A stretch of 64,000 nucleotides of DNA from Diadema setosum (taxonomy: Eukaryota; Echinodermata; Echinoidea; Diadematoida; Diadematidae): the NCBI GenBank assembly GCA_033980235.1, contig CM067070.1, forward strand, positions 31,268,594 through 31,332,593, in the 5' to 3' direction. Position 1 is the first letter of the stretch; the number at the start of each line of letters is the position of its first letter. Below are positions 1-64,000 of the stretch, piece by piece. The position numbers and the translations under genes are program-made. A model generated the notes under the pieces. That model was not told the DNA's origin. It searched no databases and saw nothing but the letters and a program-made list of their open reading frames with translations.

Positions 1-87
1 ATATTAACGCATATACTAATATTTATTTATAGCCTACATAATGCTCAAGAGGTGATTAGATTTGCCTTCTTTTCCTCTTTACTACAG

Positions 88-138
88 GAAATGCACCTCG
101 ATACAAACTCTAACGTCATTCCGGGAAAGCGTGATCCG
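88..138 (+). CDS. Tandem cassette exon, copy 1: EMHLDTNSNVIPGKRDP
   Basis: This is a 51-nt exon flanked by a pyrimidine-rich acceptor (CCTCTTTACTACAG) and a donor (GTAAGGAATG). The reading frame enters and leaves in phase 0, so any number of copies splices without a shift. The 17 residues end in GKR-DP. GKR is the classical signal for prohormone convertase cleavage after the dibasic pair and alpha-amidation of the residue before Gly. Joined copies would release DPEMHLDTNSNVIP-amide, with each mature peptide spanning an exon junction. I do not recognise the peptide. The signal peptide and 5' exons are not in the window and must lie to the left. An alternative is a short repeat in a structural protein. 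The exon structure is well supported; the peptide-hormone role is inferred. Confidence 0.72.
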
Positions 139-346
139 GTAAGGAATGAGTATGAACGCACCAACGAGGACTCGCTTGCAATATCATCTATATTACAGCG
201 ATAACAATGACACATTTTAACTATATTTCTGTAGTATAGCACACGAATATAACCATAATAATCGTATTCACATGTATTATATTAGTGCAAATATATTCAA
301 GAGTTAATTGCTCTATTTTGCGTTCTTTTCCTCTTTACTGCATCAG

Positions 347-397
347 GAAATGCATCTCGACACAAACTCTAACGTCATTCCGGGAAAACGTGATCCG
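347..397 (+). CDS. Tandem cassette exon, copy 2
   Basis: Same 51-nt exon and same 17-residue product as copy 1. It differs at three bases, all third codon positions and all silent: CAC to CAT (His), GAT to GAC (Asp), AAG to AAA (Lys). The acceptor is CATCAG, with a three-base insertion relative to the other copies. The donor is GTAAGGAATG. The following intron carries a long (TA)n run. Confidence 0.72.
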
Positions 398-504
398 GTA
401 AGGAATGAGTATGAACGCACCAGTGGAGACTTTGCTTCCTTATTCTCTTTCTGTTCTTTTCTCTTTCTCCTTAAATATACCAGTCTTTTCTCTTTCTCCC
501 TCTC

Positions 505-508
<4 letters not shown>

Positions 509-552
<44 letters not shown>
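509..552. repeat. (TA)n microsatellite
   Basis: About 22 TA dinucleotides in the intron after cassette exon 2. The Tyr/Ile-rich open frames across it are artefacts of the dinucleotide. Confidence 0.97.
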
Positions 553-554
<2 letters not shown>

Positions 555-682
555 AATAAACACACGCACAAAAACACATATAATATAATATAACATATAA
601 TTTTATTTTAATGTATGATATTAGTCTCCAAAAATGCAAGAGGTAATTGCTCTTTTTTGCGTTCTTTTCCTCTTTACTGCAG

Positions 683-733
683 GAAATGCACCTCGATACA
701 AACTCTAACGTCATTCCGGGAAAACGTGATCCC
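683..733 (+). CDS. Tandem cassette exon, copy 3
   Basis: Same exon with two silent changes from copy 1 (AAG to AAA, and the last codon CCG to CCC). The donor is GTAAGGAACG because about 10 bases of intron just after the splice site are deleted. The acceptor is CTCTTTACTGCAG. The exon length of 51 nt is unchanged although the intron around it carries indels. Confidence 0.72.
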
Positions 734-833
734 GTAAGGAACGCACCAGTGGAGACTTTGCTTTCTTATTCTCTTTCTGTTCTTTTCTCTTTCTCCTTAA
801 ATATACCAGTCTTTTCTCTTTCTCCCTCTCATT

Positions 834-851
834 ATATATATATATCCTCTC

Positions 852-900
<49 letters not shown>

Positions 901-908
901 TATATATA
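834..908. repeat. (TA)n microsatellite, interrupted
   Basis: Two TA runs separated by CCTCTCAT in the intron after cassette exon 3. This is the same position in the unit as the run at 509-552. Confidence 0.97.
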
Positions 909-1041
909 AACCAATAAACACACGCACAAAAACACATATAATATAATATAACATATAATTTTATTTTAAGGTATGATATTAGTCTCCAAAAATGCAAGAG
1001 GTAATTGCTCTTTTTTTACGTTCTTTTCCTCTTTACTGCAG

Positions 1042-1092
1042 GAAATGCACCTCGATACGAACTCTAACGTCATTCCGGGAAAGCGTGATCCG
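1042..1092 (+). CDS. Tandem cassette exon, copy 4 (last seen)
   Basis: Same exon with one silent change (ACA to ACG, Thr). The acceptor is CTCTTTACTGCAG and the donor GTAAGAAATG. Only 29 bases after the exon end the repeat unit is broken by the Harbinger transposon at 1122. No fifth copy is visible on the far side of the transposon, so this is the last copy to the right. The array probably continues to the left of base 1. Confidence 0.7.
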
Positions 1093-1137
1093 GTAAGAAA
1101 TGAGTATGAACGCACCAGTAAACGGGGTTTCACACCG

Positions 1138-1395
1138 GGCTTTGCGTACAGTTGCGTAGAGTTGCGTAGCTTCTACGCCGAAATTACCTGCGTACTCATG
1201 AAAAATAATCATGATGCTACGCGTAGGACTGGCGTAGTCCCGGCGTAGTCCAGGCGTAGAGTTACGTATGGTTGCGTAGGAAGCACGTATCCGCGTAGCG
1301 TATTTTGCGTATAGCGGGCATACAGTTGCGTATATATACGTAGGCCGGGCGTACAGACCGCGTAGAGTTGCTTGCAGTTGCGTAGAGTTGCGTAC
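1138..1395. repeat. Left subterminal cluster of GCGTAG/TACGCAA motifs
   Basis: More than a dozen copies of GTTGCGTAG-like heptamers, in both orientations and spaced 5-20 bp apart, fill the left end of the Harbinger element. Such subterminal clusters are typical transposase-binding arrays. The exact function here is inferred. Confidence 0.75.
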
Positions 1396-1823
1396 CGCCG
1401 ATTTATTTGTTTGATTTTGTTTGATAGATACTTTATTTTCTGCAAATCAACATACATAAGTAGATTTAAAACACAGTCGTTTGACTTGCATTAACAACGA
1501 TATGATAGGAAATTAATGAAATAATATACAGTAGCATGTCTATGCTGCAGGGATTACAATAACAATTGTAATTAAGAAGCGATTATAACAATTGTAATTA
1601 AGAATCGATTTATTAACAAATTAATGAAACTGCGGAGCTACTTCAGCACATTAGCCTTCTGCTTTTTAGTTCACTCTTGCATGCTGTTCGAATACGTAGC
1701 AAAATGTAATGGGGGAGGTTATATCTTTAATTCCTCAGCATTTTGGACGCCCTACAGATTCGCATCGCAGAATGCGAAAGTTTTAAAGAACGGAAAAAGA
1801 GAAGAAAACAAGCTGTTGCAACA

Positions 1824-2673
1824 ATGAGAAGGAGAGTGTGGATCAAACCTTGGATCCGGCGTTGATCCATACATCGGCAATATGAACAACTGATGAAAGA
1901 ACTGCATGCCGAAGATTTTTCTTCATTAAGATAATCAATTTCATGCGGATGGCGCCACAGGTATTCAATTAACTCCTGACACGAATTGCACTGAGAATTA
2001 CAAAACAAGATGCCAACTTCTGGAATCTTTGGAACCTGAAACCTGCCGTAACTTTAAGGTTTACAATACCTACAAGACCCTACAATATGGATTTCGATTT
2101 GCTTATAAACATGTTGTCATCAAGAAACCTGAAAACACCTGAAATTTGTTTTATAATTTCAAAGGTTTCTTCGCGATTAAAAGGGATGGCTAGTAACTGA
2201 TCAGTGGGAATCAGTGGGAATGCTAGGGGATGATTGTTTAAATCTTTGTGGGATTCGTTTAATAGAGCATTATCTGTTGTTGTGTGAAAATTATTTGCTT
2301 CAAAATAGTCTCATATTCAAGTAATGTGCAGTTTGATATTTCCAGGTTAGCATGCCTGGACAGTAACGGGGCGATCGTTAACGGGTCGTTAACGATCGCA
2401 CCGTGTTCAGCCAGAGCCCTTTCAAGACAGCCATTAAGCCATCAAACTGAACCTCCCTGCAGCAGACCCTCTGCCCCATGATGACCATGCAGCCATTTGA
2501 CTACTTCCTTGTGGGAGATGATGCTATTGCGCTGAGGACTTGGCTGATGAAGCCTCTGTCATTTTGTGGCATGACTCGCCAGCAGCGAGTCTACAAGTAT
2601 AGGCTTTCACGAACCAGACGGGTTGAAGAAAATGCGTTTGGGTCTACTCTTGCTGGCGAATTGTCTGCATTTT
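1824..2673 (+). pseudogene. PIF/Harbinger transposase remnant, broken
   Basis: Recognisable pieces lie in order but in different frames and with stops. An N-terminal piece begins MRRRVWIKPWIRR and stops. It is followed by YEQLMKELHAEDFSS, FMRMAPQVFN, a stop, then TRIALRITKQDA. After the MITE insertion comes a DDE-domain piece in the frame of 2478-2673 with [17 protein letters not shown] and [15 protein letters not shown], both signature blocks of the Harbinger transposase family. At least two in-frame stops, a frameshift near 2470 and the insertion mean it cannot encode an active enzyme. Confidence 0.8.
2179..2402. mobile_element. MITE family A, half copy inside the transposase
   Basis: It begins AAAGGGATGGCTAGTAACTG and runs into a GATCGTTAACGGGTCGTTAACGATC dyad at the centre of the full-length element. 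Only the left arm is present. It matches the full copies at 3343-3779 and 12303-12663. Confidence 0.75.
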
Positions 2674-2917
2674 GATCACTAGAGGCATGTATAATGAGCA
2701 GGAGAATTCTTGTTCCTACCACACCTTTTGTTCTTCCTTTTCGGCATTTTACAATACGCCTACAGAAGAGAAATAGTTAAGTGCAAGTCTCGAAGAGCAC
2801 AGGTAAGTAGGCTATACATTCACCAGCAATTTAGAGTCCAATGGAATGAATGATATCAAGCAGTTTTCTAACATGGGTCAGGCATTTGAATGCCAAATCT
2901 GCACCTATAATAATAGG

Positions 2918-3310
2918 CTGCGCAACTGTAAGCAACACTACGCAAATGTATGCCAGGCCTACGCAAGTCTACGAAAATGTACGCCAAGTCAACGCAAGTC
3001 TACGCAAATGTCTACGTAACAGTACGCAACACTACGCCATGTCATACGCGAGCACAAAAAGTGCTCTGGTGTGAAAGGGGTTCGGTGGCGTACTGTTGCG
3101 TGTAGATGGCGCACAGTTGCGTAGTATTGCGTAGACTTGCGTAAAACCTGCGTATCAGAGCTCTACGCGGAGGGTACGCGAAAAAATTAAACATGTTTAA
3201 TTTTTTGCGTACATCTTCCGTACCTATTTTGCGTCCCTCGGCGTATAGTGGCGTAGTGTTGCGTAGTCACTACGCAACACTACGTAACACTACGTAACTC
3301 TACGTAAAGC
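2918..3310. repeat. Right subterminal cluster of TACGCAA motifs
   Basis: This mirrors the left end. TACGCAA/ACGCAAC motifs run from about 2918 to 3056, switch to TTGCGTA orientation at about 3085-3150, and return as CACTACGCAACACTACG near the terminus. The orientation switch marks a nested end. Confidence 0.72.
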
Positions 3311-3342
3311 TTGGTGTGAAACCCCCTTAAGGTCAATCCCTA

Positions 3343-3779
3343 TTAAAGGGGCATTATGGCTAGTAACTGATCAGTGGGAATCAATGGGAATGCTGGGGGA
3401 TGATTGTTACAATCCTTGTGGGATTCATTTAAGAGTACATTATTCACTATTATTGTGTGAAAATTATTTGCTTCAGAATGCTCTCATATTTAAGTAATGT
3501 GCAGTTTAATGTTTCATAGTTAGCATCCCTGTATAGTGACGGTGCGATCGTTAACGGGCCGTTAACGGGCCGTTAACAATCAACCCGTCACTGTACAGGC
3601 ATGCTAAACTGGAAACATTAAAAACTACATATGAGACCATTCTGAAGCAAATAATTTCCACACAACAATAGATATATATAATGTACTATTAAATGAATCC
3701 CACAAGGATTGGAACAATCATCCCCCAGCATTCCCACGCACTGATTCCCACTGATCAGTTACTAGCAATCCCCTTTAAC
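3343..3779. mobile_element. MITE family A, full palindromic copy
   Basis: A foldback element of about 437 bp. The left arm (TTAAAGGGGCATTATGGC, then TAACTGATCAGTGGGAATC) is complementary to the right arm ending GATCAGTTACTAGCAATCCC and CTTTAA. The centre carries repeated CGTTAACGGGC. The ends suggest a TTAA target site. It has no coding capacity. Confidence 0.85.
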
Positions 3780-4402
3780 ATATCTGGATGTTAGAGTTAC
3801 ATCTCACGGTTCGTAGAATCAATCACCCCTGTTCAATCCTTCCTTGTTTTTGCTTTTGTTTCTGCTGACGTTGATTATTAATTCTTCACGTAAATGGAGA
3901 CAATGGTATTTTTCTAGCTTTTTGTAAGTAAGAAAAATCAAATCTTTCCATCACCTAACAAGAAATATCATTTAGATATATAAGAAATTATCAAACACAT
4001 TATTTTCTCTGCTTTCATCAGCTTCAATCTCAAATATCCCAGTTTGATATAAATTGATGTATATTTGTATTAGTTTTTCATATATATTCTTCTCTTGATC
4101 GCAGAAATATTATTGATTGTAATGTTACCATAGTTACCTTAGTAATGTGTAACTGGATTATACTACAACCACACTGCCAGAATTACATGACATTGTCATC
4201 ATTCACACTGATCTGATCAAAGATGTTGTGGTCGCAAGTTAGTGACTCAAGTTAACATGATTTAATTTTATATTGCATATATGACTACCTTGAATGTAAA
4301 GTATTCGATTTTTTCTTGGAGTTCATAAAAAGGTGAACTACAAACGATCTATGTATAGACATTGATGAATGCATTACAGCTTTCCTTATTTCCTATTTAT
4401 AG
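3780..4402. other. AT-rich non-coding interval
   Basis: I see no gene, repeat family or strong structure. If the exon at 4403 belongs to the cassette-exon gene, this is intron. Confidence 0.5.
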
Positions 4403-4568
4403 ATCTCTGCCTAGAAATCTTCCGGAGCCGACTGAACCAAGCTTGTCATACCATGCATACGGTACGGAAGGATCCCATCAACTACGCCTGAGCCGTGATG
4501 ACTTGTCCCGTTATCTCTTTAATCCACGGCCGGCATCACTTCGTCCTGTACAATCAACTATCATATAG
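4403..4568 (+). CDS. Candidate terminal exon, Ser/Arg/Pro-rich, ends TAG
   Basis: A strong acceptor (TTTCCTTATTTCCTATTTATAG) is followed by 166 nt with balanced codon use and no stop until TAG at 4566-4568. The frame gives SLPRNLPEPTEP near the start, RLSRDDLSRYLFN in the middle and ASLRPVQSTII at the end. It is the next plausible plus-strand exon after the cassette array, so it could be the 3' exon of that gene. In this frame its first base completes a split codon, whereas the cassette exons end in phase 0, so another exon would be needed between. A second frame (phase 1) is open for about 27 codons. The function is not recognised. Confidence 0.35.
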
Positions 4569-5485
4569 ACGAAAATTAAAATTTATTGACGATACTAACA
4601 CAGTGGTATATTGTTCTCGTTACACCAAATGTTATCGCTAGTTGTTTTTTTTTTTTTTCATTGAAGAACCCTATCGCATCAGCATCCTGCTTATCTAATG
4701 AAGTGAAAGTGTTTAATTGAGCAGTGTCTCTCTGTTGATAAGAAAATTTCCAATACCGGCGCTTTGGTGGTATATCCCCATGCATTCAAACAGAACAATC
4801 GCACCGTTGACGGTCTGGTAAAAGTAGTGCACAACTTGTAAACGATAGGATACGACATAAACAATGCTGCTACTCTACGACATTTTCCCAGTCTGTTTTT
4901 CAACCATGTTACGCACCACTTTTTTTCTCCCTTTTTTCTGGGTAAAAGAACAATATTATCTTTTAATAGTTATCTCATTTCCCTACAGTTTCATAATTCC
5001 GAGTGTTGTTGTTGTTGGTTTTTTTTTTTTTTTTTTTTTTTTTTGCTTTCTACCGTATTCATTACCTACATTTGTCTAAGATAATTGAAAATTATAGACT
5101 TTCTGAACATACTACACACATGATTGAACAATGTGAGCGGTGATTGTATTCGTACGAATTTTAGTTTATCCGTTTATATCTTCTGTTTTTACGCTCAAAT
5201 CCCCTTTTATCCCTGAATTCACGATGATTATAATCATAAATGATTTTGATTAGTGCAAACATGTTCAAGTCATAGAGGCATACGCCTACAGTGCTTGATC
5301 ATGAAAATAGTTGCCGTTTAGGTAGGAAGTACACATTCTATAACAACTTATTGGGTATATGTTTTCCTCATTTTTATCATTATGTTTATGAGACGTCCTC
5401 CATATCAACAATGTATTAAACGTTATCATGCTCATGTAACTTTACATTATACAGATGGTGACTGGCGGGGGAGGGAACATACCGA
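4569..5485. other. AT-rich non-coding interval with T runs
   Basis: It contains poly-T runs near 4645 and 5020-5044. I see no gene or repeat family. Confidence 0.5.
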
Positions 5486-5489
5486 ATGT

Positions 5490-5594
5490 TCCACCCGAAG
5501 GGTTTGAAATGCTATTGAGGGAGGTTATAAGTCCCGAGACGAAGTCGAGGGACTTATAGCCTCCCGAAATAGCATTTCAAACCCTGAGGGTGGA
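5490..5594. repeat. Near-perfect hairpin with about 45-bp arms
   Basis: The left arm has CCACCCGAAGGGTTTGAAAT and GGTTATAAGTCCC. The right arm is its complement, with GGGACTTATAGCC and ATTTCAAACCCTGAGGGTGG. The loop is GAGACGAAGTCGAG, itself partly self-complementary. It looks like the core of a foldback element. Confidence 0.8.
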
Positions 5595-5646
5595 ACGTTT
5601 GCTACATGTTCCTGCGATAACAAAAGTCATCATCTGTTATATTATA

Positions 5647-5898
5647 TGGGTTAGTCAAATACGTCAAATACGTACGTTAACGTCAACCGAACCACCAGCA
5701 CAACGCACTCGAATGCTCGCTCGCGCAGAGCCAAATCCACTGTGTGCGCGCGGTCCTAGGCCTTCTCTCATTATACGTGAAAATGTTTTCCCATGGGAGA
5801 ACATTACAAGAATGTTTGCCCATGGGCGAACATAACGAATGTACCTCCATCACGTGACTGTGTTTAGCCAATCACTAATCGGTATTTGACTAACCCAT
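5647..5898. mobile_element. Short inverted-repeat element (GGGTTAGTCAAATACG ends)
   Basis: The ends TGGGTTAGTCAAATAC and GTATTTGACTAACCCA are inverted repeats about 250 bp apart. The interior has two CCCATGGG palindromes. It directly abuts the family B element at 5899. Confidence 0.65.
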
Positions 5899-6291
5899 TT
5901 AAAGGGATGGTACAGTATTGGTGGAGATGAGAATTGGGCTTTTAACTTTTTACGAGATACCAAGAAAACACTTATGATATAGTACAGAGCATACCATTTT
6001 AAGAGGAATTCAAACTTTATTTGATGAAAATCGGGTTTGGAATGACTGAAACATCCATAAACAAAGTAAAACAAAGCGATCGTAATAAAGTGTGGGTCCC
6101 ACACTTTATCAAAATCGCTCTTTTTTTTTTTATATCTCAGCCATTTCAAAACCAATTTTCATCAAATAAACGTTGAATTCCTCATAGAATTACATGCTCT
6201 TTAATATTTCATAAGAAGTTTCTCATTATCTCACCGAGAAATGTTAGAAACCTGAAATTAGGTCTCAACCAAAACTATACGATCCCTTTAA
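5899..6291. mobile_element. MITE family B, copy 1
   Basis: It starts TTAAAGGGATGGTACAGTAT and ends CTATACGATCCCTTTAA. The arms share TTTGATGAAAATCGG and ATCAAATAAACGTTG blocks around a GTGGGTCCCAC centre. Homologous to 20334-20724, 22500-22812, 53919-54091 and 56415-56821. Confidence 0.82.
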
Positions 6292-6858
6292 TATAATGGA
6301 TTGTTATGCTATAGATCTTATGGAGATATTAGAAAATATCAATAATTATGACAGGTATAAAAAGAATTGAAATCTATGATTTTTACAATAAACAATTTTT
6401 ACCTCCGAAGAAATGTCAGTAGTAAGTCACTGCTTGTTCCGTGATGGCAGTGAAATTGATCAAACAAAAATGATACACATAAAACACCCTGAATACTATT
6501 CCAAGGGTTTATTCTCTTCTATAAGACTTTAATTCCTTACTTGACGTGATATGTCATCTTTTGAAGTCTGCCGTATAGTACAGTAAACTCGTATCAATAA
6601 AGAATAAAACTTCCGTAAATTATGTGAATTATAAACATTACATAATGTTTATGTAATATTTTTTTCAAACATTATAAACTGTGGTTGGCGTACTTTTAGT
6701 TAAAACGAGGATACATTCACACGTAATGAAGCTCAAATTGAGTATCTAACAGGTTAATCGGAGTTATTGGGTTGAAGTTCTTCGTACTTCACATCATTCA
6801 TTGTTCACACGGTTGTATCTAGCTTTGTGACCTAACAATTTCACAGTTTATACATTCA

Positions 6859-6912
<54 letters not shown>
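6859..6912. repeat. (AT)n(GT)n microsatellite
   Basis: An AT run passing directly into about 18 GT repeats. Confidence 0.97.
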
Positions 6913-7347
6913 ACAGTATGTCCCAACAAAATTACAATCAGATTTTCGCATTGATAACACCCAATATGATTAAACTGTCCAAATGCTACACTTCAGGGCC
7001 TTGAAATATAACATCTTAGCTCTATTTAGCAGAAAACCCCATTCAATTTGGTTAAGCGGTCACAGTGAAATGTGGATTGTTGTAAAGCATGTCATGAGTC
7101 TGATTCTTCCAAATTTAGCACTTGATGCTCTTGGAACTGCACATTAATGTGTTAAAACAATAGACAGAACTTGGAGGGAAGAGATTCCCGACATGCTCTA
7201 CAAAATTTCTCATTTCTCTTTGACCACTGAAGCAAATCGAATGGGGTTTTCTGTAAGATGTGGGCAATGAGTTATAGTTTCATACCCTGAAATTGTATTT
7301 GGATTGATTCACTATTTTTAAAGAAATCATTGCGGAGGGTCCCGTTG

Positions 7348-7379
<32 letters not shown>

Positions 7380-7967
7380 CATAGGGTATATATCTTTGAG
7401 TTAATTTTCGCATTTAAAGTCTTCATACAAACATATGAAGACTTAAAATGAAAAAAACAGAAACAATTCCCTTTTATCAACAAGAGAATTCAATATCTGA
7501 GATTGACTCAGCAGAAAAACAAATGAAAAATGACATTTTATGTGATGAATTTATCTTCAAAAACATTTATGTACCGAGTGCAGTAGGCCTATTTAATACT
7601 GAAGATTAATTTTCTCTACTTTGATGACCTAAAAAATGATAATTGAGCTTATGTTGTTGTTTTTTGCATTCAAAGCGAGACAACGTATTATGAATACCAG
7701 CAGGATTTTAGGTAAATGTGTGTGTGTGTGTGTGTGTGTTGGCGGGTGTTTACATTTCATTTGCGCCATTTGTTTTTCAAAACCCCTCGATGCTGAAGGA
7801 ATCCATTCCTATCTAGATAGCTTTTGATTATCACCGACATTATTTTGAGAAAACATGCTGCTGATATCTGAACTTAATGTAACTGGAAGTGTATATCTAG
7901 TCCAGCTATTCAAGCATGATTGTATAGGCCTACTATTGTACTTTTATCGTTGTAATTCTGCTCATGA

Positions 7968-7983
7968 CAAACAAACAAACAAA

Positions 7984-8017
<34 letters not shown>
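7968..8017. repeat. (CAAA)n(CA)n microsatellite
   Basis: Five or more CAAA units followed by about 17 CA units. Confidence 0.95.
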
Positions 8018-8019
<2 letters not shown>

Positions 8020-8120
8020 CCAATGACATAAAATACAGCAATGAACATGTTATCGAATAGAGAGTTGGAACTTATTGCTTAAAACGCTCATAATAATGTA
8101 CCACAGAACACCTTTTAACG

Positions 8121-8355
8121 CTGGTGACACATTCGCTCCTGCGACAATTGCTCCTGTCTTATTTTCTTCAATGATCTAGGGTTAGGGTTCAAATACCTGT
8201 AGACTGATAGGGTTTTAGGTTTCGTTTGATATGAGAAGTAGGATTAGGAATAGGGTTAGGGTTGTGTTTGTGAGTAGAATTTATCTTTGGCTTAGCGCGC
8301 AGATATTACATGGAAACATTATTGTCGCAGGAGCAAAACGTCATGGAACCGTGAA
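8121..8355. mobile_element. Inverted-repeat element with TTAGGG-like interior
   Basis: CGCTCCTGCGACAATTGCTC on the left is matched by ATTGTCGCAGGAGCAAAACG on the right. The interior carries degenerate TAGGGTTAGGG blocks. The telomere-like motif is confined to the element. Confidence 0.7.
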
Positions 8356-8383
8356 CGTTTGTCTCCTGTTTTCACCCTCTTCA

Positions 8384-8404
8384 TTTCACACACACACACA
8401 CACA

Positions 8405-8454
<50 letters not shown>

Positions 8455-8462
8455 AACAAACA
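8384..8462. repeat. (CA)n microsatellite
   Basis: A long CA run with one GA interruption, ending in CAAA units. Confidence 0.97.
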
Positions 8463-8866
8463 CGTGCAAGCGCCATGCTAAGTTTTTCCAAGCTGAAAGA
8501 CAACAACATGAAAGGCAAGAAGAGAAGAATACTTCACCTACAAAGAAAACACAATCAATTTATTCATTGGTTGTCCGGCTGTGTACGACTATAGATCTCA
8601 CTTGATTATTCAGAGGGGTTTCAGTTTAACAATTTTCAGGGTTCTGTCAAAATAAAAATTATGAAATATTTAACAAGTAACAAAGTTAGTCCCAATGACA
8701 AGTCGGGTAGAACACAAGAATTACATTCCGCTTTAGAACATCACCTTTACATTATGAGAAAAAAAAAAAACTATAACAAATAGGGGAAAAAATTCAGAGG
8801 TACTTACTAACAATCCATTATTTTAATGCCCTCACTGCTGAGTCTCACAAAGAAATTAAGAAACGT

Positions 8867-8869
<3 letters not shown>

Positions 8870-8897
<28 letters not shown>

Positions 8898-8908
8898 AAC
8901 AAACAAGC
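8870..8908. repeat. (CA)n(CAAA)n microsatellite
   Basis: CA repeats followed by CAAA repeats, the same composite type as at 7968. Confidence 0.95.
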
Positions 8909-11900
8909 ACACATACATCAACACATCTATACACTTAAAAGGGAGACGCAATGATTAATACTTATCCTAGCACACACACACACACATGAACGAGTCGTCT
9001 TTAAAGAACTTACAATGTTCATACAGAATTGATGGTGTGTTCTCACGATGTACATAATCTGAATGAAGGTTCGTTGAATGGTGAAAGTGAAGTATTAGTG
9101 CACATGTACATTAACTTGTAAAACGGTTGCTTCACGACAAAGACATTGAATCAAACTGAAGTCATTCAAGATGACAGTGTCCAAGCGTCCAAAAACAAGT
9201 AAACAAAAATGAATAAATAAATAAATAATGCATTTTTGTACAGAACTAAGTCAATTTTGATGAATCAGAAACCCTTCCTTTCCAAAAAAGACTTTTAATT
9301 TTGTCATACAGTACTGATTTTGGACCCGCAAGTACAATACAGAACCAATGATATTTCTTAAATTATGAAGTTATTAATATTTGATGAATTTCATCTCAAA
9401 ATTGTTGTGTTTTCTATGGGATGGAACATTTCTGAATTGGGCAAGATTGGGGAAAAAAAGAAGTTCAAGTATCTCATTTATGAGAGCGAGTGAGAGAAGA
9501 AAAAAATACCAGTAAGTATAGTACTATTAAAAAAAAAAAGAATGATTTCACCTTTGATATCTTGCCACAATTTTTATTTTTTTTTCTTAAGAGGAAACTG
9601 TCCCTTTACAAATATAGTATCTCCAAATGAAAGCAAACAAACAAACTGAGAACCAGGAAAACAAAGTAAATTATCACATTACTTGTATTCTGGTGTGTGT
9701 GCTTTTTGGAAGCCGTCCCATACCTCCCTGTTAACTTTGCGCTAATCAGTTTTATCTTTCTTGACGCTTTCAGTCAGCATCTAGTATCCCACGTTTAATG
9801 CATCAGTGCCAACATGTGAGGACAGCTGATGTGGTCTAATCTTATTTTGGCAATAAACTTGGCTTTATTACCCTTGTAGTGAGCACCACTTTGACCCGCA
9901 ATAAAGCATTTATTAGGTGTAGCAAATTACATGACATTAAATGAAGCATGACAAAATGTATATCCTAAATGAGAAGAAAAACAATGGGACAAATTTGGAA
10001 AAATCAAAATATTTCGTCCTGGCCAAACAAAAGTGGAAATATACACAGTTTATCTTTGCTTTCTGTTACTACTTGGACAAACCACAGCATCACTGAACAA
10101 AACAACAATATGACAAATGCAATCATTTTCAACTATACTATTCTATTTCGGGCAGTACTCTTTTTTTCATACTATCTTTTCTAAGACAAATTAAAAGAAA
10201 TTGAAATGTTCTTCTCCTTATCTTTCCATTACCAAAACAGATGGAATAAATCATTTACTTCATTAAATGAATGTCATCACCATTATGTCTATAATATCAC
10301 ATATTATTAACATGTTCAATATATTCCCAAAATGTCATCTAAATAATACCATAGAACTTTGGATGAGTCTTCAATGCCAATCTGAATACAGTCTTCATTT
10401 TTCACGTCTTCCAATTTTTAGCATGCAAACACCAAAAATTGGCCAGACATAATAGCCCTCTTGTAGCTTTTAATTTTGTTAACTTTTTTTTAAAATTTAT
10501 TGCCAAATATTCAAGTTTCACATAAATGGTTTATACCATTTGTACTGAGTGGACATCATAATTTTTCTATGTCAACTAACCTCATCGTGGAGTGAAAAAG
10601 GTTCCAGTCTTTTTCACTATCATATTCATTTACCGGTAGAAATTTTTATTTGGCCTTTTAACCAACACTGCAAGAGTGAATTTATTTTCCTTTTTTTTTT
10701 TTAATCAACTACTGTTACACATAAAACAACTGTGAAATTAAATACATCTTTCTATACAAACACCCAAATGTGTATTTCTACATTATTACTTAGCATAATA
10801 CTTCACAAACATGATACATCAAATCCATGAGTCTACACTCTAGAATTGCACAAACTGCATTGATAAAGTCAAACATACACACTGAGTTTAAACCCAAACA
10901 TGCTAAATTCATCAAGTGCTGAACCATTTTGCTTTGGACAGTATGCATTGGTACATCATTTCAAAGGATGATAAGATATAGCATTCATCCAAATGAATAC
11001 AAGTGTAAAAACTGTTCTCTGTTGATTTCATTTCTTCAGAGGACACAGAAATATGTACAATGATGTCACATGTACACTTGTGTTGTAGGAGGGAATAGAT
11101 TTAGCATATTTGGGGACTTAACTCTTTTAAGTACACAAAAAGGAAAGAAAAAAATCACATCAATGTGTCGTGACACATTCTCAAGTTATACTTTCAGCAT
11201 CTTTGCTGACTCTTCTTCAACTTGAAATTATTCCATCAAAATGTGTATAAGATTAATATCAGAAGGCACCGTTTCTTTAACAGTAGAAAACTTCAGCGGC
11301 ATTTTGTACAAATACATACAATCATCTGAACACACTGAGAAGAACAAAGAAGAAGAAGAAGAAGAGGAAACAAGAATATGCTGTAAATCTAACTTTTAAA
11401 TAAAGACATTTTCATCACTTCCCACCCCCCCCCCCCTGTATATAGATTAAGATATATAAAATAAATGTGAGACATTAAATGTGGCAGGTATTTGACTCCG
11501 GGAAGAAATTAAAACTAAGGATGGCTGTACTTTTAAAGCTGGGTGTGCCACATATGGTCAGTGCCATGGATAACCTATTAAACACACACATACACACACC
11601 AAAAAAAAAAAAAGCCCCATAAGATACACCACTACCCACCAATCAGCACCGCATATCTTTTGTTAAATGTGAAGAATCTCCGCATTTCTTACCAGTGATG
11701 TAGAGTTTACTGGATAAAATTATTACACTGATTCAATAATCCCTACACGCTGAGCATTTCAATAAAATAAACTGCAAACCCTTGTCCGAATCATGAGCAA
11801 TATCTATACGACATGAGTTGGTGCCAAAAATATTTACACTGACTATAATAAATACCTGTACATGTCAAACATCAACATCATCCACAAAAGCAAGCATGAA

Positions 11901-12302
11901 TGAATTTGAGAAGAGTGCCACAAAATATAGTCCTCTGGACCGCAATCAGGAAATCATAATTATCTCTTATAGACTGTGTGATACAAAAAGGTACAAAAAC
12001 ATTCACTTTTGCAAGAAAAGGGGAGGCATTTGAGTGAAGATGAAATAGAGGAGTTACATACTTGCAGGCACCTAGTAAACATCTGAGTAGTTATTTGTTC
12101 TTTTGCGACAGAGGTCTGGTTGTAACTAGGTAAATATCTGATTCACCTAAAGACAATATGTTTAATTTGTTAAAGACATTTTCCTGAAATGTTCATACTA
12201 TATGAAGTGATCTTCCCCCACATATTAACACTATTTTTGTTTTGTTTTGTTTTTCATGTTATTGGGATTTGGATGAAAGTCCATGTTTGTTGAGATTCCT
12301 TG
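8909..12302. other. Intergenic, AT-rich, no gene seen
   Basis: No open frame with coding character, no splice-bounded exon and no repeat family recognised. It could include distal 3' untranslated sequence of the minus-strand gene, but the 3' end cannot be placed from sequence alone. Confidence 0.45.
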
Positions 12303-12663
12303 TTAAAGGGGAAGGCTAGTAACTGATCAGTGGGAATCAGTGGAAATGCTGGGAGATGATTGTTCCAATCCTTATGGGATTCATTCAAGAGTTCATTGTA
12401 TATCTATTGTTGTGTGAAAATGATTTGCTTCAGAACGGTCTCATATTCAAGTAATGTGCAGATTAATGCTCCGTCACTGAGGACGCTAACCTGGAAGCAT
12501 TAAACTGCACATTACTTGAATATGAGACCATTCTGAAGCAAATCATTTTCACACAACAATAGATATACAATGAACTCTTGAATGAATCCCATAAGGATTG
12601 GAACAATCATCTCCCAGCATTTCCACTGATTCCCACTGATCAGTTACTAGCCTTCCCCTTTAA
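12303..12663. mobile_element. MITE family A, best-preserved copy
   Basis: A near-perfect 361-bp palindrome. TTAAAGGGGAAGGCTAGTAA at the left pairs with CTAGCCTTCCCCTTTAA at the right, and the arms match almost throughout. Compared with the copy at 3343 it lacks the CGTTAACGG centre, so this looks like a shorter or recent subtype. Confidence 0.88.
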
Positions 12664-14542
12664 GGAAGAGAAAAATAGCCATGTATTAATTTGTTGGCTG
12701 GTCCAATTCTTGCTCAGACATGGGTTTATTGGTACAGTACACTCTTTTCATCAATGCTCATAGGTTGATATGAACACAAAAATTGAACACAGATTCATGC
12801 AAGCATTTTTCTTTTTTACAACGTACATATTTTACAAAGATTTCGGAGCGGAACAACAACACGACCCATAATGCATCTGCCCCTTTGGCGTGTGTGTTTG
12901 ATTTCCTCCTTACAGCTGAAGCCTTGTGTGCATTGGCAAATGACTTCTAGTCACAAAATTCTCCTTCAAGCACTGCGTAACTTTTTGCAAAATATAAGGC
13001 ATTTTAGTGACTTTTGCCGATTTGTAAAGTTTCACTTGCAATTTTGAAGTATGTGTGTTATTGATAAAAATGAATGCATTATGACTGCTGTTATGGCTAC
13101 CATGGATATCGTATACCATGTCCCTTGCAATGACAGAAATATATACAGAGGATGAATTTGAACGAGAAACCCAGTTGGTTGTTATGGTGGTGTTTAAAGC
13201 ACCAAACATGATGAGATGGTTTGTTCTTTTGCAAAGTCAAAATCTTTGAATTTTCATTGAGTAAATTTCAAAACTCATGCAGCATACATGCAATGGGGGA
13301 ATCTTAGTAGGTTGGTCCCCACCTTGACTTTAAGGTGAAGCCTGAATTGAGACTAATCCCAAGGATCTCTCTCCCAGGCCTTGCTGGGAGAGAACAGATG
13401 AAGCCCGCCCTCAGCTGTCCACTGTTTGCAAGTTGCAAGCTCTCCCCATAATTTTCCTTACATTAACCACAAGAGGTCTATCAGCAAAGGGTAAATCCCA
13501 TCACAACTAAACCCAATCAACCACCATTATGTGACTACGCCAAGCATGTATCTCAAAGATGAATACAATTTTGCTGTGTCACATTCTGTCCGTGAACTCC
13601 GCCATCACCACATAGCCTGATAAAGCCACCAAACATCAATTGTCCGAATTTGAGTATTGTCATATATTCCTTACTCTTTGACCTTTATCAGGTCTTGTGA
13701 TTTGCCAAACCTTATTCCCCAAACGTCCCACCAAATGAAAAGAAAACTAGCGACCAGATAAATACTACTGCAAGACAATTCATCTTCAAGTTCAGATGCA
13801 GTCAGTTATTCAGGAGATGGAGCATTCACACAGAATAGGTCAACTCAAGCCTGACTGGTCACTTGCTTCATATCATCTCAGCATTTCCCACTTTCAAAAT
13901 CTTACTTTAGACTTTGAAATTTGACCAGGAGGTAGTTTAGACATCAAACATTTTTAACGTGTTTTAACCTGCCATTCGATTTGAATGAAATGGTGGACCT
14001 GTTGGTTTTTTTTTTTTTCTTATGTCATTCTCACACTGCATTGAACTTGAATAAAATCATCATGATTAAACAACAATTGCTTTCCCCTTATATCTTTTCC
14101 ATGTGTTCTTAAAACTGCATTTACATCATGTTAGTGACTTTATGAGGCTGATGTGGTGAGCGGTCAGACATCTCATCATGGTGTGCTGGTTGTCTGACAG
14201 ACAAGGCTCCTTCACGACGGGGCGAACAAACTTCCACACTTGCTACTTTTCATCCACCGAGGCATTCTAGAATCTGACTAGACAAATGCAAGGCACACAC
14301 CTCCCCGTGCCCTCTCTCAAATCTCTGATCTGCGTATCTGTAGTGAAATCTTCTGCTTTTTATGCTTCAATCCTGTCTCCAGTTCTCCAGCTAGTCTACC
14401 GCTCCACATCAATGGCAGGGGTCAAGGTTCAAAGTGCAATATGTAAATTTCAGATCTACGACCTCTGCCTACACCAAGGTCAAACTCCAAACTGCAGCAT
14501 CCACACGGATGAATCCTCTGCAAGACAAAATAGCAATAAAGT
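12664..14542. other. Intergenic or distal 3' region, no gene seen
   Basis: Moderately complex sequence with no coding exon or repeat family that I can recognise. The block at about 13310-13460 is less AT-rich than its surroundings. Confidence 0.45.
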
Positions 14543-14630
14543 ATTAACCCAATGAGGATGGGCTGATTTTGTGACAACACACATTCCCTAAACATATAGA
14601 CACTTGCCCGAGTATACTTGAGGCTCATCT
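14543..14630. mobile_element. Short TTAACCC element (family P), copy 1
   Basis: It begins TTAACCC and carries CTGATTTTGTGACAACACAC and CCCGAGTATACT blocks shared with 16672-16733, 32544-32636 and 33308-33400. About 90 bp and non-coding. Confidence 0.65.
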
Positions 14631-15099
14631 TTAAAGGGGCATTCCGGACGATTTTCATAATTTCACATCATGTCGTACATAAATCAACAGCTTCATGTAT
14701 AGATTTGTAGAATTTATTGTGGTTCTTGAGCAGAGAAACAGTACTTTCAAAAACCTTAAACAAATTACACTGAACAAAGATGATGACATAGGAGCCTCAC
14801 TATTATCTCAGAAATGTAGCAGTGTCATTCCATTACAATACGGCATGCTTGCAAGCTCACCTGTGTGTAATCTATGCATGCCTTCTTCTTTTGTTCTGCT
14901 TCCTTGAGCCACATCTCATGCATTCTTATGGTGAGGCTGCCATGTCATCACCCTTGTTCATTGCCATTTGTTAGAAATTTCGAAAACATTCTTATTTTTT
15001 ATCCCGATCATTATAAATCCTGAAACTCTGTACCCAATATAACTAATTTATACATGTTCAAATGTAAAAATTTGAAAATCATCCGGAAGTCTCCTTTAA
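14631..15099. mobile_element. MITE family G (TTAAAGGGGCATTCCGG ends)
   Basis: The left end TTAAAGGGGCATTCCGGACG with ATTTTCATAATTT is matched by AAAATCATCCGGAAG and CTCCTTTAA at the right. It starts within one base of the family P element. Confidence 0.72.
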
Positions 15100-15102
15100 T
15101 GG

Positions 15103-15108
15103 TTTATT
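15103..15108 (-). terminator. First AATAAA downstream of the C2CD2-type stop codon
   Basis: On the minus strand this reads AATAAA, about 456 nt after the TGA. It is the first canonical polyadenylation hexamer on that strand. Whether it is used is unknown. Confidence 0.3.
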
Positions 15109-15563
15109 ATGGATATGCCTGATATTTAACTTAGTAACTGCAATGCATACAGCTACAAAATCTTTGAAGGAATCCTCATTAACACTATGGAAATAAACTT
15201 TGTGATATGCAACATACATACATGAGGCATCTGTTTCAGATTATTCACAAGGACTCCTGCATTTTGCTTCTCCACACTTATACATTCTGAAGATTGTTCT
15301 ATTTCAGTAAAGGTCACAGTAAAGAGTAAATTAGTATGGTAGATTAATATGTTTAATGATTTTGATATTCATTTAAATTAAATTCATCTAAATCATTTAG
15401 GAGTGCAGTGAAATACTGTTAAGAAGCTCGTACACTGTGACAGAATATGTAGATATAATTTCTGCACTGAACAAGTAACTAATCAATAATGCTGCTATTA
15501 TCATTAAAGTGAATTATCTGTCTGGCTTCACAAAGTTTTATGACTGTACCTTGATGGTCACTG

Positions 15564-15691
15564 TCACACCGTAGACATAGGAAGAGTTTTCTCCATGCTC
15601 ACTGGACGACTGCTGGACGCCGACACATCGCTCTCCGTGTCGTCTGCTGAGGGCCGCCGAAGCTCGTACTCACTGTATATCCCAATGTCCC
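15564..15691 (-). CDS. C2CD2L: C2CD2-type terminal exon, RPSADDTESD motif and stop
   Basis: Acceptor TGATCTCAG. The first two bases complete a codon left by a phase-1 donor, and the exon then encodes 41 residues beginning DIGIYSEYELRR and ending MSTV, with TGA at 15564-15566. The RPSADDTESD segment matches the conserved RPSVDDIES-type acidic/Ser motif of vertebrate TMEM24. In vertebrates that motif precedes the basic region. Here it follows it, so the order of tail modules differs. The upstream intron (to 31488) is unusually long. Confidence 0.8.
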
Positions 15692-16219
15692 CTGAGATCA
15701 TGAGCCAATCAGAGAAGCGATCGAGATTATGCATAAATACATTCTCGATACATGACCGGTAGGACCCCCCCCCCCCCCACGCTAACTTTAGTGTGGCACA
15801 TTTTGCTAACTATCACAATTACATGCCTTTCTTAATAGTGACTGTAATCACATACATGAAAGAGTTCAAGAGATTTAAATTTAAAATGAACCAATTTCTG
15901 TAGGATGCCCATTTTGCAAATGTTTTTTTCTCACAAATCATATATCCAACATAACTTTAGGCAAACTGCTAGTTTGCAATACTCTTTTACACTTTGACAC
16001 ACATCAATTTGATACTAGTACAAAATTAATGTACCAGCTTTTACATAGCTTTTACAGCTTTTACATCCAGTTAGTAAATTTCAAATTTTTCAATAATCCA
16101 AACTGTAAGCTTGCTTCAAGTCAAAATGCCAAAGCACTGGGGGGGGGGGGGGGGGGGGAGATTTTAACCCACAGAGGACAAGTTTATTTTGCTTTATAAA
16201 ATGGGTTCAAGAATGTAGC

Positions 16220-16450
16220 CAATTGGAAGCGCTGAAATGAGTCACGTGTGCGTGCATTAATTTCTTACTAACATGCACGCCGTAAAGTCACTGACGTCAC
16301 AATGTTTACACTAGCAGTGCACGCTCAATCAGTTGTTACAAGTGCGTCGCGCGCTACTATACGCGTTGTCAATCCTGTAAACAACTTCTAGTTCGGGCTG
16401 CCAGCCGGCCTTTCTTGCTTGTGCATAACATGTGGCGTACGTATGCTCTT
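16220..16450. promoter_or_regulatory. CpG-rich patch with CACGTG and TGACGTCA sites
   Basis: Local CpG content is far above the neighbourhood. It contains TCACGTGTG (E-box) and TGACGTCA (CRE palindrome). This could be an intronic regulatory element, or the GC-rich interior of a repeat whose ends I cannot define. Confidence 0.3.
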
Positions 16451-16530
16451 ATACGTACAGTACTTACATGTGCGGGATTTCCGAGTGCGAGGTACGTAAA
16501 ATGCTGTTAGTTTTCGACCCATTTTATAAA

Positions 16531-16660
16531 ACAAATGATGTACAGGATTATTTTCGTGGCATTAGTGAAGGTGCGGCGCACTCGAGAGTATTGACAATGG
16601 TGCAACATGCACGAGGCGCCGCACCTTCACTAACGCACTCTATCCTGTGCATCATTTGTA
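16531..16660. repeat. Imperfect palindrome (TTAGTGAAGGTGCGGCGC arms)
   Basis: ACAAATGATGTACAGGAT and TTAGTGAAGGTGCGGCGC are mirrored by GCGCCGCACCTTCACTAA and ATCCTGTGCATCATTTGT. A foldback structure of about 130 bp. Confidence 0.75.
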
Positions 16661-16671
16661 TATTAACAGAC

Positions 16672-16733
16672 ATGCATTTCCAAAAGACATCTGCCCGCAT
16701 ACACTTGGGAGTAGTCTCCAATGGGTTAATTAA
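16672..16733. mobile_element. Short TTAACCC element (family P), degenerate copy
   Basis: It shares CATGCATTTCC, AGACATCTGCCCG and a terminal GGGTTAA with the other family P copies. Confidence 0.5.
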
Positions 16734-18861
16734 AAAGATCATTTTCAGAACATTTTGAACACCAATACAGTATGTCCACAGAACAACTTATTTTTTTGCA
16801 AATACTACACCTTTAATTTTTTACCCATATTCACATATTTCATTTTTTAAAATTCAATTTTGCAGTCGGTGACTTTATCAGGGGCAAATGGTTCACACAC
16901 ATACATGTAGATGGTACGTGTTTATGCACATGGATGGCTGCAAGTCCCAACTAAAGAGTACATAAATTATGTGAATATAAATTAAATTTTACAAATTGTG
17001 ATTTACACATGGTCACTGTGCAGATATGCAATACAACTAGACTGCTGAATTCAATGTGACAGCATCGAGATACATGCGACAAGTTCAACATTGCCGTCAC
17101 AAGAAACCAAACATGCTTAAATGTTACAGCCTTATGATAAGAACATCAACATTTCCAAACAAATGAGTATTTTCATACAAAAGTATGCCCTCAGCTTTTA
17201 ACAGGGAATAATTCACATCATTCATGCAGTGCAATTAGCAAGGTGCTTTGATTTTTCATAAAAAAAGAAAGATCTTAAGCAAATTTTAACAGAGTATCAA
17301 TACATTACATATAGATCTGTTTTGATTTGTGGCTGTTTTATGTGAATGTCTACAGCTACAAGCCATAACTAGGGGACTTCAAGCATTCCCCAAAAAACAT
17401 TTAATTCATGCACTGTCCAAGTCATGCACCTGACTCTTTTTATAACTCATGAAATCATCTCTTCCCATTCAGACCAACATAAGTTAAAATTGTTGTTGAA
17501 TATGCTTTTTTCAACACTGTAACTTCTGTCAGCCACAATTGAGGGGGCTTCCAAAATTCAAAGAAAAAATTTAATTCCCTCTGGCTTATGCAGTGACTCT
17601 GGTGAAGAGGTATGTCAGTGCAGAAATCAGCTATTTTTCAACATACTGAAGTCCCTAAGATATGGCTAAAATAGACATTAAGATAAAAAAAAAAAAAAAA
17701 AACAGTGCCCAAACCAAAAAAGGCCTATTGTTACAGCTTGCAACTGTTAGAAAGGTTAGCAAAGTTATCACCATACATGACCATCAAAATGATGAGAAAA
17801 AAATATATACTCTGAATGATAAAAATTTCATGAAGTGCTTTTTTTCTTCAATAACTAAACAGGTTTACATGCATAATTTTGACCAATAGTACCATTTTGT
17901 TACAACATTTGAAACTATTCCAATAAATTTTTTCTTCTTTTTTGTTTGATTCAATGAAATTTTACAGTTCTATTTAGAACTCATACAGAATCTGGTTGCA
18001 CTTCAATACAGTTTTGACAAAATCTTTTCTGAAGACTTCTGTAAAGCAGGGTACAAATTTGAAATAAGTCAACAATGAAACGCTTCACAGAGGCCAACTG
18101 TGACACAAGCACTTCAATAAAACATGCATGAAAAAAAAAATAATTATAATAATAATTCAACGCATCAGTGATGTTGACCAAAGAAGCAAAGGTTTTCTAT
18201 CAATACACTGGTTGACTTGAGTGTTGCCTTGAATTTTGGTCATGTGAATCTTCATTAAGAAAAAGAGGAAGTTGTATGTACTTGTTTAGCTTTTGACAAA
18301 CAGAACCCAAGAGACTGGAAAAAAAAAATGCGTACATACAGTGTACCATACCTTTATTAACGATCAAGAATCTTAAATATAATAAAGTGCCTGTTCCTTC
18401 CACACATACATGTATGTCTTTCCAGATACGCAATGTGAAAGCACTTTTAATACATGCATCCCAACTGCAATAAAAAGTAGAGCTGTAATTGATTAGTGGT
18501 GAAATCCACATCCCACGCCAAAAAAAAAATGACAAGAAACACTGACATAAACACACTAATATAGAAAAGAAAGAGAAGCCACATACACATTTACATAATA
18601 GCTATAAGATTTTCTAAACCTGCAACCAAGTTTGAAGTAAAGATAAAACATCCCCACCACCAAAAGAGAAAGAGATTTAAAAAAAAAAATTATAAGCTCA
18701 TGTTGCGTGATTGTCAAGTAGTGCACTGCCCAACACAACTAAAATCACTTTGTGAAACATGTTAACTGGCACCAACTTCAGTGGTCAAGGACATACAAGG
18801 AAGATACGTGGATGTGGAAGCATGAGCGGGGGCATAGAGAGACTGGTAAAGATGCTGTTAC

Positions 18862-18891
18862 CTGAGTGTGTACGTCCATCGTTGATACAGT
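18862..18891 (-). CDS. C2CD2L: Candidate 30-nt cassette microexon of the C2CD2-type gene
   Basis: A strong pyrimidine tract (CCCTTCTTCCTCC...TACCCCCC) is followed by the first downstream AG (TGCATGAAG), 30 nt, and a donor CAG/GTAACA. The exon enters and leaves in phase 1, exactly what is needed to sit optionally between the exon ending at 31488 and the terminal exon. It would add DCINDGRTHS. The alternative is that the same donor ends a short first exon with a signal-peptide-like ORF (see the entry at 18862-18961). Confidence 0.3.
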
Positions 18892-18961
18892 CTTCATGCA
18901 CAGGACAGTCATGGGGGGTAAGCCACACAAGGAGGAAGAAGGGAACACCACTCAAAAACAT
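18862..18961 (-). CDS. Short ORF: signal-peptide-like start then Cys-rich, runs into a splice donor
   Basis: It is read from ATG at 18961 on the minus strand. The ORF encodes MFLSGVPFFLLVWLTPHDC, a basic-poor hydrophobic start typical of a secretion signal, then PVHEDCINDGRTHS. It stays open to a good donor (CAG/GTAACA) in phase 1. It could be the first exon of a small secreted protein nested in the intron. No downstream partner exon was identified, and the same bases are explained alternatively as a microexon. Confidence 0.22.
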
Positions 18962-19094
18962 CAGTTGCCAGAAGGCTCGAGGGACTGGACACTATATATG
19001 GGGCTATTAAGGGTAACACACGGACAGGTGGCACTCTGGTGGCATGATGTTGCCATGGTGACGAATGGATGACAGTGCCACAGAGGGTGGAGTG

Positions 19095-19400
19095 GACTCA
19101 CTGGTAGGAGGTTGGGAGGGGGAGGGGCTGGTAGGAGGGTAATTTTACTGGTAGGAGACATGGGTTACTGGTTTAAAACTGGAAGCACATGTATAGGAGA
19201 ACAGGGAAACAGGAAGGCAGGGTCAGTGGTAGAGGTTGGTGTACGTGGCCAAGACTGGTAGGGCCTACACAATGTACACAATGGGATGACTGGAAGGAGA
19301 CTGGGGCTATTGGTGGGAGGCTGGGTATTAACATGTATGAGAGGCTGGGATGAACTGATAGAAGTTCAAGGGTGAGGAGCCAATGAGATGGAATAGGTCC
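19095..19400. repeat. Degenerate G-rich minisatellite (CTGGTAGGAG)
   Basis: Repeated ACTGGTAGGAG / CTGGAAGGAG units of irregular spacing on the plus strand. Non-coding. Confidence 0.65.
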
Positions 19401-20333
19401 CAGAGGTACAAGGGTCTAAAGAAGTTCAGCATATAATTATAATAGGAATGGTTTATAGATGATGAGAAGGGAGAATGGTAAACTAGGGAGGGATACAGAA
19501 AGCATGGCTGGAATTCATTCATCAAAGAGGACATAGAATGAGTAAATGATGCAGGAGGGAATCAATGTACAATTTGTAGTTAACTGGGAGGATGCAGTCA
19601 TCCATGAAAAACTCAGCAACAAGGGCTCTGGTAATCATGAATGAGCTACAATAATCATGGAAAGATATGATGAACAAAAAGCAAATGGTATAGACACATG
19701 AAAAGGTTTAAAAACAAATAAAAACAAACATGAAATTTAGGTGATGACGTATGATGGCAATGATCATGGGACATTTATAGCAAACAAGAATTTAGTAAAG
19801 ATAAAGTATCGAATGCAATGATACAGGAGATGGTACAAACCGGAATCACATTACGTGTAACTGAGGATGACACAAAAATGATAAGGAAGGACTACAACAA
19901 CAACAACAACAAAATGACAATAACAAAGCTATCACAGATTGTTATGGCATGGGAAAGGGTAATGACTTAATAATGAGCAACAACAATCAATGAACGAAAA
20001 AAACAAACAAACCTACAAAATTTAAACAAAATGAAATTGCAGGAGTAAAAATAGTGGAGGAATGGATAAAAAAAGCATGGAGACATGTACATACAAACAA
20101 TGACTATGATGGGCCATCTAAGCACATGTTGTTCTTGGACAAAGTAGTGAGTTCAGTGACCACACATTAGATGGTTGCATTCGTTTTGTGCATATCATGA
20201 ACGGTGTGAATGCATCCAATTTTATGTGTATATGTCACGCATTACCATACTTCCCGAAATAATTGTAAGATATCTTTCATCTTCTTTAAATTGTACATAT
20301 GTCAATCTGCCTTGGAATAGGAATCATGTATGC
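19401..20333. other. Intron, A-rich, nothing recognised
   Basis: Purine-rich plus strand with a short (CAA)n run near 19896. No exon or element seen. Confidence 0.5.
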
Positions 20334-20724
20334 TTAAAGGGATTGTACTGTTTTGGTTTAGACCTAATTTCAGGTTTTTAACATTTTTGGTGAGATAATG
20401 AGAAACCTCTTCTGAAATATGAAAGAGCATGTAATCCCATGAGGAATTCAACATTTATTTGATGAAAATTGGTATTGAAATGGCTGAGATATCCAAAACA
20501 GAGCGATTCTAATAGAGTGCGGGACCCACACTTCATTACGATCGCTTTGTTTTACTTTGTTTTTGGATGTTTAAGTCATTCCAAACCCAATTTTTATCAG
20601 ATAAACTTTGAATTCCTCTTGAAATGGTATGCTCTGTACTATTTCACAAGTGTTTTCTTGGTATCTTGCAAAAAGTTAAAAGCCCAATTCTCATCTTCAC
20701 CAATACTGTACTATCCCTCTAAAG
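20334..20724. mobile_element. MITE family B, copy 2 (reverse orientation)
   Basis: It begins TTAAAGGGATTGTACTG and ends TACTGTACTATCCCTCTAAA, the reverse of copy 1, with the same TTTGATGAAAATTGG and ATCAGATAAACTTTG blocks. Confidence 0.82.
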
Positions 20725-21281
20725 TCCACATTTGGACTTAAAATTCACTGATTCCAATTGCAAAACTTTCTGAAAGTTGTGTAATGCACAGATGCACATA
20801 TTCTGGTATTCTCACATCTAAAATTCTTAAAAGAAAAACAAAAATGGGTCAGAAGGAATTACTGAATACTGTTATTCTCCTGCCACACAAATGCAAGGCA
20901 TTTTACAGTTGGTACTAAACCTCACACATTATAAATGTGAGACATTGTATGCACACACACTTACATACAAACACGCAAACATACAAATGCACAAACAAAT
21001 AGAAAAGAGCTTGGCAAAATCCTCTTTCCGTATGTACTATTTTTATTGTCTATTCAGTGCAGTCTCTGCACTGTTTTGCACATGTCTCAAAATATCAAAG
21101 GAAATACCAAAGTATCATATAAAGTTCAGTTAATCATCCCAGATCAGGGATGAAACATGATAAAGGCAGGACAGCTGACTGCCTCTCAACTATTGGTATG
21201 AACTCTTTATTGAAATCATATCTACATATAATTCCTTCAATTTAGAATTGACTCTAATATAATAAAAAAAAAAATGTGCAC

Positions 21282-22063
21282 TTAACCCTATTCTAACTGG
21301 GCTATTTGAGACCAAGTTTTTACTGGGGGGGGGGGGGGGGGGTCAATTTGACCCCCCTTCAGATCTCGGCCGCCGATCGCGCGATCGCCGCAAAATTTTG
21401 CGTGAACATAGAGCTGGATGTCAACTACAAGATCACATGGTCATGCAATAGAAAAATTTTGATTTCATATTTTTTAATAAATTAATTATGCAAATTAACG
21501 CATTAAATCATATTTTCACCTATAACTCCATCAAAAAGACTGAAGGATTATTTAATTTTTGTGTCAGAGTTCCTCAAGACACATCAAACAATTTTCTAGT
21601 AAAAAAATAGCGCAATCAAAATCATTTTCTTTTGTTTTTTATTGTTTTGTTAATTTCTTGTGTATTTTATTGTTTTTTCGATCTTTTGTTTTCTATTGTT
21701 TTTTTGCCAAAATTTGTTGGAGGCACTTTTTCAAGCTTATCTACATTAGAATTGATTTATTTCAATGGTTAAAAGTTGAAATAATCTAATTTATATCAAT
21801 TAAACAAAAAAACACAGTTTGCATTGGATTTGCACACGAAATCATGAATTCGAGCGTTTTTCGGGTTGACATGCATATGCAAAACATTGCATAACTTCAG
21901 AACGGTGTACCCGAACGTCGCAAATTTGGTCTCAAAATATGCGGGAGACTCAAATGAAAAAAGTCATGAAACGACGCGGCAAAATCTTTGCGCGTTGCGG
22001 AATCGTGGCGCGAAACGTCGAGGGGGGGGTCAATTTGACCCCCCCCAGTTAGAATAGGGTTAA
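21282..22063. mobile_element. piggyBac-like MITE family E, copy 1
   Basis: Ends TTAACCCTATTCTAACTGGG and CCCAGTTAGAATAGGGTTAA. This fits the piggyBac pattern of a TTAA target site with CCCT/AGGG termini. Just inside each end is a long G run followed by GTCAATTTGACCCCCC, itself a palindrome. The interior is AT-rich, with a GATCGCGCGATCG dyad and a CpG-rich right flank. 782 bp, no transposase. Confidence 0.85.
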
Positions 22064-22499
22064 GCAGACAGGGTCAAAAAAAGGGAAAAATGTCAGCAAA
22101 TCATAGAGGAAGTTTTGTGTTGAACATTACTTTGAAAGCCTTCTCAAGTCGTGTGAAATATTACAAAAAGGTGAATAAAAATATTGAAAAAAAAAAAGAT
22201 ATTACAGCAGAGAACCAATCAGCATTTATCACTGAATATATATTTTCCCCCTTTTTTTTCGTGGTTATCCAGGTTTTTATATATTTCTTTCTTTCTTGCG
22301 ATTCACTTTCTCATCATCATTTTTTTCTTTGTGTGGATGTGTGTTTGCTTTCTTTCTTTGAGAGTGTCAAGTAAATTTAAGTTACCAAGAATGAAAATAT
22401 TTGTTTGTAGATGAAATCATGGTCACATTTCTATCCATTGAAATGACTACTTGAACGCATTATGCTAATGAGCACCAACGGTTTTGACCTGCTCTAGAC

Positions 22500-22812
22500 T
22501 TCTGATTCAGATTTTAACTTTTTGTGAGATACATGTAGTACTTTGAAACCACTTGCAATGAAAAAGTGTGTAAAACAGTGTGGTCATGAATAATAAAAGG
22601 TGGGGCCCACCTTTTATCAGGAGCACTCTGTTTTGCTTTGTTTTAGGATTTTTCAGCCATTTGAAAACTACTTTTCATCAAATAAACTTTCAATTCCTCA
22701 TACAATTGTATGGTCTTTAATATTTCATTAAAGTGGCTTCTAATAATTTTATCTCACGAAAAGTTAAAAACCGAATCCTGATCTCAACCAATACTAAACC
22801 AATATCCCTTTA
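22500..22812. mobile_element. MITE family B, copy 3 (left end degraded)
   Basis: It contains AACTTTTTGTGAGATAC, GGTGGGGCCCACC at the centre, and ends CCAATACTAAACCAATATCCC. The left terminus is not clear. Confidence 0.72.
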
Positions 22813-24220
22813 CGAACTGCTGCTTTAAAGGTCCAAAGCAGTTTTCATTTTCCCCAAACAAATAAATGACAATTAAGATAAATAAATAATTACTCAAAGA
22901 CAGTGAATAAATATGTTGAAGACACTATGTTTAAAGCATTATGGCGATTCAGTTTCAAAAACTGTACAGCTGAATTTGCTGACAAGGCTCTATGATGATA
23001 TTTAAATGTATGAAAAAACATGACCCCACAGCATAGTTTTGAGAATTATGCTCTTTCTTTTACAAGATCTATAAGTAAATATAATAAATGTGCTAATAGT
23101 CTGTTTACTTAATCATTTAATTTAACACTTTCTTTCTTTGGGAAATATCAATTACATTACATTCAGTCACTTCAACATTTTGTCTTTGTTTTTAAAGAAT
23201 TTTAATTAATTTCCAACTTTTTTTTTTACAGGTCCATATGTACACAAATCGGCAACTCTTAACATCGACAGTCACGCAGCTCAGATTTTCTTAACCGGAA
23301 ATGTTGTTAAACATTACTATTAATGTTATTCAAGAGAAATAAGTAAATTCTTGTTCAGGAGTTAATGAAATCAATTATAATTTCTGAGTTAATTAATAAT
23401 ATAACCCTACATTCCCATGATCTACATTATGACTTCTTTCTTAAGACACGTAAGAAAAGTCAGCATTCTGCAACTTGAAAGAAAATTACTGCAATGGTGG
23501 AAATTTTTGCGAGAGTGATTTTTCACACATGTTCTGGTAATATGAATTCCACATTTCTAATTCCATGGAATCAAAGAACAAAATAGTATGACGTAGGACA
23601 AGCAACAGATCTGTCCATTTTTATTTTTGCACTAGTTTTATGTCACGCAAAATGTGCAAAAACATTCACTGCAAAAAATTCCACTTCTTGAGTATTTACC
23701 CAATTGTTAAATTCACCTAGCAAAGAAAAGAAGTGCAGTAAAGTCTTAAAGAAATGTGCAAAAATTGATCTACATCCACGGCACAGTGCTTGGCTATGGC
23801 ATAGAAAGCACACTCAGTTGACCGTACTATAATTTTGAAAGCAACAGAGAGAAAAGGTCTTGCAATTTTATCACATTGGAGAGAAGCAGACAACATTAAA
23901 TTGTCTTTTACCGAAATACTTTGAAAGACTGCTCTGTGAACATTGTATCTGAAGCTATTCAAACAAAGTCATGGGAAATCATGCCATTAGTAATTTCTTA
24001 TCCCTGTGCTGAAAGTTTTGCCCTTGAGTTTACCCTGTTAACGAAGAGCAGTGTTGAACATACAATTATGGCTTTTTACACCTTTGAATGGTAGTATATT
24101 GTAAGAAATGAGTGCCTTTAAGAGTATCAGAGATCCAATAAACAATTATACATGTATAATGGATTATTGTGGAGTTGTTCTGTTTTCACAGTAATTTACA
24201 TTGATATCAACTTCCAGGGC
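22813..24220. other. Intron, AT-rich, nothing recognised
   Basis: No exon, element or structure that I can support. Confidence 0.5.
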
Positions 24221-24983
24221 TTAACCCTAAAAGGGCCGGTGGGAGCGGAATCGGCCCCCCACGACGTTTTGCTCTCTAATTCTGTAACATGAGAAGGCCT
24301 CGTAGCGAGGCTTCTTGACTTTGTTTGTTCAAGTCTCACGCAACTTTTGAGACCAAATTTGCAACGTCCGCGCATACTTTTGCGAAGCCAAGCCCATTTT
24401 TGTAACGGAATGTCGCCTCAAAACGGGCACAATTTTGTGGTTTTGTGTACATTTCCTATGGAAAGCAGTGCTCTGTCATGTAAGTCATGAAAACCTGATT
24501 ATTTTTACAATTAATCACTTTCCTCAATTAATTTTATGCTAACTATGGTAGAAAAGTGGTCAGTGACAATTTCCAATAGAAAAAAAGAAAAAAAAAGTTG
24601 AAAAACAAAGAAATACATAAGAAATTCTGAAAACAATGAAATACATAAGAATTGAAATGAGTTTTGGAAGTTTTTGTGATGTACAATTGTTGAGCATGCT
24701 AAAACAGATTTACAGATCAAAAATTAAACTCTCAATGCTTTTAATTAGGCTAAAACATGATCTTGAGCTTAATTTGCACAATTAATTAATTAAAATTAGA
24801 AATCGATTGTTTCAAAAAAATCTTATGACACAATCTTGTAGGATATGACGTGGGTCTCATGCATGCAAAATTTAATCGCGATCGCACCACTGATGGCCAA
24901 GATCTCAGGGGGGGGGGGGGGGGGGGGATTCCGCCCCCCTCGGTCTTAGCATAGCCAAGAAAGCCCGGCCCTTTTAGGGTTAA
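24221..24983. mobile_element. piggyBac-like MITE family E2
   Basis: Ends TTAACCCTAAAAGGGCCGG and CCGGCCCTTTTAGGGTTAA. A G run of about 21 and GATTCCGCCCCCC lie inside the right end, and GGAATCGGCCCCCC inside the left end. Same architecture and size (763 bp) as the element at 21282 but different sequence, so a sister family. Confidence 0.85.
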
Positions 24984-25822
24984 GCTAGTCTGTGCTAAGG
25001 GTTTCTTTATATTGCTATGGTGCTTGTGAAGTTTCCAGTTTTTCTTTTATCAGCATTTTCATTTTCTGATGCAATGGATCACTAGTGGCATATCTTGACT
25101 GAGTAATCATTTATTTTGTTCAGCATTATTATTCCCCCTTATTCAGTTGATATCAGTTCTAAACTTCCTACAATCATAAATATATTACATGCAAAGAAGC
25201 AGAGGCTACAATGAATACTCAAATTTGTCAGTACCTAAATCATCTTTTCAAGATAATCATTGTAGCAAAACTCACATTTATTCAAAGTGAGTATTTCATT
25301 GAATCTGTAAATTACATCTTAGATACATTTTGCACTTGACCTTTACTCACACAAGAATTACAAATTGAAAGATTTACAAACTGTACATCCATCACCTAAG
25401 ATTCTATTTGCACATTTCTCTGTGTCTGTTATCTTGTTATCCCACCCTCAGTCAAAGAGAGAAACTTCGTTCGATATACTTTCCTTCTATACCTGTCTCT
25501 CTGTCTTAAAAGAAGAACAATCTATAAATTTGTGGGGATATACCAATAACCTGCACATTTTTTTCTTCTGTAACATTTAAATTAAGCTACAGATATAAAG
25601 TAATAAATAAAGCAAGACCAGCTTGACTGTATAGTAACAAATAAAGCTTTACATTTCATTTCGTATTGGGTTGACAAAGTATGATGCTATCTGGTAATAA
25701 ATATGGACGTTTTCCTTCTCTGAGTATACAGATACTCTATCAAACTTGACCTGACTTCATTCAAATCAATCATTTCTTCCCAGATGAGGGATCACTGTTT
25801 GCGACTTTTTGACGTAGTCTCG
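24984..25822. other. Intron, AT-rich, nothing recognised
   Basis: No supported feature. Confidence 0.5.
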
Positions 25823-26048
25823 TACTGTAAACGCAGAGATTTTCGCGGTACACTAATTTTCGCGTATTTTGTGCTACTTCTGGCAAGCGCAAATTCTAAA
25901 AACCCCTGAAAATATCTTCACAATTTTCTCTGCACATTTTTGAATGGGTTTACAATTGCACAGCGCGAATTCAAGAACTCATGAATATGTTTTTGAGTTG
26001 CACAGTGCAAAAATATTAATCACGCGAAAATATAGACGTTTACAGTTA
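25823..26048. mobile_element. Inverted-repeat element (TACTGTAAACG ends)
   Basis: TACTGTAAACGCAGAGATTTTCGCG at the left corresponds to the complement of CACGCGAAAATATAGACG and TTTACAGTTA at the right. CGCGAAAA motifs are repeated inside. 226 bp. Confidence 0.72.
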
Positions 26049-26959
26049 TACCCTCAGTCTACTATACCTTGTTCGATAATTGCACGCATGCAGGAGTACT
26101 TTCTTCACCACTATGCACAGACATCCGAACACTATTTTGTCAATGAGTAGAGATTAACTAATCCCCTCTAATCCCTTTTCTCCCACCATGGCCTTCCTGT
26201 TGAACTGAGGCACATTGCTACACCTGAGTGGACTTGTTTAAATTAATAGTCTACAACTACAGAGTTAAGTTTGGAACAATTTCTCAAATGCTCATGAAAT
26301 GATTTGGCAAGTTAAGCTAGTAAAATGCCTTTGCACCATAAGGCTTTAATACCCTGCAAAGGAAGTTTGGCTGGTCACATTTCCATCTTCCTTTCATTTC
26401 TAAGTTTTGCTTGAATAAGGCATTTAACAGACAAAGAACATTCATCAACTTTCAGTTTAAACTAAACAAAAGTTCAATGGAAAGAAACATAAGTGCACTG
26501 TCAACAAGATACATTCACCTAAGAACCAGTGGATCATGTTCAAGTCACACTAGGTACATCAGCTTCCTAACTTCAAATAATGACCGAACAATAACTGCCA
26601 TTACAGCTACAGGTACGTTGTGGCATCAAATTTTGCTATGATTGAATATTGTACTGAAGTCTCTAAGAGTTGCCAGGCAAAAAGAGGTAAACTATCTAAA
26701 AATAGACATTCATTACCCATGTGTTGCTATTCCTTTTACATTGAAGAGTGTCTATGCCTGTCCAAAAAGACTAACTGGTGTCAAGAAGAAGTCTTCACAT
26801 TACTGCAGACTGCTTTGGGTGGAGTGAAATAGAGCTACACTGTAGTCTTCATAGACAGGTGTTTGCTACATTTTGTAAATCATGATTGTCTGAATTCCAG
26901 TCTTTGCACCAGTCACAGTGTCCCAACAGAACATGAAAGCATGTTCAAGCGATCTCATA
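26049..26959. other. Intron, nothing recognised
   Basis: Overlapping short open frames exist on the plus strand, but none has splice or start context. Confidence 0.45.
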
Positions 26960-27440
26960 AAGCCTACTGTACCATACCATACTATACCGTACCGTACCTG
27001 TGCCAGAGGTACGTTGTGTACATTCAAATGCTCCCACAGCGTACCGTACTGTAGCATGCCGAAAGTGGACCACTATCTGCTGTTCTTCAAAAATGTACTG
27101 TATCATATCGTACCATGCCAGAGAACGCTTGAATGCAATGTGGTCCAAAAGCATAACATACCATAAGTTCGCATGAAAAGAATGTGTGTGACACACACCA
27201 CATCACAATACAAAGAGTTGATTCTCTCTACACTGATATGGGATGCCTGTATGTACAAATTGTAGCATACAGTGTAAGTGTGCAAGAGGAATGACTCTAT
27301 TGCTACAAAATGTGTGACCACTCTGGTGCAAGTCAAAAAAAAAAAAAAAAAAAAAAAAAATCTCCTGAGGTAAGCTATCTCCACAGAGCACAGGAACACT
27401 TCCAATCTGGTATGGTACAGTATGGTACAGTGCGATGCCG
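26960..27440. repeat. Cluster of GTACCATAC/CCGTACCGTAC motifs around an A run
   Basis: GTACCATACCATAC, CCGTACCGTACC, GCGTACCGTACTG and ATCGTACCATGCC lie left of a 27-bp poly-A run, and GGTATGGTACAGTATGGTAC right of it in inverted orientation. It looks like a foldback element with motif-rich ends. Confidence 0.5.
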
Positions 27441-27484
27441 GCACTCTATCACAGCCAGAAATTGTAGGCATCACCATGTAATGC

Positions 27485-27665
27485 AGTCAGGCGAAGCACC
27501 GCGCTACGTCCAACTGCAGCGTGAGGGTGAACTTCCGGTGGGGGGTGGAGTGAGGGCGGGGCATGGGGTCACCAGAATGAGCGTGACGTCACATGGATAG
27601 TGGTCTTTCTGGCCTTTCAGTCCTGTCATGTGGCCGAAGGCGAACAGCGCCCTCTGCCCTTTCTA
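27485..27665. promoter_or_regulatory. GC-rich patch with a CRE palindrome
   Basis: A GC-rich block in an AT-rich intron. It contains TGACGTCA within GCGTGACGTCACATGG, immediately before an ATG on the plus strand, and CAGCGCCCTCTGCC nearby. A possible intronic promoter; not proven. Confidence 0.28.
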
Positions 27666-27985
27666 TAGTGTACACAGGGCATATTTGTTTTATAAGTTTT
27701 TGTTTCACAGCACAGGTGTCAAATAGACATTGTGATGCAACGGCAAATTCAAATATACATTGGCCACAAAACACACACACAATTTGCATTTGTAGTAACG
27801 ATAGAGATTGCAAATGTTTGTTTTGTGACCCCAATGAAGCATGTTTATATGTTGTGGATGTAAGCATTCAAGAAGGTGTTGTCACAAGTATTGCAAGAAT
27901 TAGTATTTCAAAACGTGTCACAATGTCAAGCAGATATAGACGCACGAACGTTCCAATGGAAAACAGTTTGAAAGTTGTATTTTGA
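27593..27985 (+). CDS. Unassigned 130-codon ORF, Cys-rich middle
   Basis: This is the longest plus-strand open frame outside simple repeats. It starts with ATG directly after a CRE-like site. The middle has seven Cys in about 35 residues (CDATANS... CICSNDRDCKCLFCDPNEAC). There is no recognisable family. It could be a small nested gene or a chance frame, and an acceptor-like site (TTTTTGTTTCACAG) inside it argues that the whole frame is not one exon. Confidence 0.2.
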   Translation: MDSGLSGLSVLSCGRRRTAPSALSIVYTGHICFISFCFTAQVSNRHCDATANSNIHWPQNTHTICICSNDRDCKCLFCDPNEACLYVVDVSIQEGVVTSIARISISKRVTMSSRYRRTNVPMENSLKVVF

Positions 27986-28657
27986 CGCAGATCAAAGTGT
28001 AATTAATACAGAGCAAAATATGCAGAAAAAATGAAATAAACACACGCAAAACAAAAAGATCCAGCGAAAAGAAAATATTTTTTGTGGACACACAAAACAG
28101 GCAGATGTTTTTGTTTTATGAATACATGTATAGTTTTGTTGTGTTGTCAATAGATGGTCATAAAGCATGGACAAAGATGATAAATATTTGAAGAAAGAAT
28201 GTAACAAATGGCAACGGAAGAGAATTAGTGTTCAATAATTAGCAAAGTGCGATCAGGTTGTAAGTAATTTGTGAGAATGAGTATGTGTGGGTAGGAGTGG
28301 GTTGATCACAGGTTCCATGAAGATACATGTAACCACATGGTCATCATTTCCATTCAAAAAAGGAATGGTAAAAAAAAAAACAGAAGAATTGACCGACAGC
28401 AAAGAATGTTAATGAGACAGAGAGTGGTCAATGGTCAAAATGTAGGAGTGACAAGACAGGGTTGACATACAAGGGAGAGAGAGAGAGAGAGAGGGAGAGA
28501 GAGGGAGAGAGAGACAAACAGAGATATATCACAACATTACCATATGTATGACAGAAAAAAACAACCAAAAGAGGTTACATTCCATGCAGCCTACAGTGTG
28601 TGTGAGTGGGCACTGACACACAAGCACAAAATACCAACACACAATTCCGCATAATAT
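27986..28657. other. Intron with a (GA)n run
   Basis: A purine run of GAGAGAGG units at about 28472-28512. Nothing else supported. Confidence 0.5.
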
Positions 28658-29059
28658 GTGACCCGCCACAACCACAGGATCAGGAAGTCGCTGACGGCAG
28701 AGACGAGAAAATCGAATTTGAAGCCAGGTCATCAAAATCGGTCAAAGCCATCGAATGAACATCGCAGAGGTTGCTAAGAGCATTAAAAGGGCCTACCTTC
28801 TTTTGTTAAGAGGTGAAAACTGTTTTACTTCAACTTTTGTAATAGCACAATTGCGTCAGAAGGAAAACTTTGAAGGTGGTTTTCTCGAAATGCTGATTTC
28901 CTAGCCCACTCAACATGCTCTCATACAATCATCGATATCTCTGCAACCGAGTACTTTTATGAGTCATGTTGAATGCAGAAGAGAAAGAGAACAGTGTCAT
29001 GTCATTTTCAGAAACTTGATGTCCCTCGACTTTCGGATCCTTTTGTTGTAGCGGGTAAC
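28658..29059. mobile_element. MITE family D, short copy
   Basis: GTGACCCGCCACAACCACAG and GGATCAGGAAGTCG at the left match the complement of CGACTTTCGGATCC and TTTTGTTGTAGCGGGTAAC at the right. Homologous to 38548-39215. Confidence 0.75.
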
Positions 29060-30859
29060 ATATGTATGTACTTGCATTAATTCATACCATTCAATTCAAA
29101 AAGGATTCTTTTGGTATCATGTCAAGTTGATGATTGCCAACTTTCATACTCTATGAACTTTGCAGCCACAGTGTAAAAAGTAAACTATGCTCTATGCCTG
29201 CATGCATACAGTCATGTATGTGCTATGTTTTAACTAAATTCATCAGATTTGGCATTCTTTTGCTAAAAGTGACATCAAGATGGTATACATATGCAGACAT
29301 TAAGACTAGTATGCTCATTATGTTTAATGTGACTATGAGAGGGGAAATTCACACCACATTCAAGTTGATATTTGATGAATAGAATCAAATCTAACAGACA
29401 GGACAGTGATTCTTTCTGAGAAGTCCTACGAAGGATATGAATGTTCACAAGGAATTCTAAAGTTTTGCACATTTTTAGGAAACAGTAATAACAGTCACAA
29501 ACACATTTTCAAACAAGCATTAGCAATGATATTGCTGCCTTGTAACTCTCCTATTTGTACACCAGAATTAGGCAAGTTATTGAGAAAAAAACAACAAATA
29601 AATGTTGATAATCTAGCAACTATAATCTCTCCCACCACAAGTCATAAACATTACAGTATTTCTACTGTATGTCAAATCAGACACAATTCGAAGGGAAAAA
29701 CTAATCTCTCTTAAAATCTCATTTGAAAGAAGGAGGAATCCGTTAAGATTTTATGCAAGACCACAGAAGACTTCTGAGGGGATGACATCATCACCTAATT
29801 GTATGAGCAAGTGTGATTACAAACAACATCAAGGTTTTGTGAACACAAAGTTCTCAAATACTTTTCCTTTTTCTTATACAGGCTTCACTTCACATGTATG
29901 TTTAATTCTGCTCCATCAAAGTCAGTTTAAATATGGTGAGTGGAGTTCCCCTTTAAGCACTTAAGACTGGCTCTTTTCAGCTACCTACACTATTATATCA
30001 ACACTGTGTGCCTGCTTCCCCATGATATCTGAGAACTGGGCCTTTACACAACTCTTCCAATTTTTCAATGTCAATTCCGTTTTGATCTCAATGTAATGAG
30101 CATCTGATGAAAAGCACTACTTATCATACTTCCAAGAATGAAGGCACTGTCACCACTAAAGTTGATCACTTTCCCGGATACATTCTGCAATTTTGGTTTC
30201 ATAACACTTACAACTTGTCAGTAATTAGTTACCCACAAACTGGTTGTACCTTCTGCGGTACCACAAAGATGCTGGATTTCTAAAGTGATGGACAATTCAG
30301 TGCGACACCAGTTCAGCAGGGGAAACAAGCATCGTAGAGTTTCTCTAGACTAATGCTACAACTGTGTGCATTCACGAGAAAATGAGGCTGTTGTTGACAA
30401 TATACACATCTTATCTTGCCACGTCATGCATGGTTACTTTTTGGCGAAACTTTTCTGTGAAGACAAAGATTGGAGCAGCCCTGTATCACAGCACTCGTGT
30501 CTAAATCTTATGCCTCAGCACCTTCATGTATCATGCAAGCATGTTGCGCAACTATTGGGCAAATAAAAGATAGAAAAAAAAGATAACTACACATACATGT
30601 AGGTAAAGGAAGCGAAAAAAAAAAGGGCCTACATCGTTGGTGAAATGAATCTCTCCTTGGTAGTTCCATGGGGCCAGAGGAAAATCACTCTCACATTCCA
30701 AAAGGCAACATAGCTCATTAACCCCTTTTATCCTGGAACCAGTTGTGCCATGTACATGTACAAATTGTACAATGTATGCACATGACAATACATTGTACCT
30801 CTGAGGAGGAAACAGGTTAATCTGTCCATGGCCTTTTGAGGTGGAGTGCCCTGGGACGG
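29060..30859. other. Intron, AT-rich, nothing recognised
   Basis: No exon or element supported. Confidence 0.5.
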
Positions 30860-31391
30860 TTAAAGGGGAAAGTCAAACCTTAAAACAAAATTTGTATAAA
30901 TAGAATCACAAGAATGAGAAAAACAGGGTAGTGAAAACGTTGAATAATTCAGAAGGAAAATTTGAAAGTGATGAGACTTTGAAGATGTGACCATGCAAGG
31001 AAAAATTGATGACTACACAAAGTAGCACATGAGCTCACCGTTCACTTTGTCTGCGTATTGGATCCGATAAATTCTCTCATTTTTTTCGTTATTGATGGCA
31101 GAATATTTTGTTCCATCCAAGGGTTGTATGGAATATTATCTATGATGATTGCATCAATGGTACATGGACGGTAGGAAATTCACTTGATGGGAAACTTATA
31201 TTGTATTTTAGAGCACAGAGCAAATAGGTAGGAGCTTGCTTGTGATGAATAATCACAACTTCAAAAATTCATAACTTTCTTTTATTGAATAGTTTGTATA
31301 AGAATTTGCTCAAACTTTCACTCTCCTGTGTTCCTCTTTCTCGTTTTGCTTCTATTCACACAAATCAATTTTTGGGGTAGACTTCCCCTTC
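30860..31391. mobile_element. MITE family F, divergent copy
   Basis: TTAAAGGGGAAAGTC at the left pairs with GTAGACTTCCCCTTC at the right. The subterminal blocks TGTATAAATAGAATCACAAG and TCTATTCACACAAATC also match. It carries TTCAAAAATTCATAACTTTC as in 40657-41240. Confidence 0.7.
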
Positions 31392-31445
31392 AAAAACGTC
31401 TCACATGCTTAACCCTACCTAGGCCTAGGGGCCGACGAGGTAAAG

Positions 31446-31463
31446 GGGGGGGGGGGGGGGGGG
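31446..31463. repeat. Poly-G run close to an exon
   Basis: Eighteen G in the plus strand (C on the gene strand), about 25 bp downstream of a splice donor. Confidence 0.95.
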
Positions 31464-31487
31464 AGGGTTACGGTGCGAGGCACTCAC

Positions 31488-31670
31488 CGGTACTGGCTGA
31501 TCTTGGTTGCCTGTCGGGCACCGTTAATGTCTGCCTGGTGGAGGCCACGGCTACCCCCTTGGCTGGCTTGGGCTGCCCTATGTTCCCCTGGGAGCTGTAC
31601 TGGCGGTCTTTGCTCTTCTGCCGCCTCAGGAAACCAAACATTTTCCTTTTGCTTCTCCTTGGTGATGAGT
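31488..31670 (-). CDS. C2CD2L: C2CD2-type exon, second polybasic module
   Basis: Acceptor TAACAG-type (TTCTGTTAG) and donor CCG/GTGAGT, phase 1 to phase 1. It encodes 60 residues starting SSPRRSKRKMFGFLRRQKSK, followed by a Lys/Pro-rich stretch (GQPKPAKG) and ending PRSAST. The opening resembles the preceding exon (DASPNRSRRGFKLFRRRSKK), with the same phase, so the two look like a duplicated exon pair. Such basic, Ser-flanked segments bind acidic plasma-membrane lipids in TMEM24 and are switched by phosphorylation; that role is transferred from the family. Confidence 0.8.
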
Positions 31671-31757
31671 CTAACAGAATTGAAAACAGTCAAAGAATAA
31701 TGAACCCTGCATACTAAGATCATACCAATTGATACAATTATTTGACAATAGAGCAAA

Positions 31758-31995
31758 CCTGGGGCCTATTTCACAACGATTGATCGTAAGATTGATCATA
31801 AGATTGATCGTAAGAGTGATGCGGTTAAAAAAAGGTTATGCTTGATCTGCTATTCAATTTGTGCTTGAAATCACACATGAACATATTTTATGAAACAGAC
31901 TTATGATCAATATTGATCTTATGCTTGACTCTCTTGAGTTATGCTCAAGTAATCAAGCGACAGATCAATTGTAATTATACAAAACAGGCCCCTGG
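31758..31995. mobile_element. Inverted-repeat element (CCTGGGGCCTATTTCACAAC ends)
   Basis: The right end is the complement, TACAAAACAGGCCCCTGG. The interior has five or more ATTGATCNTAAG units in alternating orientation. Confidence 0.75.
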
Positions 31996-32543
31996 TACTG
32001 GTATTTCATACATCACATTCAGGGACTAAAAATATACTTCATATGGGAAGGTGAAGTTTATCAGATGCTGACAAATCTCGGAAAGAAAGTCTAATGGCAA
32101 AACTTATCCAAATAAATACCCACTGCTTCAAGGGATTACAACCAGCACTGGCTGTTGGGTGGGAGCTCGACAGTATAGTGAATACAACGCCTTTGTAGAA
32201 ATCAGGAATTGTTGGTTTGAGTCCAACCCAAGTAGGGTATATGTGCCCATGTTTTGTTGTCACGATGGCTATTACTAAAACACTGAATAATCAGCAATTT
32301 ACGTCGATGACAGACAATTTGTTAAGCTCTTGCAATAGCAAAATTTTTAACAATGATGATAAAGATACTAAGTCCTGCTGAAAATCATAATCGATTTCAT
32401 CATTACCATCTTATCATCTTCATCATCATTATCAATATCATTAGCAAGTAAGATGAAACTTGTATCACTTCTCTGCTCATGAAAACAAATAAATCACATA
32501 CCAAGAATGATATGCAGTAAAAATCACAAAGAGCAAAAGAATC
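31996..32543. other. Intron, nothing recognised
   Basis: A short (ATC)n region near 32400-32440 only. Confidence 0.5.
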
Positions 32544-32636
32544 TTAACCCTTTGAGGACAGACTGATTTTGTTACAACACACATTTTCCACAAGACAACT
32601 GCTCAAATATACTCGGGACTCATCCTCAACAGTTAA
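32544..32636. mobile_element. Short TTAACCC element (family P), copy
   Basis: TTAACCCTTTGAGGACAG, CTGATTTTGTTACAACACAC and ATACTCGGGACTCATCC are shared with the copies at 14543 and 33308. It ends just upstream of the in-frame TAG of the next exon. Confidence 0.7.
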
Positions 32637-32653
32637 AGAATGGCCACAACAAG

Positions 32654-32730
32654 CTAAAACTCTTCTGATGGCGAAAGAACCTGTTCATCAAAAGCATTTT
32701 GGGCATGTACAGTTAACTCCTTGGACAAAC
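32654..32730 (-). CDS. C2CD2L: Alternative read-through C-terminus of the first polybasic exon
   Basis: Continuing past the GTTTGT donor, the frame encodes LSKELTVHAQNAF then DEQVLSPSEEF and stops at TAG. Intron retention would therefore produce a shorter protein without the second basic exon and without the RPSADDTESD exon. Confidence 0.35.
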
Positions 32731-32946
32731 CTGCACTCGTGCTTTCACCCTTCTCAGGGGTGGGAACTTCCAGGGTGTTGGCCTTCTGGTCCCGCCTCAG
32801 GGTCCCCGAGGTATCGTGGCTCTTTGCTGCCTGCCGCGCCCGGTCCAAGTCAGACTCGTCCAGACTCACGCTCCTCGTCGCCTTCTCCTTCTTACTCCGC
32901 CGCCGGAAGAGCTTGAAGCCACGCCGACTGCGGTTGGGAGATGCAT
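32731..32946 (-). CDS. C2CD2L: C2CD2-type exon, first polybasic module
   Basis: Acceptor TTTTCTCTTCAG and donor GCAG/GTTTGT, phase 1 to phase 1, 216 nt. It encodes ASPNRSRRGFKLFRRRSKKE, then ATRSVSLDESDLDRARQ and a more acidic end (TPEKGESTSA). FRRR followed by Lys/Glu and a Ser-Asp-rich segment matches the human FRRRPRQKE...SHDDLS region. If the weak donor is ignored, the frame runs on for 25 further codons to TAG at 32654-32656, giving an alternative C-terminus. Confidence 0.85.
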
Positions 32947-33307
32947 CTGAAGAGAAAAATAGAAAAATATTCAAAGCAAGCATGCAAACACACAGATAAA
33001 TATGAGATGATATCAGCACTGGTATGAAACACAAACCCCATTCAGCAAAATGATTAGAAAGATAAAGTAATCTCTAGTCACTGAAAAATCATTCTCCAGA
33101 CATCAGTGCCAATTAGCAAAGAAAGCACTCCAGCCAACCTGCCGATCAGGGAATAAAACACAATAACAGGCGAGTGCTTTGTTTGCCTGTTCCCTGTTAG
33201 TCCGTTTGCTATATAATATTGTATGAGCATGTTACAGTCATGTAGCTCCAGAAGGAGACCACAGTGTTCTAAGTTGTAATATATGCAAATGCTGTCAATT
33301 TCTCTCA

Positions 33308-33400
33308 TTAACCCAAGAGAACAAACTGATTTTGCTTTAACACGCATTTCCCATAGACACCTGCCCGAGTATACTCGGGACTAGTTTTGAATGGATTAAG
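33308..33400. mobile_element. Short TTAACCC element (family P), copy
   Basis: TTAACCCAAGAGAACAAACTG, CACGCATTTCCCATAGACAC, CGAGTATACTCGGGACT and a terminal GGATTAA. It ends about 18 bp from the adjacent exon. Confidence 0.7.
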
Positions 33401-33417
33401 ATTTATGGTCACTTTAC

Positions 33418-33478
33418 CTCTTTTAAAGCTGCTCTCTGCTGGCTCATCACTCAGAGTAGAGTAGTCTGTGTTCGGTGT
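33418..33478 (-). CDS. C2CD2L: C2CD2-type exon, Ser/Asp-rich linker
   Basis: Acceptor TTAACCCCACAG and donor AGAG/GTAAAG, phase 0 to phase 1, 61 nt. It encodes TPNTDYSTLSDEPAESSFKR. It connects the conserved TPTKKSTLI block to the polybasic exons and has several potential phosphorylation sites. It is identified by phase and position rather than by family similarity. Confidence 0.65.
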
Positions 33479-35475
33479 CTGTGGGGTTAATGTTAATACA
33501 AATATCAGTGTTAATACAGTTAAACTCTTATTAGCAATCACTGTATTGTGTCATGAATATGGTAACATGGATGTTCATGTAAATTCAGTGAAACAATTCG
33601 AAGGCACAAAACACAATCAATACTCGTTTGTAACTTCATTTAGAGTAAACACACATATGTAGTCATTACATACAGGTATCATATCAAAGAACAGCAAAGT
33701 TTCATAAAATTCAATTACTCGTACACATTTCCTAGCAACTTTGGAAAACGAACATCAACAATTAAATTACATTAATATGAATTTCTGAAAATTTCATTAG
33801 GCTTTCTGGTCAGTACTTTTCCAATACTCAATTACTTGAAAAACTAATTTAGAACTTTGTATTTCAATTTGGAAGCCAAAAGAGTCATAACTGCTAGCAA
33901 CCTTAATAGAGTTAAAGTGAAGATTACACACACCAGAACATCTAGTAACCAGAATCTTGCAAGAAATCCTCCTAGATAAATTATATTGGAATCATAACTG
34001 TGTTTCTTTTATCTCTTTTCCTTCTCCATTCACCCCACCCCCCCCCCCCCCCCCCTTCCCCCCGTCAATCATTCAGTCTATATTAAGATCATTGTGGAAA
34101 GCTGGCATCTCCATCTATTGTGTCCATGGATGTCACATGTAATAGACAAATTGAGATCATTGGAATATTCAATGCAAGGTGCTTAATATCAAACATATCA
34201 TACAGACCGATTTTTCAATTAGTTTTTACACTTCATTTTCCTTTTTACATGGTACCAAAGACATTTAAATCACAGAGGACAAGCAGACAATGGTGAGTGA
34301 AACATTCTGTTGGAATGGAATCTTACACAATACATGTATTTTTAAGTGTAGCAAAAGCTTGGTGACAATGACAATTATTTCATTCAGTGGAAATTGATGA
34401 CTGTGTACAGTGTTTCAAGCACGGAAAGTAGCAGAATGACTCTTCCTTTTTCATTTGAATATAGGAGAGGAACAACCACATATATGTACTTTAATATCTA
34501 ACTGGAATGAAAAAGGGCATATACATGCAATCTATAAAAAAAAAAGAAAAAAAAAAAGAAGTAATTAGAGTAATGTAGAGATGTACATGTATATACGTGT
34601 AGGCCTGCATTGTACATGCACACTAGTACAAAGAAAGATAGATTGATAGATACGTGTAGATAAACAGATACATTGTAGATAGACAGGGAGATAAAAAAAA
34701 AGATAGATAAAAAGATAGAGATATAGGGTGCATAATGCATACTTTTCTCGTGTCTATTTTTGACAGTTAACAAATTAACTACAACCTGGGTTTATTTCAC
34801 ACAGTATGATGGTCAGATATCCAGCATGCCAATACAAACATACAGAATAAAGAGACAAGCTCACTGACCACAAAAGCACACAAGCACAAAACAAAGACCA
34901 AGACCAAGTCAACTGCTTAAACAATGCATTAGACACAATGGAAAAAGGGTCAAAAATCTATAAATGTCTCCTACATCTCTCCTCTGAATGGATGGAGTGA
35001 AAAATGTTATTTGAAGTTATCAAAATGTGACTGTCATGACCAAATTATGACACAGGAAATTATGGTTCTACATTGTATCACCTTTAAGACAAGTGAGAAG
35101 CGCTTTGAATTGAACACATTTTCATTTTCCCCTCTGGTTCTGTAGTTCGTAGCTCCGACTGGTACACAAACTGCCAGCTACCTTACTTCTTTTATTAATG
35201 CCAATGGCAAAATGAACTAGAGGACTTCACAAGCTATGTGAATATATAAAATGAAGAAAAAAGAATGTATGACTTTTTTTTTTCTTTTTTTTTTCAAGCA
35301 TGCTACACATTGACACTGTTTAATACATGAATACTACTGTGCTGGATTGATGAATGTGACAGAAAGGCTTTCCATGAGATTTGTAAACATTTATTCGTAA
35401 ATGCTTTGCCATGATATATTTTTCTTTCCATTTTCTCTTTAATCATGAGTACAGCTGCTCTCAAAACTTGGTTAC
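33479..35475. other. Intron, AT-rich, nothing recognised
   Basis: A C run at about 34028-34057 and A/T-rich GATA-like repeats near 34630-34720. No exon seen. Confidence 0.5.
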
Positions 35476-35499
35476 CTTTTCAACTGGGGCAGTCCTTTC
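35476..35499 (-). CDS. C2CD2L: Candidate 24-nt microexon (ERTAPVEK)
   Basis: The acceptor has a good pyrimidine tract (TATATTTCTTCTTATGTTTG, then AACCTCAG) and the donor is AAG/GTAACC. Phase 0 on both sides fits exactly between the exons ending at 36668 and starting at 33478. It is small enough to be a neural-type cassette microexon. It is supported only by splice signals and phase. Confidence 0.4.
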
Positions 35500-36407
35500 C
35501 TGAGGTTCAAACATAAGAAGAAATATAACAGTCTCTTTTCTTCCGCCCTACATAGACTTGCCACTGGAGTGAGTTTTATATACTACGTATGTATCTGAAA
35601 AGAACAGTGTACTATCGGTAGCATAAGAAGGAAGGTATTCCATCTTTTCTCTCAACCTTACCAAAAAATTATCAGGTTAACATCTGTGATAAGACAGGGA
35701 AACAATCTGGTAGGATAAGAAATGAAACAATCCCTCTTTGCAACGCTTATTGATGTGCATTCGAAACACAATATTTGTTCTTTGTAAGGCTCAACAGGCT
35801 GACATACAATACCATTGTCAAAAATGCTGTATATGGCATACTTCCATATCGCTCTTCAGCATCTAAACCTTAACCACCTACAACTGCCCCTGAACCTGTG
35901 ATATGATTGCTATTGTCTCTGGGTTTATATGTTCACGGTATGTAGCCTCATTCTGCACACACAGTGTAAACATGCACAATGTTCAATTTTGTATACTTGA
36001 GCATAGTCATGCCTGTGTTAATACTAGTACATTGTACATACGTTGTTATAGGTCTTGCTGGGGCAAACAAGGAAAGAATTCACTTCTGTGACCACCAAAA
36101 AAAAGAAAGAAAGAAAGAAATGAATAAAAAATAAATAGTGAATAAATAAATGAATAAATTGGGGTAGAAGAAGAGCACAATACTGAGAAAGAAAAAGGAA
36201 AAAAAAAAAAACATGCTTTGGCACAATCTACATCTGCTCACACAAAGTCAAGTAGCATAGTGCATGTTTTGTGTATATTGTAGGTACACACAGTAGAATA
36301 CAGCTGTAGATATTAGTTGTGCTCACAAACTAGACAATAGGGTTAGCCTCAGGTCTTTTCACAAGCTATAAGAATCAGACCATGCAGTAATGTCATAGAA
36401 CACCAAT
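35500..36407. other. Intron, nothing recognised
   Basis: An A-rich run with AGAA/ATAA units near 36095-36215; no exon. Confidence 0.5.
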
Positions 36408-36572
36408 GCCCCATTTCATACAAGATGTTTTTATAACAGAATAGCAACTCTTGCTGGGATGGAAACTTCCCATAGCAACAGCCAATCAGGAAGCTGGATT
36501 CTTGTCATTACCGTGACAATTGCCATTCCAGCAAGAGTTGCTATTGTATTAACTTTGTATGAAATGAGGCCC
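36408..36572. mobile_element. 165-bp palindromic element (GCCCCATTTCATACAA ends)
   Basis: GCCCCATTTCATACAAGATG is matched by TTTGTATGAAATGAGGCCC. Inner arms AATAGCAACTCTTGCTGG and CCAGCAAGAGTTGCTATT are perfect complements. It lies about 100 bp from an exon. Confidence 0.85.
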
Positions 36573-36667
36573 TGAAGTTTGGTGAGAGAATTCAACACAC
36601 AGACCACAAACACCTACGTTCAAGAGAGTTACACCTTGCGGCATAGTGTATAACTGTGATACAGTAC

Positions 36668-36825
36668 CTGTGATACACCGTGTATGATGAGTGTACTCTT
36701 CTTTGTCGGTGTCTTCTGCCTGGTGTCGCTGGCTGCTTCTGACAGGTGCCTGATGGCGGTGTCGGCCACTGAGCGGGGAGCACCTTTTGGGGATGGGGGC
36801 GTGGCAGCAGCTTCCTGCCTGGTTT
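36668..36825 (-). CDS. C2CD2L: C2CD2-type exon with VADTAIRHL...TPTKKSTLI motif
   Basis: Acceptor GTTGCCATAG and donor CACAG/GTACTG, phase 1 to phase 0, 158 nt. After an Ala/Pro-rich start it encodes VADTAIRHLSEAAS and QKTPTKKSTLIIHGVSQ. The human family member has VAETAIRQL...KKTPTKRSTLIISGVSK at the same place, the strongest single match in the window. It is known only as a conserved tail segment; its biochemical role is not assigned here. Confidence 0.92.
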
Positions 36826-37558
36826 CTATGGCAACAACAAGTTGAGATATCTTTCATGACATCAGTCAATCAATATCAATAAGTATGCAATAACAGCATA
36901 CATGAACAAAGTGATGTTTTACAGAAAACTATATGACAATTGTACCTATGTGAACTCCCCAATATGTCAACATTACAGATTACATGCTATACAGATAGAA
37001 TGAATTCAGCCTGAAATTATAACTTGTGAAATCCTGACATTCATATTATTTGACTTTTTTCTACCATTGTCATCCTAAATACAGAGTACAGTTACTGTAT
37101 ATTCATAAGCAAGTAAAACGAAGGACGATGATCTGAAAACATGATCATGAAATGGCATGAGCACGAAATGAAAAATGGTGTGGCATGAAAATGACATACA
37201 TCAAACACAGCAAAAATAAAATGCAGGTGAGGTGGGTGCATTGTATTCTGTAGTTACATTCCTACATGAACACGTGGTACTAAACCCTGTTTGCACCTGA
37301 ACTACCCACACCCTAAAAAGCACTCAACCACTTACAGCTATGTTCTATGCATATTAGTGCGTCTGTGTGCAAGTGCACAAAGATATGGGTGTGAGTGTGT
37401 GTGTACTTCTTTGCCCTGTTCAAATCATTTTTGTATCAACCTACCCTACATATTTATCTTAAGTTTGTAAATACCCTATAAATCAATAAAGACCAAGCAT
37501 AACAGTAAGACTTAATGCCTACCTTCAATCAGAACAGGCTGACATTGTAACTAAAATT
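36826..37558. other. Intron, nothing recognised
   Basis: No exon or repeat family supported. Confidence 0.5.
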
Positions 37559-38235
37559 GTGACCTTGCACCTCAAAACGAACATAAAGTCGCACACACTG
37601 ATTTTGCGTGAGGACTGAAAATAAGTGAAATGGGTCAACCTAGCCGAACTTGACTTTTTCATATTTTCTGAAAGCATGGGTCTTCTTTTACATTATGCTA
37701 AAATTTGGTATCATAAAACTGGCAGGAAAGTGTGTTTTTTAGCAGTTTATCTCGAACATTTTTGGTAGAATAGTGTGATTAGGTGTGTCTTTAGAATCCC
37801 TTTTTCATTTCTGAAAAACCTTGTCCACATTCTTCACTTTCAACTCTAATAACTTTTGAAAGGATAGTGCTACTGCTTTGAAAGTTGGCATCAATTATGG
37901 ACAAAATGTGTTAATGAGGCATGCTTAATTTCAGTTTAATTTGATAATCCCTTCTCTGGTGGTTTACTTCCTGTTTTTTGTCCCATTCATCGCACAGCCA
38001 GCACCGTTTGGTAAAGATTAAACGCTTGAATAGACACTGTACTTCAGAGCCTCTTTTCTCGGTTCACACTATTCCTGAGTTTGTGCTTTCTTTTCAATAT
38101 TTAGATAGGTTAGGAGAGTCCATTTGATTTGATTTACACATCATTTTAAAGCTTAAAGTCTGCTCTTTCAGAATATGGTCTTAACTAAAAATTCATGTCT
38201 TGCGACTTTTTGTTTGTTTTGAGGTGCAGGGTCAC
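37559..38235. mobile_element. MITE family C, long copy
   Basis: GTGACCTTGCACCTCAAAAC with AAAGTCGCA at the left is complementary to TTGCGACTTTTTG and GTTTTGAGGTGCAGGGTCAC at the right. Related to the short copy at 48050-48293. Confidence 0.82.
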
Positions 38236-38547
38236 AATTGCGAGCTGAATGGTGAACTAATTTGAGAGGTGGCAACTTGCTTAAATTTGCTATCATGTTT
38301 GTTCTCCATGGTTCCCTTACATAGTCATTCAGGTGACAAAACTTTGCACTTCTCAAAAGCACACTAATTTTGCATACTGTATCATCCAGCAAAGGCCCAT
38401 TTCTAACATGCTGCAGATATTGTACACTGAGTATACACAACTCTTATGTGATATCTAGATGTTTCAGCATTCAGAATAAGGCTTCAATGCAATGCACAGG
38501 CAAGAAATTACATGCAAACAAACTGGAAGATAAAATAGTGCTTAAAT

Positions 38548-39215
38548 GTGACCCGCTGCAACAAAAGGATCCGAAAGTCGGGGGAGAACAATTTTTTGAA
38601 AATGACATGACATTATTACCTTACTATTCCACTTTAATGTCATATATAACATGACTCATAAAAGTACTTGGTTGCAGAGATATCAATGATTATATTAGCG
38701 CATGTCGAGTGGTATAGGAAATCAGCGTTTCGAGTAAACCGCCTTCTAAGTTTTCCTTCCGACGCTATCATGATCAAGGGGAAGCAAGACAGGTGTCACC
38801 ACTGGACAATAGAAGGTAAGCTCCTAGCAACCTCCACGATGTTCATTCAAGCTTAGCGCCAGCGGTCTACGAACGACCAATCAGCAACCAGGATGCCACG
38901 CACTGACTAATGAGATCACAATCCCTCGTTGCTATGGGCAGAGTCTAGCTGTGGCACTAAATCCAAATCTTCAGACACGTATCTGTTCCGTTGAAAGTCA
39001 GAAAATCATGGCCCAGAAAAACGCTATTTTCTTGCCTTTCCTTTGATCATTTAGCTTTGAAATTTCGGCAGATGATAGAAAATACATTACACTACAAAAT
39101 TATGTCAAAGACAGAAATCCGAACGTTTTGACGGATTTTGATGATCTGACTTCAAACTCGATTTTCTCGGCTCACCCATCAGCGACTTTAGAATCCTTTT
39201 GTTGTAGCTGGTCAC
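38548..39215. mobile_element. MITE family D, long copy
   Basis: GTGACCCGCTGCAACAAAAG and GATCCGAAAGTCG at the left match CGACTTTAGAATCC and TTTTGTTGTAGCTGGTCAC at the right. It shares ACTTTTATGAGTCATGTT-type blocks (here in complement) with the copy at 28658. Confidence 0.82.
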
Positions 39216-40656
39216 AAATGGTTTTAAGAGTAGCATTGTCCATAACGAAAGTCTTACTAACACAACATTCATTTATTTAATACAGCCACACGGGATTGTG
39301 CCAGTCGTACCATTAAAACTATAAAGCAGAACTTGATGCAAACATATCAAATGATGCATAGATCAAAGTTTGATGTGAATTAAGACAGCATGTGAAAGTG
39401 GAACCTGGAATGAAATCTATTCCTTCTAGAAGCCGCCAGTGAAGTAGAATGGCTCAAGTTGTGGCTTGTGGTCTAGCAAGAGGGGCTTCCCCAGTACATC
39501 CTAACTTTAAAATGCTATCGAATTCATATTGTAGCAGGACTGCCAACATCCATACACGTACATCAGCATCAGGAAAGCTCCAAAGAACTGTCTGAGAGAT
39601 TTTGTGTGTTACATTGCATCTCAGCAGGTAACAAAAATTTCCCAATTAGGAAGGCTTTTACATGCTCTTATCAGCACTCAAAGACACATACAATGAACAT
39701 GTAGATGACCCGTGTTATAATGAAGTCCTCGGGACTGGCAGTTTTCTCTCATTATATCAACATTTTGTTTCTACAACCAAAGGTAATTTTGCACCATAGA
39801 CATTCAAATGATGACAATACTTTTGGGAGGTAAATTTTCAATTTGCTGTAACAATTGTTTATAACAACCATGTTCATTGCTAAGGGAGCATTCTGCAGTT
39901 TACTCTTATGGGAACATCCAGCTATTAAAAGTCAAGGAGACTTGTACGTCGATTCTGTGGCAGCCAATACATGGAAAGAATCATGGGAGGTTTGTTTGTT
40001 TGTTTGTTTGTTTGTTTGTTTGTTTGTTTGTTTGTTTTTTGTAAAACAGGTTCACTGTATCTTAGTTACACAGTTTGCATGTAGTGCTTTCCTTGGAGTA
40101 ATAAGGCAGGCAGTCTCACAATACAGTGTACGTAGCTAAAGTGTGCCAGGCACTAAGACACTACTGTCGTAAGACTTGTGCAAACAATGAAATTTGGCAG
40201 CTCCAATAAACAAACAAACATAAATAACACAGAGAGCATTGACTGAAAAGCAAAAGATGAGGTGTTTTGTCTTAGAAAGAAAAAAAAAAAGCTGCAATTT
40301 AGGTATGCCATATTTAGAAAGTGCTTTGTGTACTGTGAATGCAAGAGCTTCAGTGAAAGTTAGAAAGCCTTTAATACAAAAGACAACAATGTACTTCAAA
40401 GATGAAACTAGGTAGAGTTGTGCAAGGAGGAAATATAACAAGTGCATTTATGATGTCTACACTCTGCATCAATATCACATGGCTAAAGATAAGCCGAACA
40501 TTGCATACTTGTTGCAATCCTCACTACAGTACACGTATAGATGTGAATTTGCAACTTAAAGTAGGTGTATAATCAAAAGATGCATAATAGTGAATTTATC
40601 TTTATTACCCTTTAGTGCACACCACACCTTTGTATTTTACGAGAAGGGACAAACAT
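39216..40656. other. Intron with a (GTTT)n run
   Basis: About 12 GTTT units at 39991-40037. No exon or element otherwise. Confidence 0.55.
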
Positions 40657-41240
40657 TTAAAGGACAAGTTCACCTTCATTAACATAAGGATTGAGAGAAT
40701 GCAGCAATATTAGTAGAACACATCGGTGAAAGTTTGAGAAAAATTGGACAATCGATGCAAAAGTTATGAATATTTAAAACTTTTGTGTTGGAACCGCTGG
40801 ATAAGAAGACTACTAAGGCTTGTGTTAATAAGGCTTTTGATGTCCTATGAGTACAACAGTATAAAGAAAATGTAAAGAAAATTCAACATATTTTCACTTT
40901 TGTCGCATGATAAAAGAGCACTTGACTTGCCTCTTTCTAAAGGCAATGGGAATAATATTACCCATAACATATGTCAGTAACGAGTCAAGGGAATGTGTAC
41001 TTTTTTTTCAAAAGATGAAATTTTGTGAAATTCTCTTTATATTTTCCTTATATTGTTGTACGCATATGACATCATACACTGCAGTAGTCTTCTCATCCAG
41101 CAGTGACTGCACAAAAACTTCAAAAATTCATAACTTTTGAATGGATTGTTCGATTTTCCTCAAACTTTCAATGATGTGTTCTACTAATATTGCTACATTC
41201 TCTCAATCCTTATGTTAATGAAGGTGAACTTGTCCTTTAA
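40657..41240. mobile_element. MITE family F, full copy
   Basis: TTAAAGGACAAGTTCACCTTC at the left is complementary to GAAGGTGAACTTGTCCTTTAA at the right, and the arms pair for more than 100 bp (AGCAATATTAGTAGAACACA against TGTGTTCTACTAATATTGCT). TTAA ends, 584 bp, non-coding. Confidence 0.9.
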
Positions 41241-42969
41241 TGCAACTTGGATCAGAGCCTTTCATGGGAGTTTTTGGCTTGACAGAACTTAGGTCCTAAC
41301 AAGTATCTTATGCTCCTATGATGGTATCACTGTATCATCACACTATGAGGGGGAAAAAAGTAAGAAAAAAAATAAGAAAAAGAAGAAATAGATGAAAAAG
41401 AAGAAGAAGAAGAAAAGAAAAGAAAAAACACAAAAAATAAAGCACTGCGTATCAATATCATCATCTTCAATTCAGAAACTCTAATTTCCTTTACATCAAG
41501 GTAATTTTGCCCTTAAACATTGCAAGTGCACAGCTGAAAGCGGACATCCAATACCTCCAGATAGGCAGTGCACAAATATTGTGAAGACTCTGATTGTGCA
41601 TCCATGCTTGACAATGGATTATAAAAAAAACAAACCTCTGATTATAATGCTCGGCGAAGGCGTTTGTGTAGCTTCACATTCCATCCCAGGTGAACACAAA
41701 AAATAAAACACATCCGAAGCATGGACGATGAATGATCATGAGCAGTTAAGAATAAAGATACCATACATTTCCTTTTTCCACTTTTATGCACATGTACAAA
41801 ATGTTCCTAACAAAACGCATTAACAAACAAATAAACACACACACACACACACACGGAAACATGATATGCATTTAATGGATGACACTCTGCAAATTTTGTT
41901 ACCATGGAAATGGAGGATGCAATTTAAATGAGGTAATGAATGATGCATGGTAGGTTTGTTAGTAAAAACAAGCAAGTCATTCAAGTAGCCTGTATGGTTG
42001 TTAGTTTCTCTTTTCAAATCACATAAAATCAAATAAAAAAAAAATATATATATACACATAAATATTCGTCCAGCATTCTTAAGCAAACTCAACTATAAAA
42101 CTTTTAGGCAATAATTGCCTTTATACAGTCGAGGTCACGAGTCCAATTGATAAATCTCTTGGTCTTCTTCTGCATCTCAAAAAATATGCGGCCCTTGGAG
42201 GGACTAGCAACTTGCACTAGCACAATCCACACAAATTTTGCAATGAGGATTTGCAAGTTTATCAAAAACCTGAACATCATCTGTAAAAATTTGCCTCCAT
42301 CCAAAGATTTGTATTTCTATACATTAGCTTATCTACTCGTCTTCTATCACTGATCTTATTCATGGGGTAAAATGTATTGTACATCCCTTACTAAATATTG
42401 CAATACCACTTGCTGCAAAATTACAGGTTCTTTTGATTGGCAAAGAACACTATTCCCTTTGAATAAGTGTGTTTGATCTGCAGTTTTGTCTACCTTATGA
42501 CCCAAAATAATCAAACACTGGAAAATATTGGGCCCACATAATTTTAAGATTCCTATTCAGATACTTCTGAATTGAATATTGCAATTTAGATCCCTCATCC
42601 TCTTTACACCATTATCAGAAAAAAAAAATAGCCCTGCTTTGTGCGTCTGCAAAGAAAATTTTGAATTGTAAACATGAAAGCGTTTCCTGATCATAAGGAT
42701 GATGAGATTAAGATGGCATGGTTTAGTTTGCATGTACTGATGATCCACCCATCAATCATGCTTTACTTATTCATAGCACAATAAAAAGAGTTTGAGTTAT
42801 TTGAATTAATGTCGCCTACAAATAGGAAAAAGAGAGATTAATTAGCATGGACAAGGAGGGTGAAAATAATGACGCCAAGTGAAGATCCGCCTCCCGCTAT
42901 GCCCTTTCTCCTTTGCCTCTCTACTGCCACAACTTTTAGGCCACAACCCCTTAGCAATAATGTCATCCA
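41241..42969. other. Intron, AT-rich, nothing recognised
   Basis: An AGAAGAAG-type purine run near 41340-41440 and a CA run near 41832. No exon. Confidence 0.5.
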
Positions 42970-43180
42970 GGAACACCTCCATCCAGCCACACCCCTCTAT
43001 ACACAACCCCATCTAGTCATACCACCTCTAGCCACACCCCAACTAGCAACATCCCTTCCCTAATACCCCCATCTAGCCACACGCCCTCTATCCACACCCC
43101 ATCTAGCCATACCTCCTATAGCCACAACCCATCTAGCCACACCCCCATCTAGCCACACCCCCTCCCTAACACCCCTCCCC
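42970..43180. repeat. Minisatellite, CATCTAGCCACACCCC units
   Basis: About ten degenerate 16-20-bp units (CCATCTAGCCACACCCCCT and variants) lie in the intron, ending four bases from the splice donor of the next exon. On the gene strand they read as G/T-rich. Confidence 0.8.
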
Positions 43181-43184
43181 TCAC

Positions 43185-43340
43185 CTGATGCCACTCTTGG
43201 GCGTGGTACTTCCAGCATGGACTGGGTGCCTGTGGATTGGCGGGGCTTTTCGGCGACCATCCCCTCTGTGTCGGGAATCACTCCCGGCCGCTGGGGGGTG
43301 GGGAGTGACGCGGCCGTCGTCACCACTCTCATTGGTGCAT
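43185..43340 (-). CDS. C2CD2L: C2CD2-type exon, Pro/Thr-rich linker
   Basis: Acceptor TTCTCTCACAG and donor ATCAG/GTGAGG, phase 1 to phase 1, 156 nt. It encodes APMRVVTTAASLPTPQRPGV, then EGMVAEKPRQSTGT and EVPRPRVAS. It is low in recognisable motifs, as expected for the disordered part of the tail between the APDGT and TAIRHL blocks. GC-rich coding sequence in an AT-rich setting supports it. Confidence 0.8.
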
Positions 43341-45119
43341 CTGTGAGAGAATTTTTGTTTCAGGTTTTTGGTGTTTTGTCTTTAGATTCGTGCTTTGCTC
43401 AATGGAAGTGCAGAATTCAAAATCTAATGCAAATTCAATCACTGCCTGAAGAGCCAACCCAATAGATACAAAGTGATCTATTGTAGAGTGCACGCGGTGA
43501 TGTAATACACTAATACCTGAAATGTCCACAGGAATAGTATTCAGTGTTTGTATTCATACTACATGTTGAGATTAGTAGCTCTGCGCACAGCCTGTATCTT
43601 CCTCACTAAAAGGGACTCACAGAGCTCATCTCGCGAAAAATTCTAAGCAATCTGTCTTCATGGCATCAACTATTTGGAAGAATTGATATTACTCCTTCAA
43701 ATTCTTTTGATTAGAAGATTGACCCAATTAGCACACAAAATATCTTTATGTGGGAGTCATATCATGTCTTGTTAGATTTCACTTGATTTGTGAGTCTTAC
43801 AGTTATGGGAAGCCTACTGTAGGATAATTGCAAGGTTATTTAAGGGGAAACAAGCCATACTATGTAGTCCATACATACATTTTAGGGAAATGGGCTGTCA
43901 TACAGTGATGCAGGGATTTCTGTTTGCAATATCTTGTTATGTGTATGTTTAGAACTTATTCACTCGCAGTAGTTTAGCAGTATTTATACGGGAACTGTCA
44001 GGCAGATGGGTAGAATTTCCACATGCTTTGGTTCATGGAGAAGCATGCACATGGGGGAATTACTGAGAGGAAGAATGTAAATTTCAACAAATACTTTTTT
44101 TTTTTTGGGGGGGGGGGGGGGTCAATCCAAGCTGTCCAAATTGGTATGGACATTCATAAATACAATGTAGGTCTCCTTGATGACAGTACAACAATTTTAC
44201 ATTCTCTTCTCTTAATGGCTTACAATGGAGAGTGAATCTGCAGCCTCAATGAATTCCACTCAATGTCCCATGCTTCATGAAGATGAAGTTTCATTGACAA
44301 GGTTGCAATCCAAAATTTATCCCTTGTACAACTCCTGCAGGGCATGTTGCATCCAGCACTGATTTCTAAATTTGGTTGGATCTACTCTCTCTCCATCCTC
44401 AGTTTTCTTACATTACCACTTCCAACACTCAGTACAGTTTTGGATCTTGCTGAAGTTGGTTAAGACTAAAGCAACAATATTAACTGTTGTTGGCTAAATA
44501 GACACATGGTACCTTTTTTTCTCCTCGGAGAAAACATGAAGTGTAAACGACTTCACAACATTTGTTTAATGATGTTTACTTCACAATTTTAGTTAATCCA
44601 GAAATAAGATAGCACACATCAAGTTACCAGATGTGAGAGATTTATATTTCCTTGAGCTCTGGGATACTTCTTCCTGCTGACAGACAGATTGAACCACAAC
44701 CATTAACTTTTCTCTATTCCATTCCAAATCTAGGCACTTAGCCCCTCCTGTGCCAGAGGCTTTGGATGGCATGCATGTATGATACTATGAAGTTTTCTGT
44801 GCTAAATGGCACACAAATCAGAAATAGTTAAATGCTCCATTCTCCTTCTGCCTCACCCAAAGTCTGATAACCTGTGAAATATATCTTCAAAAACCATACA
44901 TTCAATCAAATCTATTCAAAATTGATCATGAGATGCAAAGATCTGTACAATCAAACAGAGTCAAGGATTTAACCTTTGATGAATGCCGAACACTCTTGCA
45001 ATCATATCAACCTCTGCATGTATCTACTCCACCTGTGTCCTCTTGCATGAAAAAGATTTTGTTTGGTTCTTTCAGGATATAGGGGCAAAATGTTACCCGA
45101 CAGTCTGGTCAAGATTAAG
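43341..45119. other. Intron, nothing recognised
   Basis: A T/G homopolymer junction at about 44096-44120; no exon or element otherwise. Confidence 0.5.
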
Positions 45120-45358
45120 TGAAGAGTATGGTCTTCATACAGATTGAGTGCCATTTTTGAACATTTTGAAGTAAGTCCATCATCAGCGCAAAATAAAACC
45201 TTTCAACTGATCCTACACTTGTTGCAAAACAAGAGTTACGTAATCTTGTTGTCATGATTTTTTTTGAATTCCATATTTTCTTTGTTTTGGAAATTTTATC
45301 TAAAACATCTCAAATCGACAAGAATGGAGTTACCTCATTTAACAATCCAACTCTTTAA
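45120..45358. mobile_element. Degenerate relative of family L
   Basis: GTGCCATTTTTGAACATTTTG, AAGTAAGTCC and CAAAATAAAACCTTTCAACTG align with the left half of 55901-56147. The right end (CAATCCAACTCTTTAAG) also matches. Confidence 0.5.
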
Positions 45359-45500
45359 GTGTTGCATGCATCAATCTGACTTTCATCTTGCAAATCAATC
45401 ATCATATTTGGATGCATAAGGACACAAGGGCCTCTATGACAATAACAAACATTCACAACAGCAGAATGGAATGGAAGATAAAAATGAAGGTCATGCTTAC

Positions 45501-45687
45501 TGCCCCCTTTACCATTGACGCCTGTCCGTCGGTCTCCTTGCTTGGGCTTGGCCGTCGTCGTGGTTACCATGGTGATGACGGTGCCGTCGGGCGCGACGCT
45601 GCGTGAGGTCTCCACCCGCTTGGTTGGAGAGACGGGCTGTCTGGGTTTGACCTCCGTGTTCTGCTCGGCGGACTCCATGAATAAGAA
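45501..45687 (-). CDS. C2CD2L: C2CD2-type exon with SPTKR...APDGTVIT motif
   Basis: Acceptor CCCTCTACAG and donor GGCA/GTAAGC, phase 0 to phase 1, 187 nt. It starts FLFMESAEQNTEV (the last strand of the C2 domain), then VSPTKRVETSRSVAPDGTVI and TTTTAKPKQGDRR. Human TMEM24 has [20 protein letters not shown] right after its C2 domain. This exon settles the family identification. Confidence 0.93.
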
Positions 45688-46093
45688 CTGTAGAGGGCAC
45701 CATCACACATGCCATTTACACGTATTCTAATTATTCTAGCAATTTGTTTCAGCAATTCTAGCATCTGTTATTGGGCATAATGACAATTAACCTGAAAGTT
45801 TACAAAGTTGAAATGACACGCACACAGTCAATACCTTCAGTCTACAAAGAACATATTTCTAATGAATACTACCAAAAATGCCAATTTTATACCCATTTAC
45901 AATCAGAAGCTGTAATAGTACAGAGACATTTGTTGCAAAAGCTGTTATCAAAGTAAAATTTGATAAAGTTTTATCTGATGAATATGCAAATTCAAATATC
46001 TTCTTGATTTTGGACTACAAAAAATATCAGAGTGATTATGCACAAACTCATAAAAGTCACTATGTACAAAGCAATGCACATTGACATTGGCAT

Positions 46094-46169
46094 CAAATTG
46101 ACCCCACCCCCCCCCCCCCCCCCCCCAGTAAAAACATGGTCTCAAATAGCCCAGTTAGAACAGGGTTAA
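46094..46169. mobile_element. Right-end fragment of piggyBac-like family E
   Basis: TCAAATTGACCCCACC, a C run of about 20, AAACATGGTCTCAAATAGCC and AGTTAGAACAGGGTTAA reproduce one terminus of the element at 21282. It is about 35 bp from an exon. Confidence 0.75.
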
Positions 46170-46204
46170 ATCTGGAAAGAATGAAAGCAAAGACTGCACC
46201 CTAC

Positions 46205-46332
46205 CCAAACTGTGAGGGAGCCCTTCACATTCTCCCCTTCGCTGGTGACGCCGTTCAGGGGCAGAATGTGCCTACTGCCTCTCATGTGTTCCAGTGAGTC
46301 AACCGGGACCATCGCCTCACCAAAGAACATGT
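46205..46332 (-). CDS. C2CD2L: C2CD2-type exon, C2 domain third part
   Basis: Acceptor CCATGGCAG and donor TTTGG/GTAGGG, phase 1 to phase 0, 128 nt. It encodes MFFGEAMVPVDSLEHMRGS and HILPLNG, then a loop and VKGSLTVW. The FFGEAMVPV segment is the typical C2 strand after the third calcium loop. Confidence 0.88.
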
Positions 46333-48049
46333 CTGCCATGGAGGGAAATCACCAAAGAGAACTTGGGCATTAGGACAAACTTTGGAATGACTATTTCAGT
46401 ACATCTTCATGAGTAAAAACGCAGCTCATTGATCGGCTTGTCACCCTTTTTTTAATTGATAACAGAATGACATACCCAGACCAGTGTGAACTAAAAGGGA
46501 TTTATTTCTGTCATAACTCTAGTGTGTGCACCCCATCACTGTTTTAAACGCATATACTGCTGAAGACCTTATTACTCTCCATGTGTAATTTGTACAGGTC
46601 CATATAGTTTCAAATCTTTGCAAACTGTCCACATCAGAGCTCTTTCTGCACACTCCTGCACATAAGACATTCTGTGTCATGACATGTGTACTATCAGCTT
46701 TAACAGGAGCTACAGTGTACATAGCCTCCTTCAATACAAGTATTACAGCTAGAACACTACTTTTCCTTCTCCATTGTGCTTGATGAAACATTATACACTC
46801 TAAAACATATATTTGACAAAAACATTAAAATTCAAAACCTGTTATTCATTCAAAAGTAAAAGGGACAAAAGTGGTATTCAATACTAAACAGAAAACCAAA
46901 ACTATCAAATTACTTATTGACTCTCTGTAACAGAGCTTTTGGAAAATGAAGCTATTTCAATGAATATGGGGTAATACAGCAGAATATCTCCAAGTTGGTA
47001 CAGGGAATGTGCAATAAACAGGTCCACAGCATGTTCTTTTTTTTCTGTTCTGCTGCACCATCAAAGACTATACTAATTTATTAAAAAAAGAAGAACACAA
47101 TTGTCATTATTTTGCATACTTAACTTACATACTCATTCTTCTGTTGTTATTTATTTATTTATTTATTCATTTATTTATTTATTTATTTACTCATTTATTT
47201 ATTTATTTATTTATTTTTAGTGGGGTTTTGGTTGTTTTTTTTTTGGGGGGGGGGGCAGGAAAAGCTCTGCTTAAGAAAGGAGATAAAAACATACTAGTTA
47301 AACACAATGTACCTTTAGAACTGACAATCACAGAGCTGTCTTTGCATGTTGATTTCTTCCTGTCTAATCTAACTTGATGGATGACATTGATACACTAATT
47401 AATGACTTGACATAGTATCCTTCTCCCTCTCATGATACGTCATCTCATCTTACATCACAGAACTGTTACCTTCACACTGTCAGTACCTCATGTCGACAAA
47501 TGCCATGACACTGTAACTACACAAGAAAAACTTCTAGATACATAAATCCTTCTGAGTCATTTGGTTTGCTTGCTCTTATGATCACATTGATTGGGCTTCT
47601 GCTTAACTGTACAAGCTTCTCAATTCTTCTTTTCTGCTTTTTTCTTTATACTTCTGTTTAGTAATTCTTCTCTTTCTTCTTCTGTGTTCGTGTCGACAGA
47701 TTTGTGTTTAAGCTTTCATCAATGTCGCATATACATTGTATATAGGCTTTATATCTTATACAAAATTGCATCATATCTTTAAATCACCAGTCATTCATCT
47801 TTAGTGCACTTTTCTGAGCAGCAGTAGATCTATTTGATCAACATATTTGCAAAATACTGTCACAAGATATTTACGTGTAATCTTGCTTTTCATCAGAATT
47901 GTATATTTGGAAAACAAAAATGACATAATACAAGAAGACAATAATATAGACACAACAGATATGATACAGGGAGTGTGGCATACAGACTAGTGTATCAAGA
48001 GATTGTCAAATTGAAAGGGACTCCCATTCACTAATTTCAAAGCCCAAAT
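46333..48049. other. Intron with an (ATTT)n run
   Basis: About 18 TTTA units at 47147-47217 and a G run at 47244. No exon. Confidence 0.55.
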
Positions 48050-48293
48050 GGGACCGTGCATCACAAAACCAACAAAAAGTTGTGAGGACTCAATATAGGT
48101 GAAACAGGTTAGCCTAGTCAATAAAGATTTACTTAGATTGGTTACGACAGTCCATTTGAATTGAGTTACACATAAACAATGTACAGTGTACATGTACATT
48201 ATCTTAAAGCTCAAAGTCATCTCTTATAGAGTCTGCTCTTAACTAAAATTCCATATCTTGCGACTTTTTGCTGGTTTTGTGATGCAAGATTAC
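48050..48293. mobile_element. MITE family C, short copy next to an exon
   Basis: GGGACCGTGCATCACAAAACC and AACAAAAAGTTGTGAGGACTC at the left pair with TTGCGACTTTTTGCTGG and TTTTGTGATGCAAGATTAC at the right. Its right end is 17 bp from the splice donor at 48309. Confidence 0.75.
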
Positions 48294-48309
48294 AAGAGAA
48301 TGGCCTCAC

Positions 48310-48368
48310 CATTGTTTCCTTTGTCCCACACCTCAAAGCGAAGAGCCTTGGAGCTACCATTGAGCTGA
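48310..48368 (-). CDS. C2CD2L: C2CD2-type exon, C2 domain second part
   Basis: Acceptor GGTCTCTACACAG and donor AATG/GTGAGG, phase 2 to phase 1, 59 nt. It encodes QLNGSSKALRFEVWDKGNN. ALRFEVWDK is the classic strand and first aspartate of C2 loop 3. The next usual aspartate is replaced (WDKG), so the calcium site is incomplete. Confidence 0.9.
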
Positions 48369-48589
48369 CTGTGTAGAGACCAGGGAAAGGGTGTGACTAG
48401 ATCAATTACATGCCACTAAACATCAACATCTGCAAAACTGTCTTGTAGACTGATACATTAAGACTGCGTCATATTGCATATTTCTTTCCATCACAACAAC
48501 CAATACCAAGACAATCGGTATCAATAGTCATTATTCTACACAGAAACAGTCTCCATTTATTCAATCACAATCACAATCACTACCACTGT

Positions 48590-49030
48590 CATTTCACTTT
48601 CACCACTGCTGTCATCTCAATTACAATAATCCCTTTCATTACTATCATCATCATCCCCATCATTCCCATTACCATCCTCCTCCTCATCATCATCATCACC
48701 ATCCTCATAATCATACTCATCCTCATCATCATCACCATCACCATCACCACCATCATCATCATCATCATTATCACCATCATCACCATCACCATCCTCCTCC
48801 TCCTCCTCCTCCTCATCATCATCATCATCATCATCATCACCATCACCATCCTCATAATCATACTTATCTTCATCATCATCGTCACCATCACCACCATCGT
48901 CCTCATCATCATCATCATCATATAATCATCATCATCATCATCATCACTAACATCATCACCATCACCATCACCATTATCAGCATTATCATTATAATCATTA
49001 TCATCATCATTATCCTCTTCATCATCTCTT
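48590..49030. repeat. (CAT)n/(CCT)n trinucleotide array
   Basis: About 440 bp of CAT with CAC, CCT and ATT variants. A block containing CACCATCCTCATAATCATAC recurs about 150 bp later, so part of the array was duplicated as a larger unit. The Met-rich open frame on the minus strand is an artefact. Confidence 0.95.
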
Positions 49031-49123
49031 GATCAGTCAGTAGAAGGAAAACAAAACCTGACCTAAAAAACAAAAAAATAAAAACAAAAACAAATCACAG
49101 AAAATGTCACCATGACAACGTAC

Positions 49124-49271
49124 AATAAGAAGTGTTCATCCCAGAAGGGGTTGGTGGTGTTGACGATGGTGTTTGTCTTGTAGCGTTGCGGTGGTTGATC
49201 CAACATCGCGATGCAGTATGGGTCGCTGCTGCTGCCCCCGCTCCTGACCAACAGACCGTTGGCTTTGATGA
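49124..49271 (-). CDS. C2CD2L: C2CD2-type exon, C2 domain first part
   Basis: Acceptor CCTTGACAG and donor TTATT/GTACGT, phase 1 to phase 2, 148 nt. The donor was chosen because only it leaves the phase the next exon needs; it gives ...PFWDEHFLF+QLNG. It encodes VIKANGLLVRSGG, SSSDPYCIAMLDQPPQ and NTTNPFWDEHFL, the canonical C2 layout. The SDPYC aspartate is present, but the usual first loop-1 aspartate is absent. Confidence 0.92.
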
Positions 49272-49457
49272 CTGTCAAGGAGAAAGGGAAATGACCACTA
49301 AAACTGCCAAATCAAATGAGATGTACTGTACTACAGAACTTCTACACTTAATTATCATTACTTTTTCCTTTCTCTGAACCTTGAGGAAATTTACAGTTAG
49401 CACAAGCTAAATAGATCAAGTTCATCATTTTGGTGTTGCCATACAGTGTAACCACAA

Positions 49458-49758
49458 GGGCCCGAATTCACAAAGATGGTACAAATGAAACCATGGTTTA
49501 AACCATGGACAAAAACCATGGAGTGCCAAGTGTCGAATGGAATATTTCGTAACGAAATCAGTCATTTCGTCAATGACATTCTGTAACTAAATGAACATTT
49601 CGTCCACGAAATTATAATTTCGTTAACGAAACGGTCCTTTTATCGACTAAATGACCAATTTCGTAACGAAATACATGTATACACTTGGCGCTCCATGGTT
49701 TTTGTCCATGGTTTAAACCATGATGGTTTCATTTGTACCACCTTCGTGAATTCGGGCC
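49458..49758. mobile_element. 301-bp palindromic element (GGGCCCGAATTCAC ends)
   Basis: The arms are near-perfect: GGTACAAATGAAACCATGG against CCATGATGGTTTCATTTGTACC, and the terminal pair GGGCCCGAATTCAC against GTGAATTCGGGCC. The interior holds eight or more TTTCGTNNACGAAAT dyads. Confidence 0.9.
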
Positions 49759-50212
49759 AAGGTGAATATTGTTAGGAGATCATGAACACAACAATGTTGA
49801 AAAGAATCATTACATTAAATGCCAAAGCTAACATCTTTATCTTCAATTCAAAATTAAGTTTCTCGGAATGATCCTTAATGTTTATTTGGATGAAAGTTAT
49901 TTTAGTAATCTGTGACTGATTTTGTTTTGTCAAATGAGGTGGATCAAGTAATTTATTTTTGTAAAGCTCATAGTCTGGAGAGATACATTACCAATATCTA
50001 GAAATCAACCATTGCAAACTTTCTCAGGGTTTCATGATATGATGCATCATCACATGTAACATACATTAGAACTCAGATTGGTAATAACTGAACATATCCC
50101 TCCCCCTGATTATTTTTACTTGGTCATTATTTCATCTGTTTGTTTCTTTGTTTTTGTTTTTCCTCAAAATCTAATCCCAGACTGCACTGGATGAAAGTGA
50201 GAGACCACTGAC

Positions 50213-50330
50213 CTTTGACCAGGAGGCGTGTTTCCGTCATGGCTGGCGGCTTGGACGAGACGTGATTGGTGTTTGTTGGGATGATGGGTGTATATTGCAC
50301 AGGTTGGGGTGTTCGGCTTGTATTGTTACT
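50213..50330 (-). CDS. C2CD2L: C2CD2-type exon, SMP-to-C2 linker
   Basis: Acceptor CACCTTCCAG and donor AAAG/GTCAGT, phase 0 to phase 1, 118 nt. It encodes SNNTSRTPQPVQYTPIIP, NHVSSKPPAMTET and RLLVK, the first C2 strand. The human counterpart has a similar Pro-rich linker ending RLFLRQL. Confidence 0.85.
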
Positions 50331-50899
50331 CTGGAAGGTGTGCAGGTGGATGGAGAAAAAACAAAGAGAGATAATTATTTTTTCTCTAACAGTGTGTTGT
50401 GCATCAACTCTCATAGAGTACCGTGATGATGTTACATTCTTTTGTTGTAGCTTGGGTTGGAACCAGGTGTGCACATACACACATGGGTCAGGTGAGGTTG
50501 TTAAGAACCAGTTTCCATGGCGATGAATTGCTATGACATCACACTTTGCTACTCTAATAGACACTTGAAAACATCACCTAGACATGTTATATAAAGAGAA
50601 CTAAATATGGCTTGCAAAAGATCAGCCATATGACAATTGCTACCATCAGTGTTATGTTGGCTCAAACATTAATAGTAGCATACAGCACATGATCAAATTA
50701 CCCCACCTTTAACGCATGAGACTTACAGAACTTACCTCAGCTTCGTACAGTATTCTACATAGAATGTGCAGTTTTTGTAGGACTCACTCTCTTTACTGAC
50801 AAGTTGAACAAGATGCAAAATTTGGACAGAATACCCCTTACTGAAATATTCCGAAATCTCTTCCTGAGCCCTGCCCAATGCAAACCCACATCGTGACAT

Positions 50900-51502
50900 A
50901 GACCCCGTTTACAGTGCGGGGCCGGGCTCGGCCGCGGCTCGGCCGAGGCCGAGACCAGCCTCAATTGCGCGGCCGAGCCTCGCAATTTTGTCCGTTTACA
51001 CTGCTGGGCTCGGCCGCGCTTTCGATTCAAACCTTTCATTATTTGGTCGTAGTGGCGCTCTGCTTGTAAACTAAGGCAATTTGGTATTGTCTGGTTTTCA
51101 GACCCTTTGCCAACTGAATTCCGTGGCGACGAAGTGGCCGTTCGGGCAAAGGCCTTTGCTGAAGGAAAAAATCCTTTGCAGGACAAAACCACCTTAAACT
51201 ATACTAGTTTTCGACGTTGAGGGGGTTAATATCCTGAACAGCGAAAGATACAGGCAGAGGGTTTGGAAGCCAGACTAAAACTGGCCGCGCAATTGGCCGC
51301 GCATTTGGCCCAGTTTGCGTTTACACCAAGAAAAGGCCGGGCTCGGCCGCGGCTCGGCCGCGGCTGAGACCACCTCCAGAGCGAGGCCAAATGCGAGGCC
51401 AATTTTGGCCTCGCATTTGGCCTTTTGCGCGTTTACACTGAAGCGGGGCTGGACTCGGCCGCGGCCGAGCCGCGGCCGAGCCTCGCACTGTAAACGGGGT
51501 CT
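50900..51502. mobile_element. GC-rich MITE family K (AGACCCCGTTTACAGTGC ends)
   Basis: The left end AGACCCCGTTTACAGTGCGG is the complement of GCACTGTAAACGGGGTCT at the right. GTTTACACTG recurs inside near each end, next to CTCGGCCGCGGCTCGGCCG tracts. About 600 bp, very CpG-rich, in an AT-rich intron. The open frames here are by-products of GCC/GGC repeats. Confidence 0.88.
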
Positions 51503-51884
51503 TACTGAGGCAGGAAAGACAGTCGAATGTAATGGCATTGCATGCATGGATAGATACCACCATCTGTTCCCTGCCTCTTTATGCTGGAAATTTGAGTGGT
51601 CTTCATTCAGCTCATAATGAATTTTTTCCCCTTCCTGGGACAAGAAACAATTAAATTATGTGGGTGTGTGCAGACAATATATCACCTAATATGGGAATCT
51701 GGTGTCAGTTTGTGAGATAATAAGATCTACTTTTGCTGGCACTAATAATATTTGAGATTCTGGGGAGAGATTTCAATGAAATGGTAAGACATGGATGGCT
51801 CTGCCTGAATCCAGTCTAAATCTTTGGAGAGGAATTTCTTTCTTGGCCCCCGGCCCCCTTCCAGCCCCCCTCCCCACAACATAC

Positions 51885-52046
51885 CATGCCCTGGTAGGAG
51901 GGCCTGGCGGTGTTTGTGTTGACGGCATTGGTGGCTGTGATGATCTCCCTGGGTAGCGCCCTCATTGGCAGCGTCATGTTGAAGGTAGCGGCCATGATGG
52001 CATTGCGGAGGATTTCTTCTACCACCATCAGGTCAACACCGTCATT
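51885..52046 (-). CDS. C2CD2L: C2CD2-type exon, end of SMP domain
   Basis: Acceptor TTTTCTACGCAG and donor GCATG/GTATGT, phase 0 to phase 0, 162 nt. It encodes NDGVDLMVVEEILRNAIMAA, then LPMRALPREIITATNAVN and ARPSYQG. The VVEEILRNAI helix corresponds to IEELIKDAI in human TMEM24, the last SMP helix. Confidence 0.9.
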
Positions 52047-52394
52047 CTGCGTAGAAAAGGCAATGGTTATATGTTTGGATTCTTGTCAATCAGAAATTTC
52101 ATGTTGTACAGTAAACATACATGTACATAAGATATTTGTAAACCACTACAATATAGAGAAAATTCTTTCATATGTTACATACCTTGTAGATCATACAAGT
52201 GTAAATTTTCTCTTCTACTTCAGCACAAAGAAAGAATGAATCATCATATATTTAGCAAACCAATGTTGCAAACCAATCAATATGAGCAGGGACAATTAAG
52301 TATGTATAATGCCAGAAAGGAATGTCTATAATACTTCAGATGATGCAAATACTGAAGTAATAGAAGCAACAGTTGTCATATTTGTAGAAGTGGT

Positions 52395-52413
52395 AGTACT
52401 AGAAGTAGAAGTA

Positions 52414-52485
<72 letters not shown>

Positions 52486-52517
52486 ATAGTAGTAGTAGTA
52501 GTAGAAGTAGTACTTAT

Positions 52518-52548
<31 letters not shown>

Positions 52549-52586
52549 CAGTACTAGTAGTAGTAGTAGTAGTGGTAGTAGTAGTA

Positions 52587-52643
<57 letters not shown>

Positions 52644-52675
52644 ATAGTAGTAGTAGTAGTAGAAGTAGTACTTAT

Positions 52676-52706
<31 letters not shown>

Positions 52707-52930
52707 CAGTACTAGTAGTAGTAGTAGTAGTGGTAGTAGTGGTAGTAGTAGTAGTAGAAGTAGTAGTAGTAGTAGTAGAAGTAGTAATAGCAGGAGTGGT
52801 GTTACTGTGAGTGGTTGTAGCAGGCATGGTAGAATTAAGAGTGTAGTAGTTGAGATAGAGGTAGGAAGTAGTAGTAGAAGTGGCAGTACTACAAGTAGTC
52901 TTTAGGCAGAAGTAGTAGTAGTAGTAGCAG
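52395..52930. repeat. (TAG)n trinucleotide array
   Basis: About 530 bp of TAG with AAG and CAG variants. A segment containing AGTAGTACTTATGTAG recurs 160 bp later, showing an internal duplication. The Val-rich and Thr-rich open frames are artefacts. Confidence 0.97.
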
Positions 52931-53323
52931 TCATAGAAGTTTTGAAAGTAATTGCTGCTGTACCGAAAGGAAGTACATGTTAGGAGTGAAGAGGAAGAAG
53001 ATGAAGAAAACAAAGAGGAGGATGTCGGAGTAGGAGGAAGGGAGAAGATAGGTCAATACAACAACCAGGAGTTTAGTAACTGACGCAATCCATGAGCCAT
53101 TATCCAATATGATAATCTGATAATAATTTAACAATTTCTTATGATGCTAAGGATTCTTACATTGTAAGTACGCTGAAGACATAGAACTTGTATTCAATAC
53201 AGTTTTTACAACAGAAATACTTAGTAGTTAAAGGGGCTGCAGACGTATTCATGCAGTCTTCAATCAATTTTACAGCATCTGTATCACCATGGCAACAGGA
53301 TGCAATGAACAAGGGATGCCTAC

Positions 53324-53434
53324 CCTTGTGTTGGTGTTCTTCTGTGGTCGGATGTTGAGCTGGAGGTCGGGCTTCCGCTCCCAGCTGGCCGAAATCTGCC
53401 AATCCTCACCGATCCCTCTCACGACACAGCGCAC
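53324..53434 (-). CDS. C2CD2L: C2CD2-type exon, SMP strand with RKPDLQL
   Basis: Acceptor CTGATCCACCAG and donor CAAGG/GTAGGC, phase 0 to phase 0, 111 nt. It encodes VRCVVRGIGEDWQISASWER, KPDLQLNIRPQ and NTNTR. It aligns with human LEVNLEEIPGEGLLISW...DRPDLSLTV in the SMP domain. Confidence 0.9.
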
Positions 53435-53647
53435 CTGGTGGATCAGAAAGACACAGAATTGTCCACAAGTGATGGATGGTTTTCCACTCAAAGGCCCTCT
53501 CCATGTCTAATTCCCAATTTCATCTTTGCACATTGACATCAATCATACATCTGACAGTTCAGTAACAAAGTTAATACACACATTAGATATTCTTGTTGTT
53601 GTATGACAAAAGAAAGTGCACTTGAATCGCATGTTGCTGAGATATTC

Positions 53648-53918
53648 ATCATTGAACTGAAAGAGAGATGGTATATTATACTGAATGCAGAGTTTGTAAA
53701 AGGTCAATGTTCATCTGAAAGTACTTCTATAGCACAAAACAATTACAGTCCTTTCTCTAGATAATTCCATGAAGGAGCCCAATGTTTTCATTGCCATTGA
53801 CTCACAGTTAACTTCTTTTTTTTTTCATTTTCATTTGTTCTTTGTTTTGTTTCATTGTTTGTTCTGTTTTGTGGGCATTTCTTATTTTAGGTTGGGAAGG
53901 CTGAAGGAGGGCAAGTTT
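53648..53918. repeat. Direct duplication, copy 1 (271 bp)
   Basis: From ATCATTGAACTGAAAGAG to GAAGGAGGGCAAGTTT. Nearly identical to 54092-54360. Confidence 0.95.
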
Positions 53919-54091
53919 AAAGGGACTGTACAGTACTGGCTGGGGTGGGGATTCATGTTTTGAACATTCCTAAGTGAGATAATGAGAAACCTCTTATGAA
54001 ATATAAAGAGCATGTAATTTTAAGAAGGTTTCAACGTTTATTTGATGAAAATTGGTTTTCAAATGGCTGAGATATCAAAAAATGTGACAAA
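53919..54091. mobile_element. MITE family B, left-half fragment
   Basis: AAAGGGACTGTACAGTACTG to ATATCAAAAAATGTGAC. Only one arm is present, sitting exactly between the two direct repeats. Confidence 0.8.
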
Positions 54092-54360
54092 ATCATTGAA
54101 CTGAAAGAGAGATGGTATATTATACTGAATGCAGAGTTTGTAAAAGGTCAATGTTCATCTGAAAAGTACTTCTATAGCACAAAACAATTACAGTCCTTTC
54201 TCTAGATAATTCCATGAAGGAGCCCAATGTTTTCATTGCCATTGACTCACAGTTAACTTTTTTTTTTCATTTTCATTTGTTCTTTGTTTTGTTTCATTGT
54301 TTGTTCTGTTTTGTGGGTATTCCTCATTTTAGGTTGGGAAGGTTGAAGGAGGGCAAGTTT
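54092..54360. repeat. Direct duplication, copy 2 (269 bp)
   Basis: Same sequence as 53648-53918 with a few substitutions and small indels. Confidence 0.95.
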
Positions 54361-55900
54361 ACAATAGTATGCTCACACAGTACTCTTTTATCAAACATTC
54401 CACTGATTTACACTCCAGCATCAAGAAAGACGGAGCTAACATCACATTCATTTTGAAAAACTCAGGTAATAGAAATGAATTAAATAAGTCTCAATACCTG
54501 ATAAAAGATATGAAATTCCTTAAAATCATACATGGAAAATGTAGTAACAGATTACGAGCAGACCTGAAAATATGTATTTGGTTGAAAGTACATACATGTA
54601 CACCCATATTCCAGTACCCCTCAAAACATTTCAAATTTACTGATAACTTACATTAAGAAGAGCACTCACATTAATATTTCGGTATGAATTATCAACCTTT
54701 CTATGATTTTTTTTTAGTTATCATTGGCAACCAAGTGACAATATATTGCCTTCTGTCATTTCTGTTATTTCATGCAGTCACAAATGCATTTACTTCATGT
54801 ACTGTACAATACAGTACAACGTACTTTATGCAATGTATGCTCTGAATAAAACATAGTACATTGCCACCAGAACTGGGGCATTCACATTGTTGTGCTGTGT
54901 GTAATTCAAAGCAAATGGAGTGCAAAAATCAATTGATGAACTATTACACAAAGCCAGCCAGTAATGGAGAATAAGATATTTGGAGCACAGTGTTCGATCT
55001 GAAGCGAGAGCGACAACAACATTAAATCTCTGCACTGCTGTCAAACGGCAACACACAGAGCAGTATGGGTAGTGCTGTATGCACACATTATGTGTGTGCT
55101 TCTGGGTGTGTGTATGTATGCAAGTTTGTATACTGTATCATAGCAATAGAAACTAACATTTTGAACACAGACAGTCTGAAGAGGCTAAGAAAAAAACAAA
55201 CAAACAAACATTAAAAGACATAATGATAGCCAGGAGTATCATTTGAAACTGTGACAAATCATGGACAATAAGCATTATATTTCTCAGCTGACAGGTTAAA
55301 ATGCCAGCCTGCATAAAAAATTAAAAGAACTCATATAAGTACACAGAAAGTGACGCAGTCACAAAGGGGAAGGGGTGGAGTGGACTCACAGAGATGAGAC
55401 AGAATGGATAGACAATACAGTGTACCTTTTATTTCATAAAAATATGGATAATGGTTAGCTAAAACCACTTGCACAAATGTAGCATAAAAGGGCAGATGAC
55501 GTGAGAAAGGTAACACACAAGAAAACAACAAAAATAAGCAGGCAATTTTTCAAAAACATGTGTTTGTAGAAAAACAAGAAAAAAAAAAGAAAGAAAAAAA
55601 AGACATTCAGAACAGCAATGCTTGTACTGGTTTAACAAAGAAAAAAAGGACAGATTCTATGGAGGAAAAAAAGATTCAAAATACATTAAGTACAATGAAA
55701 GTGCTTTTAACCCTGTCTACAGCCATGTACCTATAAAGACATTAAACATGAAATAATGACATGAAACTGATAATATGCAAATAGAAATATAGTAAATGAC
55801 AGAAGTTGTGTATCACAACACATATTTGTAGGATTTCTTGCTGAGCAGAATTCAGAACAATCTGTCCCTCACTCATTATCAGCATAAGAAAAGAAAAAGT
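54361..55900. other. Intron, AT-rich, nothing recognised
   Basis: No exon, element or structure supported. Confidence 0.5.
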
Positions 55901-56147
55901 GAAGAGTTTGTTTGCAAAAACCGATAAGTCCATTTTTGAAGATTTTGAAGTACGGTCTCTGTCATAAAGTACAAAATAATACCTTTTAAATGATATATTG
56001 GTCACTACATATAAAGGTACATTTTTGAAGTTATGATCAAAAGAAGCAAAAAATTTCTTATTATTCTCTTTATTTTTCTTGACCTTTAATCGCAAATATC
56101 TCCATTTGACAAATATGGACTTATCGGTTTTTGCAAACAAACTCTTC
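55901..56147. mobile_element. MITE family L with a perfect long terminal inverted repeat
   Basis: GAAGAGTTTGTTTGCAAAAA plus CCGATAAGTCCAT at the left is exactly complementary to the right end. The arms are over 30 bp and 247 bp span the element. Perfect arms suggest recent insertion. Confidence 0.88.
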
Positions 56148-56414
56148 AAGTAATCTCACTGGCAATTTCAATCAATTCATTGCTGCCTCAGGGAATTTGT
56201 TCACATGCACTCAAAACATCCATGCTCCGTTTGATGCTCAATACTGCTTTTCACTTTTGTTTGTTTGGTGTTTTTTTTTTTGGCCTCTGTCATAGTTTCA
56301 CTTTCTGTGCCAAGAGCTTATGACAGTGTGTATAAAATGCTATGGGGTTACTGTGCCAACTGGCTCTCAAAGAACACAAAGGATTAAGTACAATAATACC
56401 AACATATTGTATAT

Positions 56415-56821
56415 CAAAGGGATGGCATAGTATTGGTGGAGATCTGGATTTGGCTTTGACCTTTATGCGAGATACAAAAAACAAAAACACTTATGAAATA
56501 CTAGTACGTGTAGTACAGAGCATAATATTGTAGGAGGAATTCAAAGTTTATTTGATGGAAATCGGTTTTGGAATGGCTGAGACATCCAAAAACAAAGTAA
56601 AACAAAGTGATCGTGACAAATGGTGGGTCCCACCTTTCATTAAGGTCACTCTGTTTTGGATATCGCAGCCTTTTCAAAACCAATATTCGTCAAATAAATG
56701 TTGAATCCCTCTTCGGAATTACATGCTCTTTCATATTTTCATAAGAGGTTTCTCATCATCTCACCAAAAATTTTAGAAACCTGGAGTTAGGTTCCAACCA
56801 AAACTATATGATCCTTTTAAA
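56415..56821. mobile_element. MITE family B, copy 5
   Basis: It starts AAAGGGATGGCATAGTATTG and ends AAACTATATGATCCTTTTAA, with the GGTGGGTCCCACC centre. Same arms as copy 1. Confidence 0.85.
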
Positions 56822-57307
56822 AATGTGGTTTTGTATCTGTCTTGACAGTGATGTGCTATTTGTGGAAAAATGAGTAACTTTGACAACCAGTGATTAAAAA
56901 CAGCATGCTGCGGAAATCTGGGTAAAGGTCAGGCTGATATTTAAGACATGCATGAAGATGATCCTTTCAATTAAATCTCCTAATCTCCTCGGAATTCTTA
57001 TATTACAGTTTTAATCTTTTCTAAATACACATGACATTCATACACACTTTTCTTGTACGTTTATCAGGGTTTATTTTTTGTCTTTTTCAAACTTTCTTTT
57101 AATGTTGTTTTCATTCTTCTTAGATGTAACACACAGGTATGTTTTCAACTTTTTCGTGGCAGTTCATATATCATTCTTTTTCACCCTCTTCAGTGCTTCC
57201 CACACCTCAACCACACTCTCTTTTTCTGTTACTCTTCTATCTATTCCCCTGTGATTCACATGTTATTCTCTCTATCTCTTCCCCTTTTTCTTTTTCTCTC
57301 CTTTTTT

Positions 57308-57606
57308 ATTACCTCCGCCAAGGGAAGAGGTTATGTTTTCATTACCATTGGTTTGTTTGTTTGTTAGCAAATTTGTCCGTGTGCAAAATAACTCAAAAAG
57401 TAGTGAACGGATTTCGATGAAACTTGCAGGAAAGGTTTAGAATGATACAAGTAACTGATGACTAAATTTTGGTAGTGATCCGAGAAATTTTGGGGAATTT
57501 ATGAAGGATTTTTGATATTTTGGCAGGTAGGGTCAATGAACTTGGGAGTTCAGGCTGCGCGTATTTGAGGTTTGCATGTGCGCACTGAAGTGCGTGCTCT
57601 AGTTTC
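57308..57606. mobile_element. Widespread CCTCCGCCAAGG repeat
   Basis: TTACCTCCGCCAAGGGAAGA and GGTTATGTTTTCATTACC lead into a (GTTT)n run, then AACTCAAAAAGTAGTGAACG, GGATTTCGATGAAACTT and GGTAGTGATCCGAGAA. I recognise this as a repeat common in marine invertebrate genomes. A second fragment (GGTGGAGGTCTGTGCCCTC, GAGTGCTTCTCTAGTT) lies at 57778-57813. Confidence 0.7.
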
Positions 57607-58289
57607 TGCTAGGGCGAGGCGCGCCGTGCATCTGAGGGTTTAGGACATAACAAAGGCTTCTATATTTAAAAATCTGGCAACTTTCAACACACAATGCTAT
57701 AAGTATGTATGGGTGGAAATCACTGATATCATCTCTATGGAAGAACAAGATCAGTGGTGGAAATGAGCTGCATACTTGGTGGAGGTCTGTGCCCTCAGAG
57801 TGCTTCTCTAGTTTATACACATATCTTCAGGGGGCTAATTTACTAGAATACATTCAGTTCATAACATAGATGAGAAAGTAGTGGAGATAATATCCTGTCA
57901 GGGAATTCTTTAAGTTCTGAAGTTTATTGAAATTCATTAAAGCATCGATAAAAGTATGTGTATGTATGTTGTGTTAGTTAACATACCATGTTCACTGTGG
58001 CAACGAACATAACAAACACCAGAGGGGCTAAACAGCAGTCTGTAAATCACTGGCTTTCGTCACACTGGGTTATATCAATATGAGATGGAACGCTTGTGTC
58101 AGAGTACGATGATGTAGTCACATGCTCGTTGGTGGGGTGGTGGGGGGGGGGGGGGCAAAGAATGTAACAACCGTCAACAAAGGCCATGCCTGTTTCAATC
58201 ATTCATACTTTATAACCAAGCCTGACAGGATGTTTCTCTGGTGAAGGGAAAAGGAGAGAAATGATACATTATCCAATCATTCTATCATT

Positions 58290-59060
58290 TATTCTTGTGC
58301 AAATTCTCCATCTTTTCTGCTTTTTCTTCTTTTCTCCCACCCCCTTCTCTCTGTCATTTTATTTTGCAGCCATACTGCAGTCATAGTGAATTATTGTCTT
58401 TAGTCTCTCTCATTTCTCATTCTATCTCTCTGTTTTTAACAAACTATTGCAGTGCAGTACCCAACCTGTTTTACTTTCTCTTACCCCACTATCTCTTTCT
58501 CTTTCTATTTCTCTCTCTCTCTTTTATTGGTACGTTTCTATTACCTCTGATTTACACTGCTTGACTTCAAGTCCATCTGCTTCTCTCTCTACTCCTTCCC
58601 CTGTCTAAAATGATTGTCTCAATAATCAACATTTTGTTTCCCTCAGCAACCATTATGTAATTATGTCCCTCCAGTTTCCCAAAGATGTATCCCTCGACAA
58701 TATCTCTCCCTCTCCTTTATTTCTCTTTCTCTTTCAACATATGCACAAATATTTCATAAATCTTGGGGGTTTTTTCTCCTTCTCCAATTCCTTCATTCTC
58801 TCTTCTCCTTCCTTTCCATTCTCACCCTTCATCAACATCTCTTCTCACATCCCGTCCATCTTCTGTGCATTTCTTCTCTTCCATATCTAATACCAAAATC
58901 CCCTTTCACTTCTATCTTCCCTTTCATCCATACTTCATCTCTTCTATCTCTCTCATACTCTATCTCTCACTCTGCCTCTTCCTCCTCCTCCTCCTTCCCC
59001 ATTCTGTCTCCAACCTCATCCCAACACTCCTAGCGCTAATACCCCATCGGTAACACTCCT
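58290..59060. repeat. Pyrimidine-rich tract
   Basis: Long T/C-rich stretch with TCTCTCTC and TTCTCC units, purine-rich on the gene strand. No exon. Confidence 0.7.
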
Positions 59061-59223
59061 CCACGTACCGGGGATCTGTGATATCAAATTATTTCATCGG
59101 CGAGAAATTTGTTGTGGTATAACTAGGTCATGTGGCATGAGAGGGCGGAGTCGCGGTCAGGGAGTGAAGCACGTATTCCCATCACAGCTCACTAGCATCT
59201 AGCGTTTTGAAGCTGAATCCCAC

Positions 59224-59826
59224 TTAAAGGGGCCCTGAAATCCAAATGCATGTTGATCTGAGTTGACTTATAATACCTTCAACATCACTTTTGCGGTGAA
59301 ATGAATATCTAATAAACATTCCATATATTTTTAATGATTTTTTCTTTTAGGGAACGCCCACAAAAAATCCTTCCAAACCAATCAATATTCATATTCTTGA
59401 GATGACATCATCTGTCAATCATTGCTAAAATGCTGAAATGTTTAACAAAAGACATTGGAATGCACCTTCCCCTCGACTCAGCATAACTTGCATGTTCCCT
59501 CGCCATGTCTTTTGTTAGTCACATTAATATGACAGAAACATGCAAGTTATGCTGAGTCGAGGGGAAGGAGCATTCCAATGTCTTTTGTTAAACATTTCCG
59601 CACTTTAGCAGTGATTGACAGATGATGTCATCTCAAGAATATGAATATTGATTGGTTTGGAAGGATTTTTTGTGGGCGTTCCCCAGTAATCTGAAGAAAA
59701 ATACAAGAAAAAATCATTAAAAATATATGGTATGTTTCTAGATATTCGTTTCACCGCAAAAGTGATGTTGAAGGTATTATAAATCAACACAGATCAACAT
59801 GCATTTGGATTTCAGGGCCCCTTTAA
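59224..59826. mobile_element. MITE family M, 603-bp palindrome
   Basis: TTAAAGGGGCCCTGAAATCC at the left pairs with GGATTTCAGGGCCCCTTTAA at the right. The arms remain complementary for about 280 bp around a CATGTCTTTTGTTAGTCACATTAATATG loop region. Confidence 0.9.
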
Positions 59827-60105
59827 AGACTTTGATTACTGCACCGCACAGATTCACAAATGAATAAATTCCTTCAAATAGTCATATGCACATGGAGTGA
59901 GTTCACCTTCAACAAATGATTGCTCTTTGCATTTGATATTTTACTTTCATATCTCACTTTCCTTTTGATGACTTCAGAGAGATTAAATATTAGGAATATA
60001 CATTACCGTTCATATCATAATTTACACCATAGTAAATTCACCTGCTGATATTAGAATTTGACTAAGAATGTGAAATCTAATCATAATCCATACTTTCTAG
60101 ACTTA

Positions 60106-60132
60106 CCTCTATGGTCATGCTCGCCATATCTG
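60106..60132 (-). CDS. C2CD2L: Candidate small C2CD2-type exon (SDMASMTIE)
   Basis: The donor GAG/GTAAGT is strong, and the frame gives ...MASMTIE directly before VRCVVRG of the next exon. The resulting TIEVRCVVRGI aligns with QLEVNLEEI of human TMEM24. An in-frame TAG just upstream limits the exon to 27 nt (acceptor GATTTAG) or 23 nt (acceptor TTAGTCAG); both acceptors have weak pyrimidine tracts. An alternative first exon using one of its ATGs is also possible. Confidence 0.4.
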
Positions 60133-62090
60133 ACTAAATCTTTGGAAACTTTCAATGATTTGATTTTTCACAATTTTATTTGACTCTTCACAATTTGATT
60201 TTTCACATACTGTGATAAAAATAATGATGAGATTCTGGGACAATATCGGCAGTTTAAGTGCTGATTATTGCTAAAATTTCACAGTAACTCTCTCTACGTG
60301 TGATGACAACATGAATGCAAGCTGCTGAACTCCAGAGGGCAGTCCTTTAATGTAATCGCAGACCTGGATGCGCTATGTGGTAAAGAGGTCACATCAACCA
60401 CTCTGGCCCTCAAGCATCAGTCCCTTCCTTCGGCCCATCTAATCCTTGACATGGCAAACCCCAATTCCAGGAAGAAGAAAAGAAAGAAAGAAGAGAGCCT
60501 CTTCGGAGACACTTTTGAGAATTCTTGGCGCATTTGCGAGGAGAATTGCAGAGATAGTCGTCTCGCATATCACAATTTGTTGATGCCCTAAATGCTCGCT
60601 TGCCGTAAAACAAGAAAAACAAAAAATGTGGGGCAGCGAGATATTCTAGGAATGGTGTTGTTGTCCCTTAGGCTCTACTTCATTCTAATTCCAGAGCATG
60701 GCAATGTTTTTTCTTCACTAACCTGTGATCTAATATCACAAGGATAATCAACAATCTGTAAAAAAAAAAAAAAAAAAAAAAAAACATGATAACTTTTAGA
60801 ATGGCCTCAAGCAGGCACAGCTATTTGTATCATAATAATCAAAGTGGAATTACCTCTTCATTCTCATTTCATCCTATGAATATCATCCCTGCCAAGTTAA
60901 CAGCATACTTGTTTACAATCACAGTGTATTCCGTACTTCAATAGCAAAAGAGTAACTTTTGTTCATTCTGTCCACAAAAAAAGTCTCATTATTCATTCCA
61001 TTGCATAAACTGATGCGCAATGTGGGTTAGAAGCCAACTTCATATACAACAGTACGTGGGACTATTAAAAGTGTAACAGAACTATCACTCTAATCAAGCA
61101 TAAAAGTCTCCTTACGTATACCTCTAACTTCATATCTACAGCTGATGTCACTTTACATTCACGATATATGATGGTCAAAGACCCAAGGTTTATCTCACTA
61201 TCATGTTTGAGGGCGCTGTTCCCATGGAGACCGCATCCACTCGCTTCCCTTGAGATGATTTATGACAAGATTCCAGAGCCATGCATCATCTGACTTTTTG
61301 CTGCATTGATATTTGGAATCTCCTGCTCTCTCTCTCACTCTACTTCAACCTTTCAAACAAACAAGTATTTTCTGGAAATTGTCATCTCCTTCTGTACAAT
61401 TTATGTTCAAGAGTTCCTCATCTAAAGAAGATATTTGCCATGCAATCCTCTTTACAGACATACACATCCACATTCACACACATAGACAAACTTTGATTGT
61501 CCTTCAGGTAAAACCTGATCTCCTACCTACAGAGTGCATACATCACACCCTCTTACCACTTTTCCTTTCATTCCTCCAACACTAAGTCTGAAAAAAAATC
61601 TAATTGTATGCCAATCAATCCTCTTCAATTATTTAGCCCCTCCACTACCACTGCAATCATTGTCTACCACTCAAAACATCAATACTCTTTAGCATATTAC
61701 CCGTTTCCTACCACAGCACCTGCATTCTACCCACAACATCAATAATATCCTACACTAACCCCATCCTACATGTACCACCATCACTATCTACTTGCTTCCC
61801 CCACAAGAGGGTTATCATATTCTCTCTTAGCTCAAGGTCAAGATCCTCACCCTCCCCTACCTCTGTCATTGTTTCTTCCAATCTCTCTCCCTCTTTCTCT
61901 TTCTTTCCCTTTATGTTCTTTGTGTCTATTGATACTCTTTTATCAATGTCTCATTCTGTATCTCTTTCTACCCATCTCTCTATCTATTTAATCAATCTCT
62001 CTATCAATATTTCACTACATCTTTATACATCTATAGCCATCTCTTCATCTATTTTTTTTTATTTCTATATATTTCTATCTACATGTAATA
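60133..62090. other. Intron or upstream region, no confident exon
   Basis: A 24-bp A run at 60760 and an unexplained open plus-strand frame at 60302-60591. Otherwise AT/CT-rich and featureless. Confidence 0.45.
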
Positions 62091-62093
62091 TGC

Positions 62094-62124
<31 letters not shown>

Positions 62125-62480
62125 CATCCATCTATCTATCTACATTTGTATCTATCTACCTATCTATCTATCTATCTATCTATATCTCTATCTATCTATA
62201 TCTCTTTCTATCCATCTCTCTCTAGTCAATCTATCTCTCCATCAATATTTCATATCTTTATGTATCTAGCAATGTCTTGATCTATTATTTCTATCTCTCT
62301 ATCCACCCTTCTATCTCCTCTCATATCTATCTCCTTCTCGGTATATAATCTATTTAGCTAGTTATATACTTATCTATCTCTATCTATATCATCCTTCCAT
62401 CTTCAGTATATCTTATGTCTATCTATATCCCTCTCTTTCTATATTTTATTTAGCTATTTATATATTTATCTATCTCTATC
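61930..62480. repeat. (TCTA)n tetranucleotide region
   Basis: Dense TCTA/TCTC units, uninterrupted at about 62095-62130 and 62159-62183, degenerate elsewhere. Confidence 0.95.
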
Positions 62481-63834
62481 TATATTCCTCCATCAAGTCT
62501 CCTACCATTATGCTGGTTGGTAGTCCGGGGCAGTCTTCTAAAAATGTCAGCTGGTAGACCTGCTGCTAAGCACTGACCTAGGAGGATGTGCTGGCCCCCA
62601 CACCAGGGGGTAGCGTGACACAGCTGAGCCCTGGGGGATCAAGGGCTGTGTAGGGAAAGCCTTATTAAAGGTTGAGACATTCCATGACATTCTGCTGAAA
62701 AGGAAAGCAAAACTGTGCATCATCCATATCATTAACTACATCATCCCACATTCTCTTTCGATATCTCTCTCTCTCTTCCTTTCATTTTTATATGAATGTA
62801 TCTGTCTACTTGCTTCTCTCTTGGTTTTTTTTTCTTTCTGTCTCACACTATGATATACTCAATACTTGAATACAACTGCACACTCATGTATACATACATT
62901 CATTTTCATACTGACCTTTATACAGATATTGCAATTGAGAGTTTGCTACGCTACAACATTTTTTCTTTCAATGACATCTTCATGTAAGTGTTCAAATGCT
63001 GACAAAGGCATTTCACTGAATTCTTCTTTAATTTATTAATGAAAATGCACTTTGCTTAGAAGTTGAGGTATGTTATTCCCGTATCAGTATCTTTTATGAA
63101 ATCTGGCTGTAATTTGCTGGAATGAAAGCAACTGCAGTAGAACTGATGAACCTGTAAATTATATTTCTTATTCTATTTCACCTATATAGATGAAAAAAGA
63201 AGGCAAATTACTTGTTACATTTCATTTTCACCATTTCCTGTATGAAATGGGTGGAGTAAGTTCTCAAAACAATATAATTTTTATATTTTCAGAGCTGAGG
63301 TTTAGAAAAACTAAAAATCATCTTTTGCAAACAAACAATCATTTATGATTATATCATGTATCACATAATTCTTAATACTTTGACCAATAGATCATGAGTC
63401 TGACATTTTAGACCAACAGGTAATTGATTGTCTCTTTTTTATTAATTTGTTTGACAGGTTTAAAGATACCCTGTGACTTGGGCCTTTGTTTCAACAGTGG
63501 TAGCATCAAACTGCAAAATACCATCTGAGGGACTGGAATAGAGACCAGCTCAAGGTAACTTAATATGGCAGCTCCGTTGGTAGACAATGTCCAGGCACAC
63601 CAGGTGTGGTCGTTAACATTTGCTGTAAAAAGAGAATTGAATTATCTTCTGCAGCTATAAGGAAAAGCCTTCATGTGCGAAGAAAGCAAAGAAAAGAATT
63701 CTGTTCTCTGAATGTCGGTCACTCAAAACTTGATATCAGCTGTTCCTGTATTTAAAATCTCAGCTGGAGGGGAAATAATGTTTGGTAAAATTTGGAAGGC
63801 TAGTGAAGGAGAAGTCATGCAGTCAAAACACCAT
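62481..63834. other. Upstream sequence, no confident exon
   Basis: A GC-richer block at 62515-62700 has no open frame matching the expected N-terminal SMP sequence. Nothing else supported. Confidence 0.45.
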
Positions 63835-64000
63835 TGTTAGTGCACCATGATTGGTACACCATGATTGGTATACCGTGTTTGGTGCACCATGATTGGTGCA
63901 CCATGACTGATGCACTATGATTGGTACATCATGATTGGTCCACACTGTACACCATGATTGGTATGCCATGTTTGGTGCACCAAGATTAGTGCACCATCAC
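63835..64000. repeat. Minisatellite, ACCATGATTGGTGC units, runs off the window
   Basis: Ten or more 14-16-bp units (ACCATGATTGGTGC/ACACC). Each holds ATTGG, the complement of a CCAAT box, and a partial GGTGCACC dyad. It continues past base 64000. Confidence 0.92.

Follow-up and report, generated by a model that had tools for sequence, protein, structure and literature searches.

The locus considered here lies in the sea urchin Diadema setosum (contig CM067070.1, positions 31,268,594 to 31,332,593 of the forward strand; the whole stretch of 64,000 nucleotides that was analysed is hereafter referred to as the window). Close to its left edge stands a short tandem series of nearly identical exons, and the question raised by them is whether they encode repeated units of a peptide precursor, units of some other protein, or nothing that is expressed. 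A preliminary description had regarded them as cassette exons for amidated peptides, one peptide to an exon.

When both strands of the window were searched for the 51-nt block with a tolerance of at most 16 mismatches in 51 positions, exactly four copies were identified, all read on the plus strand (copy 1, positions 88 to 138; copy 2, 347 to 397; copy 3, 683 to 733; copy 4, 1042 to 1092). Each of the four is directly preceded by CAG and directly followed by GTAAG and, as the preliminary description had stated, begins and ends in phase 0 and translates into the same 17 residues, EMHLDTNSNVIPGKRDP. Tandem exons that are nearly identical, divisible by three in length and matching in phase, as these are, characterise a tandem peptide-exon gene with an architecture of the Xenopus caerulein/magainin type. 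Copies 1 and 2 are separated by an intron of 208 nt (139 to 346, beginning GTAAGG and ending CATCAG), copies 2 and 3 by one of 285 nt (398 to 682) and copies 3 and 4 by one of 308 nt (734 to 1041); the latter two each contain a TA microsatellite and are nearly identical. The start of the next intron (1093 to 1119) is like that of the other copies for about 27 nt, after which the likeness is lost where a repeat element begins. No fifth copy was found in the window by a protein-level scan, in which the next best match scored 25 as against 93, a value inside the range of best scores obtained from shuffles of the plus strand (20 to 31, n = 10). A simple home-made splice-site model, applied to the whole window, placed copies 1, 4 and 2 among the highest of the 33 entries above its cut-offs; copy 3, in which the exon ends in CCC, fell below the cut-offs and is hence unlisted, and an unrelated exon candidate at 29882 outscored the array copies.

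Two other readings of the blocks were set aside, the minus-strand one by eye, splice sites of the right kind being absent there, and a second frame, likewise open through all four exons, because all five of the changes found among the copies would be replacements in that frame. The four blocks are taken to be internal exons of a plus-strand gene, the rest of which probably lies to the left of the first base of the window and possibly to the right as well. Neither a signal-peptide exon nor a supported terminal exon was recognised within the window, which opens 87 bases before the first exon.

Five exon positions vary (9, 15, 18, 42 and 51), and the earlier observation that all of them are third codon positions and silent was confirmed. 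Position 42 separates copies 2 and 3 from copies 1 and 4; the changes at 9 and 15 are private to copy 2, that at 18 to copy 4 and that at 51 to copy 3. Substitutions placed at random in this exon would be silent in 22-27% of cases, which gives a probability of about 0.0005-0.0013 for five silent changes out of five. It becomes 0.0016 when the observed four transitions and one transversion are taken into account, 0.0002 when sites are counted and 0.0026 when codon position alone is considered; all of these are values after the fact, for a feature chosen for looking striking. Silent differences number one to four per pair in about 11 silent sites, which is comparable with the intron divergence, and replacements number zero. 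Similarly, copies 1, 2 and 4 have no non-silent variable sites, whereas about 5.4 would be expected had these exons changed as fast as the intron bases beside them (P about 0.003). Silent-only variation in splice-flanked, phase-0 exons therefore points to selection on the protein, which agrees with the protein-level constraint originally proposed, and the array appears to be a real, selected-looking array of coding exons. A codon-usage model trained on 601 codons gave the array exons -4.0 to +3.0 bits, which is no support for coding; the score of copy 1 is equalled or exceeded by 730 of the 12088 open stretches of 17 codons.

Neutral codon usage of this kind would also suit a tandem duplication that is not, or is no longer, expressed, in which gene conversion or a recent origin would have kept the copies identical and luck would account for the changes being silent only. 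The extension of the conserved block into the 27-28 flanking intron bases, the recent copying of introns 2-3 and 3-4, the start of a transposon-like element 29 nt past exon 4 and the lack of a matching annotated protein among those searched (about 112-1515 aa) are all in favour of such an explanation. Conversion or recency would, however, spare silent and non-silent sites alike, because of which the five silent changes out of five count against both; in addition, stops and frameshifts are found in none of the four copies despite the indels in their introns. An unexpressed duplication is thus considered decidedly unlikely.

The contrast between conserved exons and diverged introns, which formed part of the initial argument for constraint, holds for the intron beyond position -28 and is weak beside the exon. 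Among the older copies 1, 2 and 4, pairwise divergence is 2-8% in the exons, 4-11% in the 27 intron bases just upstream and 7-14% in the 28 just downstream, whereas in the distal upstream intron (-87 to -28) it amounts to 28-45%, which for the pairs with copy 1 is close to the level that unrelated sequences might show when aligned. The exon-adjacent intron bases may be subject to splicing signals or to conversion, and because these bases are also conserved, part of the pattern could be due to gene conversion or splicing constraint.

A comparison of the younger introns with the exons they separate provides insights into how the array grew. Four substitutions distinguish intron 2-3 from intron 3-4, besides several indels, among them a gap of 10 nt close to the donor of intron 3-4 and a difference in microsatellite length. 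Exons 2, 3 and 4 differ pairwise at three to four silent sites (copy 3 at three from each of its neighbours), and at least three silent exon changes at the rate of the young introns would have a probability of about 0.001-0.002, for which an intron length of about 215 was set by hand. The silent excess in the exons over the young-intron rate agrees with a crossover located between positions 15 and 18 of the exon. Copies 2 to 4 probably arose by recent duplication, the simplest mechanism being unequal crossing-over with its breakpoint in the exon. All four exons would descend from one exon by tandem duplication, with selection keeping the protein identical, and exon 3 would combine the start of exon 4 (positions 9 and 15) with the end of exon 2 (position 42) and would have acquired one new silent change at position 51 after the crossover. 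A plain copy of exon 2 with private changes also fits exon 3 when the rate argument is left aside; with it, the crossover is favoured. Copies of very different age sit adjacent in this array, which makes both its growth and a splicing-controlled dose of the peptide directly testable.

To the right, the recognisable array is ended by the transposon-like region (1121 to 3328, no strand assigned), which begins 29 nt after exon 4 and is bounded by 49-nt inverted repeats, 84% complementary. This region holds many GCGTAGAGTTGCGTA-like motifs, and more long inverted repeats (2177-2394 with 3560-3778 and 3385-3456 with 3665-3736; 84-95% complementary) are located partly inside it. Other repetitive features of the window include a direct duplication of about 270 bp (53648-53919 and 54092-54361, 97% identical) and, at 63828-63997, a tandem array of a 14-bp unit, ACACCATGATTGGT, in about 12.5 imperfect copies. 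Much of the window is filled by a gene for a phospholipid transfer protein C2CD2L-like (C2CD2L; minus strand, 15567-53470), and the array sits beyond the 3' end of this gene, on the opposite strand. The C2 exon of C2CD2L (49069-49311) matches Pfam C2 with an E-value of 1.1e-11 and 32 PDB sequences at E <= 0.01. In tblastn, 13 pieces align residues 226-869 of the Diadema antillarum C2CD2L protein with the window, the C-terminus falling at 15567, and residues 1-225 have no tblastn match in the window. At least eight differences between the window and this protein are located away from the edges of the pieces, as would be expected if the stretch comes from a relative of Diadema antillarum or else represents a divergent allele.

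The reading of the array that is most likely but unproven is that its members are internal exons of a multi-copy precursor of amidated peptides, with secretion, cleavage, amidation and splicing all predicted from the DNA; it is regarded here as a serious possibility that falls a little short of being probable. Spliced in phase 0, the exons would give an uninterrupted (EMHLDTNSNVIPGKRDP)n chain, which would be part of a secreted precursor and would be cut after each KR by prohormone convertases. The Gly thus exposed would become a C-terminal amide, and the products would be identical 14-residue DPEMHLDTNSNVIP-amide peptides with a C-terminal prolinamide, for which the calculated monoisotopic values are 1580.737 ([M+H]+) and 790.872 ([M+2H]2+). 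G-K-R, that is, an amidation Gly followed by a dibasic site, is present in all four copies, and the joined chain consists of KR-bounded units with no spacer between them. In a unit of 17 residues, a G directly before K-R would presumably seldom arise by chance (roughly about 1% on the residue frequencies that we assume). All 17 residues are equally conserved and the cleavage site is therefore not singled out. The earlier suggestion that the two halves of each peptide come from different exons had to be abandoned, because the cut site does not coincide with an exon boundary and the upstream exon supplies only D and P of the 14 peptide residues. Since both ends are in phase 0 and the cut site is wholly inside the exon, an exon skipped or added would alter the number of the peptides and not the peptide, and since the exons are identical, their mutually exclusive use would be pointless and dose would be the natural variable.

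A text match of repeat fragments, anywhere in a word, returned none from 5.39 million open-access papers, and the peptide text was absent from the literature searched, in line with the statement of the preliminary description that no peptide with this sequence is known. For egg-jelly sperm-activating peptides, nothing relevant was present among the literature matches listed. If the precursor reading is true, an undescribed peptide is added to echinoderm neuroendocrinology. A broader proposal is that of a new amidated DPEMHLDTNSNVIP-amide family in diadematoid sea urchins, in which each copy would be carried on its own identical, freely skippable exon, the dose would be set by exon number and splicing, and the array would grow via unequal crossing-over inside exons; this combination is put forward tentatively and with considerable doubt.

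Searches for a protein containing the repeat were performed with several queries and, taken together, spanned proteins of about 112-1515 aa, among which the repeat protein was not found at E <= 1. With 12 joined copies as the query, no match at E <= 1 was present among the candidates listed (at least 7997, about 112-357 aa), and with about 2.4 copies followed by a possible terminal exon, none of the 36 candidates (about 296-943 aa) reached E <= 1. A query of three copies joined to the neighbouring C2 exon (about 476-1515 aa) gave six matches, each covering 50% of the query; all six are annotated as C2-domain proteins, the matching gene falls on the C2 side, and none was listed for the repeat. 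The best of these six sea urchin C2-domain proteins is from Diadema antillarum (98% in the half of the query that matched), and because the same database includes some Diadema antillarum proteins, the missing repeat protein is a real point against an annotated gene.

The possible terminal exon is part of an open frame on the plus strand (4359-4565, stop 4566-4568) which ends in PRPASLRPVQSTII before the stop and has a G+C content of 0.49 for 4403-4566 as against 0.29 and 0.36 beside it. It was rejected as the last exon of the gene: the codon-usage model gives it -0.42 per codon (54 codons) and places it at rank 102 among the 344 open frames outside C2CD2L, it has no Pfam, PDB or protein match, and the acceptor that scores best for it does not share the phase of the array.

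Known domains and RNA families were likewise searched for. No PDB sequence matched the repeat at E <= 1, and the five Pfam families returned for it are all below the curated cut-offs. Calcium-binding D-x-N-x-N loops and thrombospondin type 3 repeats were considered and rejected, EF-hand_9 (E 0.23, below the cut-off) being the only such match. Rfam gave no matches at the gathering threshold, and the three plus-strand frames of bases 1-9999 gave Pfam matches only below the cut-off.

A polar unit with no known domain indicated by PDB or Pfam is also what may be expected under a second explanation: real exons under selection, whose product would be an ordinary repeat protein, inside or outside the cell, in which the repeated unit serves as a linker or spacer, probably disordered, and the GKR is incidental rather than a site of processing. 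Structural proteins such as collagens commonly have short phase-0 exons that are nearly identical and stand in tandem, and a linker repeat accounts for the silent-only changes and the phase 0-0 exons as well as a precursor does; that no signal-peptide exon was seen in the window also suits it. The occurrence of G-K-R in a 17-residue unit, uncommon by chance, is left unaccounted for by a linker, nothing else about the unit hints at structure, and the protein searches, which covered lengths to about 1515 aa, yielded no long repeat protein. This explanation, under which the locus would be an ordinary case of exon duplication, is considered rather unlikely. The peptide precursor is thus ranked first, the linker repeat next and the unexpressed duplication after it.

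The view that one peptide per exon would be unusual proved to be overstated, as precedents are described for the Xenopus caerulein and magainin genes, the sea cucumber and brittle star calcitonin-type genes and the Lymnaea FMRFamide gene. The exons of the Lymnaea FMRFamide gene each hold groups of RFamide peptides. The array is similar to this gene in the distribution of its (predicted) peptides over several exons, which are alternatively spliced in Lymnaea (PMC4208409), and differs from it in containing no RFamide. The flp genes of C. elegans have two to six exons, and some of them are alternatively spliced (PMC4196577).

SALMFamide precursors resemble the array in that they give rise to multi-copy amidated echinoderm neuropeptides (predicted, in the case of the array) and contain a phase-0 intron, which in the Asterias precursor follows the signal-peptide exon (PMC9400282). 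Unlike those of the array, the SALMFamide copies are described as lying all in one exon (PMC9400282, PMC4313774). Membership of this family was rejected, since the C-terminus of the array peptide would be NVIP-amide and the SxLxFamide or SxFxFamide ending is absent.

Among echinoderm calcitonin-type precursors, the sea cucumber peptides AjCT1 and AjCT2 are encoded on the third and fourth exons, of which exon 3 can be skipped (PMC12638048, PMC6586643), ophiuroid transcripts carry the peptides on single, skippable exons (PMC5627052), and the C-terminal Pro of calcitonin-type peptides is amidated (PMC4772807). The array shares with these precursors (AjCTP1/2 and ophiuroid) the echinoderm origin and, as predicted, one peptide per exon, skippable exons and the C-terminal Pro (PMC12638048, PMC5627052, PMC4772807, PMC6586643). 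A calcitonin type was nevertheless rejected, as calcitonin-type peptides carry a pair of N-terminal cysteines whereas the 17-residue unit has no Cys; moreover, the two ophiuroid calcitonin-type peptides are non-identical, whereas the array units are all identical.

The caerulein and magainin genes of Xenopus laevis contain tandem peptide-encoding exons that have hardly diverged, and the authors discuss unequal crossing-over, gene conversion and a cheap increase in dose in connection with them (PMC3731216). As in the array, several tandem exons encode almost identical peptide units, and the copy number is considered to change by unequal crossing-over (PMC3731216); unlike the array, these genes specify frog skin secretion peptides with proven transcripts and peptides, and the likeness proposed is one of architecture. 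If the precursor reading is true, the array provides an invertebrate case of the one-peptide-per-exon arrays described for frog skin peptide genes; its architecture is of a known kind, and the peptide itself would be new.
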